From the NCBI RefSeq assembly GCF_016592435.1, contig NZ_AP014545.1, positions 1,116,001-1,180,000 on the forward strand: a stretch of 64,000 nt of DNA. The letters run 5' to 3'. Below the pieces are notes generated by a model. That model did no database searches. It worked only from the letters and a program-made list of their open reading frames with translations, and was not told where the DNA came from. This DNA is from Amphritea japonica ATCC BAA-1530. Its GTDB lineage: Bacteria > Pseudomonadota > Gammaproteobacteria > Pseudomonadales > Balneatricaceae. This document shows, piece after piece, positions 1 through 64,000 of the stretch. How positions within the stretch are numbered: the first letter of the stretch is position 1; the number at the start of each line of letters is the position of its first letter. The position numbers and the translations under genes are program-made.

Positions 1-64
1 TTTATAGGCTGTAGAAAAGGGCAATCATAAATATTATAAGTAGTCCGACCATGAGGCCGCGATA

Positions 65-973
65 GTGGATGAATTAAGTAAACGAATTTCAACTCTAGAG
101 TTTGTAAAAAACAGAATAGATAATCTGCCTCTATTACCCTCTGTCGCTCATGAATTGAATCAGCTGAGCCAGGATTCTGTCGAGTTTTACGCCAAAGTGG
201 CTGAGCTTGCAGAGCAGGACCCTCCGCTGGCAGCAAAAGTATTGGCCGCCGCCCACTCATCGTCTTCAGGTGCTCATAAGCCGGAATACAAAATTGAGAA
301 TGCACTTGAGCGTATGGGGGTTTTTAATACTCTTCAGTTGATGGGTGCGCTAGTTAAAACTGATGTATTTGAGCCGACTAAGCCAGGCCATAAAGGAGGC
401 TGGCGGCACTCTGTAGAGACGGCGAAGTTTTGTCGCTTTCTGGCTGAGCACATGCCGGGGTTCAAGGTTGATCCTGATCTGGCCTATATGAGTGGTTTGT
501 TACATGATATCGGTCGTTTTATTTTATTACAGGTCGCGATTAAAGCGGTGGAGGTTGTTGATGATACCGGCTGGAACTCTCCCGAGGAACTGACCGATGT
601 GGAAGACAAATTATTTGGTTTTACACACGCTGAAGTAGGCTATCTGGCAGCTCAGCACTGGAAGCTTCCAGGTACCATCACCAATATGCTGCGCTATCAT
701 CACCACTACAATCTATGGGAGATTGAAGGGCTTTCACTTAAGTTTAAGCAACTGCTCACTATTGTTCAGTTTGCTGATTTTTTGAGTGTATTGATTATCA
801 CTCATCCTGATTGGCCTGCCTGGTCTGAAGATGAATTGCGGGAAAAGGTTACGAGCTTTTGTATCCATAAAAAATGGCCCGAAATTGAGTTTCCGATAGA
901 TCAGCTGATTGCTGAAATGCCAGCTATTAATGAAGAATGCCAGAAAGTACTTATGAAAGCGGGTATCGTATAA
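65..973 (+). CDS. HDOD domain protein
   Basis: A 302-residue cytoplasmic protein that is almost entirely an HDOD domain, a relative of HD phosphohydrolases used in signalling and stress or motility control. Seen: a LLPSVAHEL stretch near residue 25 typical of the HDOD N-terminus, then a complete HD-like histidine set: WRHS (about 115), LLHDIG (about 147), FTHAEVGYLAAQHW (about 188) and RYHHH (about 215). Many HDOD proteins have lost these residues, so hydrolase activity is possible but not shown. There is no attached GGDEF, EAL or receiver domain. The start is GTG, with GAGG about 9 bases upstream; the ATG at 51 runs into a stop at once. A gene of its own, no operon partner visible. Confidence 0.88.
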   Translation: MDELSKRISTLEFVKNRIDNLPLLPSVAHELNQLSQDSVEFYAKVAELAEQDPPLAAKVLAAAHSSSSGAHKPEYKIENALERMGVFNTLQLMGALVKTDVFEPTKPGHKGGWRHSVETAKFCRFLAEHMPGFKVDPDLAYMSGLLHDIGRFILLQVAIKAVEVVDDTGWNSPEELTDVEDKLFGFTHAEVGYLAAQHWKLPGTITNMLRYHHHYNLWEIEGLSLKFKQLLTIVQFADFLSVLIITHPDWPAWSEDELREKVTSFCIHKKWPEIEFPIDQLIAEMPAINEECQKVLMKAGIV

Positions 974-1000
974 GCGTTTTGTCCATGGCCGTCTCACGCT

Positions 1001-1029
1001 ACAGATGCTTTCGTCAATAGAGCATCTGT
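1001..1029 (+). terminator. Stem-loop after the HDOD gene
   Basis: A perfect 9-bp inverted repeat, ACAGATGCT and AGCATCTGT, with an 11-nt loop, 28 bases after the HDOD stop codon. No T-run follows, so it could be an RNA-stabilising hairpin instead of an intrinsic terminator. Confidence 0.35.
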
Positions 1030-1110
1030 GATGCCATTGTTAATAAGGCGAAGTCTGTTATCGCATGTCGGGCTTTGCGGTTGTACGGTCGTGATCAAGC
1101 GGGTAACCCA

Positions 1111-1137
1111 TACCGCAGGCTAGAGTAGCCAGCGGTA
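1111..1137. repeat. Nested hairpin in the intergenic region
   Basis: TACCGC-A-GGCT, loop AGAGT, AGCC-A-GCGGTA: ten base pairs with one A/A mismatch. It lies between the HDOD gene and the convergent lipoprotein gene and could end transcription from either side. There is no T-run. Confidence 0.35.
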
Positions 1138-1204
1138 TGTTGATACACAGGCAGGATAATGCTGCATATTCATGATGAATATCGACTTCTCCGCGCGGAA
1201 TCCG

Positions 1205-1633
1205 CTAATTGAAATCGCCTCTTTTATATCGTTTTACGGCTTTATTAATCTCTCCAACGCGCTGTTTATCACAGAACTTTGGGATTCTTCGGCTTTGTAC
1301 CCGGTGAAAGCCTATACCGTTCAGCTCATGGGTAATGGCTGTTTCACCATACTGATTGATTAGCTTACTGATCATGATCTGCGTATCAAAATGGATATCG
1401 CAGCTTTGTGCCGCACCCAGACGGGACCAGATAGATTGTAACTTCGCATCATAGCCCAAGGCATCAACGCCGGTGAATCCATTTTCGTAATGGAATAAAT
1501 AGACGTTGGGTAATATGTTCCACTCGGTCATCCCTCCGGTCCCCCCGTAGATGGGGCTCTCAGGTTTTTCAGGGGTAGCGCAGCCTGCGAGAATAAGTGT
1601 GAAAAAGCAGGTGGCAACGGTAAATCTGCACAT
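1205..1633 (-). CDS. Small lipoprotein of unknown function
   Basis: A 142-residue predicted lipoprotein. The N-terminus has a hydrophobic stretch ending in a clear lipobox, LAGC, so the mature protein would be lipid-anchored in the envelope. The mature part contains two Cys residues (SCDIHF and KFCDKQ) that could form a disulfide, and a basic tail. I recognise no domain. The reading frame extends upstream to an ATG at 1645, but the ATG at 1633, with GGAA a few bases before it, gives a normal lipoprotein signal of about 20 residues and is preferred. It converges on the HDOD gene. Confidence 0.7.
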   Translation of the reverse strand: MCRFTVATCFFTLILAGCATPEKPESPIYGGTGGMTEWNILPNVYLFHYENGFTGVDALGYDAKLQSIWSRLGAAQSCDIHFDTQIMISKLINQYGETAITHELNGIGFHRVQSRRIPKFCDKQRVGEINKAVKRYKRGDFN

Positions 1634-1935
1634 TATCAGTTCCATCTTAGACAGTTGTATAGGAGCAACTTATCATGTTACTCCCAAGTTAAAGAAAAAT
1701 AAGTTTCTTAAGAGAGAGAATTGCATCTGCACTGCGTCGTCATAGTTTAATACTTGAATGGAAGTCTCTACTTGTCACAGCAGAATTAAGCTTCGTTCAT
1801 TGAATAGTGCTTTTAGTTTGTCGTATTAAGGAATGACTATGTAATACTGTCTTTAGTTATTGGTTTATTTTCTTTATATTGATCAAACTGTTAAGTGTCT
1901 TAGCGCTGCTTACTTTTCCATCGATAGGAGGCTTT

Positions 1936-2784
1936 ATGCCGAGTTGTACCATCAATAACAGAGAGTTGCATTATCTGGATCAGGGAAGTGGATTTCCACT
2001 TCTGTTAGGTCACAGCTTTCTGTGGGATAGCAGGGTCTGGGCGCCGCAACTTGACCTTTTATCACAGCACTTTCGTTGTATCGTTCCTGATTTGTGGTCC
2101 CATGGACAGTCGCAAACTGCATCAGAAGGTGATCTGAGTATTGTTCACCTCGCTGAAGTTCATCATCAGTTAATGCAAACATTAGAGATTGATCGCTATA
2201 GTGTGCTGGGAATGGCAACCGGTGGGCTCTGGGGGGCAAAGCTGGCAATGATGTATCCTGATGAAGTGGCTAGTTTAACGCTGATTGCCTGCTCTCTGGA
2301 TAGTGAAACTGCAGAAAATCGGGAAGATTATCTTGAGTTGTTCAATATTGTAGAGCAGTTAGGCGAACTACCCACGGCCGTTGTCGATGCGGTTATTCGA
2401 ATCTTTTTTAGTCCAGTCACTCAAAAGGTGCATCCAGCACTGGCTGAGACTTTCCGTTTTGATCTTATGTGCCTTTCGCCGGAGCAGGTTGCGGGGATCA
2501 CTTCTATGGGTAAACAGATCTTTACACGCCCGTCGATGATTAATCAGCTCTCTGATATTCGATGCCCAACGTTGATTCTTGCGGGTCAAAATGACATTCC
2601 TAATCCCTTGAGCGAGTTGCAAGAGATGCATCACTGTTTACCGGGAAGCCAGTTTGCCATCATTGAGAATGCCGGTCATATGCTAACGCTGGAACAACCT
2701 GATCAGGTTAATCAGTTATTAGGAAACTTTCTCGCTTCTATTGATGGTGTTCAGTTAGATTCAAATCAATTGGTCTTCGTTTGA
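1936..2784 (+). CDS. Alpha/beta-fold hydrolase lacking the nucleophile Ser
   Basis: A 282-residue alpha/beta hydrolase. Family features seen: strand-loop LLLGHSFLWDSRVW near residue 22, PDLWSHGQS near 51, the acid region AGQNDIPNP and the catalytic-His region NAGHM near the C-terminus. At the nucleophile elbow, where the family has G-x-S-x-G, this protein reads G-M-A-T-G with Ala at residue 94. The acid and His remain. It is therefore either catalytically dead or uses another mechanism. The start is the ATG at 1936, preceded by TAGGAGG; the frame runs 19 codons further upstream but without a ribosome site. Its stop overlaps the start of the next gene (TGATG), so the two are translationally coupled. 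Confidence 0.85.
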   Translation: MPSCTINNRELHYLDQGSGFPLLLGHSFLWDSRVWAPQLDLLSQHFRCIVPDLWSHGQSQTASEGDLSIVHLAEVHHQLMQTLEIDRYSVLGMATGGLWGAKLAMMYPDEVASLTLIACSLDSETAENREDYLELFNIVEQLGELPTAVVDAVIRIFFSPVTQKVHPALAETFRFDLMCLSPEQVAGITSMGKQIFTRPSMINQLSDIRCPTLILAGQNDIPNPLSELQEMHHCLPGSQFAIIENAGHMLTLEQPDQVNQLLGNFLASIDGVQLDSNQLVFV

Positions 2785-3059
2785 TGCCAGAGCCATTATC
2801 GGAATGGTGTGTATATATTGTGCGCTGTGCCGATGGATCCCTTTATACCGGGGTTACAACTGATAGTGTGCGACGGGTCATCGAACATAATCAAAATGAT
2901 CGTCTTGGCGCGAAATATACCCGTGCCCGCAGACCCGTAAATTTGGTTTATCAAGAACCCTGCGACAATCGTTCTGATGCTTGTAAGCGGGAAGCCGAGA
3001 TAAAAAAACTCTCTCGTCAGAGGAAGATAACGTTAATTACCGCTCATATGGAGAAGTAA
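2784..3059 (+). CDS. GIY-YIG nuclease superfamily protein (UPF0213/YhbQ type)
   Basis: A 91-residue single-domain GIY-YIG protein. The defining motifs are visible: VYIVRCADGSLYTGVT at residues 10-26 (the GIY...YTG pair), an Arg in the helix after it (RRVIEHN), and the Glu-containing helix CKREAEIKKL near the C-terminus. The length matches stand-alone YhbQ/UPF0213 proteins, for which structure-specific DNA cleavage has been reported but whose cellular job is poorly known. The ATG overlaps the stop codon of the preceding hydrolase gene by one base, so it is probably made by translational coupling. Confidence 0.88.
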   Translation: MPEPLSEWCVYIVRCADGSLYTGVTTDSVRRVIEHNQNDRLGAKYTRARRPVNLVYQEPCDNRSDACKREAEIKKLSRQRKITLITAHMEK

Positions 3060-3278
3060 ATCAGGTTATCCGCGATACTGCTTTAACGGTTACAGCTTGA
3101 ATCAGGTGCACATCCTCTTGTCGCTATTTGTCTAGGTGTACTCCTGATGAGAAAAATGCAGCTGCAATTTCTTTTTGTTTGGTAATCCGAAGACGTGACA
3201 AATATCAATTAACCAACTGTTTTAGTCGGTTAAGATAGGTTTATTGTCTAAACAGCGATTTACAAATCAGAGGTAATT

Positions 3279-3416
3279 ATGAGTTCATGTTGTGGAGTTT
3301 GCGGCGGTCAGGACGCTGAAGAAGTAAAGAAGCAGGAAGAAAAGCAAGAGCAGAAAGAGCAGGAAAAATCGACTCAGGGTCAGGTGCAACAACAGGAAGC
3401 TGTTGAGCAAGAATAA
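3279..3416 (+). CDS. 45-residue Cys-motif, Glu/Gln/Lys-rich protein
   Basis: A short reading frame with a good ribosome site (AGAGG, 6 bases before the ATG) and an intrinsic terminator 27 bases after the stop. The product begins MSSCCGVCGG, a compact C-C-x-x-C cluster that could bind a metal or form a disulfide. The remaining 35 residues are almost all E, K and Q, predicted as a charged helix or disordered tail. I cannot assign a function. The RBS, the strong terminator and the non-random composition argue for a real gene; a similar CCGVCGG start in other marine gammaproteobacteria would settle it. Confidence 0.65.
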   Translation: MSSCCGVCGGQDAEEVKKQEEKQEQKEQEKSTQGQVQQQEAVEQE

Positions 3417-3442
3417 ATCATAGTGACTGTTTGCTATAAGAG

Positions 3443-3468
3443 AAAGAGACCTTAGGGTCTCTTTTTTT
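3443..3468 (+). terminator. Intrinsic terminator
   Basis: AAAGAGACC, loop TTAG, GGTCTCTTT, continuing into more T residues. A nine-bp stem directly after the small Cys-motif gene and before pyrC. Confidence 0.85.
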
Positions 3469-3585
3469 CGTTTGTACTCCTTGAGTTTCTACCTCACCCA
3501 AAACAGTAAGCACCACTATCTGAAATAAGGTTAGCTGCGTTATAATTGACAGATACGCACAATATTCCCTAAGGACGACTTTTCT

Positions 3586-4620
3586 ATGACCACCCTGACT
3601 ATCCGTACGCCCGATGACTGGCACCTGCACTTTCGTGATGGCGATATGTTACCGGAAACCGTGGCCGCTACGGCTCGCTGTTTTCAACGCGCAATCGTGA
3701 TGCCAAACCTGGCGCCGCCGGTTGTTGATGGTGCGATGGCGAAGGATTATAAAGAGCGAATTCTGGCAGCTCGCCCTGCAGGTAATAGCTTTGAGCCACT
3801 GATGACGATCTATCTGACCAATGCGACAACCGGCCAGGATATTATCGATGCTAAAGCGTTGGGTGTTGTTGCTGCTAAGTTGTATCCTGCGGGTGCGACG
3901 ACTAACTCTGCCGCAGCGGTGACGGATCTGGAGGCGATGTATCCAGTATTCGAGGTGATGGCAGAGCAGGGCATGTTACTGTTGGTACATGGTGAAGTGA
4001 CAGACAACCACATTGATATCTTTGATCGTGAAAAAGAGTTTATCGATCAGAAGATGACTCAGATAGTAAATCGTTTTCCACAGTTAAAAATCGTCTTTGA
4101 ACATATTACTACCGCTGATGCAGCGTACTTCGTTGAAGCAGCTTCGGATAATGTTGCAGCGACAATTACGCCGCAACATCTGTTGTTGAATCGTAATGAC
4201 TTATTGGTCGGCGGTGTACGACCACATAACTTTTGTCTGCCGGTACTGAAACGTAATACTCATCAGGCGGTCTTGCGTCAGATGGTACGATCTGGTTCGC
4301 CAAAGTTCTTCCTCGGTACGGACTCTGCCCCCCATGCGAAAGAGGCAAAAGAGAACGCCTGTGGTTGTGCCGGTTGTTATAGTGCCTGGAGTGCGATTGA
4401 ACTCTATGCACATGTGTTTGAAGAGCTGGGTGCGCTGGATAAGCTGGAAGGCTTTGCCAGTAATTATGGCGCTGATTTCTATGGCCTGCCACGTAATGAA
4501 GGCAGCATCACTCTGGTACGTGAAGAATGGACGCTGCCTGAAGAGATCACCTTGCCAGATGGCCGGCCTATTGTGCCATTCTTTGCAGGCCAGAAAGTCA
4601 GCTGGAAGCTACAGAGCTGA
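3586..4620 (+). CDS. pyrC: Dihydroorotase (class II)
   Basis: A 344-residue dihydroorotase, which interconverts N-carbamoyl-L-aspartate and L-dihydroorotate, the third step of pyrimidine synthesis, in the cytoplasm. Seen: metal ligands HLHFRDG near residue 14, the carboxylated lysine region AAKLYPAG near 100, LVHGEV near 137, FEHITT near 175 and the LGTDSAPH active-site loop near 245. The length is close to the 348 residues of the E. coli enzyme. The ATG is preceded by AAGGA. It is flanked by terminators on both sides, so it is probably transcribed alone. A TATAAT hexamer lies at 3541, but no convincing -35 goes with it. Confidence 0.97.
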
Positions 4621-4640
4621 CAGTGGTATGAGTGTTATTC

Positions 4641-4666
4641 AAGCCCGGTGTTTACCGGGCTTTTTT
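4641..4666 (+). terminator. Intrinsic terminator after pyrC
   Basis: AAGCCCGGT, loop GTTT, ACCGGGCTT followed by a T-run; 20 bases after the pyrC stop. Confidence 0.9.
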
Positions 4667-4696
4667 ATCTCTGCATAGCAGTGTTTAATAGGGGCT

Positions 4697-5707
4697 ATGA
4701 AACAGAAAATATTGATTATCTATGCCGGTGGCACTATCGGTATGCAGGCCACTGAAAATGGCTATGTTCCGGTTGCGGGTTTTGAGCAGCAGGTGCGGCA
4801 ACAGCTGAGAACAGACAATTCTCGACAGCTACCGGCCTATGAGATGCTGGAGCTGGATAAGCTGATCGACAGTTCAAACCTGCAGCCGCATCACTGGACA
4901 GAGCTAGCGCGGATAATGGAAGCGCACTGGCAGCAGTACGATGGCTTTGTTCTGCTCCATGGCACCGATACTATGGCTTACACTGCCTCGATGCTCTCAT
5001 ATATGTTACAGGGTGTAGATAAGCCGGTGATAATAACCGGGTCGCAGATACCCCTGGTAGAGCTGCGAAATGATGCGCAGGATAACCTGATTACATCGCT
5101 GATGCTGGCCGGAGGTTATGATATTCCAGAAGTGTGTATCTATTTCAATGGTCGACTGCTGCGGGGAAATCGTGCGAGTAAGCTAAAAAGTACCGGTCTT
5201 GATGCATTTGATTCACCCAATTACGGCCATTTGGGGAAGGCGGGTATCAACATAGAGCTGTATCGAGAGCGATTGCTTTCATCAAGTGCACCTCTGTTTA
5301 ATATTCCAGCATTTAATTCCGACGCGGTAGTGGTCTTACCGGTTTATCCCGGGTTATCTGCCAGAGTCGCCCGAGATCTACTAAATCATAGTTCGGTTAA
5401 AGGGGTTGTGCTACACACCTATGGAGCGGGTAATCCGCCGGATGCAAATACCGAGCTGATGGTTTTGCTGGAACAAACTGTTCAGCGGGGTATTTTTATC
5501 GTCAACGTGACGCAGTGTGTGCAGGGAGCTGTTAGCCAGGGTGCTTACGCGACTGGCGCCACACTTAATCGAATCGGCGTGATACCGGGCAATGATCTGA
5601 CGCTGGAAGCGGCTTTTACAAAGCTGCATTATCTCATTGCTACTGCGCCGAAAGACAAAATCAGCCAGCTTATGAACCAGTCGCTTTGTGGCGAAATGAG
5701 TGAATAA
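4697..5707 (+). CDS. ansA: Type I (cytoplasmic) L-asparaginase
   Basis: A 336-residue asparaginase that hydrolyses L-asparagine to aspartate and ammonia. The two active-site threonines are present: IIYAGGTIGM at residues 8-17 and LLHGTDTMAYTA near 93. The TGSQIPL segment near 118 and the C-terminal ATGATLNRIGVIPGNDLTLE region fit the family, and the length is normal for AnsA. No signal peptide, so it is the cytoplasmic, low-affinity type and not the periplasmic type II enzyme. Starts at ATG with AGGGG upstream. It sits just after the pyrC terminator, so it probably has its own promoter in the short gap. Confidence 0.93.
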   Translation: MKQKILIIYAGGTIGMQATENGYVPVAGFEQQVRQQLRTDNSRQLPAYEMLELDKLIDSSNLQPHHWTELARIMEAHWQQYDGFVLLHGTDTMAYTASMLSYMLQGVDKPVIITGSQIPLVELRNDAQDNLITSLMLAGGYDIPEVCIYFNGRLLRGNRASKLKSTGLDAFDSPNYGHLGKAGINIELYRERLLSSSAPLFNIPAFNSDAVVVLPVYPGLSARVARDLLNHSSVKGVVLHTYGAGNPPDANTELMVLLEQTVQRGIFIVNVTQCVQGAVSQGAYATGATLNRIGVIPGNDLTLEAAFTKLHYLIATAPKDKISQLMNQSLCGEMSE

Positions 5708-6227
5708 TTGAGGTTGGCTTACTTTAGTATAGAGTTTGCTCGACATACAGCCTCAGCATAGTGTTGGTCGATAACGTATGTATAGTGCTGGGTGGCCTTT
5801 ACGTCACTGAGCCTTTATTCTGCCAAAACTGGTAGCGTTATGTCTATTAAAGGAGGGGAATAGATTTTAGTCTGGTGACGGCTGTGGTTAAATTTACTGT
5901 GATTTATAAATCAATTCTGTATCTATATAACCCTAGTAACAAGTCTTCTATCAGTATGCTGTAAGAAATATAGTAAGAGCTTATGTTTCAGTTCAAAATG
6001 AGACTGATTACTGAAGCAGTAACGGCTTTTATCAAGGCGGGATCTTCCTAATCAGAATAATACAGTGTTGTAATAAAAAAATTTCGTCAGGATAGTAAAG
6101 TCTAGTACACTAGTTTTCTACTTTAGGTGGATATGTATTCTAAAAGGGTATTAAGCTTGAATAATGTTTATTTTCTCTATCTTGGTAATGGATAAGTTTC
6201 GTCATATTCTTAATAAGTGGGATTTTA
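5708..6227 (+). other. 520-bp AT-rich gap, no gene seen
   Basis: Rich in stops on both strands with no credible reading frame, hairpin terminator or RNA gene. It marks the start of a stretch that is clearly more AT-rich than pyrC-ansA and leads into the glycosyltransferase gene; a promoter for that gene must lie here. Confidence 0.5.
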
Positions 6228-7127
6228 ATGTTTGGTTTCTTGAGGAAGAAAGCTATAGCTCCGATAGCTATCGGTGCAATATTCAGAAATGAGAAAGATT
6301 ACATCCTCGAATGGATCGCCTGGCACCAATCTCAGGGTATAGATAAATTTATTATTTATGATAATGAATCTGATGATGGAACGTTTCAGTTACTTGAGTT
6401 GCTGCAAAAGCATGCTGTGATTGATCTTTACTCTATCGAGAGACAAGATAAAGTTCAGATAATAGCTTATGAGAAAATTCTTTCTCAGTATAAGAATGAT
6501 GTTGAATTAATGACTTTTATAGATGCTGATGAATTTTTAGTACCTTATGGTGAACTGAGAGTTATCGATCATATAAACGATCTTTTTTCTGATAAATCCG
6601 TAGGTGGTTTGGCGCTGAATTGGCGAAATTACGGTACTTCTGGTCACCTAAATCAGCTGGATGGGTTTGTCATTGATCGTTTTACTCAGGCAGCATCGGA
6701 TCAACGTCTTCGAAATCATTACATTAAGTCTGTATATAGACCTAAGTTAGTGAAAGACATATATCCTCATCGAGCGGTACTGGAGAATAGGTATAGATAT
6801 ATCAATTCTTCGGGTGATAATGCTGTGTTTGCAACATATGACAGGTGTATAAAACCAATACCCTCTGGTGCAACATCCGGAGTTACAGATACAATCTGCG
6901 ACATGCGAATTCGAGTGCATCATTATGCCCTAAAATCTCATGAAGAATTTACAAAGAAGAAAAAATATCGGGGTAGCTCCATGTTTGGAGCAGGTCTAGT
7001 GAAAAGTGATGGTTACTTTAAAGAATTTGATCTTAATGATATAGAATTGCCTGTTAATAATAATTTACATTACTCTCTCTTTAGAGAGAAATATGCTCGT
7101 TTATTGAATTTAATTGGTCTCAAATAG
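6228..7127 (+). CDS. Glycosyltransferase family 2-like protein (Glyco_tranf_2_4 type)
   Basis: A 299-residue protein with the motif order of the PF13704-like glycosyltransferases: GAIFRNEKDYILEWIAWHQ at 16-34, FIIYDNESDDGT at 40-51 and the nucleotide-sugar/metal site FIDADEFLVPYG near 95. No membrane segment. It probably adds a sugar to a surface polysaccharide or another cell-envelope glycan; donor and acceptor cannot be told. Codon use and base composition are noticeably more AT-rich than neighbouring housekeeping genes, which suggests transfer or a rapidly exchanging surface-glycan locus. The next gene, 16 bases downstream, is a sulfotransferase, so the two probably form a glycan-building operon. 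Confidence 0.8.
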   Translation: MFGFLRKKAIAPIAIGAIFRNEKDYILEWIAWHQSQGIDKFIIYDNESDDGTFQLLELLQKHAVIDLYSIERQDKVQIIAYEKILSQYKNDVELMTFIDADEFLVPYGELRVIDHINDLFSDKSVGGLALNWRNYGTSGHLNQLDGFVIDRFTQAASDQRLRNHYIKSVYRPKLVKDIYPHRAVLENRYRYINSSGDNAVFATYDRCIKPIPSGATSGVTDTICDMRIRVHHYALKSHEEFTKKKKYRGSSMFGAGLVKSDGYFKEFDLNDIELPVNNNLHYSLFREKYARLLNLIGLK

Positions 7128-7143
7128 AGTCGGGATATAAATT

Positions 7144-8091
7144 TTGTTTTTTATACATATACCTAAGACAGCTGGAACTAGTTTCAGAAAGGCAGCTGAA
7201 AAATATTACGGGTTAGAACATGTTTGTTATGACTATTCACCTAGCTCAAGGGAAAGTAGCGATATAGTGATTCAGGAGGTTTATGAGAATAATGATAACT
7301 TCTCCTTTTTTAAAAAATTAGATGATAATTCGATAGAATTCTTAAGTGGTCACGTCCATGCCTGTAAGTACATAGATATTTTTGGTGCCCGAAATTCCGT
7401 TGTATTTATGCGTGATCCCATACAGAGAGTGGTATCAGAATATAACCATTTTGTGAGAAACTTCAATTATGAGGGGGATTTCGAGTCTTTTTATACTAAG
7501 CCCCAATTTATTAATAGGCTAAAAAAGTTACTAACCGGGGTGCCGTATCAAGCGATTGGTTTTGTTGGCTTGACGGAAAGCTATTCAAGCAGTCTTGATC
7601 AGATCAACGAGCGATATTCGACGATGATACCTGACTTAGAACTGAATAAAGGTCGAAGCTATACCCATGAGCCATATAAACTTGACATAGAAGTTATTAA
7701 TAGGCTTGAAGCTATTAATCAAGAGGATATAGACCTATACCGCCAATGTGTTGATTTATTTGAGCAGCGGACTATTCTTTGGAAGTCTGGCAAGCCATTT
7801 GTGCATGCTGCTCTTCAGCAAGTTAGTCATAAGAGTCTTTCTGGTTGGGCGTGGTCAGACACTAGTGATGAAGCGGTCACTATTGAGATATTGATTGAGG
7901 ATAAGGTATTAGGCGAAGTGATATCCACAGATTTTCGTCCAGGAATGTTGAGAATAGGGCTTCCAAGAGGGGGATATGTAGGCTTTCATTTTCAGTATCC
8001 GTATGAGCTACCGGCAGGCACAACATTAATCTGCAGAGTTAAAGAGACAGGGCAGGTTATAGATACTGTTCGACTTCAGCTAGATGCTTAG
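7144..8091 (+). CDS. PAPS-type sulfotransferase with C-terminal beta domain
   Basis: A 315-residue protein. Residues 1-220 form a sulfotransferase domain: the 5'-phosphosulfate loop FFIHIPKTAGTSF at residues 2-14 and the 3'-phosphate site FMRDPIQRVVSEYN near 90. It would move sulfate from PAPS to a hydroxyl group, probably on a carbohydrate. The last 90 residues (from about 225) look like a separate beta-rich domain with LSGWAWSD and GFHFQYPYELP, of a sort that I associate with surface-glycan enzymes. TTG start, with CGGGA about 8 bases upstream and no better choice, because the P-loop begins at residue 5. AT-rich like the preceding glycosyltransferase, with which it probably forms an operon. 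Confidence 0.82.
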   Translation: MFFIHIPKTAGTSFRKAAEKYYGLEHVCYDYSPSSRESSDIVIQEVYENNDNFSFFKKLDDNSIEFLSGHVHACKYIDIFGARNSVVFMRDPIQRVVSEYNHFVRNFNYEGDFESFYTKPQFINRLKKLLTGVPYQAIGFVGLTESYSSSLDQINERYSTMIPDLELNKGRSYTHEPYKLDIEVINRLEAINQEDIDLYRQCVDLFEQRTILWKSGKPFVHAALQQVSHKSLSGWAWSDTSDEAVTIEILIEDKVLGEVISTDFRPGMLRIGLPRGGYVGFHFQYPYELPAGTTLICRVKETGQVIDTVRLQLDA

Positions 8092-9101
8092 AAAGCATAA
8101 ATATCATTAGAATTTGAATGTCTTTAACCAAGATGTTGATTATATTTCTGAAGGCTTATTATAATTTTTTGTAGACGCTCCTTTATATGCTATTTGATAA
8201 AGGAGTGATAATCGCATTAGTAATGTTACTTCAATATTAATATTCCTCTTAACTATCTTTTCAGATAGGCTTCGCTGTTACCTTCTGTGAGCTGAAAGTT
8301 TTAAAGGTCATTGTTGATGCCGAATGATCAGCGCTAAAGAATAAGTGCTGATTTTATTTGCAAAATCAACGTTGCTGGATATCTGATAAGGTCCTTCTAG
8401 GACTTGAATTATCAATGTTCAGCAACCGTGTCGCAGGTACGGAATGCCTAAACGATTGGCGTATTACATCAACTGAGATGTAAAGTTATCTTGTGATTAT
8501 CAGTGTTACAGTGGGTACGAATAGGGAACTATTAGAAACATTTCTCCTCCTCAGGGGGTTACTCTTCCGCATATTGGTAACCTTTTATTAAGCACAATTG
8601 ATGAGGCTATATATCTTCACTATCCTGTATAGCTATCATCAGATTTAAGTTATCGTAATTTTTTGGTTGTGAGTATAAGCTTTACATGAATGCGTAGCTT
8701 TAGATCTTGCTCTGCAATATAAATAAACAATTGGCTGTCAGTAATGCCATTGGAAGTTCAACACAAGTTTGTAATATTTTTATTGTCATGATTAATATTT
8801 GGTTTTTTGGAAAAGTTGTCACTGCTCTCGATAAGTAAGAAGTATTTGTTGAGTAAAAATAGCTTTTCTGTCGATATTAATGGTGGAGGTTAGAAGGCTT
8901 TTTTAGGGAGGCCCAGCGGCTAAGAGGGGGATTTTAAGATCCGTAAATTAGTAGAAACTGAACACTCAGAAAAGGGCTAGGCAGGGACTAACTGATTTGT
9001 CACAATGAATATTATTCAGGCAAGGCTGCCTGTACATTCTTACGGCTGTATTAAATGTTTCTTGCTGTTTCTGTAATGATTTCTTTGGAATAGATATAAA
9101 A
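8092..9101 (+). other. 1.0-kb region without a recognisable gene
   Basis: No reading frame longer than about 60 codons on either strand that has a ribosome site or protein-like composition, no tRNA-like cloverleaf signature, and no T-run terminator. AT-rich and stop-rich. It could be decayed coding DNA, a long untranslated leader for mtnK, or hold an unrecognised small RNA; nothing in it can be assigned. Confidence 0.5.
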
Positions 9102-10307
9102 ATGAGCTTTGAAAAATTTAACACCGATGCCGATGTCACCGCTTTTGCACGTCAGCATAGTCCGTTGTTTTCTGATCAGGATCGACTTCAGGTTGAAGAG
9201 ATAGGCGATGGGAATATCAATTTTGTTTACCGCGTCTTTAGTGACAGTAACAGTCTTATTGTTAAACAAGCACTACCCTATATCCGCGTAATTGGAGAGG
9301 GGTGGCCTCTGTCGCAGGATCGAATTCGTATCGAGTGTGAAGCTCTTAAATTAGCAGCCAAAAATTGTCAGAGCGTTGTGCCTGAAGTGTATGGCTTTGC
9401 TGCTGAACAGTGTGCGATCGTGATGCAGGATATTGGTGCTTATGGCAGTTTGCGAAGCGCTTTGATTGAACGTCAGAAGTTGCCGCTGGTCGCTGAAGGT
9501 ATAGGTTGCTTCCTGGCGGATACGCTGTTTTATACCTCTGATCTCTACCTGGGATCGATTGAGAAAAAAGCCCTGGTTCAGCAGTTTATTAATCCTGATC
9601 TGTGCAAAATTTCTGAAGAGGTCTTCTTTTGGGACCCTTACTGTGATCATGAACGTAATAATGTTAATGGGCTGTTGCGGTCTGATGCAGAACAGCTTTG
9701 GCAGGATGTTGTACTGAAGCGTGAAGTGGCGCGTCTTAAAGCAAAATTCCTTAATCAGGCAGAAGCTTTGCTGCATGCCGATCTGCATTCAGGGTCGGTC
9801 TTTGCAAATCAGTCGGGGATTAAAGTTATTGATCCAGAGTTCGCGTTTGTCGGACCGATTGGCTTTGATATAGGTCTGATAATAGCGAACTATCTGTTGA
9901 ACCTATCGGGCCAGGCTAATCTGCCTGGGGAGCAAACAGAGCGTAGCGATTATCAACAGTGGTTGTTGGCGAGTATTGAAACCATCTGGGACACGTTTGA
10001 CCAGCGCTTTCGTGATCACATACAACAAGAGACCCAGGAACCTAGTTTGAAGCTGCCTGAATATATCGACTGGTATATGCAGGAATTATTGGCAGACAGT
10101 CTCGGATACGCCGGAACAGAGATGATTCGCCGTACTATCGGTGTGGCTCATGTTGATGACGTAGAGTCGATTAGCGATCCAAAGAAACGTGCTGATTCGG
10201 AAAGGCTGTCTTTGGTGTTGGGGCAGATACTGATTAAAGATAGGGCAGGCTTCAGGAATATCGATCAGTTAGTGGTACGCGTACGTGAGTTGATGTATTG
10301 CCGATAA
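9102..10307 (+). CDS. mtnK: S-methyl-5-thioribose kinase
   Basis: A 401-residue kinase of the methionine salvage pathway that phosphorylates 5-methylthioribose at C1, using ATP. Family features: EIGDGNINFVYRV near residue 30, SLIVKQALPYIRVIGEGW near 50, the catalytic loop LHADLHSGSVFA near 225 (most members read HGDLH) and IDPEFAFVGPIGFDIG near 245. The length is typical. In many bacteria mtnK lies beside mtnA, the next enzyme; here no mtnA is near, only another salvage enzyme 5 kb away (the aminotransferase at 15288). ATG with a weak GGAAT upstream. It is preceded by an unusually long non-coding stretch. Confidence 0.93.
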   Translation: MSFEKFNTDADVTAFARQHSPLFSDQDRLQVEEIGDGNINFVYRVFSDSNSLIVKQALPYIRVIGEGWPLSQDRIRIECEALKLAAKNCQSVVPEVYGFAAEQCAIVMQDIGAYGSLRSALIERQKLPLVAEGIGCFLADTLFYTSDLYLGSIEKKALVQQFINPDLCKISEEVFFWDPYCDHERNNVNGLLRSDAEQLWQDVVLKREVARLKAKFLNQAEALLHADLHSGSVFANQSGIKVIDPEFAFVGPIGFDIGLIIANYLLNLSGQANLPGEQTERSDYQQWLLASIETIWDTFDQRFRDHIQQETQEPSLKLPEYIDWYMQELLADSLGYAGTEMIRRTIGVAHVDDVESISDPKKRADSERLSLVLGQILIKDRAGFRNIDQLVVRVRELMYCR

Positions 10308-10331
10308 TCTCTTTGCGCGCCAGACAATAAA

Positions 10332-10376
10332 TAGCCTGCCCTTGTTTAGACTTCCGTCTTCAGGGATGCAGGCTTA
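10332..10376. terminator. Stem-loop between convergent genes
   Basis: AGCCTGCCCT and AGGGATGCAGGCT pair around a small inner GAC-TTCC-GTC hairpin. It lies between the 3' ends of mtnK and the Yip1-like gene and could serve both; T-runs are poor on both sides. Confidence 0.45.
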
Positions 10377-10395
10377 TTCTACTGGTAGGGGGGCA

Positions 10396-11001
10396 TCAGG
10401 GCAGATAGATTAGCGGTGTCAGGGTTCCCCAGAGAAACGCGGTGGCTGATCGTAGCCCTACCAGTATGATCAACCCCACCGTCAGTATTGAAATACAGAA
10501 CAGAAAGCCTCGCTCTTCAGGTATTTTCATGATGATAGGTACACCGGTAAATAGCAGGAAGGTACTGTAAGCCAAAGCAACAGCACCGATTGCAACACAG
10601 AACCACAACATTGGATACAAGCCTGCAAAACCGGCGAGTAGTAATGGAGTAGCAGTGTAGAGTGTCAAATTCATACAGCGTTCCAATGATGCATGGCCCC
10701 CGTAGGTTTTTTCCATCCAGTGCATAGAAAATCCCATTAGCCCCAGTGCAAAACAGGTTGCCAGATAGAAAGCGATGGTAGAGTTCAGAGCGCTTATCAG
10801 GTTAAGCTTTACGGCGTCACCACCGGGTGTAATGCTCCAGCCAATTTGAGTGGTTCCTATGAACAGTGATATAGCTGGAATTAGTGCCAGTATGGCCAGT
10901 GTGAAAAGCGCCTCTGAGGTGCCTTTCAGGTTTTCATCTCTTAAGTGCTGCATTGCCAGGCTGGGATGATAGAAGATTTCAGACATAGATTTAATTGTCA
11001 T
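10396..11001 (-). CDS. Yip1-family inner-membrane protein
   Basis: A 201-residue integral membrane protein of the Yip1/YohC type. There are about five hydrophobic segments (around residues 30-50, 70-95, 115-135, 135-160 and 170-190) and a soluble N-terminus containing SEIFYHPSLAMQHL, which is typical of the family's amphipathic leader. Function in bacteria is unknown. The frame begins with GTG at 11010; the ATG at 11001, with CTGGTG upstream, is preferred. Its 3' end faces mtnK across a stem-loop. Confidence 0.75.
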   Translation of the reverse strand: MTIKSMSEIFYHPSLAMQHLRDENLKGTSEALFTLAILALIPAISLFIGTTQIGWSITPGGDAVKLNLISALNSTIAFYLATCFALGLMGFSMHWMEKTYGGHASLERCMNLTLYTATPLLLAGFAGLYPMLWFCVAIGAVALAYSTFLLFTGVPIIMKIPEERGFLFCISILTVGLIILVGLRSATAFLWGTLTPLIYLP

Positions 11002-11169
11002 GATAATCACCAGATAAGTTTATGTGTGTTGCTAAGTTGTTACGCATATTACTTAAGCGTAGATCAAAAAATAAACAATCTGTACCGCAGTATTCTTTAA
11101 AAACTGTATCTGGCTAATCGCCCTCATTGTTTTATATCCTCGGTATAACGGCTATTGAGGAGTGTTTGT

Positions 11170-11862
11170 ATGAAAACTATTGGTCTGTTGGGTGGAATGA
11201 GCTGGGAATCTACAGTGAGTTACTATCGGGCACTTAATATCGGCATTAAGGAGCAGTTGGGAGGCTTTCATTCTGCGAAGATTGCTTTGTTTAGTGTCGA
11301 TTTCGCAGAGATTGAAACATTACAACATCAGGGTGACTGGCAGCAGACTGGATCGGTTCTTGCGAAAGCTGCAAAGGCTGTGGAAGCGGCGGGAGCTGAC
11401 TTTTTGTTAATCGGTACTAATACTATGCATAAGGTTGCACCTCAGGTGGAAGCTGCTGTGTCTATCCCGTTACTGCACATTGCGGATGCAACAGCTGAGC
11501 AGCTAAAAATGGATGGTATAGAGACAGTGGGTTTACTGGGTACTCGCTTTACGATGGAGCAAGATTTTTATAAAGGTCGCCTGACAGAGCATCATGGCAT
11601 AAGGGTTTTGGTGCCGGGTGATGCATCCCAGAACATTGTGCACCGAATCATCTATGAAGAGTTGTGCCTTGGTACGATCAGTGATCGCTCTCGACAGCAG
11701 TATCTACAGATTATTGATGAGTTGTCAGAGAGAGGTGTGCAGGCCGTTATTCTCGGGTGTACAGAGATCGCTCTATTGGTTCGGGCGTCTGATACCGAGG
11801 TGCCGTTATATGATACGACCGCCATCCATGCGACTGCAGCGGTCAAGTTAGCATTGGCCTGA
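11170..11862 (+). CDS. Aspartate/glutamate racemase family protein (YgeA type)
   Basis: A 230-residue Asp/Glu racemase. Seen: GLLGGMSWESTVSYYR at residues 6-21, LLIGTNTMHK near 80 and VILGCTEIALL near 190. Classical members use two cysteines; here the first is Thr (G-T-N-T) and the second is Cys (L-G-C-T). This Thr/Cys pair is the arrangement described for E. coli YgeA, an L-Asp/L-Glu-specific racemase with broad low activity, so an active enzyme is plausible. The start is ATG 11170: GAGGAG sits 8 bases upstream, and the apparent TTG start at 11155 merely includes that ribosome site. It converges on the diguanylate cyclase gene. Confidence 0.86.
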   Translation: MKTIGLLGGMSWESTVSYYRALNIGIKEQLGGFHSAKIALFSVDFAEIETLQHQGDWQQTGSVLAKAAKAVEAAGADFLLIGTNTMHKVAPQVEAAVSIPLLHIADATAEQLKMDGIETVGLLGTRFTMEQDFYKGRLTEHHGIRVLVPGDASQNIVHRIIYEELCLGTISDRSRQQYLQIIDELSERGVQAVILGCTEIALLVRASDTEVPLYDTTAIHATAAVKLALA

Positions 11863-11885
11863 AAGACTAAAAAGAGGCTGAAAGC

Positions 11886-12884
11886 TTATCGGTTTTTTTG
11901 TGGTACCAGTCTGCAGTGTTGGCGCATGATTTCGGTGATATTATCGTTTATATGTTCGTATGAACTTTGTTCTAAAATAGCCTGGCTATCGATAGTAACT
12001 GTACTGTTCCGTCCTTTCTCTTTTGCCGCGTACATAGCTATGTCAGCTCGCTTGATAGAGCCTTTGATATCACAGAAACGGCACAATTGGGTAACGCCGA
12101 AAGAGGCTGTAACACGGTGTAGATTGTCATGATGGCGGATGCTTGAGTCGGCCAGTTGTTTGCGAATTCTATCTACAACGGTGCCTGCCTGCTGCAGAGT
12201 CATGTCAGGAAAGATAAAAAGAAATTCCTCCCCGCCATAGCGGGATACGGTGTCATGACGTCGGATAGCATTGTTAAACAGCTTTGCCGTATGTGCCAGA
12301 AGAAGATCGCCGACATCGTGTCCCCATGCATCGTTTACATCTTTGAAATGGTCGATGTCTGCCATAACGATGCAGCAGTAATAATCGTCAGCCCTTTGCA
12401 TTCTGCTATATTCATTGGCGAGCACTGAATCAACAGAGCGGCGGTTCATCAAGCGGGTGGTTGGGTCAAACTGTTGTTTGTTTAGAACAGAGAATTCGAA
12501 CAGCATTATGACCATATCGAAGAACTCTTTTTGCGTTTGCATAAAGTGTTCGAAATCTTCAATATCGATCTCACCACCCTGATTTAGCTGGCTGATAATG
12601 TTACGTGCATCATCATGAAGTTGTTTGTGGTATTGCTCAATTTTTAGAAATGAGCCTTGCTGAAACAGTTCGTCTTTGAGGATTTTTGTCAGCCAGCGGC
12701 CAAAGTGACAATGGAGGTGGGCATCGGATGCAATAAACTGTTGTTCATCGATGGTTTGCCGGGTAACGAGCGCCGTCGTTATTCTCTGCATCCATTTACG
12801 ATGTGCTTCCAGTGAATGTTTGATATCGGCGGCCAGGGCCTCGAAATCGTCATGATGCAAGCTTTCCAATAGATTTTCGATCAC
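11886..12884 (-). CDS. Diguanylate cyclase with N-terminal CZB zinc-binding domain
   Basis: A 332-residue soluble protein that would make cyclic di-GMP from two GTP. The N-terminal 120 residues look like a CZB domain: HRKWMQR near 33, ASDAHLHCHFGRWL near 53 with the Cys and His ligands, and a late His-rich helix (QYHKQLHDDA). The GGDEF domain covers about 150-315, with RYGGEEF as active site and RRHD five residues upstream as an intact inhibitory I-site. The architecture is that of E. coli DgcZ, whose CZB domain represses activity when zinc is bound, so zinc control is likely here too. GTG start with AAGGA upstream. The PbpG-type gene follows it on the same strand. Confidence 0.9.
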   Translation of the reverse strand: MIENLLESLHHDDFEALAADIKHSLEAHRKWMQRITTALVTRQTIDEQQFIASDAHLHCHFGRWLTKILKDELFQQGSFLKIEQYHKQLHDDARNIISQLNQGGEIDIEDFEHFMQTQKEFFDMVIMLFEFSVLNKQQFDPTTRLMNRRSVDSVLANEYSRMQRADDYYCCIVMADIDHFKDVNDAWGHDVGDLLLAHTAKLFNNAIRRHDTVSRYGGEEFLFIFPDMTLQQAGTVVDRIRKQLADSSIRHHDNLHRVTASFGVTQLCRFCDIKGSIKRADIAMYAAKEKGRNSTVTIDSQAILEQSSYEHINDNITEIMRQHCRLVPQKNR

Positions 12885-12967
12885 GTATCTGTCCTTGATC
12901 CGCTTTTGTTAGTATAAGATTGCCCAATACTAACAGGGCCTGATCATTAGATATTGAGCTGTAACAC

Positions 12968-13951
12968 TTAATTGAGCGCGAGCTGTTCTGGCATTAGTTG
13001 CCGCAGTACTTGTCGTTGATAATGCCGTGCTGAGCTACTGATTTTTCCACTTTTACCTGTTGTAATCCAACGCTTAATACGACCCGCATCGCCTATCGGA
13101 GTGCGTTTTCCATATGAATTTAGCATGACCATCACGGTATCCCTGCCGTTAATTTTCGTCATCATGACCAAACAGCGTCCAGCTTCGTTCAGATAGCCTG
13201 TTTTTGTTACATCGATTGACCAGCTTTTCCGGTGCACCAGCACATTAGTGTTGCCGTAACGCAGTGAATAGCCAGGGTTAGTGAACCTGGCGGTGTAACT
13301 TTTAGTGGTACTGTATTTGGTGATTTCCGGATAAGAGGCTGCGGCCCGCACCATGATGGCAAGATCCGATGCGCTTGAAATATTTCGCTCTGAAAGACCC
13401 GATGAATCAACAAACGTTGTCTGAGTCATACCCAGTTGTAGAGCTTTTAGGTTCATCGCTTTTACGAAAGCCATATTTCCACCCGGGTATGTATGCCCAA
13501 GGGCAGAGGCCGCCATATTTTCGGAAGACATTAAGGCTATTCGGATAACATCCTTACGCGGCAACAGTGAGCCGATTCTGATACGGGTATAATAGTTGTT
13601 ATTTGCTTCTTTTTGGGCCTGGGTAAAACGTATCTTTTCGTTCAGTGGTAGTTTTGAATCCAGCGTAACCATCGCGGTCATTAATTTGGTCACAGATGCA
13701 ATGGGGAGAATCAACTCAGCATTTTTTGAATAAAGCGGAGCGCCGGTTCTGGCGTCAATGACGGCAGCACTGACCGAGGCTAATTCAATATTTTCTTGAT
13801 TTAGGCTGAGTAGTTTCTGGGTCGCACTGGAAATCGCCGTGGTCTGAACAGATAACTTTTCCTGTGCAATGGCCGGCAGAGAAAGAACAGACGTAATAAA
13901 GATGCCGATGAGTAGACGGCTGATGGTTTTCAGGCGCTTATGTAAGGGCAT
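12968..13951 (-). CDS. pbpG: D-alanyl-D-alanine endopeptidase, PbpG (PBP7/8) type
   Basis: A 327-residue periplasmic low-molecular-weight penicillin-binding protein of the S11 family that cuts D-Ala cross-links in peptidoglycan. Seen: signal peptide (KRLK then a hydrophobic stretch ending AIAQ, residues 5-30), the S-x-x-K motif SVTK at 86-89, SSENMA near 140 (S-x-N) and KTGYLNEAG near 245 (KTG box). The length is close to E. coli PBP7. The frame extends to a TTG at 14005, but ATG 13951 gives a normal signal peptide; neither has a good ribosome site, so the start is uncertain by 18 codons. It points away from the Gate-domain gene. Confidence 0.88.
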   Translation of the reverse strand: MPLHKRLKTISRLLIGIFITSVLSLPAIAQEKLSVQTTAISSATQKLLSLNQENIELASVSAAVIDARTGAPLYSKNAELILPIASVTKLMTAMVTLDSKLPLNEKIRFTQAQKEANNNYYTRIRIGSLLPRKDVIRIALMSSENMAASALGHTYPGGNMAFVKAMNLKALQLGMTQTTFVDSSGLSERNISSASDLAIMVRAAASYPEITKYSTTKSYTARFTNPGYSLRYGNTNVLVHRKSWSIDVTKTGYLNEAGRCLVMMTKINGRDTVMVMLNSYGKRTPIGDAGRIKRWITTGKSGKISSSARHYQRQVLRQLMPEQLALN

Positions 13952-14262
13952 ATTTAACTGAGTGAACTGTCGTCTAATTTTTAGTTGAGCTGCAAAATTT
14001 CTCAAAACAGTGCCGTTTGCTGATAGTCATTTTTATGCGTTAGAACTCTTGTGAATCCTAGCCTGACAGGCTGAGTTCACAGGGCTCCAATATTAACATA
14101 ATCGGCCGTTTGAATCGTTGGTTTAAATATTCATTTTATGTTTTTATGATATCAGACACTTGGTCAGGCCAGTTTGTTAAAAAATGCTATGTAGAGTAAC
14201 GGGTTAGAATAAACTCTTGTGTTCTGAATTATTCTGAATAAAAAGAAACCAGTGGTTAAAAA

Positions 14263-15201
14263 ATGGAACAGATAATTACCCTTATACTCGACTCTGGTCG
14301 AACGGCTGTCGATGTAGTGTTATATGTTTTACTGCCCGTGATGGTGGTGATGTTGGCGCTGATGAAACTATTAGAGAGCAGAGGAGTATTAGGCTGGGTT
14401 TCTAATAAGCTTTCCCCGGTGGTAAGGATATTTGGCGTACCTGGCTTGGGTATCTTTGCGATGCTACAGATTATGTTTGTCAGTTTTAATGCACCGGTAG
14501 CCACGCTGGCAATAATGGACCGGGACGGGACCTCCCGTCGCGCTATTGCCGCGACTCTGGCTGTTGTTTTAACCATGTCGCAGGCCAATGTTGTATTTCC
14601 GATGGCGGTGGTCGGCCTCGATGTTCCCTTTATTATGATTACCTCTTTAATTGGAGGGCTTATTGCTGCGGCTGCGACATACTATCTGTTTGCCCGTGAT
14701 CCCGCGCTGGATGATGACTACAGTCATGCAGAGCATCTGGCACCAGAACGGCATGAAAAGAAAAATATTATTCAGACGTTATCAGATGGTGGTCAGGAAG
14801 GGGTAAAAATTGTAATCGCCTCTATTCCCTTACTCATTTTAGCGCTTTGCTTTGTTAATTTGTTAAAAGTCACCGGCTCAATTGAGCTGTTAACGTCAAT
14901 ATTAGCGCCAGTCTTGGCGCTGGTTGATCTCCCGGAGTCAACAGTGTTGCCGATAGTAACCAAATTCATAGCGGGTGGTACTGCGATGATGGGTGTGACT
15001 ATCGATTTGCTGAATCAGGGAGTGATGACAGCGACCGACCTGAATAGGGTTGCGGGCCTTATCATCAATCCTTTTGATGTGGCTGGCGTGGCGATCTTAT
15101 TGGCTGCCGGTAAACGTGTTTCCTCTATCGCTAAGGCTGCGATACTGGGTGCTATAGTGGGGACGCTGGTAAGGGCTGTACTGCATCTGGTTATGTTCTG
15201 A
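14263..15201 (+). CDS. Nucleoside recognition (Gate) domain membrane protein
   Basis: A 312-residue inner-membrane protein with two Gate-type halves: residues 15-150 (LPVMVVMLALMKLLESRGVLGW, NAPVATLAIMDRDG) and 175-310 (a second hydrophobic half with IVTKFIAGGTAMMGV). About eight hydrophobic segments are separated by a charged loop near 150-165 (HAEHLAPERHEKK). The Gate fold is found in nucleoside transporters and in SpmA/SpmB-like proteins, so transport of a small solute is likely, but the substrate is unknown. ATG start. The 257-bp gap upstream must hold divergent promoters for this gene and pbpG. Confidence 0.78.
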   Translation: MEQIITLILDSGRTAVDVVLYVLLPVMVVMLALMKLLESRGVLGWVSNKLSPVVRIFGVPGLGIFAMLQIMFVSFNAPVATLAIMDRDGTSRRAIAATLAVVLTMSQANVVFPMAVVGLDVPFIMITSLIGGLIAAAATYYLFARDPALDDDYSHAEHLAPERHEKKNIIQTLSDGGQEGVKIVIASIPLLILALCFVNLLKVTGSIELLTSILAPVLALVDLPESTVLPIVTKFIAGGTAMMGVTIDLLNQGVMTATDLNRVAGLIINPFDVAGVAILLAAGKRVSSIAKAAILGAIVGTLVRAVLHLVMF

Positions 15202-15287
15202 TTCGCTTGACCCCCGGGCACAGCAGTCCTAGAGTTGATCTTTAATGCTGTCGGATTCCGATCAGCTGATAGAGGATTAACAGATTA

Positions 15288-16436
15288 ATGCGATACCCAG
15301 CGAGTAAATTGCCAAAAGTTACCACTACTATCTTTACTGAAATGTCGCAGTTGGCGACAGAGCATGGTGCGATTAACCTTTCTCAGGGTTTCCCCGATTT
15401 TGAAGCCCCTCTGGCTCTGCTGGACCGGGTGACCTATTACCTGGAAAACGGCTTTAATCAATATGCACCGATGACGGGCGTTGCTGGGCTGCGAAATGCG
15501 ATCGCTATGAAAGTGGCAAAACTTTATGGCGCCGAGGTAGATCCTGAGTCGGAGATCACGGTGACTTCGGGAGCGACTGAAGCACTGTTTGCAGCGATTG
15601 GTGCAGTGGTTTGTGCTGGCGACGAGGTGATCGTGTTCGATCCTGCTTATGACAGTTATGAACCGGCAATTGAGTTGAACGGCGGTAAAGCGGTACATCT
15701 CACTCTCAGGCAGCCAGATTTTTCTATCGACTGGCTACAAGTAGCGCAAGCGATTAGTCCTAAAACACGGATGATTATCTTAAACAGTCCACATAACCCG
15801 ACAGGTGCTGTACTCAGTGAGGGTGACCTAGATCAGTTAGAAATGCTGGTAAAGGGAACTAATATCCTTTTGCTGAGTGATGAGGTTTACGAACATATCT
15901 GTTTTAAGGGACCGCATCAAAGTGTATTGAGGCGGCCCGCGCTGGCTAAACGTGCCTTTGTCGTTTCGTCATTTGGTAAAACTTACCATACGACAGGCTG
16001 GAAAGTGGGTTACTGTATTGCGCCAAACGTTCTTTCTGTAGAGTTTCGCAAGCTACACCAGTATTTAACCTTTTGTACAGTGCATCCTATTCAATTGGCG
16101 TTGACTGATTTTATCAATGACTACCCGGAACATTACCTGGAACTCCCAACATTTTATCGACAGAAGCGGGATCTCTTCTGTGAGCTGATGAAAACCAGTC
16201 GCTTTAGTTGTATTCCATCCGAGGGGACCTATTTTCAGTTGATGGATTATTCGGAAATTGCGCCAGAGATGGATGATCTGACTTTTGCTCGCTGGCTGAC
16301 GACTGAGATAGGAGTAGCTGCAATACCGGTATCTGTTTTCTATGAGTCTGCACCGGAGCAGCGATTGGTACGTTTCTGTTTTGCAAAAGATGATGAAACG
16401 CTGAAACAGGCTGCGGAGAAGTTATGCAAGATCTGA
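15288..16436 (+). CDS. ybdL: Methionine aminotransferase, YbdL/class I PLP family
   Basis: A 382-residue fold-type I PLP aminotransferase. Seen: INLSQGFPDF at 29-38, GATEALFA near 95, the NSPHNPTG segment at 166-173, LSDEVYEH near 197 and the Schiff-base lysine SSFGKTYH with K231. This pattern fits YbdL/methionine aminotransferase, which transaminates 4-methylthio-2-oxobutyrate to methionine and prefers amide donors such as glutamine. The omega-amidase gene overlaps its end by 13 bases, which supports glutamine (or asparagine) as donor because the amidase removes the resulting keto-amide. ATG start; the upstream GAGG lies a little far away. Confidence 0.88.
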   Translation: MRYPASKLPKVTTTIFTEMSQLATEHGAINLSQGFPDFEAPLALLDRVTYYLENGFNQYAPMTGVAGLRNAIAMKVAKLYGAEVDPESEITVTSGATEALFAAIGAVVCAGDEVIVFDPAYDSYEPAIELNGGKAVHLTLRQPDFSIDWLQVAQAISPKTRMIILNSPHNPTGAVLSEGDLDQLEMLVKGTNILLLSDEVYEHICFKGPHQSVLRRPALAKRAFVVSSFGKTYHTTGWKVGYCIAPNVLSVEFRKLHQYLTFCTVHPIQLALTDFINDYPEHYLELPTFYRQKRDLFCELMKTSRFSCIPSEGTYFQLMDYSEIAPEMDDLTFARWLTTEIGVAAIPVSVFYESAPEQRLVRFCFAKDDETLKQAAEKLCKI

Positions 16437-17206
16437 GGGTTACTCTGATTCAGCCGGATATGAAGTGGCAGAATCCGGCAGAAAATAGAGCCATGTACGC
16501 GCAATTGATGGATCAGAATGCGGGTAATACTGATTTGGTATTACTACCGGAAATGTTTTCGACCGGCTTCACGATGGATAGCCGGACGGCTGCAGAACCG
16601 ATGGGTGGAGAGAGCTGTCTATGGCTACAAGAACAAGCTAAACAGCGGGGTGTCGCCATCAGTGGTAGTTTAGCGATTACGGAAGGTGGACGTTATTTCA
16701 ACCGGATGGTTTTTACTTATCCTGATGGCAGTCAGGTCTGTTATGACAAACGCCATCTTTTTCGTATGGCAGGGGAACATGAACGTTACCAGCCAGGTGA
16801 CAAACGAGTAGTCGTTGAATATCGGGGTTGGAAAATCTTGTTACAGGTCTGTTATGACCTGCGTTTTCCGGTATTTTCAAGAAACAGTAATGACTATGAT
16901 CTGGCTCTGTATGTTGCTAACTGGCCCGCACCGCGTCGGCAGCCCTGGCGTAAGTTGTTGCAAGCCCGGGCGATTGAAAATCTATGTTATGTTGCTGGGG
17001 TAAACCGGGTTGGTACTGATGCTAACGGTCATAAGTACAGCGGAGATAGTATGCTGGTGGACTTCAAAGGAGACCTTCTGATAGACCACAATCCGGATAT
17101 TCCTTTCTGTGATACTGCAACACTTTCTTTAGTTGAACTGAGCCAGTTTAAAGAATCGTTTCCTGCATGGATGGATGCTGATGATTTCACTATTGATAAT
17201 AGCTAA
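16424..17206 (+). CDS. yafV: Omega-amidase (nitrilase superfamily, YafV type)
   Basis: A 260-residue carbon-nitrogen hydrolase. The catalytic triad is visible: Glu in LVLLPEMFSTGF (near 43), Lys in YDKRHLF (near 105) and Cys in LLQVCYDLRFPVF (near 142), with NWPAPRRQPW typical of the ketoglutaramate/omega-amidase branch. It would hydrolyse 2-oxoglutaramate or 2-oxosuccinamate formed by amide-dependent transamination. It starts inside the aminotransferase gene (13-base overlap), so the two proteins are made together and form a metabolic pair of the methionine salvage route. A terminator follows its stop. Confidence 0.9.
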   Translation: MQDLRVTLIQPDMKWQNPAENRAMYAQLMDQNAGNTDLVLLPEMFSTGFTMDSRTAAEPMGGESCLWLQEQAKQRGVAISGSLAITEGGRYFNRMVFTYPDGSQVCYDKRHLFRMAGEHERYQPGDKRVVVEYRGWKILLQVCYDLRFPVFSRNSNDYDLALYVANWPAPRRQPWRKLLQARAIENLCYVAGVNRVGTDANGHKYSGDSMLVDFKGDLLIDHNPDIPFCDTATLSLVELSQFKESFPAWMDADDFTIDNS

Positions 17207-17231
17207 GCGTTAGCGATATAGATTATCAATA

Positions 17232-17258
17232 AAATCCCGCCGCGTGCGGATTTTTTTT
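17232..17258 (+). terminator. Intrinsic terminator
   Basis: AAATCCCGC, loop CGCGT, GCGGATTT with one bulged C, followed by a long T-run; 25 bases after the omega-amidase gene. Confidence 0.8.
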
Positions 17259-17324
17259 ATTGTCTTATTATTGTTGAACTATACTTTTCATATTCAAAAC
17301 GGTCTGCGGACCGGGAGGTGTGAA

Positions 17325-17846
17325 ATGAGACGATTAACTTTTCTTACGCCAGATCTGTCTCATGCTGAAGCAGTGGTGGCTGAGCTACGGGAACTGAATA
17401 TTAATGACGAAGTGATGCATCTGGTTGCTAATGATCATGAAGGGTTACAAAAGGCCCATCTTCACGAAGCAACAGATATGGAAACTTCTGAAGTTGAAAA
17501 TGATTTTAACTGGGGAATTGTTGCAGGCGGTGTGATGGGGCTGGTACTGGGCTTAACCGTTTATGGTTCAATATTTTTTAATGTTGAGTTTGGCATCATT
17601 AGTTTATTAGTAATAATTATGATGGGTGCCGCTTTTGGCGGTTTGATTGGTAAGGCGATAGGAGAGAGTACGCTTAACTCCGGCCTGGAAAAATACCAGC
17701 ATGCGATAGAAGCCGGACAAGTTTTAGTGATAGTGGATGTGGCTGTAGAACAACTGCCTGAGGTTTATAAACAGGTACGCCAACACTGTCCTAAAGCCTT
17801 GATTGAGAGTAGCCATGTTTTTCACGATCATCCACTTGCGGCGTGA
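17325..17846 (+). CDS. Glycine-zipper membrane protein, stress-protein-like
   Basis: A 173-residue protein with a soluble N-terminal ferredoxin-like region (MRRLTFLTPDLSHAEAVVAEL), two adjacent hydrophobic segments near 65-90 and 92-115 rich in Gly (GIVAGGVMGLVLGL, GAAFGGLIGKAIGE), and a C-terminal segment VLVIVDVAVEQLPEVYKQV. The layout resembles DUF1269/general-stress proteins, but I cannot name it. The true start is ATG 17325, preceded by GGGAGGTG; the longer frame from 17244 runs through the previous terminator. A strong terminator follows. Confidence 0.75.
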   Translation: MRRLTFLTPDLSHAEAVVAELRELNINDEVMHLVANDHEGLQKAHLHEATDMETSEVENDFNWGIVAGGVMGLVLGLTVYGSIFFNVEFGIISLLVIIMMGAAFGGLIGKAIGESTLNSGLEKYQHAIEAGQVLVIVDVAVEQLPEVYKQVRQHCPKALIESSHVFHDHPLAA

Positions 17847-17902
17847 AGGAGTTTGTTAATAAACGCTATGGATAGGCAGGTTTCCCCTGGTGGAAGTACA
17901 AG

Positions 17903-17929
17903 AGCGGCCTGTGATGGCCGCTTTTTTTT
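17903..17929 (+). terminator. Intrinsic terminator
   Basis: AGCGGCC, loop TGTGAT, GGCCGCT followed by eight T. Confidence 0.9.
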
Positions 17930-18021
17930 CGTGAAAAATCATATCTGTTCCTTAACTTTTTTCGGCTTTAGGCCTATGGTTATATCTGTTCTTACTCGTT
18001 TGATTTGAAAGGAATACTCCT

Positions 18022-18426
18022 ATGTCAAAAGGCCATGCTAAGCATCAGGAACGACACCATGGTTTGTCGCAATTTGGTAAGGATTTGATTCGTCGTTGTG
18101 GATCAAAATGCGAACTTTGTGAGGCCCATGGAGTTAAGCTAACCGTTTACGAAGTTCCGCCTATCGAAAGTGATCCTAATTACGATCAATGCCTTATGCT
18201 GTGTGAAACCTGCACGGGTCAGCTGGATAAACCGCGGACAATTGAGCCTAGTTACTGGCACTTTTTGGCTTCGACCATGTGGAGTGATCTGGCACCCGTT
18301 AAAATAATATCTATAGCATTGCTGCAGCACTTGTCGGTAAAAGAAGATTGGGCCGCTGGTTTACTGGAGCAAGTGTATATAGATCAGGAAGAACAGGTCT
18401 GGCTCGATCAGATTGATCTTTTCTAA
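18022..18426 (+). CDS. PhnA-like zinc-ribbon protein
   Basis: A 134-residue protein with an N-terminal zinc-ribbon-like module: RRCGSKCELCEAHG (residues 24-38) and CLMLCETC (about 56-63), the C-x2-C pairs expected for one zinc. The region between, KLTVYEVPP, and the C-terminal half WHFLASTMWSDLAPVK fit PhnA-like proteins of gammaproteobacteria. Despite the name, a role in phosphonate use is not established. The ATG has GAAAGGA upstream. Transcribed alone, between terminators or stem-loops. Confidence 0.75.
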   Translation: MSKGHAKHQERHHGLSQFGKDLIRRCGSKCELCEAHGVKLTVYEVPPIESDPNYDQCLMLCETCTGQLDKPRTIEPSYWHFLASTMWSDLAPVKIISIALLQHLSVKEDWAAGLLEQVYIDQEEQVWLDQIDLF

Positions 18427-18429
18427 CAA

Positions 18430-18444
18430 GGCCAGTGTCTGGCC
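18430..18444 (+). terminator. GC-rich stem-loop after the PhnA-like gene
   Basis: GGCCAG, loop TGT, CTGGCC directly after the stop codon. No T-run, so termination is uncertain. Confidence 0.35.
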
Positions 18445-18544
18445 CGCTATGTGTTTGATAACCAGTTTATGAATTTATTTCACTTTAGAATTTCAACTGG
18501 CTGGCGATAACGAATTTAATCAATACTAAAATTCGGGTCTGGCT

Positions 18545-19426
18545 ATGTTTAACCCATTGAGCTCATCACCTTTCTTTTTTAACCCTGGTTTGGTTCATCA
18601 GTCTGATAATCAAAGTCGCCATCTTGAAGGCGCGCCGTCTTCTGATCGTTCGGTTGAAAACAGGCCTAATGGGGTAGCCCCTGCTCGTCAGTCATATTCC
18701 TTATCTGAACGTTTTAGCCGTGATGATAGCTTTTCAATAAACCTTACTACCCGGGATGGGGATCAGGTTGAGATTACCTTTAATAGCGAAACTAGCTATA
18801 AATCTGATTATGATCTGCGTAGCGGTCATGGACGTGAACATCAACGTTACAGTATTGATAAGGAGCAGAGCAGTGAGTTCGGTTTTTCTGTTGAAGGAAA
18901 TCTTGATGTTGAAGAGATTGATGCGATCGCTGCTCTGGTTCAGGACCTTTCATCACTGGCGAGTAACTTCTTTAATGGTGATATACAAACAGCGATGCAA
19001 CAGGTGGGAGATCTGAGTTTTGATACTAGACAGCTGGCAGAGCTGGATGTCTCGATGGAACAGTCGATAGAGTATCGTGCGATTGAAAAATACCGTGAAA
19101 TTCAGTCGATGGGCGAAAGGGCTGAGCCAAGCTCTGAACGAGCGGTTGAACCGTTCAGAGAACAGCTACTGAATCAAATTAGCCGGACCGAACAACATAT
19201 CGAGTATGCTGCGGAATTTACCTTTAGTCTGATTGCTGAATTTATTTCTCATGATCAGCGCTTTAAGGAGATGAGTGAAGCAGACCAGGAGAGCCTGAAA
19301 GTAAATACAGAGCGACTTAGTGAATTAGCTTCAGTTAAAGCCAGCGAAGCTGAGGATGCTCATGAAGAACCAGAACACGAACCCCAACACGAACATGGCT
19401 CGGATGATGTCGAGTTCGACGATTAA
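18545..19426 (+). CDS. Acidic protein of unknown function
   Basis: A 293-residue protein with a low-complexity N-terminus rich in Ser, Asn and Arg (residues 1-60), a central segment SEFGFSVEGNLDVEEIDAIAALVQDL (about 108-133, given here as the guide SVEGNLDVEEIDAI) followed by a helical region FFNGDIQTAMQQV, and an extremely acidic, His-containing tail from about 275. No signal peptide or membrane segment. The central segment recalls uncharacterised proteins of marine gammaproteobacteria (a DUF5610-like region), but I cannot confirm this. The start ATG has a GGTCTGG upstream. Function unknown. Confidence 0.65.
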   Translation: MFNPLSSSPFFFNPGLVHQSDNQSRHLEGAPSSDRSVENRPNGVAPARQSYSLSERFSRDDSFSINLTTRDGDQVEITFNSETSYKSDYDLRSGHGREHQRYSIDKEQSSEFGFSVEGNLDVEEIDAIAALVQDLSSLASNFFNGDIQTAMQQVGDLSFDTRQLAELDVSMEQSIEYRAIEKYREIQSMGERAEPSSERAVEPFREQLLNQISRTEQHIEYAAEFTFSLIAEFISHDQRFKEMSEADQESLKVNTERLSELASVKASEAEDAHEEPEHEPQHEHGSDDVEFDD

Positions 19427-19594
19427 TCCAACGCTCTTGAACAATGATTAAGATTCTCTTGCCTGGGGGGTGGAGAGTCTGTTGGATACCGTAATCTAAG
19501 CTGCCCGATCTGAGCGGTGTTTTGTTCTGTAAAATGTATATCACCTGTTAGAATACTGGTCCTATTTGTGCTCACACTCGGACCATCACTATCC

Positions 19595-22120
19595 ATGAAT
19601 GTACTCCCTGTTACAGACGTTCTGGAACACCTTCGTACTGCGCTTACTGAAAGCGATGAGGTTGTGCTTGAAGCACCTCCCGGGGCTGGTAAGACGACTT
19701 TGGTTCCTTTGGAGCTACTTCAACACCCATTACTGGTTGGACAAAAAATCCTTATGCTTGAGCCCCGGCGGCTGGCAGCACGGATGGCTGCTGGGCGTTT
19801 AGCCAGTCAGCTCGGTGAATCGGTGGGTGACACTGTCGGCTACCGGGTACGCATGGACTCTAAAGTAGGGCCGCAGACACGGCTTGAAGTGGTTACCGAA
19901 GGTATTCTTACCCGTATGCTTCAGGATGACCCCAGTCTGGATGGGTATGGTCTGGTTATTTTTGATGAGTTTCATGAACGTAGTCTGGATGCCGATTTTG
20001 GTTTGGCGCTAACCTTACAGGGGCGGGAACTGTTCCGGGATGAGCAACCCCTTAAGCTACTGTTGATGTCTGCTACGCTGGATCAACGGGTGATAGATCA
20101 ATTATTACCTCAAGCCCCTCTGGTGAGTAGTAAAGGACGAAGCTATCCGGTGGATATCCGTTATTTAGGGGCTCAGGGGCGAAATCAGCGATTGGAGGAG
20201 TGGGTGGCTCAGGCCGTCATGCAGGCGCTGGACGAGGAGTCCGGTAGCTTGTTGGTCTTCTTACCGGGGCAAAGAGAAATTCGTAATGTTGCGAGAAACC
20301 TCAGTAATCAAATAGAGACAGGGGTTGTCCTGACACCTCTCTACGGTGACCTGAGCATTCAAGAGCAGCAGAGAGCGATACAGCCTGCATCGGAAGGGCA
20401 AAGGAAGGTGGTGTTGGCAACCAATATTGCAGAAACCAGCCTGACGATAGAAGGTATTCGAGTGGTAATAGATGCTGGATTAAGCCGGGAAGCCAGGCTT
20501 GATCCGGCCAGCGGTATGACTCGGCTGCATACCTGTAAAGTCTCTCGGGCAGCCAGTATTCAACGTGCCGGACGAGCGGGCCGAATGGAGCCCGGTAGCT
20601 GTTATCGTCTCTGGTCTGAGAGTCAGCAGGCGCAGCTTTCCCAGCATGCAACACCGGAGATTATGTCCACTGACCTAACGTCGCTGGCACTGCAACTGGC
20701 CCGTTGGGGAGTGGAAGATACCGCAGAACTGCGATGGTTAAATCCGCCGCCTGATGCGGCGCTTAGCCAGGCGCGTGACCTGCTGATACGGCTGGGTGCA
20801 CTTCAGTCTGTCGATAACAGCCTGCAGCTGACCTCTGCCGGAGATGTGATGGCACGATTGCCATTGCACCCCCGATTGGCACATCTGCTGTTAGTCGGTT
20901 GGGAGAAGGGCTGTGGTGAACTAGCCTGTGATATTGCCGCTTTGCTCAGTGAGCGGGATCCACTAACGGGTGATGCAGATTTTGAACGGCGATTAAGCTG
21001 GCTGAGGGGAGATATTCCATGCTCTTCATCTCAAAAATCGATGTTGCAGCGCATTCGTCAACTGAGTCAGCAATATCGAAGAAGCTGTAAAAAAATCCTG
21101 AGTAACGTTTCACCGCAACCAATAAAACTATCAACCGCTGAGCTGTCAGCGCTACTGATTGCTCAGGCATATCCGGATCGAATCGCTTCCCGTCGCAGAG
21201 CGGGAGCAGGGGATTATCAGCTGAGTGGTGGTCGTGCTGTACGTCTGGCAGAAACTGACTCCCTGATTAAACATGATTGGTTAGCAGTAGCAAACTGCGG
21301 CGGAACGCAGGGACAAACTACAGATAAAGTGTTTTTAGCAACTCCTCTACCCGAAAAACTGTTCGATACGGCACTGTCAGGATTGCTACAACAACAGAAA
21401 GTGGTTGAATGGGACAGGCAACAGGGACGTATGTGTTGCGAGTTGCAGCGTCGTATCGGGGTATTGGTTATCAGCCGCGACGAGTTGAAGGAGATTCCGC
21501 TACCTGAGAAAAACCAGATTCTTATCAATCTGATCCGCAAACAGGGGTTACAGATTTTGCCCTGGAATGATGAGATTGAACGCTGGCGGCAACGGGTTAT
21601 GTTTCTGCATTCGTCGCAACCGCTAGATGGTCCCTGGCCAGATCTTTCCGATAAGTGCCTCTTGAAGGGGCTGGAGCAGTGGTTATCGCCATATCTTGAT
21701 CCGGTTAATCATATAAATCACTTTAGTCGTTTGGATTTGTTTGCCATTTTGCAGGCTTTACTCGAATGGCCTTTGCCGAATGAGTTAGGGAAACTTGCAC
21801 CGCCCCGACTTAAGCTACCATCAGGGCATACGGCTGCGATTAATTACAGTGAGTTTCCGCCGGTGCTGGCGGTTAAGCTTCAGGAGATGTTTGGTTCGGT
21901 AGACACGCCTGTGATTGGTTACAAGGTAGCGCTGAAAATACATCTGCTATCGCCAGCGCGCAGGCCGTTGGCAGTCACTCAGGATCTGGCCAGTTTTTGG
22001 GCCAATAGTTACCGGGATGTGCAGAAGGATATGAAAGGACGCTACCCTAAGCATCCGTGGCCTGATAATCCACGGGAAGCCATTCCATCCAGTGGCGTTA
22101 AGAGAAAAAATCGCACATAA
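19595..22120 (+). CDS. hrpB: ATP-dependent helicase HrpB
   Basis: An 841-residue DEAH-type helicase. Seen: Walker A APPGAGKTT near residue 29, LEPRRLAARM, DEFHERSLDADF (motif II, DEFH) near 120, LLMSATL, and the motif V-VI region ATNIAETSLTIEG with QRAGRAGRMEPG near 325. The C-terminal third (PLHPRLAHLL, then the HrpB-specific tail ending ATPASR-like KHPWPDNP) matches HrpB and not HrpA. The length is near the family's 800-850 residues. In other species it affects envelope growth or resistance traits, with an unclear substrate. The frame extends to 19517, but ATG 19595 matches the usual N-terminus. A double hairpin terminator follows. Confidence 0.93.
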   Translation: MNVLPVTDVLEHLRTALTESDEVVLEAPPGAGKTTLVPLELLQHPLLVGQKILMLEPRRLAARMAAGRLASQLGESVGDTVGYRVRMDSKVGPQTRLEVVTEGILTRMLQDDPSLDGYGLVIFDEFHERSLDADFGLALTLQGRELFRDEQPLKLLLMSATLDQRVIDQLLPQAPLVSSKGRSYPVDIRYLGAQGRNQRLEEWVAQAVMQALDEESGSLLVFLPGQREIRNVARNLSNQIETGVVLTPLYGDLSIQEQQRAIQPASEGQRKVVLATNIAETSLTIEGIRVVIDAGLSREARLDPASGMTRLHTCKVSRAASIQRAGRAGRMEPGSCYRLWSESQQAQLSQHATPEIMSTDLTSLALQLARWGVEDTAELRWLNPPPDAALSQARDLLIRLGALQSVDNSLQLTSAGDVMARLPLHPRLAHLLLVGWEKGCGELACDIAALLSERDPLTGDADFERRLSWLRGDIPCSSSQKSMLQRIRQLSQQYRRSCKKILSNVSPQPIKLSTAELSALLIAQAYPDRIASRRRAGAGDYQLSGGRAVRLAETDSLIKHDWLAVANCGGTQGQTTDKVFLATPLPEKLFDTALSGLLQQQKVVEWDRQQGRMCCELQRRIGVLVISRDELKEIPLPEKNQILINLIRKQGLQILPWNDEIERWRQRVMFLHSSQPLDGPWPDLSDKCLLKGLEQWLSPYLDPVNHINHFSRLDLFAILQALLEWPLPNELGKLAPPRLKLPSGHTAAINYSEFPPVLAVKLQEMFGSVDTPVIGYKVALKIHLLSPARRPLAVTQDLASFWANSYRDVQKDMKGRYPKHPWPDNPREAIPSSGVKRKNRT

Positions 22121-22455
22121 GTTGAGTATGAGATAAAAACTTTTCAAGTTGTGTCAGGTGCTTGTGTACTAAGATAAAGTTACTCTGCAATGTCAGAGTG
22201 GATATAGCCCCAATCGGTTGGGGTAGATGAAAGAATACTATGTATGACACATGTAGCCCCGCTAGCGCGGGGCTTTCTTTATTCTTCGTATATTGCCCGC
22301 TTCTATTATATTTGTTTGTTTAACTCCTTTTTTAAGTCTGCTTATCTTGAGTTTCATACCGTCAGAAGTCATAGTGATCGAGTAACTTATCTAGTTATTG
22401 GTGGATGGCTCTTGGTCACACGCTTAAATAATGAAAGAACCCCAGGAGGGTTAAT
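22121..22455 (+). other. 335-bp gap between hrpB and the dehalogenase gene
   Basis: Holds two hairpins (CCCC-rich at 22208-22223 and the terminator at 22255) followed by about 160 AT-rich bases that must contain the dehalogenase promoter. No further gene seen. Confidence 0.5.
22255..22283 (+). terminator. Intrinsic terminator after hrpB
   Basis: AGCCCCGC, loop TAGC, GCGGGGCT then TTCTTTATT. A smaller hairpin CCCCAA-TCGG-TTGGGG lies 40 bases upstream. Confidence 0.8.
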
Positions 22456-23142
22456 ATGCAGAGCCAGACGATCGCTTTTGATGTGTACGGTACTTTGGTA
22501 GACCCTCTGGAAATGAGTAGACATCTGCAGCTGATGGTAGGAGAGAAAGCCGAACAGTTGTCTAAACTCTGGCGTGAAAAGCAGGTTGAGTATGCTTTTC
22601 GAAGGGGGTTAATGGGCCGATATGAACCCTTTGGAGTGTGTACCCTTCAAGCTTTGAATTACGCGATGGAAGTACTCGAACTGTCGCTAACGGCGGAGCA
22701 ACAGCGATTTTTGTTGGCTCAGTACCAGTTATTACAAGCGTATTCGGATGTAGTGCCCGGTATTGAGTCACTCAGAGCACAGGGACATCAGTGTGTGGCT
22801 TTTTCCAACGGTCCGGCGGTTAAAGTTAAAGATTTATTGGATAACGCGGGTGTTCTGGAACTGTTAGATGATGTAATAAGTGTTGATGAAGTCTCCAGAT
22901 ACAAACCTGATCCGGCGGTTTATCTTCATCTACTTAAGCGCACAGATAGCCGGGCTGAAAATAGCTGGCTGATTTCTAGTAATGCCTGGGATGTTATGGG
23001 GGCAAAGCATGCTGGATTGAATGCCGCCTGGATTAAGCGTAGCGCTGGAGCGGTGTTTGATCCCTGGGATCTAAAGCCTGATAAAGTCGTTAATAACCTT
23101 CAACAGCTGGCTTTGGAATTCAGTAAAAGCCCTATACAGTAG
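22456..23142 (+). CDS. Haloacid dehalogenase, type II
   Basis: A 228-residue HAD-superfamily enzyme of the L-2-haloacid dehalogenase branch. Seen: nucleophile motif FDVYGTLVDP with D9, the SNGPAV loop (motif II Ser) near 117, RYKPDPAVY with the motif III Lys near 150, and SSNAWDVMGAKHAG near 175, whose Asn and Trp-Asp are typical of true type II 2-haloacid dehalogenases. It would hydrolyse short-chain L-2-haloalkanoates such as chloroacetate or 2-chloropropionate; marine bacteria meet these compounds naturally. The ATG has a strong AGGAGGG 5 bases upstream. Single gene. Confidence 0.9.
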   Translation: MQSQTIAFDVYGTLVDPLEMSRHLQLMVGEKAEQLSKLWREKQVEYAFRRGLMGRYEPFGVCTLQALNYAMEVLELSLTAEQQRFLLAQYQLLQAYSDVVPGIESLRAQGHQCVAFSNGPAVKVKDLLDNAGVLELLDDVISVDEVSRYKPDPAVYLHLLKRTDSRAENSWLISSNAWDVMGAKHAGLNAAWIKRSAGAVFDPWDLKPDKVVNNLQQLALEFSKSPIQ

Positions 23143-23182
23143 CTTTTTATAAGTAATTATTACGTTTTTTTAAGCTGTTTTG

Positions 23183-23294
23183 TTGCAGTGCAAATAAAAA
23201 AAGACCCGGCGGGCGCCGGGTCGAAATAAGCCAAATTGGTGGCTCAAAAAGCAAAGTGCAAACTCAATATAGCTAATTTTTTTGTGCACTGCAA
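23183..23294. repeat. Inverted repeat around a terminator
   Basis: TTGCAGTGCA at 23183-23192 and its exact reverse complement TGCACTGCAA at 23285-23294 enclose the hairpin at 23203-23222 and a third partial copy (AAGTGCAAAC near 23264). Read on the minus strand this would be the folded 3' end of the pirin transcript. Confidence 0.55.
23196..23222 (-). terminator. Intrinsic terminator of the pirin-like gene
   Basis: GACCCGGCG and CGCCGGGTC pair with a minimal loop; on the minus strand the stem is followed by seven T. It lies 160 bases after the stop of the minus-strand pirin gene, leaving a long 3' untranslated region. Confidence 0.85.
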
Positions 23295-23382
23295 AATAAA
23301 ATAGATAAAGGTAGGGCTAAATCGGGTTATTGACAGGGGAAAAATGGCTGTTAGGTCGATTTATTATGGATAAGAGTGAGGC

Positions 23383-24063
23383 TTAGGGAAGCGCGAAATA
23401 GAACCCTTCCGCTTTATTGATCCCCCGAAGTGATATCAAAGGTTCATCTTCAAACAGTATTGTATCGCCCGCTTCCAGAACGCTACCGTTAATTTCAAGC
23501 TCTCCCCTCACAAGGTAGAGAAAGCCGTTCTCTGATGCTGGTAAGCCACAACTGGTATGGTGTAAGCGGAACTGATGCATCTCCACGTTTTGTTCAATCT
23601 GTAGTGAATCTTCGCGACCGTCTGGTGAAATAATCAGTTGAATGCCTTCTCGGCTGAGAAGTTTGCGGGATTGATAGCGGGGGGTATTACCGGTTTTTTG
23701 CGGAATAACCCAAAATTGAAGCATTTTCAGGCTGCTCTCCAGAGAAGCGTTTTGCTCGGTGAATTCAGCCCCTGTGCCAGTGCTCAGTAATTGTAGGCTT
23801 CTGCCTTGCAGTAGTTTGCGATTACCCAGAGAGTCGGTATGCAGGTTCTTGCCATCAAGAATGACAGATATAACTTCCATATCCTGATGTTTGCTGGGAT
23901 CTATCGCCGCGCCAGGCTGTAACAAGTCTTCATTCGCCACTCGTAATTCAGATATTCCCATCCAGTCTGGATCGAAATAGCTGCCAAATGAGAAAACATG
24001 TCGGGATTCAAGCCAGCCGAAATGGGCATATCCCCGGTCTGAAGCACGTTTTATTCTGATCAT
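23383..24063 (-). CDS. Pirin-family protein with an altered metal site
   Basis: A 226-residue bicupin of the pirin/YhhW (quercetinase-like) type. Family features: DRGYAHFGWLESRHVFSFG at 9-27, then DMEVISVILDG and HTDSLGN in the first cupin, and LVRGELEINGSVLEAGD in the second. In pirins the first cupin reads H-P-H-R-D-M-E; here the equivalent stretch is P-S-K-H-Q-D-M-E, so the first His ligand is Ser while the second His and the later His remain. Iron binding may be weakened or lost. The frame opens at a TTG at 24075; ATG 24063 matches the usual family N-terminus. Neither start has a clear ribosome site. Confidence 0.82.
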   Translation of the reverse strand: MIRIKRASDRGYAHFGWLESRHVFSFGSYFDPDWMGISELRVANEDLLQPGAAIDPSKHQDMEVISVILDGKNLHTDSLGNRKLLQGRSLQLLSTGTGAEFTEQNASLESSLKMLQFWVIPQKTGNTPRYQSRKLLSREGIQLIISPDGREDSLQIEQNVEMHQFRLHHTSCGLPASENGFLYLVRGELEINGSVLEAGDTILFEDEPLISLRGINKAEGFYFALP

Positions 24064-24162
24064 GAAGGTTCGCAAATGGAGACTGTTGATCTCTTTTTTA
24101 CCTTGTCAGCACCGTACTGTAAACATGGCCGTTAGTTTTAACGGTATTGTTATCAGAGTAAT

Positions 24163-24948
24163 ATGCTGATTTTTAGGGGGAAATATCTGTGGATCTGCTC
24201 AGCTCTTTTAGTTTGTCATTCTGGCTTTTGGCCGGTTTTGGCCGGTTTTGGCGTGTTAATAACCGGTATTTCCAAGTCGGGTTTTGCCGGAGGAGTCGGG
24301 GTGATCAGTGTACCACTGATGTCTCTCTATATCGGACCGGTCCAGGCGGCAGCGATAATGTTGCCGTTACTGATTCTGATGGATTATTTTAGCGTTCGTG
24401 CCTGGTGGACGCATAAACGAAATGACCTGCTAAAGATAATGGTACCCGGAGCGATGCTGGGGATTTTTACCGGGTATCTGCTATTCGATTATCTTGATGA
24501 CGATATATTGCGGCTATTGTTGGGGGGGCTGTCGATCTGCTTTGCCCTTTGGGGTTTATTCAATGGCGCAAAATCAGGTGAAGGAGGCTCGCCGTTTGTC
24601 GGCTATCTATCCAGTTCTGTTGCAGGCTTCACCAGTTTTATTGCTCACGCCGGTGGCCCGCCCATGAACTTCTATTTGATTCCGATGAAACTGCCCCGGG
24701 AGCAATTCCTCGGTACGGCGGTTGTGTTTCTTGCCATTGTTAATCTGCTTAAGCTGGTGGCCTATGGAGCGTTGGGGCAGATCAATACTGATAATCTTTT
24801 AATCGGTCTGGTGCTGGCTCCCTTAGCTTGGGTCGGTATCCGTATAGGCCTGATTATCCACAAGATGCTGGATGATAAGTTGTTCTATCGTATTATTTTG
24901 ATAATGCTTCTGATCGTTGGGATCAAACTGATCGCTGACGGAATCTGA
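24163..24948 (+). CDS. TauE/SafE (TSUP) permease with frameshifted start
   Basis: From residue 26 on this is a clear TSUP membrane protein (LAGFGVLITGISKSGFAGG near 26-44, HAGGPPMNFY near 163, about eight hydrophobic segments), a family that exports sulfite, sulfoacetate or related anions. The N-terminus is odd. GTG 24189 has a perfect ribosome site (AGGGGG, 8 bases upstream) and starts a fitting N-terminus, VDLLSSFSLSFWLLAGFG, but in another frame. Removing one copy of the tandem decamer at 24231-24250 joins that start exactly to the rest. As sequenced, only the ATG at 24163 is in frame, giving an unrelated 25-residue leader. The gene is probably inactive, weakly expressed or phase-variable, or the read is wrong. 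Confidence 0.8.
   Translation: MLIFRGKYLWICSALLVCHSGFWPVLAGFGVLITGISKSGFAGGVGVISVPLMSLYIGPVQAAAIMLPLLILMDYFSVRAWWTHKRNDLLKIMVPGAMLGIFTGYLLFDYLDDDILRLLLGGLSICFALWGLFNGAKSGEGGSPFVGYLSSSVAGFTSFIAHAGGPPMNFYLIPMKLPREQFLGTAVVFLAIVNLLKLVAYGALGQINTDNLLIGLVLAPLAWVGIRIGLIIHKMLDDKLFYRIILIMLLIVGIKLIADGI
24231..24250 (+). repeat. Tandem 10-bp duplication causing a frameshift
   Basis: GCCGGTTTTG occurs twice in direct succession inside the 5' end of the TauE/SafE gene. Ten is not a multiple of three, so the second copy shifts the frame. Confidence 0.9.
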
Positions 24949-25020
24949 TTGTACTTTTTTAGCTCTTTTTTTAAATCGACTGCTAAGCTTAATTCACTGG
25001 ATATTTTGAAGGAGTGAGTT

Positions 25021-26565
25021 ATGTCTGCAAAGCCTGTGGTTGCTGATAATAAGCCTGTTAAAGTAAGTTTGAGTCAGGGAGAAGAGTCTTACTTCTGCAC
25101 CTGTGGCCGTTCATCTAAGCAACCTTTTTGCGATGGATCGCATGCTGGGACAGGATTCACTCCTAAAGCATTTAAAGCAGAAACAACCGGAGATGTCTGG
25201 CTCTGTGCGTGTAAGCATACGGCAAACTCCCCATACTGCGATGGTACTCATAAGCAGTTTGATGCAACCGTTGTTGGCCATGAAGGGCCCGGTATTATTA
25301 CTAGTGATAATCAGGCTCCAGCTGCGGTAAATACGGCAGAGGAGTCCACTGTCGAATTTATTCACCAGCTGGCACAGGACGGAATAAAAGGAATCGGTTC
25401 TCATGGTCCAATGGGGGCTATGGGGGTTCCACGTAACCAGTTGCCAGCCTGGGATGATATTCAGGTGATGGTGGCTCAGATGGCCCGTAAACCGTTACAG
25501 GAAACCGTGCCGGTAGGCACCTCATTGGTGATAGGTCCTGAGGCCAGGAAACCGTTAGAACTGGATATTCCCCTGTTTGTGTCGGATATGAGCTTTGGAG
25601 CACTTTCAGAGGAGGCTAAAACTGCGCTAGCGAAAGGTGCTGAATTAGCCGGTACGGGTATCTGTTCCGGTGAGGGAGGCATGTTACCCGAAGAACAGCT
25701 GGCAAACTCCCGGTATTTCTACGAACTGGCTAGTGCTAAATTTGGTTACCGGGAAGAGTTATTAACCCGGGTGCAGGCCTTTCATTTCAAAGGCGGGCAG
25801 GGAGCGAAAACCGGTACCGGTGGCCACCTGCCTGCGAGTAAAAACGTGGGTAAAATCTCTCAGGTTCGGGGTATTCCTGAAGGGCAAGATGCGGTGTCTC
25901 CTCCAACCTTTAGTGATCTGGATAATGTTGCCGATTATGCCCGCTTCGCCGATCGGGTGCGGGAGATCAGCGGGGGTATTCCGATTGGTTTCAAACTTAG
26001 TGCAAATCATATAGAGAGAGATGTTGAGTTCGCCGTGAAAGCGGGGGCAGACTATATCATTCTTGATGGTCGTGGCGGCGGTACGGGGGCTGCACCACTG
26101 CTCTTCCGAGATCATATCAGTGTGCCGACGATACCGGCGTTAGCGCGTGCCAGACGTTGTCTGAATACCAATGGAGCCAGCGGACGGGTCACTTTGATTA
26201 TTACCGGCGGACTGAGGGTCCCCAGTGATTTTATAAAAGCGATGGCACTGGGCGCCGATGGTATAGCGGTGGCTAATAGCGCAATGCAGTCGATCGGCTG
26301 TGTGGCCGCTCGTATCTGTAATACCAATAACTGCCCTGCTGGTATAGCAACCCAAAAAGCAGATCTGCGTCAGCGGTTGAATGTAGATAAGTCAGCCGCT
26401 CAGCTAGCTAACTTTATGACCGGATCAGTACATCTGATGCAGGTGATGGCCAGAGCGTGCGGGCATAGTCATCTGAGTCAGTTCGATATGGGAGATCTGG
26501 CAACCTGGAATCGGGATATGGCGTATCTTTCAGGCGTTGCTTATGCAGGAACAACCCCTCTCTAA
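25021..26565 (+). CDS. CDGSH iron-sulfur domains fused to a glutamate synthase-like FMN domain
   Basis: A 514-residue protein. Residues 15-90 hold two CDGSH-type clusters: FCTCGRSSKQPFCDGSH and CACKHTANSPYCDGTH, each with the three Cys and one His expected to bind a 2Fe-2S cluster. From about 130 the protein is a glutamate synthase alpha-type barrel: DMSFGALSEEAKTAL, GEGGMLPEE, FKGGQGAKTG, DGRGGGTGAAP, and CNTNNCPAGIATQ, which carries the cysteines of a 3Fe-4S cluster. There is no amidotransferase domain, so glutamine-dependent glutamate synthesis is unlikely; electron transfer or ammonia/other donor use is possible. ATG with GAAGGAG upstream. It follows the TauE gene by 72 bases on the same strand. 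Confidence 0.88.
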   Translation: MSAKPVVADNKPVKVSLSQGEESYFCTCGRSSKQPFCDGSHAGTGFTPKAFKAETTGDVWLCACKHTANSPYCDGTHKQFDATVVGHEGPGIITSDNQAPAAVNTAEESTVEFIHQLAQDGIKGIGSHGPMGAMGVPRNQLPAWDDIQVMVAQMARKPLQETVPVGTSLVIGPEARKPLELDIPLFVSDMSFGALSEEAKTALAKGAELAGTGICSGEGGMLPEEQLANSRYFYELASAKFGYREELLTRVQAFHFKGGQGAKTGTGGHLPASKNVGKISQVRGIPEGQDAVSPPTFSDLDNVADYARFADRVREISGGIPIGFKLSANHIERDVEFAVKAGADYIILDGRGGGTGAAPLLFRDHISVPTIPALARARRCLNTNGASGRVTLIITGGLRVPSDFIKAMALGADGIAVANSAMQSIGCVAARICNTNNCPAGIATQKADLRQRLNVDKSAAQLANFMTGSVHLMQVMARACGHSHLSQFDMGDLATWNRDMAYLSGVAYAGTTPL

Positions 26566-26574
26566 TGAGAGGGG
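26555..26574. terminator. Perfect stem-loop spanning the stop codon
   Basis: CCCCTCTC, loop TAAT, GAGAGGGG; the TAA stop of the CDGSH fusion sits in the loop. It lies between convergent genes. T-runs are lacking on both sides. Confidence 0.45.
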
Positions 26575-26581
26575 CCTTCAA

Positions 26582-27409
26582 CTAATCCGTCAGCGTACCT
26601 TGTTGATAATCCTGGATAGCCTGATCTATCTCGGCCTGTGTATTCATCACAAACGGGCCGTAGTGGGCAACCCGCTCTTGTAGAGGAATACCGCTCAGTA
26701 ACAGTGCACCGCTACCGGTTTCAGAACTGATCTCCAGCGCTGATTCTGAGGTAACTTTTATCATCTGTTGGGCGCCCACTGTTTGCCCGTTTACACTCAG
26801 CTTTCCTTCGTAAACATAGAGTAGCAGTGTGCACTCCTCTGACTGTTCCAGACGAGCTTCGGCACCTGGGTTTAGACAAATATCAGCAACAGCTGCTTGC
26901 CCGGGCAGCTGTTGTAATGGCCCGCTAAATGTTTCTTTATCGAAGGTGAATTCGCCACCGATTACTTTCAATTCGCTATTCTCTAGTGAATGCCATGGAA
27001 GCTGATCGCGACCTATATCCTGCCAGTCCGGGTCTTTCATCTTCTCGCTGGCGGGTAGGTTTAGCCACAATTGAAAACCGTGCATTAAGCCATCTTTCTG
27101 TAATGGCATCTCCGAGTGAATAATCCCCCTGCCTGCAGACATCCACTGGGCTTCACCGCTCTGTACTCCACCTTTATTACCCAAGTGGTCCTGATGTTCG
27201 AATCCACCATGACGTATGTAGGTCAGGGTTTCGATTCCCCGGTGTGGGTGAGCGGGAAAGCCTGCACCATAATCATCAGGGTTGTCTGAGCGGATTTCAT
27301 CCAGCATCAGGAAAGGGTCGAGTCCGTTATTTTGGAAACCGTGTACACGCTGAATTTTTACGCCAGCACCATCAGAAGATGGGCGGCTTGGAATAATCTG
27401 AATACTCAT
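26582..27409 (-). CDS. Pirin-family protein
   Basis: A 275-residue bicupin with an intact pirin metal site: AHPHRGIETLTYI at about 53-65 (two His and Glu), FEHQDHLGN near 71 and MSAGRGIIHSEMP near 90. Pirins bind iron; bacterial ones include quercetin dioxygenases and modulators of central metabolism, and the physiological substrate here is unknown. It diverges from a LysR-type gene 146 bases away, so it is the likely target of that regulator. The ATG has GGGAGAACAC upstream. Confidence 0.88.
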   Translation of the reverse strand: MSIQIIPSRPSSDGAGVKIQRVHGFQNNGLDPFLMLDEIRSDNPDDYGAGFPAHPHRGIETLTYIRHGGFEHQDHLGNKGGVQSGEAQWMSAGRGIIHSEMPLQKDGLMHGFQLWLNLPASEKMKDPDWQDIGRDQLPWHSLENSELKVIGGEFTFDKETFSGPLQQLPGQAAVADICLNPGAEARLEQSEECTLLLYVYEGKLSVNGQTVGAQQMIKVTSESALEISSETGSGALLLSGIPLQERVAHYGPFVMNTQAEIDQAIQDYQQGTLTD

Positions 27410-27530
27410 ATGTGTTCTCCCTGCGGCTATGTTAACTAGTCGTAGCTGATCTTCTTCGGGTTCAATTCTCTATAGGGGTTATAGTATTCTTATAATTCGA
27501 AATAAAAATCGGTATAAATCGGGTTTTATA

Positions 27531-27545
27531 TTCTATTTTATAGAA
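27531..27545. promoter_or_regulatory. Candidate LysR-type binding dyad
   Basis: TTCTAT-TTT-ATAGAA, a perfect 15-bp inverted repeat of the T-N11-A class, in the pirin/LysR intergenic region and 10 bases before the lysR start. A related dyad CTATA-GGGGT-TATAG lies at 27470-27484. Binding is inferred only from position and symmetry. Confidence 0.45.
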
Positions 27546-27555
27546 AGGACTTGCG

Positions 27556-28458
27556 ATGAAGGTCACCCTAGAGCAGTGGCGAATGTTAAAAGCCGTAGTG
27601 GAGCATGGTGGTTTTGCCCATGCAGCCGAAGCAGTGCATAAGAGTCAGTCGAGTATTCACCATGCGATTCAGAAAATGGAGTCGTTGTTGGATGTCCAGT
27701 TGCTGGAAGTCAAAGGGCGAAAGGCTCATCTGACCGATGCCGGGCGTTTGCTGTTACAACGGGCCGAACAGCTGTTGGAGTCTGCTGCTAATATTGACTC
27801 GTTAGCGGCCAGTTTGCATGTAGGGGTTGAGCCAGAGATCTCCATCGCTGTCGATCAGACCTTTCCGCCAGAGTATATCAGCCAGGTACTTGAGCAGTTC
27901 GCTAATGAATATCCTAATACCCGGATTCAACTCTATGAAACGGTGCTTTCCGGTGCATCTGAAGCGCTAATTCAGGGGCGGGTAGATCTGGCAATCGCCG
28001 GTGCTGGAGTCTCCCACTTTCTGGCGGAACCTCTGTTTGCGGTGGACTTTCTCGCTGTAGCATCGCCGAAACACCTATTGTTTAGCAGTTGCAGTGAGGC
28101 CGAGCCATTAGTGATCGATGATCTGACCAATTTTCGCCAGCTGGTGACCCGCGACTCGGCGCTTGAAAAGAATATAGATTCCGGCTGGTTAAAAGCTGAT
28201 CAGCGCTGGACCGTCAGTAATATCAGCACAGCAGCGGAAATGATCAGTCGGGGGATGGGCTTTGCCTGGCTACCTGTGACTCTCATAAGGAAATCGCTGG
28301 AACGGGGTGAACTACAACCTATTCCACTACAAACGGGGGGGAGCCGCAGCATGATGTTGCAGCTGTATTATGCCCGTCAGGACTGTGTAGGCCCGGGTAT
28401 AAAGCGTCTGGCAGCGTTACTGCACGGATGTTGCGATGAATATGGTTCTAATTATTAG
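27556..28458 (+). CDS. LysR-family transcriptional regulator
   Basis: A 300-residue LysR protein: N-terminal winged helix-turn-helix (LKAVVEHGGFAHAAEAVHKSQSSIHHAIQKME, guide motif HKSQSSIHHAIQKME at 24-38), a linker helix and a type-2 periplasmic-binding-like effector domain from about 90. It faces the pirin gene and probably controls it and itself, perhaps also the hydroquinone reductase gene 88 bases downstream. The effector is unknown. ATG with GAAAGGA upstream, which overlaps a dyad that could be its autoregulatory site. Confidence 0.92.
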   Translation: MKVTLEQWRMLKAVVEHGGFAHAAEAVHKSQSSIHHAIQKMESLLDVQLLEVKGRKAHLTDAGRLLLQRAEQLLESAANIDSLAASLHVGVEPEISIAVDQTFPPEYISQVLEQFANEYPNTRIQLYETVLSGASEALIQGRVDLAIAGAGVSHFLAEPLFAVDFLAVASPKHLLFSSCSEAEPLVIDDLTNFRQLVTRDSALEKNIDSGWLKADQRWTVSNISTAAEMISRGMGFAWLPVTLIRKSLERGELQPIPLQTGGSRSMMLQLYYARQDCVGPGIKRLAALLHGCCDEYGSNY

Positions 28459-28546
28459 AATGTTAGATTCGTAATTAGGCGATTTTTAATCTAATAAATA
28501 GAAATTAATATGGAGCCATAGAATAGCAAGCATAGAGGATTCAACG

Positions 28547-29524
28547 ATGGGACTGTTAATTGAAGGCAAATGGCATGATCAATGGTACGAAACGAAAAAT
28601 GCTAAAGGTGAGTTTGTCCGCGAGCAGGCCGGTTTTCGTCATTGGTTAACCAAGGATGGCAATCCTGGCCTTACCGGTGAGGGTGGTTTTAAAGCTGAGC
28701 CCAGTCGCTATCATCTGTATGTTTCTCTGGCTTGCCCCTGGGCGCACAGAACCCTTATTTTCAGGAAGCTGAAGGGGCTGGAAGATTTGATTACTGTTTC
28801 AGTGGTGAGCCCTGATATGTTGGAGCAGGGTTGGAGCTTTGATACTGAAACGGGCTCTACGGGCGATGAGCTTTATGCTGCTGACTTTATGCACCAAATC
28901 TATAGTCGTGCCAACTCGAATTATACCGGTCGGGTTACTGTGCCGGTGCTGTGGGACAAACAGCAACAGACGATTGTCAGCAATGAGTCCTCAGAAATAA
29001 TCCGCATGTTTAACTCTGCCTTTGATGACCTGACCGGTAATCGGTCTGATTATTGGCCGCAACCCCTTCGTGATGAGATCGAAGAGTTGAATAGCTGGAT
29101 CTATGACAGCGTAAATAACGGTGTTTACAGGGCAGGCTTTGCTACCACACAGGAAGCCTATGAGCATAATGTTAAAGCGCTGTTTAGCAGTCTTGAGCGG
29201 ATAGAAGCTATTCTGTCTCAGCAGCGCTATCTGACCGGGGCCGTTTTGACCGAAGCCGACTGGAGGCTGTTCACCACGCTGATTCGTTTCGATGCGGTCT
29301 ATCATGGCCACTTTAAATGTAACCTTAAACAGCTGCGTGAATACCCCAATATATCTGGCTATATCCGTGAACTGTATCAAATCGAAGGGATAGCTGAGAC
29401 GGTTGATATGGTACATATCAAGCAGCATTACTACGGCAGCCATCATATGATCAACCCCACTCAGATAGTACCGCTGGGGCCTGAACTTGATTTTGACTTT
29501 CCCCATGAGCGAGGTGTTTTATAG
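28547..29524 (+). CDS. yqjG: Glutathionyl-hydroquinone reductase (YqjG type)
   Basis: A 325-residue xi-class glutathione transferase that removes glutathione from glutathionyl-hydroquinones. Seen: the catalytic motif VSLACPWAHRTL with Cys63, thioredoxin-like region up to about 150 including VPVLWDKQQQTIVSNESSEI (guide: IVSNESSEIIRMF), then the all-helical GST C-terminal domain. The C-terminal VHIKQHYYGSHHMINPTQIVPLGP-type ending (guide: HYYGSHHMINPTQIVP) is diagnostic of the class. Typical length. Same strand as the LysR gene and possibly co-regulated with it. Ribosome site AGAGGA. Confidence 0.95.
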   Translation: MGLLIEGKWHDQWYETKNAKGEFVREQAGFRHWLTKDGNPGLTGEGGFKAEPSRYHLYVSLACPWAHRTLIFRKLKGLEDLITVSVVSPDMLEQGWSFDTETGSTGDELYAADFMHQIYSRANSNYTGRVTVPVLWDKQQQTIVSNESSEIIRMFNSAFDDLTGNRSDYWPQPLRDEIEELNSWIYDSVNNGVYRAGFATTQEAYEHNVKALFSSLERIEAILSQQRYLTGAVLTEADWRLFTTLIRFDAVYHGHFKCNLKQLREYPNISGYIRELYQIEGIAETVDMVHIKQHYYGSHHMINPTQIVPLGPELDFDFPHERGVL

Positions 29525-29853
29525 CTGATAGATAAGTTGCCCGATATCCTATCGGATTCGTTAGCGAATCTTCTTTTCGGTTATTTAAACAAATCTGAAA
29601 CAAAAAAGCCCCGTGAGGGGCTTTCTGCTACTTAATTTCTACTTTTAGCACCCGTTTAAAGGGAGGATTACCATGCTAAGTGGTTATTACGACCTAAAGA
29701 GTTTCTTAGGGTATTATGACCTTGTTGTATTAAGTTTCGGAATAAGTACCAGGATGCATAACAAGGCCATCTATTTACTGCTGTACGTTGCTCTATAAGC
29801 CTCAAATTATGGAGATGTTGGCTTTTCATCAATCAATTATAGAGGCTTTTTAA
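29525..29853 (+). other. 329-bp gap, start of an AT-rich accessory stretch
   Basis: Contains the terminator at 29602 and two loosely similar segments (TTACGACCTAA near 29687 and TTATGACCTT near 29715). No gene or RNA recognised. Confidence 0.45.
29602..29624 (+). terminator. Intrinsic terminator
   Basis: AAAGCCCC, loop GTGA, GGGGCTTT, 80 bases after the hydroquinone reductase gene. T-run is short on the plus strand and longer on the minus strand. Confidence 0.6.
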
Positions 29854-30279
29854 ATGAAAGCGTTCATTATCATATTTTTATATATTGCGACAATTTCTAC
29901 TTCAATAGCTTCTGGTAATCGAGATTTATATATAACCTCGCAAACACTTAAGAGCTTTTCTGAAATAGAACTGTCTACTTTTACTAAAAAGTTGAGTTAC
30001 TTAGGTAGTACTGAACAATGGCATGTTTTTGGGGAAACTCTAACTTCAGTTAGTAATGGTATGCCGTATTCCAATACGTATGGCTATAAAATCCAAGACA
30101 GTAAATTAAAATTAGAGCATGGTTGGTTTCTGGACTTGAGTGAGATGGACTATTGGATGTATGTACCTAATTGTCCGAGCATTTATTTTGATAAAAGCAA
30201 GATAATTACTCAGATTTTTATTCCTGAAAATGAAAAGAATCGTTGTATTAATTACTCTGAAAAACACATAACTAAATGA
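29854..30279 (+). CDS. Exported protein of unknown function
   Basis: A 141-residue AT-rich frame. The N-terminus (MKAFIIIFLYIATISTSIAS) is a credible Sec signal peptide with cleavage after SIAS near residue 20. The mature domain has a GYKIQDSKLKLEHGWFL stretch and two Cys near the C-terminus (VPNCPS, NRCINY) that could form a disulfide. No family recognised. Base composition is clearly lower in GC than the enzymes on either side. ATG with a weak GAGG 9 bases before it. Confidence 0.55.
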   Translation: MKAFIIIFLYIATISTSIASGNRDLYITSQTLKSFSEIELSTFTKKLSYLGSTEQWHVFGETLTSVSNGMPYSNTYGYKIQDSKLKLEHGWFLDLSEMDYWMYVPNCPSIYFDKSKIITQIFIPENEKNRCINYSEKHITK

Positions 30280-30352
30280 AGTTACCAAATATTAGCAATC
30301 GGATTCGCAACAAATTGTAGCGGATGGCTAGATGACATAACTAGGACAAGAT

Positions 30353-30748
30353 ATGAAGCACGTCACTTACCTATTTTTGATATCAATTCTTCTTCAGGGC
30401 TGCTCTGGCACTAGACATAGTTACTTAAATCTCGTTGAAAATAATAATGACATCTCGGTGTTACATATAAAGAAAGGAGACATTGTGGAACTTTTAGCCA
30501 TTGGGAATGGTTTTCCTGGGCGATGGGGGTATTTTCCTTGGGCCGTCTCTTCCTCGCCAGAAATAGCAAGTGTTGACTGCATTAAATCTAGAAGCTTTAT
30601 TCCTTTTCGTGAACCCGGTGTCATTTTCGGAGGAATCACCTGCAATTTGATTGCCCACGAAAAAGGTAGAACAGAACTCTACTTTGGTAATAAATACAAC
30701 CTTTCTGAAGATACATATGTAGAAAGAGTAGATGCAATTATTGAATAA
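30353..30748 (+). CDS. Small lipoprotein of unknown function
   Basis: A 131-residue predicted lipoprotein: hydrophobic N-terminus ending in the lipobox LQGC (Cys17). The mature part has WGYFPWAVSSSPEIASVDC and GGITCNLIAHEKGRTELYFGN, the latter resembling the end of an immunoglobulin-like or Big-type beta domain, but this is a weak impression. Two further Cys could pair. It lies 73 bases after the exported protein gene on the same strand and may be co-transcribed with it. Confidence 0.55.
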   Translation: MKHVTYLFLISILLQGCSGTRHSYLNLVENNNDISVLHIKKGDIVELLAIGNGFPGRWGYFPWAVSSSPEIASVDCIKSRSFIPFREPGVIFGGITCNLIAHEKGRTELYFGNKYNLSEDTYVERVDAIIE

Positions 30749-30897
30749 TAAATATCTATGCTCTCCTGGGTAGTATGCAACTGCATCATAGACAGGGCAT
30801 AAAAAGATAACAGGTCCAGCCAGAGGGTGTACAACGATGTATCGTTCCCGCTTTTCGATACCGGCTGATAGCGTCAAACGTCTAATGAGTGCCTCAA

Positions 30898-31248
30898 ATG
30901 GTTTCTAAAGCAAAATTATATTCAAAGCTGGATGATCTCGAGTTAGAGTTAAAGGAACGTTTGGTTCCGCATCTGGAGCAGGCGGCTGTCGGACATAATG
31001 AGTTAGCCTTCTGTGTGACGGGTTATCATTCGTTTAAACAGTTGAAATTACAGACTGACAAAACAATGGCAGAGTTAGTCGATATAGGCGCGCAGATATT
31101 ATCGCTACAAGAAAAGCTCGGTGAACCCTCTGATGGTTCAATCGCAGAACGTATTTGTTGGTATTGCTATGAATGGAGCAATACTGGAAAACAGTATCGT
31201 ACAAGCGCGCAAGGGCTGGCAAAACAGTTTCTCACTGAAATCAGTTAA
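30898..31248 (+). CDS. Small helical protein of unknown function
   Basis: A 116-residue, mainly helical, cytoplasmic protein without signal or membrane segment. It has several conserved-looking aromatic/Cys positions (FCVTGYHSF, ICWYCYEWSNTGKQYRTSA). No domain recognised. The frame opens at GTG 30889; ATG 30898 is used here but the choice is uncertain, since the only nearby purine-rich stretch (GAGTG) overlaps the GTG. A strong hairpin terminator follows. Confidence 0.55.
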   Translation: MVSKAKLYSKLDDLELELKERLVPHLEQAAVGHNELAFCVTGYHSFKQLKLQTDKTMAELVDIGAQILSLQEKLGEPSDGSIAERICWYCYEWSNTGKQYRTSAQGLAKQFLTEIS

Positions 31249-31262
31249 CAACATAATAAGTT

Positions 31263-31304
31263 AGCAGCGGATACCAACAATAGCTGTTTGGTCCGCTGCT
31301 TTTA
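31263..31304 (+). terminator. Intrinsic terminator between convergent genes
   Basis: AGCAGCGGA and TCCGCTGCT (31292-31300) form a 9-bp outer stem with partial pairing inside (CCAACA / TGTTTGG) and TTTT after it. Confidence 0.7.
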
Positions 31305-31322
31305 ACATTGTGTTTTCAAGTG

Positions 31323-31922
31323 TTAGACAAAGTCCGGGGCATCTAGTGTTTGGCCTGTCATATTCCCCGTCACTGCGCTGACATAGGCTTTGGCCGTATC
31401 GGCAGCGGACAAGCCACCATCGGTATCCATCCCCATCATCACCATGGTTTCCTTAACAAAGGCGGGTGCTACAACATTCAATCGTGCAGAACGAAGTTCC
31501 AAAACGGCTGCTTTCACGTAGCTTTCTAAAGCACCATTGGCCATGCTGATTACTGAGCTACCCGGTAACGGCTGACGAGACAAAATCCCCGAGGTTAAGG
31601 TAATTGAACCGCCGGTATTGACTGAAGCCAGGCCGAATCGGATCAGGTTTATTTGCCCCATCAGCTTATTCTGCAGCGCTAACTCATAATCAGCCTCTGT
31701 TAATTCCTCAAATGCGCCAAAGTTAGCGACGCCTGCAGTAGAGATGATCGCGTCAACTGCCCCAACATTGGTAAACATAGCCCGTATAGATTCAGGGCTG
31801 CCGAGGTCAACTTGCACATCGCCTCCTGAGTAATTCGCAGTAATGATGTTATTGTCTTTTGAAAGCGCTGTTTTTACCGCTTTGCCAATAGTTCCAGATG
31901 CGCCTACTAGTAAAATTTTCAT
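31323..31922 (-). CDS. Short-chain dehydrogenase/reductase-like protein without YxxxK
   Basis: A 199-residue Rossmann-fold SDR. The nucleotide site is clear (LLVGASGTIGKAV at 4-16, and the NNAG-equivalent STAGVANFG near 70). Where classical SDRs carry Tyr-x-x-x-Lys, this protein reads I-S-M-A-N-G-A-L, so both catalytic residues are absent. A branch of short SDRs with this feature is known to me as uncharacterised. Divergent from a LysR gene 97 bases away, which probably controls it. ATG; upstream purines are weak. Confidence 0.8.
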   Translation of the reverse strand: MKILLVGASGTIGKAVKTALSKDNNIITANYSGGDVQVDLGSPESIRAMFTNVGAVDAIISTAGVANFGAFEELTEADYELALQNKLMGQINLIRFGLASVNTGGSITLTSGILSRQPLPGSSVISMANGALESYVKAAVLELRSARLNVVAPAFVKETMVMMGMDTDGGLSAADTAKAYVSAVTGNMTGQTLDAPDFV

Positions 31923-32019
31923 GATTGATTCCTAACTTGTCTGTTGTTTAAGTTGGAATAACTATAATTGGTAGCGTATATTTGATAAATAACTTAAAAA
32001 TGAAAACATTATTCTCCAT

Positions 32020-32925
32020 ATGAGAAAAATAGATCTACTGAAAGCGATCCGTACCTTTGTCATGGTGGCGGAGAAAGAGAGCTTTACGGAGGCCTCCCGC
32101 GAGCTAAATATTGTTGCCTCTGCGGTGAGTAAGCATGTTTCGGACTTAGAAGCACATTTTTCATCTCAGCTTCTTTATCGAACCACCCGAGCGATGCACT
32201 TAACCGGTGAGGGGGAATATTATCTTGAACAGTTCAGGGATATTCTTGCGCGTATTGATGGCCTGGAAGATATTGCCGATGCAAGGCAGCAACGTGTCGC
32301 AGGGCACCTGAGTATCACTGCTCCGCAGGGCTCCGCTTCGTTAGGCTATTTACAGAGTACCAGTGAGTTTATTAAGCGCCACCCCGATATACGTATCTCG
32401 TGGCTGTTTTTAAATCGTTTCGTCAATATGGTCGAAGAAGGGGTAGATCTGAGTATTAGAATAGGCGAACTGCCTGACTCTAACCTGATCGCTCGGCATT
32501 ACTCATCAATAAAGGTGAACTTTGTCGCCAGCCCCAATTATATCCAGCGTTTTGGCGTGCCCACACACCCTAAAGAGCTGAATCAACATCAATGTATTCT
32601 CGATAGCTCTAACCGACAACCGGGACGCTGGCGATTTCGTGAAAACGGCGTTGAGCAAAACATCGTAGTGAAACCATTTGTTCAAGCCAATGATGGTGAA
32701 GTGGCGGCTAAGTTTGCCGCTGATGGTCACGGTATCGCTTATCTGCCGACATTTTTGATGCAAGCCTATTTGGATTCAGGAGAACTGCTGCCTATCTTGA
32801 ACGAGTTCGAGCTGGAGGCGTCATCGGTTTCACTGGTTTTCCCAGCCAACCGCTTAATGAATCCAGCCCTTAGGGCCTTGATTGAATTTCTGCTGGAAGA
32901 CAGGCCAGTGAAGAAGGCTGAATAG
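32020..32925 (+). CDS. LysR-family transcriptional regulator
   Basis: A 301-residue LysR protein of the CrgA/DsdC-like subgroup typical of regulators placed back-to-back with dehydrogenases: helix-turn-helix FTEASRELNIVASAVSKHVSDLE (guide: LNIVASAVSKHVSDLE at 28-43) and effector domain from about 90. The likely target is the divergent SDR gene; the 97-bp gap is AT-rich and contains short dyads such as TATTT-GAT-AAATA. ATG without a strong ribosome site. Confidence 0.9.
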   Translation: MRKIDLLKAIRTFVMVAEKESFTEASRELNIVASAVSKHVSDLEAHFSSQLLYRTTRAMHLTGEGEYYLEQFRDILARIDGLEDIADARQQRVAGHLSITAPQGSASLGYLQSTSEFIKRHPDIRISWLFLNRFVNMVEEGVDLSIRIGELPDSNLIARHYSSIKVNFVASPNYIQRFGVPTHPKELNQHQCILDSSNRQPGRWRFRENGVEQNIVVKPFVQANDGEVAAKFAADGHGIAYLPTFLMQAYLDSGELLPILNEFELEASSVSLVFPANRLMNPALRALIEFLLEDRPVKKAE

Positions 32926-33067
32926 CCTGTTAATCATTGCGTGAGGCTTCTAACTTAGGGGCGTATTGTCCACAATGCTATAACAGGCTAAAGCCTTCGG
33001 ACCAGCAAGGCCAGGCCAGTGCTTGAGGCGTTCTCTGTGATAAGGGACAGCGATAAGGAAAATAGAC

Positions 33068-33799
33068 ATGAGTAAAGTGGTGATCGTAACGGGTGGCGGT
33101 CGGGGTATCGGAGCGGCTACGTCAAAACTGTTAGCGTCTAAGGGTTACCTGGTTTGTGTTAATTATCGCTCAAATTCCGAAAGTGCTAATGAGGTAGTGA
33201 GCGATCTTACCCTGATAGGCGGGAAAGCGGTCGCCTTCAAAGCGGATGTGTCGATTGAAAGTGACGTTGTCGCGTTATTTGATGCGACTGAAAGAGCATT
33301 TGGTTCTGTCACTCACTTAGTTAATAACGCAGGGGTTTTACTTCCACAATCCAACCTTGTAGATATGGATGTTGAGCGATTTAATAAAGTCATGGTGTCT
33401 AATGTGACAAGTTGCTTTCTTTGTTCTCGAGAGCTGATTAAGCGAACGAAATCAGAAGGGGCTATCGTCAATGTCTCATCTGTCGTTTCTCGAACGGGTG
33501 CTCCGTTTGAGTACATCGATTATGCTGCTTCTAAAGGTGCAATGGATTCGCTAACCAAAGGGCTTTCGTTAGAAGTAGCATCAAAAGGCATTCGCGTTAA
33601 TGCAGTAAGGCCGGGTTTTATTCATACTCAGATGCACGCTGATGGTGGAGAGCCCGATCGGGTTAAGCGTTTAGCGCCTCAAATCCCCTTGCAACGTGGT
33701 GGAACACCAGACGAAGTCGCTAATGCGATAACATGGCTGCTGTCTGATGATGCTTCCTATGTTACAGGCGCGTTTATAGATTTGGCCGGTGGTAAATAG
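33068..33799 (+). CDS. Short-chain dehydrogenase, FabG-like
   Basis: A 243-residue classical SDR with all motifs: TGGGRGIGAAT at 8-18 (cofactor loop; the NYRSNSE that follows suggests NADPH), LVNNAGVLLPQ near 86, Ser in VNVSSVVSRTG near 138 and the catalytic YAASKGAMD near 155. It would reduce or oxidise an unknown carbonyl/alcohol; annotation as 3-oxoacyl-ACP or glucose dehydrogenase would be a guess. The ATG has AAGGAAAA upstream. Separate from the LysR gene by 142 bases. Confidence 0.92.
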   Translation: MSKVVIVTGGGRGIGAATSKLLASKGYLVCVNYRSNSESANEVVSDLTLIGGKAVAFKADVSIESDVVALFDATERAFGSVTHLVNNAGVLLPQSNLVDMDVERFNKVMVSNVTSCFLCSRELIKRTKSEGAIVNVSSVVSRTGAPFEYIDYAASKGAMDSLTKGLSLEVASKGIRVNAVRPGFIHTQMHADGGEPDRVKRLAPQIPLQRGGTPDEVANAITWLLSDDASYVTGAFIDLAGGK

Positions 33800-33880
33800 C
33801 TCATAACAAAGCAGATCTAGACATGTATTTGGGCTTTTGTGTGAGGTGTATGTGTTGAGATAAATTTATATGGTAACCCT

Positions 33881-34144
33881 ATGATAGATACTACTTTCAA
33901 TGTTAGACGCTATATTGCTGAATACAGTGAAGAGACCGAAGAGTTAACCGCTGAGTATGATTTAGCTTCATTTGATCTGGTCAGCTTTCAAGCGGAGCTA
34001 AACGAGCCCAATAGTGAAGACCCAATGTTTGACTGCTATCCGATTCAAGAGATTAATGTCAGTTTTATTGAGCACTACATGAGCCATGAAATAGCATGGG
34101 ACTTTAATAAAAATTCATACTTTGTTGAAGCTCATAGCATTTAA
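33881..34144 (+). CDS. Small acidic protein of unknown function
   Basis: An 87-residue acidic cytoplasmic protein, beginning MIDTTFNVRRYIAEYSEETEE. The composition (many E/D, FDLVSFQAELNEPNSEDPMFDCYPI) resembles small immunity or accessory proteins, perhaps the DUF7683-type group, but no toxin gene is next to it, so no function is offered. ATG with a poor ribosome site. First of three orphan genes on the same strand. Confidence 0.5.
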   Translation: MIDTTFNVRRYIAEYSEETEELTAEYDLASFDLVSFQAELNEPNSEDPMFDCYPIQEINVSFIEHYMSHEIAWDFNKNSYFVEAHSI

Positions 34145-34293
34145 ATAGACAGTTTAATGCACCTGCAGATGTCACCGTACAGTTAGTGGAAAGCTCTTTT
34201 GATGGTGCTTATGCGCCAGAGTAGTCATAATTTCTGATAAGCTAATTGCAGTACGTTGTTGAAGGCCATATTCATGTATTGGGTTTACCCACG

Positions 34294-35097
34294 ATGACCA
34301 ATCACATAAAGATTATTAGTGACACCCTCACTCAATCAGGCGCGGAGAATCACCGCGATAGAATTGAAATATACAATAGCCTTTCCGCTCAGCTTAGAGG
34401 GGCATTGGAAGGATCAAGCCTTTCTAAAAAACAAGTAGAAGAAGAACTGGAACGATACCAGCATGCTGTCGCTCAAGTTGAAGAAGGTTATGGTGGTAAA
34501 GTAATCAAAGATACGTCAGACGCCATACCAGGTGTTTTTTCATCCCTGTTTAAAAAGATCACTTATGGGTTATTACTCACGGTTTTCGGCTATGCGCTCT
34601 ACTATGGCTATATGCACTATTCAGATTGGTTTGGGGGGATAATTTCTCCGTCGAATCCAACCATTCTAAAGATGGAGTGCGTTGGTGGCCCACGATTGGT
34701 TGAATGGTTTAAGCCTAAAGGCGATTTACTGCGCTATGAGATGAAAGCTTCCGCTCAGTATTTAGTTGAAGTAGAAAAGAGCATTGATCAGCCACCTTTA
34801 TTCGCTTATTCACAATATGGTGGTGTGATCTCTAATATGTGCACTGGTACGAACCCTATATCTACGTGTTTCTCCGATATATCTGCTGAGCGTATTCGCT
34901 TCAAAATTAAACACTTCAAGTCAGAAAACGATTCAAAAATGGACGATTCGTATGGCTTTAGCGAGGTCGATTTGAATCTCATGGATGGTACCTTGTTAAT
35001 GCAATACACTCGCTTTGATGAGGAAGGCCGGATGGATTTAAGGTCGGCAGAGGTGCTGTCATGCACAATGCTTAACGCTGAGGTGGATGATGCTTAG
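34294..35097 (+). CDS. Single-pass membrane protein of unknown function
   Basis: A 267-residue protein with a helical, coiled-coil-like N-terminal region (RDRIEIYNSLSAQLRG..., KKQVEEELERYQHAVAQVEE), one membrane segment near residues 100-120 (ITYGLLLTVFGYALYYGYM) and a C-terminal, probably periplasmic, domain of about 140 residues with four Cys. No family recognised. The frame opens at TTG 34246; ATG 34294 is used because neither has a good ribosome site. The next protein's likely ancestral ATG (35087) lies inside the end of this gene, suggesting translational coupling. Confidence 0.55.
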   Translation: MTNHIKIISDTLTQSGAENHRDRIEIYNSLSAQLRGALEGSSLSKKQVEEELERYQHAVAQVEEGYGGKVIKDTSDAIPGVFSSLFKKITYGLLLTVFGYALYYGYMHYSDWFGGIISPSNPTILKMECVGGPRLVEWFKPKGDLLRYEMKASAQYLVEVEKSIDQPPLFAYSQYGGVISNMCTGTNPISTCFSDISAERIRFKIKHFKSENDSKMDDSYGFSEVDLNLMDGTLLMQYTRFDEEGRMDLRSAEVLSCTMLNAEVDDA

Positions 35098-35121
35098 ATT
35101 AAGATCACTAGCAACTGGTTT

Positions 35122-36003
35122 ATGTTTTACCTTTGGTTGTTTTTTTTGATGGCTTTGGGCTTATCGGCCACCTATGCAGAGTCATTTGGAGGCTATGGGC
35201 AGGGTCCATTGCATCGTTCAAAAATTGCCATAAGTCCCGTGTCTTATGAAGATGCACTCAACTCGGCAAAACGAGAAATTAAAACCTTCTGTGCTGATAA
35301 AGGTGGTGAGTTTATTATACGCGATGAGCAGTATGAAGCTTATGCGTCTGTGCTTAAGGGGCGAAAAAGCGCCAATGTGTACTATTGTTGCAGGACTGAT
35401 TTGTATTGCGCGGAAGAAAAAGCCAAGCAGGAAGCATCTAAACCAAAGCGTTATACCTATACGCATAGGAAGATAATTGGTGGCCCAGTAGGCGTTTTCA
35501 TTACTTCAGATTCGAGTACTCAGGGAGGTTTGTTTTTAGATAGGATGTCTGAGGAAGCTCGCAAAATATGTGGTTCAGGGGTCGTTGGTCATTCAGGTTC
35601 CACTAAGGCTAAAATAGAATTTTACAAAAAACTCCTTAACATCGATATTACTGTCGAACAGCATGCGCGAGTTAAGTCTAGTACCTCAAATGCCTACTTT
35701 AATCATGCGAGCGTAAGTATTGACTACGAGTGCCCACGAAAAAGCTCCTCTGTGAATACTCAGTCAGCCATTCAGGAAGGCGTTGATATACAGGAACCAC
35801 TTGATTCGCCTGACCCTGCGAAAAAGCATGGCGTGACCGAGTTGAGCGATAAGTCTTTTCAAACAGCTCGCGATAAAGCTGAGAAAAAGGCAGTCAAAAA
35901 ATGCTTGAACTTGGGTGGCCCCACCGATATTGAAGCAAACAGCTTTAAGCCTTTTGCCTGGCGATATGGGGTCAAGTTTTATTGGCGTTGTTTGTATGAT
36001 TGA
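35122..36003 (+). CDS. Exported Cys-module protein with disturbed signal peptide
   Basis: A 293-residue exported protein of unknown function. The mature part seems built of three copies of a loose module: an Ala/Lys helix leading to a Cys, then a beta-rich part ending Y-x-C or YYCC (DALNSAKREIKTFCADKGG...VYYCC; SEEARKICGSG...SIDYEC; ARDKAEKKAVKKCLNLGG...YWRC). The in-frame ATG 35122 gives a signal peptide without positive charge and without a ribosome site. An ATG at 35087 has GAGGTGG before it and encodes a better signal peptide (MMLRLRSLATGLCFTFGCFF), but meets a stop right after the eight-T run at 35140-35147; one more T would join it to this gene. Confidence 0.6.
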   Translation: MFYLWLFFLMALGLSATYAESFGGYGQGPLHRSKIAISPVSYEDALNSAKREIKTFCADKGGEFIIRDEQYEAYASVLKGRKSANVYYCCRTDLYCAEEKAKQEASKPKRYTYTHRKIIGGPVGVFITSDSSTQGGLFLDRMSEEARKICGSGVVGHSGSTKAKIEFYKKLLNIDITVEQHARVKSSTSNAYFNHASVSIDYECPRKSSSVNTQSAIQEGVDIQEPLDSPDPAKKHGVTELSDKSFQTARDKAEKKAVKKCLNLGGPTDIEANSFKPFAWRYGVKFYWRCLYD

Positions 36004-36115
36004 GAGACGCCGTTTGTAGTCTGTGAAAAATCAGGCATCACCCTAAAAAGGTAATCAAGCGCTCAGTCGTGATAAATGGAAAGTAAAACAGAGCAGGCAT
36101 GTACCGAATGATGTT

Positions 36116-36814
36116 ATGCGTTTAGATAAATATATATGTAAAAGCACAGAGTTCTCTCTGACTGATGCATTAGCGTTAATCGAAAATAAGCGTGCTGCTG
36201 TCAACGGTATTGTTGCCATTGAGGCGTCTTATCAAGTACATAAAAACAATAGTGTGACGCTTGATGGTGAAACATTAACACCCAGAAAGTCGCGGTATTT
36301 TGTGCTGCATAAGCCGACCGATATGATCTGCTCTAATGTTGATGAGAAATACCCGTCGGTACTTAATCTTCTTGATATCGATAGAGTGTCTGAATTGCAC
36401 ATTGCCGGGCGTTTGGATGCGGATACGACCGGTCTTGTTCTGGTCACAGATGATGGGCACTGGTCTTTTAATCTGACGTCGCCTAAGAATAACTGTGAAA
36501 AAGTGTATAAAGTGCTGCTGTCTCGGCCAATATCGGCTGATGCGACTCAGCGTTTTCTCGAAGGCGTTCTGCTACAGGGTGAAGCAAAGCTCACGTTGCC
36601 TGCTAAATTAGATATTATCGATTCCTATAACGTGTTGCTAACGCTGACAGAAGGCCGTTTTCATCAGGTGAAGCGTATGTTTACCGCTATCGGCAATAGA
36701 GTTAAATCACTGCACCGTCAGCAGATCGGTGATCTCGAACTGGATGTAGAGGTGGGCCATTGGCGCAGCTTAACCCATGGAGAAGTTGAAGCACTATCGA
36801 TTAACGATCAATAG
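36116..36814 (+). CDS. rsuA: 16S rRNA pseudouridine 516 synthase
   Basis: A 232-residue pseudouridine synthase of the RsuA branch. Seen: N-terminal S4-like RNA-binding domain (MRLDKYICKSTEFSLTDALAL), YFVLHKPTDMICS near 61, the catalytic GRLDADTTGLVL with Asp101, and LTEGRFHQVKRMF near 178. The length and the single S4 domain fit RsuA, which modifies U516 of 16S rRNA, better than RluE/F. ATG in a stretch with weak ribosome site. Stands alone among accessory genes. Confidence 0.88.
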   Translation: MRLDKYICKSTEFSLTDALALIENKRAAVNGIVAIEASYQVHKNNSVTLDGETLTPRKSRYFVLHKPTDMICSNVDEKYPSVLNLLDIDRVSELHIAGRLDADTTGLVLVTDDGHWSFNLTSPKNNCEKVYKVLLSRPISADATQRFLEGVLLQGEAKLTLPAKLDIIDSYNVLLTLTEGRFHQVKRMFTAIGNRVKSLHRQQIGDLELDVEVGHWRSLTHGEVEALSINDQ

Positions 36815-36950
36815 TATTAACCGTCTATCGGCAAAAAAAGTGGAAGAGATGTTTCGAAATACAGCGATTGCAAAGCAGCTTCGCATCTCTAACAAAATAA
36901 TCAACAAGCGCCAGTCAGCTGGCCCATTATGAAAATGGAAGTAGTCAGTT

Positions 36951-37418
36951 ATGGAGCATGATTTTTTAACAATCGCCAGGGCGCTGCATGTCATTGCTGT
37001 TGTCTTATGGATAGGCGGTGTTGCCTTCGTGACTACCGTTTTAATCCCCGCTATCAGAAGCTCTCAGTCACCTGAAAATCGAATAAGTCTCTTTGAGACA
37101 CTGGAAGGAAAGTTTAGCTTTCAGGCCAAATTAACAACGCTCATTACAGGGTTGTCCGGTTTCTATATGTTATATGCGATGGATGCCTGGGCATCTATGC
37201 AGTGGTGGATTCATATCATGATTCTGATATGGGCAATATTTACGGTTGTATTGTTTGTACTTGAACCGCTGTTTTTACATCGATGGTTTCATCAGCAAGC
37301 AGAAAAAAACAATGAACGAACATTTCTCTTCGTGCAAGTCATGCACATAGTTTTGCTATCGATTAGTTTGATTGCTGTTTTTGGTGGTGTGGCCGGCGTG
37401 CATGGGTTATTTTATTAA
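36951..37418 (+). CDS. CopD-like integral membrane protein
   Basis: A 155-residue inner-membrane protein with four hydrophobic segments (about 10-32, 55-75, 84-105 and 127-150). ARALHVIAVVLWIGGVAF in the first and VMHIVLLSISLIAV in the last give the paired His pattern of CopD/cytochrome-b-like small membrane proteins, possibly heme or copper binding. No partner gene nearby. The ATG has GTCAGTT rather than a clear ribosome site, so the start is provisional. Confidence 0.7.
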   Translation: MEHDFLTIARALHVIAVVLWIGGVAFVTTVLIPAIRSSQSPENRISLFETLEGKFSFQAKLTTLITGLSGFYMLYAMDAWASMQWWIHIMILIWAIFTVVLFVLEPLFLHRWFHQQAEKNNERTFLFVQVMHIVLLSISLIAVFGGVAGVHGLFY

Positions 37419-37515
37419 TGAAATTATTAGTCATAAATGAAGTGGCGGGTCTCTATCAAATTGGCGAAGTCTCATTGTGATACAACTAAAATGATAAATA
37501 AAAAGTAGGTTATAT

Positions 37516-37761
37516 ATGAAAAAGGTTTTTGTTTTATTGCTTTGCATGACGCCAGGGCTTCTGCTTGCTGCTAAAACGGGCTATCAAGTTGGTTATGGGA
37601 AAACACAAGGAATCGCTCATGAAAAGGCAAAGGAAAAAGTAAACAAAAAGTCGAGCTGTGGTTCTAAATGGGTGCCTGTAGGCCCTTTCGAAACAAAATG
37701 GAAAAAACAGTCCAGTAATAACTGGAAGGTAACTATTTCGTATTCCTGTAAGAAAATGTAA
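37516..37761 (+). CDS. Small exported protein sharing the Cys module
   Basis: An 81-residue protein with a Sec signal peptide (MKKVFVLLLCMTPGLLLA, cleavage near 18-19). The mature part of about 60 residues has two Cys and repeats the pattern of the protein at 35122: helix IAHEKAKEKVNKKSSC, then FETKWKKQ and a final strand WKVTISYSCKKM. This suggests one disulfide-stabilised domain. Function unknown. ATG with AAGTAGGT upstream. Confidence 0.6.
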   Translation: MKKVFVLLLCMTPGLLLAAKTGYQVGYGKTQGIAHEKAKEKVNKKSSCGSKWVPVGPFETKWKKQSSNNWKVTISYSCKKM

Positions 37762-37909
37762 TTCTTTATATGAGAGCTACGCCTGAATTTTGGTGAATCG
37801 ATCACGATCAACCAAAAAATAACAATTGATTGTTTGTTCGTACGTAACTGAGAAGATCGTTTCGCTGTAGATAAGGCTGCCAGTTTAGCGGTATAGATAA
37901 ATAAATGAA

Positions 37910-38584
37910 TTACAGCGTTATCGCGCGATATGCCTCAATAATGTGTTCCACATTAGCGTTCTTGCCTTGCTGAATCCGGTAGTAGTGATTAAGTTTCTTA
38001 TTCAGGTATTTCTCAATAACATGGCTCTGTTCTATTGACGTGGATCGCCATATTTTATGCCCTACAGGGCTAACTGGTTCGCTGTCATTGGCTTCTGTTG
38101 AAACCAGAATGACTTCGTAGAAATGCTGCTTCTCTTCAATCAGACTTTCATCTTTTAAACTGTAATCAAGATCGATCAGTTTCTGACGCAATGTAAACTG
38201 GTGATGCACCGGGCAGAGCAGGAAATCAATATTCAGGTTAGGATGTTTCTGGTGAATAGCTTCAATAAACTGGACGATTAAGTCACCCCCCACCCCGGCA
38301 ATGATGATCAACTGTTTTCCAGCATATTGTTCTAGCGGCAACTTAGCGACATCGAGACAGTGTGTCTTCCAGCTTGTCGCTGAGTCTGAATAAAGCCGCT
38401 GCAGCTTGCCGTCAAGCTCTGTCATCAGTTCAGGTACGATATCAACAAAATGGATCTGGCTGGTGGATTGCCGGGACAGCAGGGCGGTGCCCAGAAACCC
38501 ATGGTCACAACAGCAGTCCCAGATATGGGCATAGTCTGATGCGACCATCTGTTCAATCTGATGTAATCGTTTACTGAGCTTCAA
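37910..38584 (-). CDS. TrmK-like SAM-dependent methyltransferase
   Basis: A 224-residue Rossmann methyltransferase of the TrmK family (tRNA adenine-22 N1). Seen: KLSKRLHQIEQMV at 2-14, the SAM loop IWDCCCDHGFLGTALL near 21 (most members read DIGSDHAYLP), HFVDIVPELM near 45, AGVGGDLI near 95 (the usual AGMGG) and LLCPVHHQFTLRQKL (usual QP..). The active enzyme is known from Gram-positives; gammaproteobacterial members are less studied, so m1A22 activity is inferred. ATG. Confidence 0.82.
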   Translation of the reverse strand: MKLSKRLHQIEQMVASDYAHIWDCCCDHGFLGTALLSRQSTSQIHFVDIVPELMTELDGKLQRLYSDSATSWKTHCLDVAKLPLEQYAGKQLIIIAGVGGDLIVQFIEAIHQKHPNLNIDFLLCPVHHQFTLRQKLIDLDYSLKDESLIEEKQHFYEVILVSTEANDSEPVSPVGHKIWRSTSIEQSHVIEKYLNKKLNHYYRIQQGKNANVEHIIEAYRAITL

Positions 38585-38663
38585 GGACAGGCCTGGGTGA
38601 GGGTTAACAATGGGAGATCGGCGTAATAATTAAATTACGCCTTTAAGCGATTACTTAAATTGA

Positions 38664-39530
38664 CTACTCAGGAAGCGGTCTGTTCTGAGCGCGGAATTCA
38701 TGGGCTTTATAAGTACCCAGATTACGCATCTCTTTGGTGAAAAACTCCAGCTCCTTGAGGGCGTACTGCATCATCCGGTCACTGGGATGGCCTTCGACAT
38801 CCAGATGAAAACTCGCCCCTTTGGTGAGACCGTTACCCATATAGCTTTCCAGTTTGACCATATTGATACCGTTTGTCGAAAAACCGCCCATCGCTTTGTA
38901 AAGCGCAGCTGGAATATTACGCACGGTAAACATTAGTGAGGTGATATAGGGGGTGTTGGCTTCGTACTCAGGAATACCCTGTTCACTGGCAAGAATGAGA
39001 AAACGGGTGGTGTTTCCGGTCACATCCTGAAAGTTTTCCTGGAGCACTTCAAGATCGTAAAGCTCAGCAGCCAGGCTTGAAGCGATAGCCCCGTGGGTCA
39101 GACTCGGGTTCTGTGCCAATTCATAAGCTGAGCCTGCGGTATCAAAGGCGGCAATAGGCTCGATGCCTAATTGTTTGATCTGTCCATCACACTGGGCTAG
39201 TGCCTGAGGGTGTGAAGAGACCGTCTTAAGCTGTTCTAGTGAACTGCCTTTTATTCCCAGCAGGCAGTGGCTTACCGGCTCAAAATGCTCGCCGATAATG
39301 TGTAACTGGCTTTTAGGCATCAGGCGGTAGATCTCTTCTACCCGCCCTGCAGTCGAGTTTTCTAGCGGAATCATTGCCAGTTTGGCTTTGCCCTGATCTA
39401 CCATAAACATCGCTTCAACAAAGGTTTCACAGGCAAACGCTTCCATCTCCGGGAAAACCCGACGACAGGATAGGTGTGAATAAGCGCCTTCGACGCCCTG
39501 AAAAGCGATGATGTTTGGTGCAGCAGACAT
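38664..39530 (-). CDS. pheA: Prephenate dehydratase
   Basis: A 288-residue monofunctional prephenate dehydratase, which makes phenylpyruvate for phenylalanine. Seen: IAFQGVEGAYSH at 8-19, IPLENSTAGRVEE near 55, the catalytic TTRFLIL near 170 and a C-terminal ACT domain (SLMFTVRNIPAALYKAMGGF, KLESYMG) that would bind phenylalanine for feedback control. No chorismate mutase domain, unlike the enterobacterial fusion. ATG; divergent from the TrmH-like gene. Confidence 0.93.
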   Translation of the reverse strand: MSAAPNIIAFQGVEGAYSHLSCRRVFPEMEAFACETFVEAMFMVDQGKAKLAMIPLENSTAGRVEEIYRLMPKSQLHIIGEHFEPVSHCLLGIKGSSLEQLKTVSSHPQALAQCDGQIKQLGIEPIAAFDTAGSAYELAQNPSLTHGAIASSLAAELYDLEVLQENFQDVTGNTTRFLILASEQGIPEYEANTPYITSLMFTVRNIPAALYKAMGGFSTNGINMVKLESYMGNGLTKGASFHLDVEGHPSDRMMQYALKELEFFTKEMRNLGTYKAHEFRAQNRPLPE

Positions 39531-39647
39531 GATGGTTCCGGTTGTAAAAAATTTAGCCTCGATTATGTCATAGTTTCTTAATTATGGAGTGTTGAAGACC
39601 TGTTTTTTCGCTAATATTGCCGCATATTTCAGATACAGAGTAGAAAG

Positions 39648-40346
39648 ATGACACCGGAGCGCACAGCTAAACTAATTCAGACACTCAACAGACGGCAGCC
39701 AGATTTGACTCTGATTACTGATCAGGTGCATAAACCCCGCAATATAGCGGCTTTGATACGGACTTGTGATGCGGTGGGTATTTCTCGTATTCATACGGTT
39801 ACCCCGAAAGAGGGGTATGAGTTTACAGGGACTACACGCGGCAGTGACCGTTGGGTTAAAAGTCAAAACCATGACTCTGTTGAAACCGCGGTCGCTGGGG
39901 CTAAAGCGCAGGGAATGAAAATCTATGCGGCACACTTCTCAGACCGGGCTATCGATTATCGGGATGTAGATTTTACGCTTCCCTGCGCGCTTCTGATGGG
40001 CGCTGAAAAGCATGGGGTGAGTGATGACGGTGCAGATCTTGCGGATGAGCATATTTTAATTCCGATGATGGGGATGGTGGGCTCACTTAACGTGTCTACA
40101 GCCGCCGGGATCATTCTGGTAGAGGCTCAGAATCAACGCTTAAAGGCAGGGATGTATGAACAGTCCAGGCTTGACCCCTTGGAATATGCAGATACTCTGT
40201 TTGAGTGGAGCTTTCCAGATCTGGCAGATTTTTGTCATAAGAAGGGATTGGAATACCCCCCACTAGATGAGTTGCTGGCACTGACAGATGCGCCAGCCTG
40301 GTATCAGGCTGTGCGAGAAGGGACCGCTGCTACACGGCAATGGTAG
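39648..40346 (+). CDS. trmH: tRNA (guanosine-18) 2'-O-methyltransferase
   Basis: A 232-residue SPOUT methyltransferase acting on Gm18 of tRNA. Seen: TLITDQVHKPRNIAALIRTCDAVG near 20 (guide: HKPRNIAALIRTCDAVG), ALLMGAEKHGVSD near 112 (knot loop) and IPMMGMVGSLNVSTAAGIIL near 140 (SAM site). The C-terminal extension with LADFCHKKGLEYP fits TrmH rather than RlmB/TrmL. ATG with AGAGTAGAAAG upstream. Divergent from pheA with a 117-bp gap. Confidence 0.9.
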   Translation: MTPERTAKLIQTLNRRQPDLTLITDQVHKPRNIAALIRTCDAVGISRIHTVTPKEGYEFTGTTRGSDRWVKSQNHDSVETAVAGAKAQGMKIYAAHFSDRAIDYRDVDFTLPCALLMGAEKHGVSDDGADLADEHILIPMMGMVGSLNVSTAAGIILVEAQNQRLKAGMYEQSRLDPLEYADTLFEWSFPDLADFCHKKGLEYPPLDELLALTDAPAWYQAVREGTAATRQW

Positions 40347-40421
40347 CCATCTGCTGCGAGGCATATTCGATAATTAAATACGATATCAACAAATAAAACG
40401 CCCAGTAACAGGAGAGTGTGA

Positions 40422-42512
40422 TTGCAGTTTCCTCGCTTTATTCCATTGATTACGTTGATGTTGGTGCTGTCGGTTATCGGCACAACGATGGTGAGTCAAC
40501 TTGTCCGTGACTGGGCGCTTACCGATCTCAAAGAGCGTGGTGAAAATCAGCTGTTGAGCATTATTAGTCAGACGCGTTCTGAAATTGCTGAATATCAGTA
40601 CCTGCCTTTTTTGGTTTCTCAGAGCAATGATGTTGCAGAACTATTGCGTCTTCCATCGCCTGATAAAATAGCCCGGGTAAGCCGTTACCTTGAACAAACT
40701 AATCTGGTGGCGGGCACTACGGCGCTTTTTGTTCTGGACGTTCAGGGAAGGGCCCGGGCGTTTAGCCATTGGCGGGCACAGCAGAATTTCTACGAGATAA
40801 ATCATCGTAATCAGGGGTATTTTCTGCAGGCGCTTGAGGGACAGCAAGGTGTACAAGTCGCCTTGCCGACCTCTCAACATGAGGGCGCTATCTATCTGTC
40901 AGCACCTGTTTACGTGATGAGTCGTCTACAAGGCGTGGCAACCGTAAGGCTCGATCTTGAATTACTCCAGACGGGTCTTGATCAGACAGGGGAGTATCTG
41001 TTTAGTAAAAATGAGCAGGTACTGATGGCCAGTAAACGCTTTCAGACAGCCTCTCAGTTAAAGGATATTGTTACGGGAGAGCGCATCACGGAACTGTATG
41101 ATGGTTCTGAAATTCAGCAAGTTGATATTTTGCTGGGTGGGCGGGCGCTCATGCAGTCAGTAACGCTGGATGATCTGGGCTGGCAGGTTAGCGTGTTCAA
41201 CGATCTTGGTGAGGTTGTGCGGATTCAACGTAACGCGACTTTCTTTGCCATCGCGCTGTGTATTGTAATCTCGTTGCTGGTTTTTCTTTTGAGAGAACGC
41301 CAGCTTAAGCATATTTCCCGACGAGAGACTCAGCAGGCGCTTGAGCGGAGTGAAGCGCGCCAGCGGGATATCATCAACACAGCTCATGTTGGCATGATCA
41401 CACTGGATAACCAGGGTCAGGTCCTGTTTATTAACCCGATGGCGATGCAGCAGTTTAATGAATCGATGCAGCGTATTCAGGGGGCTCATATCGACAAACT
41501 GATCGCCCCTGAAATGTATCAGGGAGTGTTGAAGAAAACCTTGTCATGCCTGGGTAGCAAAGGCTTTGCACCGTTAATTGCGATGGAAACTGTGGGAAAA
41601 AGGTCTGATCACAGCCACTTTCCTATGTTGTTTTCAATCAAGCGGATGAAGCAGGAAATCTCTGCCAACTATCTGGTTACTGTGATTGATATTACCCCGC
41701 GTAAACGCCTGGAACGGGCGCTTCAGGAGGCCAATGATCAACTTGAGCATAAAGTGATTCAACGTACTCAGGCGTTGAAAGAAGCCCAGGATGAGTTAGT
41801 GCAAGCTGAGAAAATGGCCGCGTTGGGGCGGATGTCCTCTGCGGTGGTCCATGAACTGAATCAACCGCTAACCGCATTGAGAACCTATATTGCAATCTGT
41901 CGTAAACTGATTGAACAAAACCAGACGGCGCAGTTAGATAATAATCTTGAATTGATCAACGATCTTGTTAGTCGAATGTCGATTTTGACCCGGCAGTTGA
42001 AAACCTTTGCTTATCAGAAACCTCAGCACATGGCGCCGGTGGATCCATTGTTAGTGTTGGATCAGGTTTTGAATTTGTTGAGAGGGCGGCTGGATCAACA
42101 GCAGGTTGAGTTGGTTTACCCTCGCCCTGATATAAATATGCTCGTCAGTGGTGACAGTGCTCGTCTTGAACAGATTTTTCTAAATCTTATAACGAATGCC
42201 TGTGATGCGTTGTCGGAAGCTGAGTGCCCCCGGCTTAAAATTCAGGTCGAGCATGATAAAGCCCAGATTAAAATTAGCGTGATAGATAACGGTGTTGGCA
42301 TCGACGAACAAAGTTTGAGTCATATATTTGAGCCCTTTTTTACGACTAAGGAAATAGGCGAAGGCTTAGGTTTGGGCTTATCGATTATCCGCTCTATCGT
42401 TCGAGATCTCCAGGGTGATATAGGAGTCGCTAGCCGAGCCGATAGTCAGGAGAGCTACACCTGCTTTACCGTTACTTTACCGCTTTTAAGACAGACCGGA
42501 GAATCACAATGA
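40422..42512 (+). CDS. dctB: DctB-type sensor histidine kinase
   Basis: A 696-residue membrane sensor kinase. Layout: membrane segment 1 near 8-26, a periplasmic double-PDC-like region (about 30-280), membrane segment 2 near 275-290, a PAS domain (about 305-430), then the kinase core: H-box VVHELNQPLTALRTY, N-box NLITNACDAL, DNGVGIDEQSL and GLGLGLSI. This matches DctB kinases that sense C4-dicarboxylates or other carboxylates in the periplasm. TTG start with CAGGAGAG upstream. The stop overlaps dctD by 4 bases, so the two make one operon. Confidence 0.9.
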   Translation: MQFPRFIPLITLMLVLSVIGTTMVSQLVRDWALTDLKERGENQLLSIISQTRSEIAEYQYLPFLVSQSNDVAELLRLPSPDKIARVSRYLEQTNLVAGTTALFVLDVQGRARAFSHWRAQQNFYEINHRNQGYFLQALEGQQGVQVALPTSQHEGAIYLSAPVYVMSRLQGVATVRLDLELLQTGLDQTGEYLFSKNEQVLMASKRFQTASQLKDIVTGERITELYDGSEIQQVDILLGGRALMQSVTLDDLGWQVSVFNDLGEVVRIQRNATFFAIALCIVISLLVFLLRERQLKHISRRETQQALERSEARQRDIINTAHVGMITLDNQGQVLFINPMAMQQFNESMQRIQGAHIDKLIAPEMYQGVLKKTLSCLGSKGFAPLIAMETVGKRSDHSHFPMLFSIKRMKQEISANYLVTVIDITPRKRLERALQEANDQLEHKVIQRTQALKEAQDELVQAEKMAALGRMSSAVVHELNQPLTALRTYIAICRKLIEQNQTAQLDNNLELINDLVSRMSILTRQLKTFAYQKPQHMAPVDPLLVLDQVLNLLRGRLDQQQVELVYPRPDINMLVSGDSARLEQIFLNLITNACDALSEAECPRLKIQVEHDKAQIKISVIDNGVGIDEQSLSHIFEPFFTTKEIGEGLGLGLSIIRSIVRDLQGDIGVASRADSQESYTCFTVTLPLLRQTGESQ

Positions 42513-43873
42513 ACAGAGGTCAGGTAATACTGGTAGATGATGATCCGTTAATTCGGCAATCAACATCCCAATGGCTGCAAATGGCTGGTTTTGAGGTGAT
42601 TGTCTGTGAGCGTGCTGCTGAGGCGCTGGCTCATCTGAATGAAGCGTTCCCCGGTGTTTTGGTGAGTGATGTAAGAATGCCGGAAATGGATGGGCTAGAG
42701 TTAATGATGGAAGCCCGTCATCGTATACCTGAGCTGCCAGTGATTCTGATTACCGGTCACGGTGATGTGGATATGGCGATTGGTGCGATGCGCGATGGGG
42801 CCTATGACTTCATCGAAAAACCTTTTATTCCAGAACGTCTGGTTGAAACGATTAACAGGGCCTGTGAGAAGCGTCGACTGGTACTGGAAAACCTGCGGCT
42901 GCAGCAGGACCTGGCTTCCCACAGTGGTATCGATAGTAAGATTATTGGCATCTCTCCGGCGATTCAGAAAATGCGCCAGGATATTCTTAAGTACGCTGCA
43001 TTAAATACCAATGTCATTATCTATGGCGAAACCGGCAGCGGTAAAGAACTGGTTGCCCAGTGCCTGCATGAGTTTAGCCCCCGAAGCGAATGTAATTTTG
43101 TACCGATTAACTGCGGTGCGATTCCTGAAACACTGATTGAAACTGAGCTTTTTGGGCATGAGGCGGGGGCCTTTACTGGTGCCTCAAAAAAACGTACCGG
43201 TAAATTTCAGCACGCCGATGGCGGAACACTACTGCTGGATGAGATTGAGAGTATGCCGGCTAGTTTGCAGGTGAAAATCCTGCGAAGTCTGCAGGAAGGG
43301 GTGATTGAACCTCTGGGTTCTAACAAACAGATACCTGTCGATCTTCGCATTGTCGCCGCTTCAAAAGCAGACCTTTCAGTGGAAGAGAGTTTTCGTCAGG
43401 ATCTCTATTACCGACTGAATGTATCCTGTCTTTACCTGTCTCCGTTGCGTGAACGTACTGAAGATATTCCATTGTTATTTGAATATTACGCGGCTCAGTC
43501 GGCGGCTCAACATGGGCGGGAGCTCCGTCGGGTTACCCGACAGGATATGACTAATCTGCAGCAGTACGCCTGGCCTGGTAATGTCCGGGAATTGAAGAAT
43601 ATAGCGGTACGCTATGCGTTGGATGGTTCACTGCCGGTGGTTGACCTGCTGTATCCTGAAACGATAGAGCCTGTAGGAGGAGCACAGATTGATACTTCTC
43701 TTTCTCTGGGAGCTCAGGTTGCCAACTTTGAATACAAAGTGATCTGTGAAGCGCTGCGTCAGCATCGGGGGAATATCAAAGCGGTGATGGAAATGCTTGA
43801 TCTGCCACGTCGGACGTTGAATCAGAAAATGGTGAAGTATCAGATCGAACGGACAGACTATATTGATGAATAG
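42509..43873 (+). CDS. dctD: DctD-type sigma-54-dependent response regulator
   Basis: A 454-residue activator. Receiver domain (residues 1-120) with LVDDDPLIRQ and the phospho-acceptor in LVSDVRMPEMDG; AAA+ domain with Walker A GETGSGKE, the sigma-54 contact loop EAGAFTGASK and Walker B GGTLLLDEIE; and a C-terminal Fis-type helix-turn-helix (MEMLDLPRRTLNQKM). It would be phosphorylated by the DctB-like kinase and activate the TAXI-TRAP genes that follow, whose upstream region has three symmetric sites and a -24/-12 promoter. Starts at ATG overlapping the kinase stop codon. Its own stop codon lies inside the first of those sites. Confidence 0.95.
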   Translation: MNRGQVILVDDDPLIRQSTSQWLQMAGFEVIVCERAAEALAHLNEAFPGVLVSDVRMPEMDGLELMMEARHRIPELPVILITGHGDVDMAIGAMRDGAYDFIEKPFIPERLVETINRACEKRRLVLENLRLQQDLASHSGIDSKIIGISPAIQKMRQDILKYAALNTNVIIYGETGSGKELVAQCLHEFSPRSECNFVPINCGAIPETLIETELFGHEAGAFTGASKKRTGKFQHADGGTLLLDEIESMPASLQVKILRSLQEGVIEPLGSNKQIPVDLRIVAASKADLSVEESFRQDLYYRLNVSCLYLSPLRERTEDIPLLFEYYAAQSAAQHGRELRRVTRQDMTNLQQYAWPGNVRELKNIAVRYALDGSLPVVDLLYPETIEPVGGAQIDTSLSLGAQVANFEYKVICEALRQHRGNIKAVMEMLDLPRRTLNQKMVKYQIERTDYIDE

Positions 43874-43889
43874 GCAATAAATTGCTTAT
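43870..43889. promoter_or_regulatory. Upstream activator dyad 1 (probable DctD site)
   Basis: ATAGGCAA-TAAA-TTGCTTAT: 20-bp dyad with one mismatch, overlapping the dctD stop codon. About 260 bases before the expected transcription start. Confidence 0.7.
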
Positions 43890-43983
43890 TGCCCGTTTAA
43901 GGCGCAGAAAACGAAGTCTTTAGGGGGTAATTCAGTTTGTTTCTTACCATTCAAATAAAAAGTTTACTGGTTATTAGCCATGA

Positions 43984-44003
43984 ATAAGCAAAAAGTTGCT
44001 TAT
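43984..44003. promoter_or_regulatory. Upstream activator dyad 2 (probable DctD site)
   Basis: ATAAGCAA-AAAG-TTGCTTAT, a perfect 8+8 dyad and the best copy of the three. Confidence 0.75.
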
Positions 44004-44017
44004 CGGATTGATGCTCA

Positions 44018-44037
44018 ATAGGCCGTTTTTTGCTTAT
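44018..44037. promoter_or_regulatory. Upstream activator dyad 3 (probable DctD site)
   Basis: ATAGGCCG-TTTT-TTGCTTAT: right half identical to the other two, left half with two differences from copy 1. It starts 34 bases after copy 2, about 110 bases before the expected start. Confidence 0.6.
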
Positions 44038-44111
44038 CAGGTCTTCGATTAGCTATCGTGAATTTTGTTTTTTTATATAATAATCAATGGGTTGTTAATT
44101 ATTTTTTTGGT

Positions 44112-44128
44112 TTGGCATCCACATTGCT
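44112..44128 (+). promoter_or_regulatory. Sigma-54 (-24/-12) promoter
   Basis: TTGGCATCCACATTGCT: GG at 44114-44115 and GC at 44126-44127, exactly 12 bases apart, as the sigma-54 consensus demands. Expected start near 44138, 36 bases before the TAXI receptor gene. Confidence 0.88.
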
Positions 44129-44173
44129 TTGTATAGGGTACGAACAATAAAAACCCGAGTGAAGGAATCTAAA

Positions 44174-45202
44174 ATGCAAAGCAGTAAACGAACTCTGATA
44201 AAAGGTCTGGGCGTTGCCGTAGCTCTGAGCGCTACTTTAGGCAGTGCTGCGTTGGTTCAGGCAGAGGAGAAACGCTCCTATATTCTGGCCACGGCTTCTA
44301 CCGGTGGAACATATTATCCAGTGGGTGTTGCTTTGGCGACGCTTACAAAAGTAAAACTAGAGCCTAAATACAAGGTATCCCTCTCTGCAATCAACTCCGC
44401 AGGCTCAGGAGAAAATGTGAAGCTGTTGGGCGAGAATGAAGCACAGTTTGCAATTCTCCAGGGCTTATATGGCGCCTGGGCATGGAGTGGTGAAGGTGCT
44501 TTAAAATCTTCCGGTCCTCAGAAACACCTTCGTTCTGTCTCTATGTTGTGGCAAAACGTTGAGCAGTTTGCGGTGAAGTCTGATCTGGTAAAAAGCGGTA
44601 CGATTGCTGATCTGTCTGAACTGACAGGCAAGAAATTCTCTATTGGTAAGAAAAATTCAGGTACAGAAGGCTCTGGACGTCAAATTCTTGGTGGCCTGGG
44701 AATGGACGCTGAAAGTTTAGATCTGGCTTACATGGGCTATGGTCCCAGTGCTGATGCGTTACAAAATGGCACTATCAATGGTATGAATATTCCTTCAGGT
44801 GTCCCAACCTCTGCTATCACCCGTGCATATGCGGCACTGGGCAGTGACATGACAGTGCTGGACTTTACTGATGAGCAGATTAAAGAAGCGAACGGCAGCT
44901 ATCAGCTGTGGACCCGTTATGTAATACCAGCAAACACTTATCCGGGTCAGACCAAAGATATCAACACAATGGCACAACCAAACTTTCTGGCAGTCAGAGA
45001 TGATCTGTCTGAAGAAGATGTGTATCTGCTGACCAAAACGATTTATGAAAACCTGCCGTTTCTGAATGGTATCCATAAGGCAACTAAAGCGATGTCACTT
45101 GAGAAAGCGATTGCTGGCCTGCCACTTCCTTTACACGCGGGTGCCGCTCGCTACTACAAAGAAGTAGGTTTAAACATCCCTGCACACCTCATCGCTGAAT
45201 AA
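44174..45202 (+). CDS. TAXI-family TRAP transporter solute receptor
   Basis: A 342-residue periplasmic binding protein of the TAXI type. Signal peptide with RTLIKGLGVAVALSATLGSAALVQA (guide: residues 5-30, cleavage after VQA). The mature N-terminus has SYILATASTGGTYYPVGVALA, the hallmark TAXI motif, and GKKNSGTEGSGRQIL is typical. It captures an unknown, probably carboxylate or amino-acid-like, solute for the permease encoded next. The frame extends back to 44129, but ATG 44174 has GAAGGAATCT upstream and begins a normal signal peptide. Expression is expected to depend on sigma-54 and DctD. Confidence 0.92.
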   Translation: MQSSKRTLIKGLGVAVALSATLGSAALVQAEEKRSYILATASTGGTYYPVGVALATLTKVKLEPKYKVSLSAINSAGSGENVKLLGENEAQFAILQGLYGAWAWSGEGALKSSGPQKHLRSVSMLWQNVEQFAVKSDLVKSGTIADLSELTGKKFSIGKKNSGTEGSGRQILGGLGMDAESLDLAYMGYGPSADALQNGTINGMNIPSGVPTSAITRAYAALGSDMTVLDFTDEQIKEANGSYQLWTRYVIPANTYPGQTKDINTMAQPNFLAVRDDLSEEDVYLLTKTIYENLPFLNGIHKATKAMSLEKAIAGLPLPLHAGAARYYKEVGLNIPAHLIAE

Positions 45203-45214
45203 CTTTGCGATCTT

Positions 45215-45243
45215 GGCGGGGTTATCTCCCCCCGCCTTTTTTT
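45215..45243 (+). terminator. Hairpin attenuator between receptor and permease genes
   Basis: GGCGGGG, loop TTATCTCC, CCCCGCC followed by seven T, in the 63-base gap. It should stop most transcripts after the receptor gene, giving more receptor than permease. Confidence 0.8.
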
Positions 45244-45265
45244 CCTGTTTTCTAGGGATACTGTT

Positions 45266-47416
45266 ATGAATTCTATCGATACCCAAACTGACCGGGAAAC
45301 GTCTGAAAAACTGAAGAGTCTGGAACTCTTACAGCGTTCAGAGTCCTCTCTTACGGGTCGTTTTATCTATTGGGCTGGCGTTGCTTTTGCGCTGGTGCAC
45401 ATCTACTTTAATACCCTGAGCACGGTCTCGGAACTGTGGGTCTCAGCCATACATTTTGGTGGCTTTGCGTTGTTATGTGCGCTGATGGTACCGATGGTGC
45501 GTTGTCACACGGCAGGGGCGCAGCGACTGACTTTATTACTGGATATTCTGTTAGGTTGCGCGGCGATTGTCTGTGCAGCCTATCTGATTGGCTTTGAGGA
45601 TGCTCTCTATGACCGGGGAGTGAAATTTGTTCAGTTCGACTGGGTATTTTCGATCTGTGCGATATTCATCGCTTTGGAAATGGCACGCAGAACGACCGGT
45701 TGGTTTATTCCCTGCATGATTCTGGTAGCGCTCACCTATGTCTTCTGGTGGGGCCAGTATGTTGACGGCATTTTTGGCTTTCCTGGTTTGAGCCTGGAAA
45801 CCCTGCTGTTTCGTAGTTATTTTTCTTCGGAAGGGATGTTTGGCCAGATAGCCCGAATTTCCTGGACCTATGTGTTTATGTTTATCCTGTTCGGGGCTTT
45901 TCTGGTGAAGTCTGGCGCGGGCGATTTTATTATTGAGCTGTCGCGTTGTGCGGCTGGCCGAATGGTGGGAGGGCCTGGTTTCGTCGCCGTGCTTGGGTCC
46001 GGTCTGATGGGGTCGGTGTCAGGGTCCTCTGTGGCGAATACTGTGTCTACAGGGGTAATTACCATTCCACTGATGCAGAAAGCGGGCTTTCCACCTCGAT
46101 TTGCCGCCGGTGTGGAAGCTGCGGCCTCTACGGGTGGACAGTTAATGCCGCCGGTGATGGGGGCTGGCGCCTTTATCATGGCATCCTACACACAGATCCC
46201 TTATGTCGATGTGATTGCGGTCGCAGCGCTGCCAGCACTACTTTATTTTTTGTCGGTAGGCTTTTTTGTCCGTGTGGAAGCGATGCGCAGTCAGGCTCAT
46301 GCTGTTGAACTGGATACGCGCTCTATCGGTGAGGTTTTTCGTGATGGCTGGCACTACCTGTTACCTCTGGTGGTCTTGGTGAGCTTGCTTGTCTATGGCT
46401 TTACGCCGACCTATGCTGCGGGCATTTCAATTATATCGGTGGTCGCTTCGTCCTGGTTATCAAAACACCCAATGGGTCTCAGGGATGTATTTGATGCGTT
46501 GGCGCAGGGTTCCAAAAATATGGCAACTACCGCTATGTTGTTGATCTCAGTGGGCTTGGTAGTCAATGTAGTCGCGATGACCGGCATTGGTAATACCTTC
46601 TCATTGATGGTGGCTGAGTGGGCAGGTGGTAGTCTGTTGATCACTATTATTCTGGTCGCACTGGCATCGTTGATTTTAGGTATGGGCTTGCCGGTAACGG
46701 CTTCATACATAGTACTGGCGACGCTTTCGGCGCCGGCGTTGTATAACCTGATCGCAGAGATGCAGCTGATTGAGATGATGGTTAATGGTACCGTGCCAGA
46801 GATTGCGCGTACTATCTTCCTGCTGGTGGATGCTGATAAAGCGGCATTGCTAGCCGATCCTATGAGTAAAATTGATGCGCAGCAATTACTGGCACTGGTA
46901 CCAGGTGACTTTAAAGGACAGTTGCTGGAGCAGGCGATTGACCCGGCTCGGTTAGCGATGATCTTGTTGTCAGCACATATGATTATATTCTGGCTTTCGC
47001 AGGATTCAAATGTCACTCCACCCGTGTGCCTGACAGCATTTGCCGCAGCAGCTATCGCTAAAACCCCTCCGATGGCAACGGGTTTCACCGCCTGGAAGAT
47101 AGCTAAAGGGCTCTATATCGTGCCGCTGCTATTTGCCTATACTAACTTTATCGGTGGGACAACGATGGAGGTGCTGAGTGTCTTCTTCTTTTCCGTATTC
47201 GGTATCTATGCCTTAGTGGGATTTATGGAGGGTTATCTGGAAAGCCCGCTTAATATTGTGTTGCGGGTCTTGTCGGGTCTGGCCGGGGTAGCGATGTTAT
47301 GGCCCCATGGTGAATGGTGGATCAGTAGTCTGGCTTTACTGTGCTTTCTGGCGTTGTTTATCTATAGCCGTTTACGTAAACAGGATCCTGCGGAGGCAGG
47401 AGTGACGACCGCCTGA
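45266..47416 (+). CDS. Fused TRAP transporter permease (DctQ-DctM type)
   Basis: A 716-residue inner-membrane protein of the fused 4TM+12TM TAXI permease kind. The N-terminal 160 residues contain about four to five hydrophobic segments (DctQ-like), followed by a DctM domain with FILFGAFLVKSGAGDFI, GGPGFVAVLGSGLMGSVSGSSVANT (guide: GSGLMGSVSGSSVANT), EAAASTGGQLMPPVMGAGAF, GMGLPVTASYIVLA and SQDSNVTPPVCLTAFAAAA. Driven by a sodium or proton gradient in characterised relatives. Partner of the receptor upstream. A terminator follows. Confidence 0.94.
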   Translation: MNSIDTQTDRETSEKLKSLELLQRSESSLTGRFIYWAGVAFALVHIYFNTLSTVSELWVSAIHFGGFALLCALMVPMVRCHTAGAQRLTLLLDILLGCAAIVCAAYLIGFEDALYDRGVKFVQFDWVFSICAIFIALEMARRTTGWFIPCMILVALTYVFWWGQYVDGIFGFPGLSLETLLFRSYFSSEGMFGQIARISWTYVFMFILFGAFLVKSGAGDFIIELSRCAAGRMVGGPGFVAVLGSGLMGSVSGSSVANTVSTGVITIPLMQKAGFPPRFAAGVEAAASTGGQLMPPVMGAGAFIMASYTQIPYVDVIAVAALPALLYFLSVGFFVRVEAMRSQAHAVELDTRSIGEVFRDGWHYLLPLVVLVSLLVYGFTPTYAAGISIISVVASSWLSKHPMGLRDVFDALAQGSKNMATTAMLLISVGLVVNVVAMTGIGNTFSLMVAEWAGGSLLITIILVALASLILGMGLPVTASYIVLATLSAPALYNLIAEMQLIEMMVNGTVPEIARTIFLLVDADKAALLADPMSKIDAQQLLALVPGDFKGQLLEQAIDPARLAMILLSAHMIIFWLSQDSNVTPPVCLTAFAAAAIAKTPPMATGFTAWKIAKGLYIVPLLFAYTNFIGGTTMEVLSVFFFSVFGIYALVGFMEGYLESPLNIVLRVLSGLAGVAMLWPHGEWWISSLALLCFLALFIYSRLRKQDPAEAGVTTA

Positions 47417-47731
47417 AATTGGGAATAGTGATAAAAACCGGCCTATATGGCCGGTTTTTTCATTTTTTAGGTTAATTATTGCGTATTATCACTTATTGAA
47501 AGGGCGACAATTTGTTAAATTATCTTTCTACACTCACCATTTCGGCTTGGTCGTTATACATTACCAGCCAGTTCAGTGGTGATCGTCAGTGATTACAGGC
47601 TGGCCTGATATGTGGCTCCCGACAGAGGATTGTTTTGGTCGCCAGTTTGCTGCTGAATTCCGGGGGGAAGAGGCAGTACAAAATGATATGAAGAGCTAAG
47701 TTATAACCTCTTCAGGATTACGGCAGGGATT
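47417..47731 (+). other. 315-bp gap before the Sel1 gene cluster
   Basis: Contains the terminator at 47433 and, after it, an AT-rich stretch with TTGAAA at about 47497 that could be part of a promoter for the Sel1-SPOR genes. No further gene or RNA seen. Confidence 0.4.
47433..47462 (+). terminator. Intrinsic terminator of the TRAP operon
   Basis: AAAACCGGCC, loop TATAT, GGCCGGTTTTTT. Confidence 0.9.
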
Positions 47732-49147
47732 ATGTACAGACAAGTAAATAGTGTGTTTCGGATTCCAGCGTATATCGGCCTGGGTTCTGCGCTGATATTT
47801 TCTTCAATTGCGATCGCCAAAGATGATAAAGGCGACGAATGTTATAAGCTCTTTTCTGATGCCGCATACTCATCAGCCAGACAACAGTGTCAGGAACTGG
47901 CGGAACTGGGTGACGCTAAAGCGGCTTTTCTGCTCGCAAATATCTACTATCAGGGGTTGGATACAAATCAGGATGATCAGCGAGGACTGTTCTGGGATCA
48001 GATAGCGGCAGAGAAAGGGCATCCGGAAGCGGCTTACCGTTTGGGGCTGGCGTACCAGTTAGGCCAGGGGGTCGGCCAAAGTAACAGTAAAGCGCGTAAC
48101 TGGTACCAACAAGCGGCACTCGCTCAGCATCCCAGGGCGCAGAAACTCTTAGCAAATATGTTTGAAACGGGAGCGGCGGGAGAACTGAATCCTTCCCGGG
48201 CTTATCAGTGGTATATGCGAGCGGCTCAGCAGGGTCTGGCTGATGCACAACTGAAAGTAGGCTCAATGCTGCTGGATGGCAGAGGCGTTGAAGCAAATCG
48301 TGCTTCTGCTCAGCATTGGATTAGAAAAGCAGCGACTGCTGGCAACGCAAATGCCCAGGTTGCTCTGGGGGTGCTGCTGACAGAGACTGATCCGGCAGAA
48401 AGCCTTAGCTGGTATGAACGTTCTGCTGACCAAGGTAATGGTGTCGCATTACAGAATCTGGCATTAGTTTATTATGTTGGTCAGGGGGTTGAAGCAGATC
48501 ATACCCGTGCGGTTGAATTAGCTCAGCAAGCTGTGGATGTAGGTAATGAAGAAGCCGCTTCTTTATTGAGTTTAATGCGACTTGAAACAGAGCAACAAAA
48601 AGTTGTTGAGTTGCAAGCTGAGAAACAGAAACTATCACAGCAGATCATTGAGTCTATACCTGAGAAAATACTAACCGAACCTTCGCTACAGCTTGCCTCG
48701 CTTTCGGATAAAGGGATTTTACCTGATCCGGCAGCGGGTTATTCTGAAACAGAATCTGCTTCAGTGGCTGAAGCAAAGCCCGCAGCTGTAACAGCGACCC
48801 AGCAAAGGCCTCAATCCGTAGAACCCTTTGTTGCTGATACGAAGCACCCTTATCGTCTTGAAGATGGCTGGGTAATGAAGCAGTCTCCGCCACGCTTTAC
48901 CATCCAGTTGCTATACGGAAAAGATGAAAAGGGGATGCGTAACTATATCAGGAAACACTCATTGCCTGACTCGGTCCGATACTTTCGTACTCAAAGGGAA
49001 GCCGGGCTTTTCTATGTGATGGTCTATGGTGACTTTGGCACCATCGATGCTGCTCGTGAAGCACTGGATGAAATCCCGGAGTCTGCCCGGAAGTCTCATT
49101 GGATTCGTAAGCATCGCCGTCTTCAGGAACTCTATCTTGCTCCCTGA
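47732..49147 (+). CDS. Sel1-repeat protein with SPOR-like C-terminus (paralogue 1)
   Basis: A 471-residue exported protein. N-terminal hydrophobic segment (YIGLGSALIFSSIAIA), then about six Sel1-like repeats (residues 50-270; for example AAYRLGLAYQLGQGVG and AQLKVGSMLLDGRGVE), a Gln/Glu-rich and low-complexity linker, and a C-terminal domain of about 80 residues (FTIQLLYGKDEKGMRNYIRK ... FYVMVYGDFGTIDAA) that looks like SPOR. SPOR domains bind denuded peptidoglycan at division sites; Sel1 repeats bind proteins. First of three tandem paralogues. ATG, ribosome site weak (AGGG). Confidence 0.85.
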   Translation: MYRQVNSVFRIPAYIGLGSALIFSSIAIAKDDKGDECYKLFSDAAYSSARQQCQELAELGDAKAAFLLANIYYQGLDTNQDDQRGLFWDQIAAEKGHPEAAYRLGLAYQLGQGVGQSNSKARNWYQQAALAQHPRAQKLLANMFETGAAGELNPSRAYQWYMRAAQQGLADAQLKVGSMLLDGRGVEANRASAQHWIRKAATAGNANAQVALGVLLTETDPAESLSWYERSADQGNGVALQNLALVYYVGQGVEADHTRAVELAQQAVDVGNEEAASLLSLMRLETEQQKVVELQAEKQKLSQQIIESIPEKILTEPSLQLASLSDKGILPDPAAGYSETESASVAEAKPAAVTATQQRPQSVEPFVADTKHPYRLEDGWVMKQSPPRFTIQLLYGKDEKGMRNYIRKHSLPDSVRYFRTQREAGLFYVMVYGDFGTIDAAREALDEIPESARKSHWIRKHRRLQELYLAP

Positions 49148-49201
49148 TTTCTCTGGGGTACTAGGACAAAGGCCCCGCTGCTATAACGATTTGGAATAGA
49201 T

Positions 49202-50458
49202 ATGCCTCGAATATTTTTCGCGCTCTTGATGCTCTTATTGTGTTGGTCAGTGACTTCATCGGCTCAGGATCAGCACTGTCGTTTGCTTTATCAAACTAAG
49301 CAGTTTAGTGCGGCACTAACCCATTGTATGCCGCAGGCTGAGCAAGGGGACGGAGAAGCGAGTTTTATAATATCCAGTATTTACGTTCAGGGGAGTGCTG
49401 ATCATCCTGCCAGTCTTGAAAATGCGCTAACCTGGTTGATCCGGTCTGCTGAACAGGGCCACGGCCCCGGCTGTTATAACCTGGGGGTACTTTATGAAAG
49501 AGGTGAAGTGGTTGCACGCGATGATAAGGTTGCTTTTAAGTGGTATCTGAAAGGCAGTGAGCAGGGTTATGTTCCTAGTCAGTTGAAGACCGGAGTCGCC
49601 TATCTTAAAGGAGTGGGAACTGAGCAAAGCCTAACTCAGGCGCAGCATTGGCTCGGACGTGCTGCTGTCGCAGGTGACCAGAGTGCGCAGGTGACACTGG
49701 CGGCGATGCTGACGTCTACAGAACCACAGAAAGCCGTCGAGCTATACCATCAGGCGGCAGCTCAGCATAACTCTTACGCCCATTATCAACTGGCACTGAT
49801 CTATAGCGAATCAGGAGAGATGGAACGACAGGACCTGGATAAAGCGCTATTACACGCCAGTGAAAGTATGCGCCTGGGGCACGCACCCGCAAATGCTTTG
49901 ATTGAGAGCCTGAATCAGCAATTGGCACTGCAACAGTCGACGCTATCTGGGTCAGAAAAGACGGATGCTTTACCCGAACCGGATAAGATGACAGTTGCTA
50001 AACCTGAGACCGCCATATTAGCTGCGAGAGAGGTTGAAACGTCCCCGGTGACAGAGTTGAAAAAATCTGACTTATCGCCGGGAGCGTCTGCTATAGCACT
50101 CTCTGAAGAGCAGGCTGTTTTGGACGATGCTACAGCCTCCGTTATCAACAATGGATTACGGGATTATGAATGGCTGATGTTGCAGCCCTCCAGTCGCTAT
50201 GTACTTCAGTTGATTCAACTATCTACCGTTAGTGCGGTGAATAGATTTATGCAAGCGAATAAATTAGAAGGCCGGGTGAATTATTTCAAAGCGCTCACTA
50301 AGGCGGGTCGGGTGTATGTGGTGTTGTATGCTGATTCAGCGAACTCACCGGCAGAAGCGAGGCAGTTGGCAAAAAGTCAGTTACCGGAATCGATCGCTGA
50401 CCAGGTATGGTTCAGATCATACCGGTCACTTCAAAGTGCTTATCGACCAGCAGACTGA
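49202..50458 (+). CDS. Sel1-repeat protein with SPOR-like C-terminus (paralogue 2)
   Basis: A 418-residue paralogue of the preceding protein with the same order: signal peptide (LLMLLLCWSVTSSA), Sel1 repeats (ENALTWLIRSAEQGHGPGCYNLGVLYERGE as guide region, AQVTLAAMLTS), acidic/low-complexity linker, and C-terminal SPOR-like segment YVLQLIQLSTVSAVNRF ... VYVVLYADSANSPAEA ending VWFRSYRSLQSAY. The gap to paralogue 1 is 54 bases and to paralogue 3 is 28, so a single transcript is likely. ATG with GGAATAG upstream. Confidence 0.85.
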   Translation: MPRIFFALLMLLLCWSVTSSAQDQHCRLLYQTKQFSAALTHCMPQAEQGDGEASFIISSIYVQGSADHPASLENALTWLIRSAEQGHGPGCYNLGVLYERGEVVARDDKVAFKWYLKGSEQGYVPSQLKTGVAYLKGVGTEQSLTQAQHWLGRAAVAGDQSAQVTLAAMLTSTEPQKAVELYHQAAAQHNSYAHYQLALIYSESGEMERQDLDKALLHASESMRLGHAPANALIESLNQQLALQQSTLSGSEKTDALPEPDKMTVAKPETAILAAREVETSPVTELKKSDLSPGASAIALSEEQAVLDDATASVINNGLRDYEWLMLQPSSRYVLQLIQLSTVSAVNRFMQANKLEGRVNYFKALTKAGRVYVVLYADSANSPAEARQLAKSQLPESIADQVWFRSYRSLQSAYRPAD

Positions 50459-50486
50459 ACAATGCAGGTTTTATTAAGGGATGATA

Positions 50487-51662
50487 ATGATTAACCGGTT
50501 AAGGACTCTTCTGGCTTTTGCGGTTCTTGCTAATGCGACAGTTTCGCTGGCGACGGATATGGAAAGCTGCCAGGCACTTTTCCTGAAAGGTGATGTTCAG
50601 CCCGCGTATCAAACCTGTCTGCCTCTTGCACAGGTAGGTGACCCCCAGGCCGCGTTTATCATTGCACGTCTGCAGGCCATTGGTCTGGAGGGGGCTTCTG
50701 ATTGGGTTAAAGTTGTTAAGTGGCTGAAAATTGCAGCTGCCGGGAATCATCATGAAGCTGCATATAATCTGGCCATTGCATACCAGCTGGGAAAAGGTGT
50801 AGTTGCTGATCAGCAACAAGCGTTTAAATATTATCAGCAGTCGACTGAGCTTGGTAACCCAAAGGCGATGCGCAATCTTGCCCTGTTATACGAACAGGGT
50901 GATGGTGTTGAAAAAGATCTTAGCCGGGCTTTTAGTTTGTATCAGCGTTCGGCAGAACAGGGGTTAACCGATAGCCAGCTAAAAACCGGGTTGATGCAGT
51001 TACAGGGAGAGGGGAGCGAGAAAAACCCTCAGGCAGCTCGACGCTGGATCGAACTGGCGGCAGTGGCCGGTGATGATAAAGCGCAACTCGCGCTCGGTGT
51101 GCTGCTAATCGATTTTGATCCTGATACAGCCCTGCACTGGTATGCTCAGGCAGTGTCCCGGGGTAACCCTTATGCCGCGCATAATCTGGCACTGATCTAC
51201 TTTGAAGGCACTTCTGTTCAGAAGGACCTGTTGCAGGCGCTCGCCTATGCCAGTACGAGCGTAGAGTTGGGTAATGCTGCAAGCCAGTCATTGTATCAGC
51301 GAGTTTTAGAGCAGTTACAGGAACCGACTCCCAGTGAAGCTCAATCGGCCGTAGAAACGCAACTGGATGATGGCTTGCTACCGGAAAAAGATCTGCAATG
51401 GTTAAAGGCGCAGCCTGCGAGTCATTACGTGGTTCAGCTGGCAAGATTGAACAGTCATAAAAGTGCTGAAAGTTTTATTCGACAACAGGGACTGATACGG
51501 ACGGCTCATGCTATTGCTCTTGATCGCCATGACTATGTGGTTTTGCTTAAGCAGGCTTTCAGCGATAAAGTGACCGCTCAGAGCGTTATCAGTGCAACCC
51601 TGTCACAATTGTCAGCCAAAGAAGCCTGGGTGCGAAGCTATCGTTCGCTGTATGCACGCTAA
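50487..51662 (+). CDS. Sel1-repeat protein with SPOR-like C-terminus (paralogue 3)
   Basis: A 391-residue third paralogue: signal peptide (RTLLAFAVLANATVSLA), Sel1 repeats (AAYNLAIAYQLGKGVVAD, AMRNLALLYEQGDGVEKD, AHNLALIYFEGTS), short linker and SPOR-like C-terminus YVVQLARLNSHKSAESFIRQ ... AWVRSYRSLYAR. The frame begins with ATG 50481 immediately after AAGGG; ATG 50487 has proper spacing from that ribosome site and is preferred. The C-terminal RSYRSL motif is shared with paralogue 2 and, as RKHRRL, with paralogue 1. Confidence 0.85.
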   Translation: MINRLRTLLAFAVLANATVSLATDMESCQALFLKGDVQPAYQTCLPLAQVGDPQAAFIIARLQAIGLEGASDWVKVVKWLKIAAAGNHHEAAYNLAIAYQLGKGVVADQQQAFKYYQQSTELGNPKAMRNLALLYEQGDGVEKDLSRAFSLYQRSAEQGLTDSQLKTGLMQLQGEGSEKNPQAARRWIELAAVAGDDKAQLALGVLLIDFDPDTALHWYAQAVSRGNPYAAHNLALIYFEGTSVQKDLLQALAYASTSVELGNAASQSLYQRVLEQLQEPTPSEAQSAVETQLDDGLLPEKDLQWLKAQPASHYVVQLARLNSHKSAESFIRQQGLIRTAHAIALDRHDYVVLLKQAFSDKVTAQSVISATLSQLSAKEAWVRSYRSLYAR

Positions 51663-51710
51663 CATCATCTAAAGAATACCTTGTAATTAATAATCTGTGG
51701 CTACTATTCC

Positions 51711-52811
51711 GTGAATATTCTTCTGCTTTCTGCTTATGATGCTGCCAGTCATGCCTATTGGCATAAAGGTCTGGTAGATAACCTCAGCCAGCACCAGTGG
51801 ACGGTATTGACCTTGCCTCCGAGGTATTTTTCCTGGCGAATACGGGGTAATAGTCTGAGCTGGGCCTTTAATGAACGAGAGGTTTTGGAGCAGGAATACG
51901 ATCTGATTGTTGCCACTTCAATGACAGACCTGTCGGCCTTACGCGGTTTTATTCCCAATCTTGCGGGCATTCCTACTCTGGTTTATTTTCACGAGAACCA
52001 GTTTGCGTATCCGGAATCTGGTCGAGAGTACGGCAATGTTGAGCCGAAAATTCTCAACCTTTATACGGCGCTGGCGGCGGATCATATCTGTTTTAATACC
52101 GCCTATAATCGTCATACCTTTATAGCTGGTTGCAGGGCGCTGTTAAAAAAGCTACCGGACCAGATTCCTACGGGAGTAGTGGAACAGCTTGAACAGCGAT
52201 CTTCGGTGCTTCAGGTACCTTTGTCCGAATCATCGTATCTGAACCATGACCCCCAACCAGGCCCGGTTCGTTTAATATGGAATCATCGCTGGGAGTTTGA
52301 TAAAGGGCCAGAGCAATTACTTAATGCCATGGCAGGGCTCTGTGAGGCCGGTGTAGATTTCAGGCTGGACCTGGTTGGTCAGCAGTTCCGCAAAGTGCCT
52401 GAACAGTTCCAGGCGTTGAAAGAACTGTTGGGTGACCGGGTGGGGCATTGGGGTTTTGTTGAGTCTGTTGGTGATTACCGCAGGCTGTTACAACAGGCTG
52501 ATATTGTTCTTTCGACAGCATTGCATGATTTTCAAGGGATCGCTGTACTGGAAGGAGTGGCTGCCGGCGCTATGCCTTTGGTGCCAAATCGGTTGGCTTA
52601 TCCTGAATTGTTTCCCGCAGACTGCTGTTATCGTAGTGGCGAAGGCGAAGCAGAAAACTTAATGACTGGAATAATGGACTATGCTCAAAAGAAAAATAGC
52701 GGTGAGTCTGTGCAAGCGCCAGATATATCGGCTTTAAGCTGGAGTTCAATGGCCCCGCAGTATGAAAACCTATTGGCTTCCATTACTAATATTGAGGCGC
52801 GAAGCAGGTAG
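51711..52811 (+). CDS. DUF3524/GTDC1-type glycosyltransferase (queuosine-tRNA mannosyltransferase family)
   Basis: A 366-residue GT-B glycosyltransferase. The N-terminal DUF3524 signature is plain: ILLLSAYDAASHAYWHKGLV at 3-22, LTLPPRYFSWRIRGNSL near 35 and the YFHENQFAYP motif near 91. The C-terminal half has a group-1-like donor site (RLIWNHRWEFDKGPEQLL, then STALHDFQGIAVLEGVAAGAMPL). Animal members (QTMAN/GTDC1) mannosylate queuosine in tRNA-Asp; bacterial members are less known and could modify tRNA or another target. GTG start with no clear ribosome site. It follows the Sel1-SPOR trio on the same strand after 48 bases. Confidence 0.85.
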   Translation: MNILLLSAYDAASHAYWHKGLVDNLSQHQWTVLTLPPRYFSWRIRGNSLSWAFNEREVLEQEYDLIVATSMTDLSALRGFIPNLAGIPTLVYFHENQFAYPESGREYGNVEPKILNLYTALAADHICFNTAYNRHTFIAGCRALLKKLPDQIPTGVVEQLEQRSSVLQVPLSESSYLNHDPQPGPVRLIWNHRWEFDKGPEQLLNAMAGLCEAGVDFRLDLVGQQFRKVPEQFQALKELLGDRVGHWGFVESVGDYRRLLQQADIVLSTALHDFQGIAVLEGVAAGAMPLVPNRLAYPELFPADCCYRSGEGEAENLMTGIMDYAQKKNSGESVQAPDISALSWSSMAPQYENLLASITNIEARSR

Positions 52812-52902
52812 AAAAGAGAGATTAACGCCGCTGAATTTCTGATTTGTTGTCAATTAGAATACCCATTGTTTATCTCCGTTAATTGGTGCTTAACAGCACT
52901 AA

Positions 52903-53325
52903 TTACCACAAAGCTGTATCGCCAGGTCCCTTCAGAGACGTTTCAATAGTGTAAGACTGAAGGCCGACTAATAATCGAACTCTATAAGCGTCGTCGAGTT
53001 TTTCCGTAAAGCTACTTTCTAAACTAAATAGTCGGGAGGAAGTTCGCAGACTTTTACTCGTTCTTTTGTATTCAGTGTTGGCCTCTACAGGGGTAAGAGG
53101 GTAGCGCGTGCCATCTATCCAAAGTGTTGCACTCAGTATTGGGTGATAGAGATCCTGAACAGACACTTTCAGACCCTTCGTTTTCTTTTCCACCATAACG
53201 TCAGTGTTACAAACAGAATAGTTAAAACAACTAGTTAGTCGAGCAGTGTCATTTACATGCTCTGGCTGACTCATACTGTTACAACCGGCTAATAAAGCCA
53301 GAAAGCAAAGGAGGGTATAGCGCAT
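52903..53325 (-). CDS. Small lipoprotein of unknown function
   Basis: A 140-residue predicted lipoprotein with lipobox LAGC (Cys15) after a short hydrophobic signal. The mature protein has two further Cys (TSCFNYSVCNTDV) and is beta-rich. No family recognised. ATG with AAGGAAG upstream. Faces the glycosyltransferase gene. Confidence 0.65.
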   Translation of the reverse strand: MRYTLLCFLALLAGCNSMSQPEHVNDTARLTSCFNYSVCNTDVMVEKKTKGLKVSVQDLYHPILSATLWIDGTRYPLTPVEANTEYKRTSKSLRTSSRLFSLESSFTEKLDDAYRVRLLVGLQSYTIETSLKGPGDTALW

Positions 53326-53443
53326 ACGAGTGACTCTTCCTTGAGTTAAAAACGGATATAAATATGGCGCTAATTATAAAGCCAGTTTTGCTCGTTACAA
53401 TAATTTTTAAACATATGTTTAATTTGTTGCTCCCAGCGTTTGA

Positions 53444-53932
53444 TTAACTATTAATATAGTTAAGTGGCACCGACGTACTATCAACTATTTTACGCATTAT
53501 AAAGGCCGATTTAACCCCGGTTACGCCGCGAATGCGGGTAATCTTACCCAGTAGGATGTCGTGGTAACGATCCATATCCGGTACGGCGACTTTTAGTTGG
53601 TAATCCGCGTCATGACCGGTGATCAGGTAACACTCCATTACTTCTGGGAAACTGCTGATAGTGGCTTCAAACTCTTCAAATCGTTCAGGGATATGTTTAT
53701 CCATGCTGATGTGGAGTATAGCTATCAGATTGAGGTCTACCGCTCGCTCGTCGATTCTGACGATTCTGTCTTTGATAACTCCGGCTTCTTCCAGTGCTTT
53801 TACCCGCCGGGAACAAGGGGCAGCTGTTAGTCCTACTTTCTCAGCAAGATCCTGGTTTGAGAGCCCTCCGTCCAGTTGTAATTCGCGCAATATTCTTAAG
53901 TCAAAACTGTCGATAGGGTGGTTTGATTTCAT
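53444..53932 (-). CDS. Lrp/AsnC-family transcriptional regulator
   Basis: A 162-residue Lrp-type regulator: helix-turn-helix GLSNQDLAEKVGLTAAPCSRRVKALEEAG (guide: LAEKVGLTAAPCSRRVK at about 30-46) and a C-terminal ligand-binding RAM/ACT-like domain (LITGHDADYQLKVAVPDMDRYHDIL). It probably senses an amino acid. Divergent from leuA; the gap has an array of ATTGCGCAAT-like sites that is its likely operator and would allow control of both genes. ATG, weak ribosome site. Confidence 0.92.
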   Translation of the reverse strand: MKSNHPIDSFDLRILRELQLDGGLSNQDLAEKVGLTAAPCSRRVKALEEAGVIKDRIVRIDERAVDLNLIAILHISMDKHIPERFEEFEATISSFPEVMECYLITGHDADYQLKVAVPDMDRYHDILLGKITRIRGVTGVKSAFIMRKIVDSTSVPLNYINS

Positions 53933-53943
53933 TGTATTTTAAC

Positions 53944-54038
53944 TCTGCGCAATTATATCTATAGGTTTATTGTATTTTAGTTATTAATATTGCGCAATTG
54001 AGATGAAATTCTTTTATTTAGATCGGTTATTGCGCATC
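53944..54038. promoter_or_regulatory. Array of ATTGCGCAAT-type operators
   Basis: Perfect palindrome ATTGCGCAAT at 53989-53998, with eight-of-ten matches TCTGCGCAAT at 53944-53953 and ATTGCGCATC at 54029-54038, about 40-45 bases apart. A further partial copy (TTCGCGCAAT) lies at 53882-53891 inside the regulator gene, and the direct repeat ATTGTATTTTA occurs at 53931 and 53969. Regular spacing near four helical turns suits an octameric Lrp-like protein wrapping DNA. Confidence 0.6.
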
Positions 54039-54216
54039 AATCGCTTTAAACTTTGCTCTATTGATTGCTGAAGCGATCAGTATTTGCCGAGAACCACGTA
54101 AGCATGCCGTTACCAGCGGATGTGGGTGAAAACACCAAAAGTGTCTAACCAGGTTTAAGCGCCAGTCTACCGGGCTGACTGATGTGTACCACAAGTATGC
54201 GATATACAGATTTGGT

Positions 54217-54243
54217 CCCGTGCCAATCGCACGGGATTTCAAT
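54217..54243 (+). promoter_or_regulatory. Hairpin in the leuA leader
   Basis: CCCGTGC, loop CAATC, GCACGGG followed by ATTTCAATTTT, 56 bases before leuA; an upstream hairpin CAGTC-(9)-GACTG sits at 54160-54185. This could be an attenuator, but no leucine-rich leader peptide was found. Confidence 0.45.
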
Positions 54244-54298
54244 TTTATATTGGTTAATAAATTTACTGCCAAAGGCAGATATCCAGTAGGACAACGCT

Positions 54299-55957
54299 AT
54301 GTTTGACCATCGTAAATACAGTGCATTTGAACCGATCCGTTTGACCGACCGTACCTGGCCAGACAAAGCCCTGACGCAAGCACCTGACTGGTGCAGTGTA
54401 GATCTGCGTGATGGTAATCAGGCACTGGTTAATCCGATGAGTGTTGAACAGAAGACTCGCCTGTTTGATCTGCTGGTTAAGCTGGGTTTTAAAGAGATTG
54501 AAGTGGGTTTTCCTTCAGCCTCTAAACCTGACTTTGATTTTGTACGTAAGTTGGTGGATGAAAAAAGAATTCCAGATGATGTCACCATTCAGGTGCTGAC
54601 CCAGGCCCGTGAAGACCTGATTAAGCGTACCTATGAAGCGATGGCTGGCGTAAAAAAGGCAACGATTCATGTTTATAACTCGACCTCTACTGTGCAGCGT
54701 GAACAGGTATTTGGTCAGTCCTGTGATGGCATTAAAGCGATAGCGGTTCAGGGAGCTAAGTGGGTTCAGCAATATGCGGTACACCACCCTGATACTCAGT
54801 GGTCTTTTCAGTATTCGCCGGAAAGTTTTAGCGGCACCGAGATGGATTACGCCATTGAAGTTTGTGATGCGGTGATCGACCAATGGCAACCCGAAGGTGG
54901 TCGTGACATCATTATTAACCTGCCAGCAACGGTGGAGATGTCTTCTCCGCACCTGTTTGCTGATCAGGTAGAATATTTCTGTCGTAATCTGAGGAATCGA
55001 CAGTATGTGCGAGTGAGTCTGCACACCCACAACGATCGAGGCTGTGCGGTAGCTGCTGCGGAGTTGGGTATACTGGCTGGCGCTGACCGGGTTGAGGGCA
55101 CGCTGATGGGTAATGGTGAGCGTACCGGTAATATGGATGTGATAACTATGGGTATGAATTTGTATTCCCAGGGGATTGATCCGAAGCTGGATTTCTCCGA
55201 CATCATTGAAATTAATGAGGTGGTGGAAAGCTGCACCGGAATACCGGTTGGGGTCCGTCATCCCTGGGCTGGCGAGTTGGTGTATACCGCTTTCTCTGGT
55301 AGTCACCAAGATGCGATTCGTAAGTCAGTGAACTATCACACAGAACATAAGAAAGCCCATTGGGATGTTGCCTATCTGCCAATTGATCCACGGGATATCG
55401 GCCGTGAGTATGAAGCAGTGGTGCGGATTAACTCCCAGAGTGGTAAAGGTGGCGTGGCACTGGTGTTGGAGCGGGACTACGATATCAGCCTGCCAAAGTG
55501 GATGCACTTCCCTTTGAGCCGCGTTGTTCAGGGCGCTGCTGAGCAGAGTGGTATTGAGGTCTCTCCAACCAATATAAAGCGTCTGTTTGAAGAACACTTT
55601 GTGTCAGTTGTCTCCCAGTGGCAGCTGCATGACTACGATCTTCATGCAGAGGGTCAGCATGTTAGCGCCGGATTTAAAATCGGTGAGCAACAGATTAGTG
55701 GGGAAGGCGCCGGTGCGTTAGAAGCCCTTTGTGCGGCTTTGACAACCGGTTATCAGTGTCAGATAGAAGTCATTCAGTTTGATCAGCATGCGATAAGTGG
55801 GGGAACTGATGCTAATGCTCAGGCCTGTATCGCGGTGCAGATTAATGGCGAAGAATACTGCGCTGTTGCGGTGGCTGAAGATACTTCAGCTGCAGCTCTT
55901 CAGGCGATGCTAACCGCATTTAGTCGTTGTGGTATCGAAGCTGTTCAGGCTGCATGA
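54299..55957 (+). CDS. leuA: 2-isopropylmalate synthase (type 2)
   Basis: A 552-residue enzyme that condenses 2-oxoisovalerate with acetyl-CoA, committing carbon to leucine. Seen: CSVDLRDGNQALVNPM near 32 (metal and substrate loop), KEIEVGFPSASKPDFDF near 64, HVYNSTSTVQR near 118, VSLHTHNDRGCAVAAAELG near 240 with GTLMGNGERTGN, and a C-terminal allosteric domain (from about 430) that binds leucine. The motif order and length are of the type 2 (long) LeuA. ATG with TAGGACA upstream. Divergent from the Lrp-type regulator; a terminator follows. Confidence 0.95.
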   Translation: MFDHRKYSAFEPIRLTDRTWPDKALTQAPDWCSVDLRDGNQALVNPMSVEQKTRLFDLLVKLGFKEIEVGFPSASKPDFDFVRKLVDEKRIPDDVTIQVLTQAREDLIKRTYEAMAGVKKATIHVYNSTSTVQREQVFGQSCDGIKAIAVQGAKWVQQYAVHHPDTQWSFQYSPESFSGTEMDYAIEVCDAVIDQWQPEGGRDIIINLPATVEMSSPHLFADQVEYFCRNLRNRQYVRVSLHTHNDRGCAVAAAELGILAGADRVEGTLMGNGERTGNMDVITMGMNLYSQGIDPKLDFSDIIEINEVVESCTGIPVGVRHPWAGELVYTAFSGSHQDAIRKSVNYHTEHKKAHWDVAYLPIDPRDIGREYEAVVRINSQSGKGGVALVLERDYDISLPKWMHFPLSRVVQGAAEQSGIEVSPTNIKRLFEEHFVSVVSQWQLHDYDLHAEGQHVSAGFKIGEQQISGEGAGALEALCAALTTGYQCQIEVIQFDQHAISGGTDANAQACIAVQINGEEYCAVAVAEDTSAAALQAMLTAFSRCGIEAVQAA

Positions 55958-55974
55958 TATCTTCTTCTGATAAG

Positions 55975-56006
55975 AAAGCCCGGCATTGAACTGCCGGGCT
56001 TTTTTA
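55975..56006 (+). terminator. Intrinsic terminator after leuA
   Basis: AAAGCCCGGCA, loop TTGAAC, TGCCGGGCTTTTTT. Confidence 0.92.
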
Positions 56007-56026
56007 TTCTATAAAGAAATACAACT

Positions 56027-56974
56027 TCAGTTAGTATTGTCAGTGAAAGTTACGGGTGGCATTACACGGCGATCTATCTCTAAGTGGAAGATATCAGGGC
56101 GATTATAGTGGCCCGTCACATCGAGGGCTTTGCGTGATTCCCCCGCTGCTTCGATATCAATAGTGGAAAATAACACACCTTTTTCATTGTGAAGTGGTCC
56201 GGCGACGACGCCACCAAAAGGTTTCACTACAACCGCGTCACCAGGGTTAATCCATTCGTCTGGTTGAAATAAACGATCCCGCTCAGGAAAGGTATCGGGA
56301 ATATCACTGCCTTGCATCGCCGTAGCGGTACTTAATACCCAGCAGCCGCCTTCACGGGCAATATGGTTCATTGAGGCTATCCAGGTATCGCCGCTGTCCC
56401 AGGTGGGTGCTATATAGATATCGATATCCTGAGCGAACAGACCGTACCGTGCCAGAGGCATATAATTTTCCCAGCATATTAAGCTGCCGATTCGCCCTAC
56501 CGGTGTATCAACCACGCGCAGGCCGCTGCCGTCGCCAAAGCCCCAGACCATCCGTTCAGGGTTGGTGGGCATTATTTTTCGATGGCGGTTCAATATTGTG
56601 CCATCCGTGCCTATGACTACGACGGTATTAAATAGCGTCGACCCGCTGAAGGTGGAATCGATCTCGTTCATGCCTATCACTACAACCTGATTGTATTTGG
56701 CGGCTGCTTCGCAAATTGGATCCAGATCTCCTTTAGAAATATCAACCGCATTATTGCGTAACAAGGTATGAAGCTGATTACCCAGAGGCATATCTCCGCC
56801 GGGCTTAAGTCGCCATATCCAGGTGGGATAACCCGGGAGAAATGCTTCGGGAAATACGAGTAGTTGGGTGTCTTGTGCTGCGACCTCTTCAATTGTATTT
56901 ACGGCTTGTGCGATCGATGCTTTTAGGTCTAAGAGAACGGGTGGTTTTTGTGAAATTGCTACGTTGATATCCAT
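56027..56974 (-). CDS. Nitrilase
   Basis: A 315-residue nitrilase of the branch that hydrolyses nitriles to acid and ammonia. Triad: Glu43 in LLVFPEAFLPGYP, Lys133 in RHRKIMPTNPE and Cys167 in GSLICWENYMPLARYG; the last is the signature of true nitrilases, as opposed to the amidase-type paralogue at 16424. Substrate (aliphatic, aryl or cyanogenic) cannot be read from sequence. ATG with AAACCTCATGG context, ribosome site weak. Same strand as the GFA gene beyond it. Confidence 0.9.
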   Translation of the reverse strand: MDINVAISQKPPVLLDLKASIAQAVNTIEEVAAQDTQLLVFPEAFLPGYPTWIWRLKPGGDMPLGNQLHTLLRNNAVDISKGDLDPICEAAAKYNQVVVIGMNEIDSTFSGSTLFNTVVVIGTDGTILNRHRKIMPTNPERMVWGFGDGSGLRVVDTPVGRIGSLICWENYMPLARYGLFAQDIDIYIAPTWDSGDTWIASMNHIAREGGCWVLSTATAMQGSDIPDTFPERDRLFQPDEWINPGDAVVVKPFGGVVAGPLHNEKGVLFSTIDIEAAGESRKALDVTGHYNRPDIFHLEIDRRVMPPVTFTDNTN

Positions 56975-57052
56975 GAGGTTTACTCCACTTCAGGCGTAAT
57001 CGTGTCTGGGCCATCGGGGTTGTTATTTTTTGTTGTCTGATTTGCTCTGGTT

Positions 57053-57487
57053 TTATTCGGGGACTAGATCACCGGAACCTCCAGCTTCGGCGGGGAGATC
57101 TTTCATCTTTGGTAATCCATCGGCCATTGGCTGTACGGACTCCTGATAATGCACATGCAAGGCGGGTTTAAAGCTAAGCTCAGGAATAATGGCGGCAGGT
57201 ACATCGATGACGCCCATCTCTGGATGCTCCGTAAACAGATGTCCACCGCAGGTGCGACACCATTTGCGAATACTGCCGGGTGTTTTTTTATAACTGCCAA
57301 TCTGATCTTTGCCCTGTGTTATCTGCAGGGTTTCGGGGTTCCATAAGGTGAAGGCACTTACGGGCCCAGCAGACCAGTGGCGGCAGGAATCACAATGACA
57401 ATAGGCCATAAGAACCGGTTGAGTTGTGACGCTGAAGTTAACTGCTCCGCAGAAGCAACTTCCCTGATATTGCTGTTCAATATTCAT
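57053..57487 (-). CDS. GFA-family (Mss4-like) zinc protein
   Basis: A 144-residue GFA (glutathione-dependent formaldehyde-activating-like) protein. Zinc ligands: GSCFCGAVNF at 9-18, YCHCDSCRHWSAGPVSAF at 34-51 and KWCRTCGGHLF near 75. The family name reflects one member; most, including this one, have unknown substrates. ATG with GAGGATTC upstream. Divergent from the HxlR-type regulator (131 bases), which is its likely controller. Confidence 0.88.
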   Translation of the reverse strand: MNIEQQYQGSCFCGAVNFSVTTQPVLMAYCHCDSCRHWSAGPVSAFTLWNPETLQITQGKDQIGSYKKTPGSIRKWCRTCGGHLFTEHPEMGVIDVPAAIIPELSFKPALHVHYQESVQPMADGLPKMKDLPAEAGGSGDLVPE

Positions 57488-57618
57488 AATGAATCCTCTG
57501 TGCTTTAAGGATGTGTGTGCCTTAAGTACAGCAGAGGGTCTATAGTTTGTTTAGTACAGAAATCGTACCTTAAGCTACGAAAACCGTAGTGGCACGCAAG
57601 TGATGACAGGATTCTTAT

Positions 57619-58305
57619 ATGAAAGGTTACGGACAGTTTTGCCCAATAGCGAAGGCTTGTGAGGCGTTAGGGGAGCGTTGGACGCTACTGTTGATACGTG
57701 AGCTGTTGTGCGGCAGTCGTCGGTACAATGACTTTAAACGGGGTTTACCATTAATATCCCCAACCATGTTGTCTCAGCGGCTTAACGTATTGCAAGACAG
57801 AGGACTGGTTGAACTCAAGCGCTCTGAAGATAATAAAAGCAGAGAATATCACCTTACTCAGGCAGGCCTTGAATTAGAACCGATTGTCATGGGGTTAGGA
57901 GAGTGGGGCGCGCGCTGGATACGCAGCCAGATGTCAGATGACGACCTGAGTGTGGAGCTATTGATGTGGGATATGCGCCGCACGATTAACTGCTCGGCTC
58001 TACCAATAACACGCACAGTCTTGCACTTTGAATTTAAAGATCTGGATAAAACCTATAAGCACTGGTGGATGCTGGCTGAAAACAATGAGATCGATCTTTG
58101 TGTGGATGACCCGGGCTTCGATGCCGACCTGCACTTTGTAAGCGATCTGCGAACCATGACCGAAATCTGGTTAGGGGATACGTCGGTATCGCAAGCTGAA
58201 GCTGTCGGTAAGTTAGCAATGAAGGGAAGCTCGCAATTGATTCGACATTTACCGGAGTGGTTTATGTTTAGCGGTTTTGCAAATGTTGTCAGAGGGGTGG
58301 CATAA
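57619..58305 (+). CDS. HxlR-family regulator with C-terminal SCP2-like domain
   Basis: A 228-residue regulator. Residues 1-100 are an HxlR winged helix: FCPIAKACEALGERWTLLLIRELLCG (guide: CEALGERWTLLLIREL) with RYNDFKRGLPLISPTMLSQRL. Residues 115-228 are an added domain (RTVLHFEFKDL ... LCVDDPGFDADLHFVSDLRTMTEIWLG) resembling SCP2/sterol-carrier or alkyl-binding folds, probably the ligand-sensing part. HxlR proteins often respond to aldehydes or quinones and sit beside their target, which here is the GFA gene. ATG; weak upstream ribosome site. A bidirectional terminator follows. Confidence 0.85.
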   Translation: MKGYGQFCPIAKACEALGERWTLLLIRELLCGSRRYNDFKRGLPLISPTMLSQRLNVLQDRGLVELKRSEDNKSREYHLTQAGLELEPIVMGLGEWGARWIRSQMSDDDLSVELLMWDMRRTINCSALPITRTVLHFEFKDLDKTYKHWWMLAENNEIDLCVDDPGFDADLHFVSDLRTMTEIWLGDTSVSQAEAVGKLAMKGSSQLIRHLPEWFMFSGFANVVRGVA

Positions 58306-58337
58306 AAAAAACCGCTTACAGGAAGCGGCTTTTTTTG
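58302..58337. terminator. Bidirectional intrinsic terminator
   Basis: A-run, CCGCTT, loop ACAGG, AAGCGG, T-run: works for the HxlR gene on plus and for the helicase gene on minus. Confidence 0.88.
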
Positions 58338-58374
58338 CAGTTTTGTACTCAACCGAGAGCAGTCATCAATATGA

Positions 58375-59670
58375 CTACTTCGGCGCTTTCGGGCCCCGAC
58401 CTACTCGTTTCTTAGGTCCTTTTTTCTGAGAAGAGGCTTTCTTAGCTGCAGCTTTCTTTATCGCTTTTTTGTTCTTTACTTTGGGCTTCTTGGCCTTAGG
58501 TTTACCGCTACCTTTACCCGGTTCAGGTTTTTTCGGAGCCAGACCTGGGAAGGTTATTCGGGGGATTTTTTCGCCGATGAAACGCTCGATCTTACCCAGT
58601 GTCGACCAGTCCAGCGGTTCTACAATTGACCATACAGTGCCTTTCGCGCCATCACGGCCTGAACGTCCTGAGCGGTGTACGTAGCTATCTGCTTTCATCG
58701 GTAGATAGAGGTTAATTACGTGAGTCAGGTCGGGCAGATCTAAGCCCCGGCCGACAACGTCAGTGGCGATGATCAGTTTAATGCGTCCACGACGCATCTC
58801 TTTGATCCGCTGATTCCGCTCACTCTGGCGCATATCGCCGTGCAGGCCATAACATTGCATACCGCCACTGCGAACAATCTCTACCCATTGCTCGACCTGT
58901 TTGCGACTATTTACAAAGATGATGCCCTGTTTCAGTTCCGGCTGATGGATCAGCGCTTTTACCAGGTACTCTTTGTGTTGCTCATTATCAGCCCGGTAAA
59001 CAAACTGCTCGATATTGGATGGAATATGACGAGGTTGCTCTACAGCTACAATCTGTGAATCTTCATTCAAGAGATCAGTAGCGAACTGCTGGATTTTTTC
59101 CCCTTCGAGGGTGGCGGAAAACATCAGCGTCTGGCGTTCCAGCGGCAATACATCAGCGATCTGTTTGATATCGTGTATAAAGCCCAGATCGAGCATCCGA
59201 TCGGCTTCATCGATGATCAACATATCAACCAGAGACAGATCCAACCATTCCTGAGCATTCAGTTCAAGCAAACGCCCCGGCGTGGCAACCATAATATCAA
59301 TCGGTTCAGCCAACATGCCTTTCTGCATGCCAAAAGGGACACCGCCGACAATAAGGCAGCTTTTGATACGGTTGTTCTGGGTCTGCAGTTCGACAACCTG
59401 GTGGATCTGTTTTGCCAGTTCCCGGGTTGGGGTGAGTATCAGTATTTGCGGAGCGCTGCTGCGATCGGGCTCTGCATCGAAAATTTTCTGCAGGGCGGGC
59501 AATACAAAGGCAAGGGTTTTACCGGTTCCAGTCGGAGCTGAAGCCAGAAGGTCAACGCCTTCCAGTGCGACAGGAATGGCCTGTTCCTGGATTGGGCGGG
59601 GGCTGAGGAAGTTGTTGTCAGCTAATGGGCCCAGTATTTCCAGATCCAGATTTAGGTCGATAAAGAACAT
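58375..59670 (-). CDS. DEAD-box RNA helicase with Lys-rich tail
   Basis: A 431-residue DEAD-box helicase. Q-motif region SPRPIQEQAIP at about 23-33, Walker A APTGTGKT near 44, TPTRELA, VATPGR, DEAD motif IIDEADRMLDLGF near 154, MFSATLE, and C-terminal helicase motifs GRGLDLPDL and HRSGRSGRDG near 330. The last 70 residues are a run of K, A, P and G, a basic tail that would aid RNA binding, as in SrmB/RhlE-type enzymes; the exact type cannot be fixed. Transcribed alone toward the bidirectional terminator. ATG. Confidence 0.9.
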   Translation of the reverse strand: MFFIDLNLDLEILGPLADNNFLSPRPIQEQAIPVALEGVDLLASAPTGTGKTLAFVLPALQKIFDAEPDRSSAPQILILTPTRELAKQIHQVVELQTQNNRIKSCLIVGGVPFGMQKGMLAEPIDIMVATPGRLLELNAQEWLDLSLVDMLIIDEADRMLDLGFIHDIKQIADVLPLERQTLMFSATLEGEKIQQFATDLLNEDSQIVAVEQPRHIPSNIEQFVYRADNEQHKEYLVKALIHQPELKQGIIFVNSRKQVEQWVEIVRSGGMQCYGLHGDMRQSERNQRIKEMRRGRIKLIIATDVVGRGLDLPDLTHVINLYLPMKADSYVHRSGRSGRDGAKGTVWSIVEPLDWSTLGKIERFIGEKIPRITFPGLAPKKPEPGKGSGKPKAKKPKVKNKKAIKKAAAKKASSQKKGPKKRVGRGPKAPK

Positions 59671-59940
59671 CGAAGGGTACTCACAGATTTAAAGGCGCAA
59701 GCATACCTTATTTTTGCTCTGTCGGATATTTAGGAAGGGGGTCGATTAGCCTGTTTCAAGGGACTATTTATATAATATTTTGCCTTATTGATGACGGATT
59801 GCGATTGCGCCTTGAGGTGGGCGTTCACAACGCCTATCATGCCGCCCATATCGGCCACTATTTGCGATGAACTGATAATCGTTAAGAATGTCGTCTATAG
59901 TGATTAAAGTTGTTGTTTCTGTCTGTTTGAGAGCTGTCTT

Positions 59941-62814
59941 TTGTCTGAATTTATTCCCGGCCAACGCTGGATCAGTAATACCGAATCAAGTCTGGGGCTA
60001 GGGTTAGTGACTAGCATTTCTAACCGCCGTGTTGAAATCCTGTTTCCTGCCGTTGGGGAGGAGCGTACTTACGCTGACGATAATGCTCCCTTAAGCCGAG
60101 TTATCTACCCGGTTGGGGAGCATGTTCGCAACGCTTCAGGGTTGAAGCTGAAGATCACCGCGTTTCAGGAACTGAATGGCTACATTGTCTATCAGGCTGA
60201 AGATGAAACCGGTGAATTAAGTGTGCTTGAAGAGAAGGATCTGGATAGCTCGGTGCATTTCAGTAAGCCTCATGATCGTTTATTCGCCGGACAGGTGGAT
60301 AAGCTGAGTCGCTTTCAGTTGAGAGTTGAAACCCTTAAGCATCAGTTTACTCACCTGCAATCCGAAAGCTATGGTCTGCTGGGCCCTCGTGTGCAGTTAC
60401 TGCCACATCAGCTTTATATCGCTCATCAGGTGGCGCGTCGTTATGCCCCACGGGTTCTGTTAGCGGATGAAGTAGGCTTGGGTAAGACGATTGAAGCGGG
60501 TCTTGTTCTGCACCAGCAATTAGTCAGTGGCAAAGTTTCAAGAGCATTAATAGTGGTACCAGACAGCCTGATACATCAGTGGCTGATCGAGATGCTACGC
60601 CGCTTCAATCTGCGCTTTACGATTTTGGATGAACTGCGTTGTGAAGCACTGGAACTGTCGGATGAAGGGGTTAACCCGTTCGAGACCGCCCAGTTGGTAC
60701 TCTGTAATCTTTCATTTCTTAAATCCAGCCCTGAACGTTTGGTACAGGCTCTGGATGCTGGCTGGGATATGCTGGTGGTGGATGAAGCCCATCATCTGGT
60801 CTGGTCTGAAGAGGAATCCAGCCCTGAATATATCTGTATCGAAGCACTGGCCCGGGAAGTTAAAGGTCTGCTGTTGTTAACGGCAACGCCTGAACAGCTG
60901 GGTGTGGACAGCCATTTTGCCCGCTTACGTCTGTTAGATCCCGATCGCTATTACAGTCTGGCTCAGTTCCGTGATGAGGAAACGGGTTATCAGCCGGTGA
61001 GTAAACTGGTAGAACAACTGCTGGCAGAAGATGCGCGGGAGCAGCTGAAAGATGCCCCGGAGATATTTTCTCAACTAGGCAGCTATCTGGGAGAAGAGGT
61101 CGCCCACGAACTTCAGCAGGAGCTTGAAAACGACTCGCTTGATCAAGCCATTACAGATGCTGTTGATAGCTTGCTGGACCATCACGGCACCGGTCGGGTG
61201 TTGTTCCGTAACACCCGTGATGGGATGACTGGTTTCCCACAAAGAGTGCTGCATAGTTATCCACTGCCGGGTCCTGATTTTTATTTAGAAAGCGAACAGC
61301 AGCTATTAGATCAAGCGGATCTTGAAGAGCGTCTTCATCCGGAACTGATTTTGGCTGATCGCTGGCTGGAAGCCGACCCACGAGTTGAGTGGCTGGTGGA
61401 CTGGCTTAAAGATAATCGTGATCTTAAAGCGCTGGTTATATGCGCCAATGCGGCAACAGCTAAATCATTAGAAGAACATCTGCGTCTTTATGAAGGCGTA
61501 CGCTCGGCGGTCTTCCATGAAGGGATGACTCTGGTTAATCGTGACCGTGCGGCGGCTTATTTTGCCGATGAAGATGAGAGTGCTCAGGTACTGATCTGTT
61601 CTGAGATCGGCAGTGAGGGGCGTAACTTCCAGTTTGCCAGTGATCTGGTGCTGTTTGATCTGCCTCTCAATCCTGATCTGTTGGAACAGCGAATTGGTCG
61701 CTTGGATCGTATCGGTCAGCGCAATGATGTTCAGATTCACGTGCCGCATTATGAGTTTAGTGCTCAAGCGGTGCTGTTAGATTGGTTCCACCGAGGCCTC
61801 AACTGTTTTGAACGGGCCTGCCCGGTAGGACAGGTATTGTTTGATCAGTTCCTGGAAGAGCTTATTCCGGCGCTATTTGAAGAGTTTGATGAAGTACATG
61901 TCGAGGAACTGATAACGGCTACCCGTAAAGAAGCTGATCGTCTATTAGATGAGCTGCAGCAGGGTCGTGACCGGTTACTTGAATTGAATTCCTGTAACCC
62001 TGCTAAGGCGGATCTGATCGCTGAAAGCATGGAAGTGACGGGTAACAGTATTGAGCTGAGTCGCTACATGGAGAAGATGTTCGATCAGTTCGGTGTCGAG
62101 CAACAAGTTCACGGCAGCAACAGTATCATCCTCAGTCCGGGTGATCATATGCATTACGACAGTCTGCCGGGGTTACCGGCTGAGGGTATGACGGCAACCT
62201 ATAGCCGGACGCTGGCACTGGGTCGTGAAGACATGCAGTTCCTTACCTGGGAGCATCCTCTGGTGATGGGTACGATGGATATTGTTACCGAGGGTGATTT
62301 TGGTAATACAGCGGTGTGTTCGATTAAGTTACCACCGTTAAAGCCCGGTACACTATTGCTAGAGTCTATCTATACACTGCATTGTGCAGCACCGAAAAAA
62401 ATTCAGATACAACGTTATCTGCCCCAGACGCTGAGCCGGATAGTCGTGGATACTAATGGAACAGACTTGAGCGCCATTCTGACGGAAGCGCATATTAATA
62501 ACCTGGCTGAACGGGTTGGTCGTCGTCAGTCGGTTGAGATTGTGAAGCATACCCGTTCTGAGATTAGTTCGATGGTGGATCGAGTTGAAGCGATTGCTGA
62601 AACTCAATTACCTGCGATGCTGAGCGAAGCCCAACAGAAAGTGCAGACATTGCTGGGTGTGGAGCAGGACAGACTCAAAGCGCTGGCGCAGGTGAATCCG
62701 AATATCCGTCAGGAAGAGATCGACTATCTGGCGCAAACCCGGAGTGATCTTGAACAGTACCTTGAGAGCGCTACCATGAAGCTGGATGCGGTGAGAGTCA
62801 TTATCGCAACTTGA
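59941..62814 (+). CDS. rapA: RNA polymerase recycling ATPase RapA
   Basis: A 957-residue SWI/SNF-type ATPase bound to RNA polymerase, which recycles the enzyme after termination. Seen: N-terminal Tudor-like region (GQRWISNTESSLGLGLV at 7-23), Walker A LLADEVGLGKTIEAG near 178, DEAHHL near 281, helicase C-terminal SEIGSEGRNFQFASDLVLFDLP (guide: GSEGRNFQFAS near 565) with RIGRLDRIGQRNDVQIH (motif VI), and RapA-specific C-terminal region to 957. The length matches the 968 residues of E. coli RapA. TTG start with GAGAG upstream and no ATG in the homologous N-terminus. Confidence 0.97.
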   Translation: MSEFIPGQRWISNTESSLGLGLVTSISNRRVEILFPAVGEERTYADDNAPLSRVIYPVGEHVRNASGLKLKITAFQELNGYIVYQAEDETGELSVLEEKDLDSSVHFSKPHDRLFAGQVDKLSRFQLRVETLKHQFTHLQSESYGLLGPRVQLLPHQLYIAHQVARRYAPRVLLADEVGLGKTIEAGLVLHQQLVSGKVSRALIVVPDSLIHQWLIEMLRRFNLRFTILDELRCEALELSDEGVNPFETAQLVLCNLSFLKSSPERLVQALDAGWDMLVVDEAHHLVWSEEESSPEYICIEALAREVKGLLLLTATPEQLGVDSHFARLRLLDPDRYYSLAQFRDEETGYQPVSKLVEQLLAEDAREQLKDAPEIFSQLGSYLGEEVAHELQQELENDSLDQAITDAVDSLLDHHGTGRVLFRNTRDGMTGFPQRVLHSYPLPGPDFYLESEQQLLDQADLEERLHPELILADRWLEADPRVEWLVDWLKDNRDLKALVICANAATAKSLEEHLRLYEGVRSAVFHEGMTLVNRDRAAAYFADEDESAQVLICSEIGSEGRNFQFASDLVLFDLPLNPDLLEQRIGRLDRIGQRNDVQIHVPHYEFSAQAVLLDWFHRGLNCFERACPVGQVLFDQFLEELIPALFEEFDEVHVEELITATRKEADRLLDELQQGRDRLLELNSCNPAKADLIAESMEVTGNSIELSRYMEKMFDQFGVEQQVHGSNSIILSPGDHMHYDSLPGLPAEGMTATYSRTLALGREDMQFLTWEHPLVMGTMDIVTEGDFGNTAVCSIKLPPLKPGTLLLESIYTLHCAAPKKIQIQRYLPQTLSRIVVDTNGTDLSAILTEAHINNLAERVGRRQSVEIVKHTRSEISSMVDRVEAIAETQLPAMLSEAQQKVQTLLGVEQDRLKALAQVNPNIRQEEIDYLAQTRSDLEQYLESATMKLDAVRVIIAT

Positions 62815-62889
62815 TTCTGCTATGATTGTTCGTCTCACGCAGATATTCAAATGAAATGAGTTAACAGCTAGTCAAAACCGGAGCAGATT

Positions 62890-64000
62890 TTGTCCAACGC
62901 GGAAAACTTTAACGACCTGGGGCTGGACCCCCGGCTCAGCCCCATTCTTGATCATCAGGGCATTACTGAGCCGACGGAGATTCAGGCGCTGGCAATACCT
63001 ACAGCGATGGCCGGGCATGACCTGATTGCGTCATCGAAAACAGGCTCCGGTAAAACACTGGCGTACCTGCTGCCGACGATGCAGCGTTTGATGCGTAAGA
63101 AAGCACTGAATAAACGGGACCCCCGCGTACTGATTCTGGCACCAACCCGCGAGCTGGCTAAACAGGTTTACGCTCAGCTTCGCAGTCTGGTCAGTGGAAC
63201 GACCTATAAAGCGGCATTGGTTTTGGGGGGCGAAAACTTTAATGATCAGGCTAAAGCTTTGGCCAAAGATCCTCATGTTGTCGTCGCGACACCCGGGCGT
63301 TTGGTTAATCATCTGGATGAGCGTTCGCTTTTTCTGGAAGGGCTTGAGCTGCTCATTTTAGATGAAGCGGATCGAATGCTCGATCTTGGATTTGCCGCTG
63401 AATTGACCCGGATTAATCAGACGGCCAGTCACCGTTTACGTCAGACACTGATGTTTTCAGCCACACTGGAACATGCTGCGGTCAATAGTATGGCTGTGAA
63501 ACTGTTGAAAGCGCCTAAACGTATTGCTATTGGTGCGGCCAATGCAGAACATGCAGATATTGAAAAACGTTTCTATCTGTCTGATCACCTGGATCACAAA
63601 CAGGCTTTGTTGGAGAAGGTCCTCGAGACTGAAACTTATCAACAGGTGATTATCTTTACTGCGACCCGGTCGGATACCGATAGGTTGTCGCAACTGTTGA
63701 CCGGTCAGGGGCTGAAAACAGCTGCGCTGAGTGGAGAGATGAGTCAGGCTGACAGAAACAAAATAATGGACAGCTTTAGCCGGGGTCAACAACAGGTGCT
63801 TATTACGACCGATGTGGCTTCTCGCGGGCTGGATCTTTTGCAGGTTTCACTGGTGGTGAACTTTGATATGCCTAAACAGGCAGAAGAGTATGTTCACCGG
63901 ATCGGTCGTACTGGTCGTGCGGGGGCGAAAGGTGTAGCGGTTTCCCTGGTTGGACCGAAAGACTGGGAGGCTTTTAAGCGGGTTGAGAGCTTCTTGCAAC
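62890..64000 (+). CDS. DEAD-box RNA helicase, partial (3' end beyond window)
   Basis: A second DEAD-box gene, open from TTG 62890 to the right edge (370 codons). Translated: Q-motif EPTEIQALAIP near 32, Walker A SSKTGSGKT near 54, APTRELAKQ, VATPGRLV, DEAD motif LILDEADRMLDLGF near 160, MFSATLE, and the start of the C-terminal domain up to GEMSQADRNK, VASRGLDLLQV and HRIGRTGRAG. It resembles SrmB-type helicases more than the one at 58375, but without its end this is a guess. It follows rapA by 75 bases on the same strand. No ATG precedes the conserved region, so TTG is the best start. Confidence 0.88.
   Translation, partial: MSNAENFNDLGLDPRLSPILDHQGITEPTEIQALAIPTAMAGHDLIASSKTGSGKTLAYLLPTMQRLMRKKALNKRDPRVLILAPTRELAKQVYAQLRSLVSGTTYKAALVLGGENFNDQAKALAKDPHVVVATPGRLVNHLDERSLFLEGLELLILDEADRMLDLGFAAELTRINQTASHRLRQTLMFSATLEHAAVNSMAVKLLKAPKRIAIGAANAEHADIEKRFYLSDHLDHKQALLEKVLETETYQQVIIFTATRSDTDRLSQLLTGQGLKTAALSGEMSQADRNKIMDSFSRGQQQVLITTDVASRGLDLLQVSLVVNFDMPKQAEEYVHRIGRTGRAGAKGVAVSLVGPKDWEAFKRVESFLQ

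Follow-up and report, generated by a model that had tools for sequence, protein, structure and literature searches.

A permease gene with an altered start

The window, that is, the whole 64-kb stretch of DNA analysed here, carries on its plus strand the body of a TauE/SafE permease gene with a short tandem duplication close to the conserved start of its coding sequence. The genome with the duplication, that of a marine bacterium, is a single contig of 3,833,046 bases. The features discussed below, with Shine-Dalgarno abbreviated as SD and open reading frame as ORF, are as follows.

24163..24948, plus strand: ORF of 261 residues that begins at ATG 24163, where the ribosome site is weak, and joins a different N-terminus of about 26 residues in frame to the TauE body
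24175..24180, plus strand: SD-like AGGGGG, 8 nt before GTG 24189; SD pairing −9.3 kcal/mol
24189..24392, plus strand: ORF of 67 residues opened by the conserved GTG start; its first 18 residues or so resemble the family, and the rest is frameshifted up to a stop
24226..24252, plus strand: tandem array of TTTTGGCCGG with a period of 10 and 2.7 copies; all 12 close relatives compared have one 10-bp copy fewer
24231..24250, plus strand: two adjacent GCCGGTTTTG copies (24231-24240 and 24241-24250), those named in the preliminary description
24253..24948, plus strand: conserved, open body of the TauE/SafE permease (PF01925), at 90% identity with the nearest of the full-length relatives
24295..24770, plus strand: span of the window (476 bp) deleted in the homologue of genome G014, from the alignment with G014

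The array is perfect and occupies codons 13-22 counted from GTG 24189. No other perfect, non-trivial tandem duplication in the 64-kb window has a unit of 10-20 bp, and the presence of this one is more than chance would provide, the number expected from 20 first-order Markov simulations being 0.05. A one-copy version of this stretch would hold a 7-bp direct repeat (TTTTGGC, CGG, TTTTGGC) at a distance of 10, and a strand that slipped from one TTTTGGC half to the other in replication would come out exactly 10 bp longer. The versions of this 7-bp repeat in 11 relatives are less perfect.

The body downstream of the array is open for 232 codons. The 261-residue ORF matches PF01925 at 108.1 bits (gathering cut-off 32.6), across positions 4-237 of the 237 in the profile, and the TauE protein of L032, one of the two nearest relatives, scores 113 bits. 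In this match, and in having full-length relatives that are 75-90% identical, the gene resembles other members of the TauE/SafE family; it differs from them in that its conserved start is out of frame. The TauE proteins of the window and L032 gave no NCBIfam match at E values up to 0.001, and no relative was identified by sequence in the PDB at E values up to 0.1.

The preliminary description placed the best ribosome site at GTG 24189, out of frame with the permease, and this is borne out by SD pairing that is much stronger there than at ATG 24163 (−2.8 kcal/mol, at a distance of 14 nt). Ribosomes starting at GTG 24189 would run to the stop at 24392 and release a 67-residue peptide, presumably useless. 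Other routes into the body were considered and set aside. Among internal starts, SD pairing is poor at TTG 24238 (−1.5) and at GTG 24253 (−3.3) and good at GTG 24301 (−9.5), but a protein begun at the last of these would lack the first transmembrane segment (TM1) and the conserved GISKSG stretch. A return to the gene by programmed frameshifting would require a +1 shift, and no site of the classical +1 type was seen when the sequence was judged by eye against the motifs known for such shifts. A promoter scan of 24040-24280 detected none. A palindrome in the leader, GCCGTTAGTTTTAACGGT at 24128-24145, appears terminator-like in a scan that found one such element with 0.3 expected.

The protein read from ATG 24163 keeps the FW and LAGFGVL parts of TM1, with one additional residue between them. 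The hydrophobicity of its TM1 is 1.82, and values in 10 relatives range from 1.63 to 2.33. An AlphaFold2 model of this ORF, built with 18 sequences, has a mean pLDDT of 63.7 with residues 1-18 poorly predicted, and is too weak to judge TM1.

The start region in close relatives

Relatives were collected in two ways. A search of 57 genomes, including the window's own, gave a match in 41, and a scan of named genomes yielded 139 loci, the best 80 of which were kept. Ten of these 80 are at 75-90% identity, nine being titled Amphritea and one Oceanospirillales bacterium. Together with L004 these ten (L032-L041) make up 11 distinct close relatives; L002, L003, and L005-L011 duplicate nine of them. 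Start regions were compared for 26 of the 31 loci from the 57-genome search (L001 is the window itself) and for 17 of the best 80.

All 11 distinct close relatives, at 75-90% identity, have a single copy of the 10-bp unit, and align with the window across a 10-column gap. A twelfth relative, G014, in which the gene is partly deleted, has a 10-base gap at the same place in a pairwise alignment. Relatives of a phase-variable gene would be expected to keep the repeat tract, and none of the 12 close relatives with sequence at this point has the tandem copy. Near the start, no perfect tandem copy of 7-30 bp was found in the 10 close relatives scanned. Two more distant loci, L045 and L046, have a 9-bp in-frame tandem copy, CCGCCGTGC, just before the anchor of the comparison and near the same part of TM1.

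An in-frame start codon is aligned with GTG 24189 in each of the 11 relatives, 51 bases before the anchor (GTG in seven, ATG in four), and the N-terminus read from GTG 24189 is family-like, as had been proposed. Three of the relatives (L037-L039) have an additional in-frame ATG or GTG 12 bases upstream, and several have others still further up; that the genes of the relatives start exactly at the position of GTG 24189 is suggested by its conservation and by SD pairing. At the position of ATG 24163, nine of the 11 have ATGCTG, in a frame that is never that of the gene and that closes after 7-80 codons, and two have no ATG. A conserved N-terminal start in frame with the body is thus found in 11 of 11 close relatives, and not in the window, where the ancestral frame is broken as in a pseudogene with intact relatives. 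These comparisons uphold the earlier proposal that a 10-bp tandem duplication breaks the TauE/SafE start. Relatives combining two copies with an N-terminus in the frame of ATG 24163, which would have told against it, were looked for, and all 11 share neither property.

Further TauE sequences were noted in these genomes. The two nearest full-length genomes have a second TauE copy at another place, 66% identical (G004:C221:2310-3005 and G012:C11:147507-148202), and the window's genome has only one further TauE match, at 25% identity. A distant homologue (about 41% identical) at L113 (G021:C162:91000-92400, at about 798) is frameshifted and split over two frames.

The same locus in G014 and G008

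Two genomes bring evidence on this locus that is new relative to the preliminary description. On the opposite strand of its contig, at the locus that corresponds to that of the window, G014 (L112, G014:C166:1-2600) has a TauE homologue with an internal deletion of 476 bp, a length not divisible by three. The edges of the deletion are alike in the window (GTCGGGG and GTTGGGG). Further along, the G014 gene has an in-frame TAG, and its TM1 carries a V-to-E change; the gene has one copy of the 10-bp stretch, and TTG at the position of ATG 24163. The lesions in the window and in G014 differ, and are therefore independent. G014 is a draft genome, 75% complete and in 290 contigs, and the deletion could be partly an assembly fault.

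The neighbours of the gene in G014 are the same as in the window, with protein identities of 95% for the pirin-like, 86% for the HAD, and 92% for the CDGSH gene. Sequence similarity between the two is uneven. The leader of G014 equals that of the window at 123 of 128 bases, compared with 111 of 127 for L032, and an additional leader base of the window is common to G014. Taken together, the non-coding leader (24061-24188) and the gap after TauE (24949-25020) are 96% identical. The genes are at 80-89% DNA identity, the 3′ part of TauE being the lowest of the coding stretches compared (80%) and the neighbours at 82-89%; the exception is the first part of TauE, with 93% over 96 of 106 bases. In a tree of the pirin-like gene G014 joins the window (support 0.994), which is contradicted by the CDGSH tree, where it falls outside a group of the window, L032, and L033 (support 0.96). 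Local recombination is a possible explanation for both the conflict between trees and the uneven identity. If the leader of G014 and the window is shared by descent, the duplication would be later than the additional leader base.

In G008 (L122, G008:C17:92300-98500; 1552-1746), a stretch of 193 bases separates the matches to the pirin-like and CDGSH genes, and it holds no credible match to TauE. This absence could be original rather than a loss. The CDGSH gene of the window (25021-26562) encodes a fusion of a CDGSH iron-sulfur domain with a glutamate-synthase-like domain (PF09360 and PF01645), and adjoins TauE in several relatives.

Constraint on the body and the fate of the gene

Conservation of the body was assessed from substitutions. 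The dN/dS ratios of the window against its two nearest relatives, L032 and L033, are 0.087 and 0.106, and L032 against L033 gives 0.038. Against L034, L036, and L040 the window gives 0.042-0.058 and L033 gives 0.035-0.058, with synonymous sites near saturation in these comparisons. Of 61 residues invariant in 17 relatives, 60 are kept, the exception being a change of L to I at residue 228 of the 261-residue form. By the dN/dS ratios the TauE body shows purifying selection. Since the body is conserved, the lesion is either recent, or incomplete or bypassed, with product still made.

Amino-acid changes were also polarised, at positions where four outgroups agree. On the window branch and its sister branch they number 9:2 with L032 as sister and 10:2 with L033, and they mostly swap similar hydrophobic residues. 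The corresponding counts for the neighbours are 8:4 for HAD, 4:5 for pirin-like, and 5:5 and 3:3 for CDGSH/glutamate-synthase, so that the lean towards the window branch in TauE, which a dead gene might show, is smaller or absent there. A hand-worked Tajima chi-square for the 9:2 count is 4.45, nominally significant, although the counts are low and those for HAD tilt in the same direction.

Our favoured explanation is that the TauE/SafE permease gene was recently inactivated by the 10-bp tandem duplication, probably as an ordinary loss of a gene that is dispensable in the clade. Among the options offered in the preliminary description (recent inactivation, a reversible switch through repeat slippage, or an assembly error), recent inactivation is the best fit, given the wrecked state of this gene in G014 and the lack of a detectable one at the G008 locus. 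For the same reason, the gene appears dispensable in the clade, as far as these sequences indicate. Loss of function by short duplication has a counterpart in Xenorhabdus, where spontaneous tandem duplications of 26-116 bp in lrp are reported as loss-of-function mutations (PMC6786866). The likeness is that a gene is altered or destroyed by a short direct duplication within its coding sequence; the difference is that the lrp duplications arose in prolonged laboratory culture, whereas here 10 bp are found in a genome record. In literature searches of limited coverage, no paper on this locus was found, and nothing on the topic of TauE tandem duplications or frameshifts, or of phase variation in sulfite exporters.

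The upstream in-frame ATG, and the hydrophobic character of the ORF at TM1, suggest that some protein may still be made. It could even be, although the preliminary description did not consider it, that the gene works with ATG 24163 as its start, the old body then being read in frame behind a changed first half of TM1. The 261-residue ORF is open and carries the full PF01925 match, the FW and LAGFGVL elements are retained, and the body is under purifying selection, all of which would suit a functional replacement of the N-terminus. We nevertheless consider this unlikely: ATG 24163 is without a usable SD, and at its position the relatives have either ATGCTG in a frame other than that of the gene, no ATG, or, in G014, TTG. 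The frames themselves are observed. It is a quite doubtful proposition that two indels, namely the leader base also present in G014 and the 10-bp duplication present in the window only, brought the upstream ATG into frame with the permease, so that a protein still in use acquired a new N-terminus from what had been leader and wrong-frame sequence. If true, the locus would record the birth of a coding segment and not the death of a gene.

Faulty sequencing or assembly, or a variant confined to one culture, in a species that has one copy, would explain why two copies occur in one genome only and why the body looks like that of a functional gene. This is improbable, as the genome is a single contig and a relative also has a wrecked version of the gene; moreover, base-calling errors do not typically take the form of a clean 10-bp tandem copy. 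Slipped-strand phase variation typically involves a repeat unit that is not divisible by three and lies near the start codon. The 10-bp unit of the window shares both properties, and a tandem copy could in principle be lost again, which would make the duplication a reversible switch. There is, on the other hand, no positive evidence for a switch: the array has only 2.7 copies, with two full units in one genome, each of the 12 close relatives that have sequence at this place carries a single copy and no such repeat, and in two other lineages the gene is either wrecked or escapes detection. Reversible switching through loss and gain of the copy is accordingly the most improbable reading, and we give it hardly any credence.

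Recent inactivation by the duplication, the reading that we favour, has a practical consequence, in that annotation of a 261-residue protein from ATG 24163 would mask the lesion. It would also make this single locus a snapshot of gene decay within a group of related bacteria: 11 relatives have the intact permease gene, the window one with a fresh frameshift, and G014 a wrecked one, and in G008 none is detectable at the locus.
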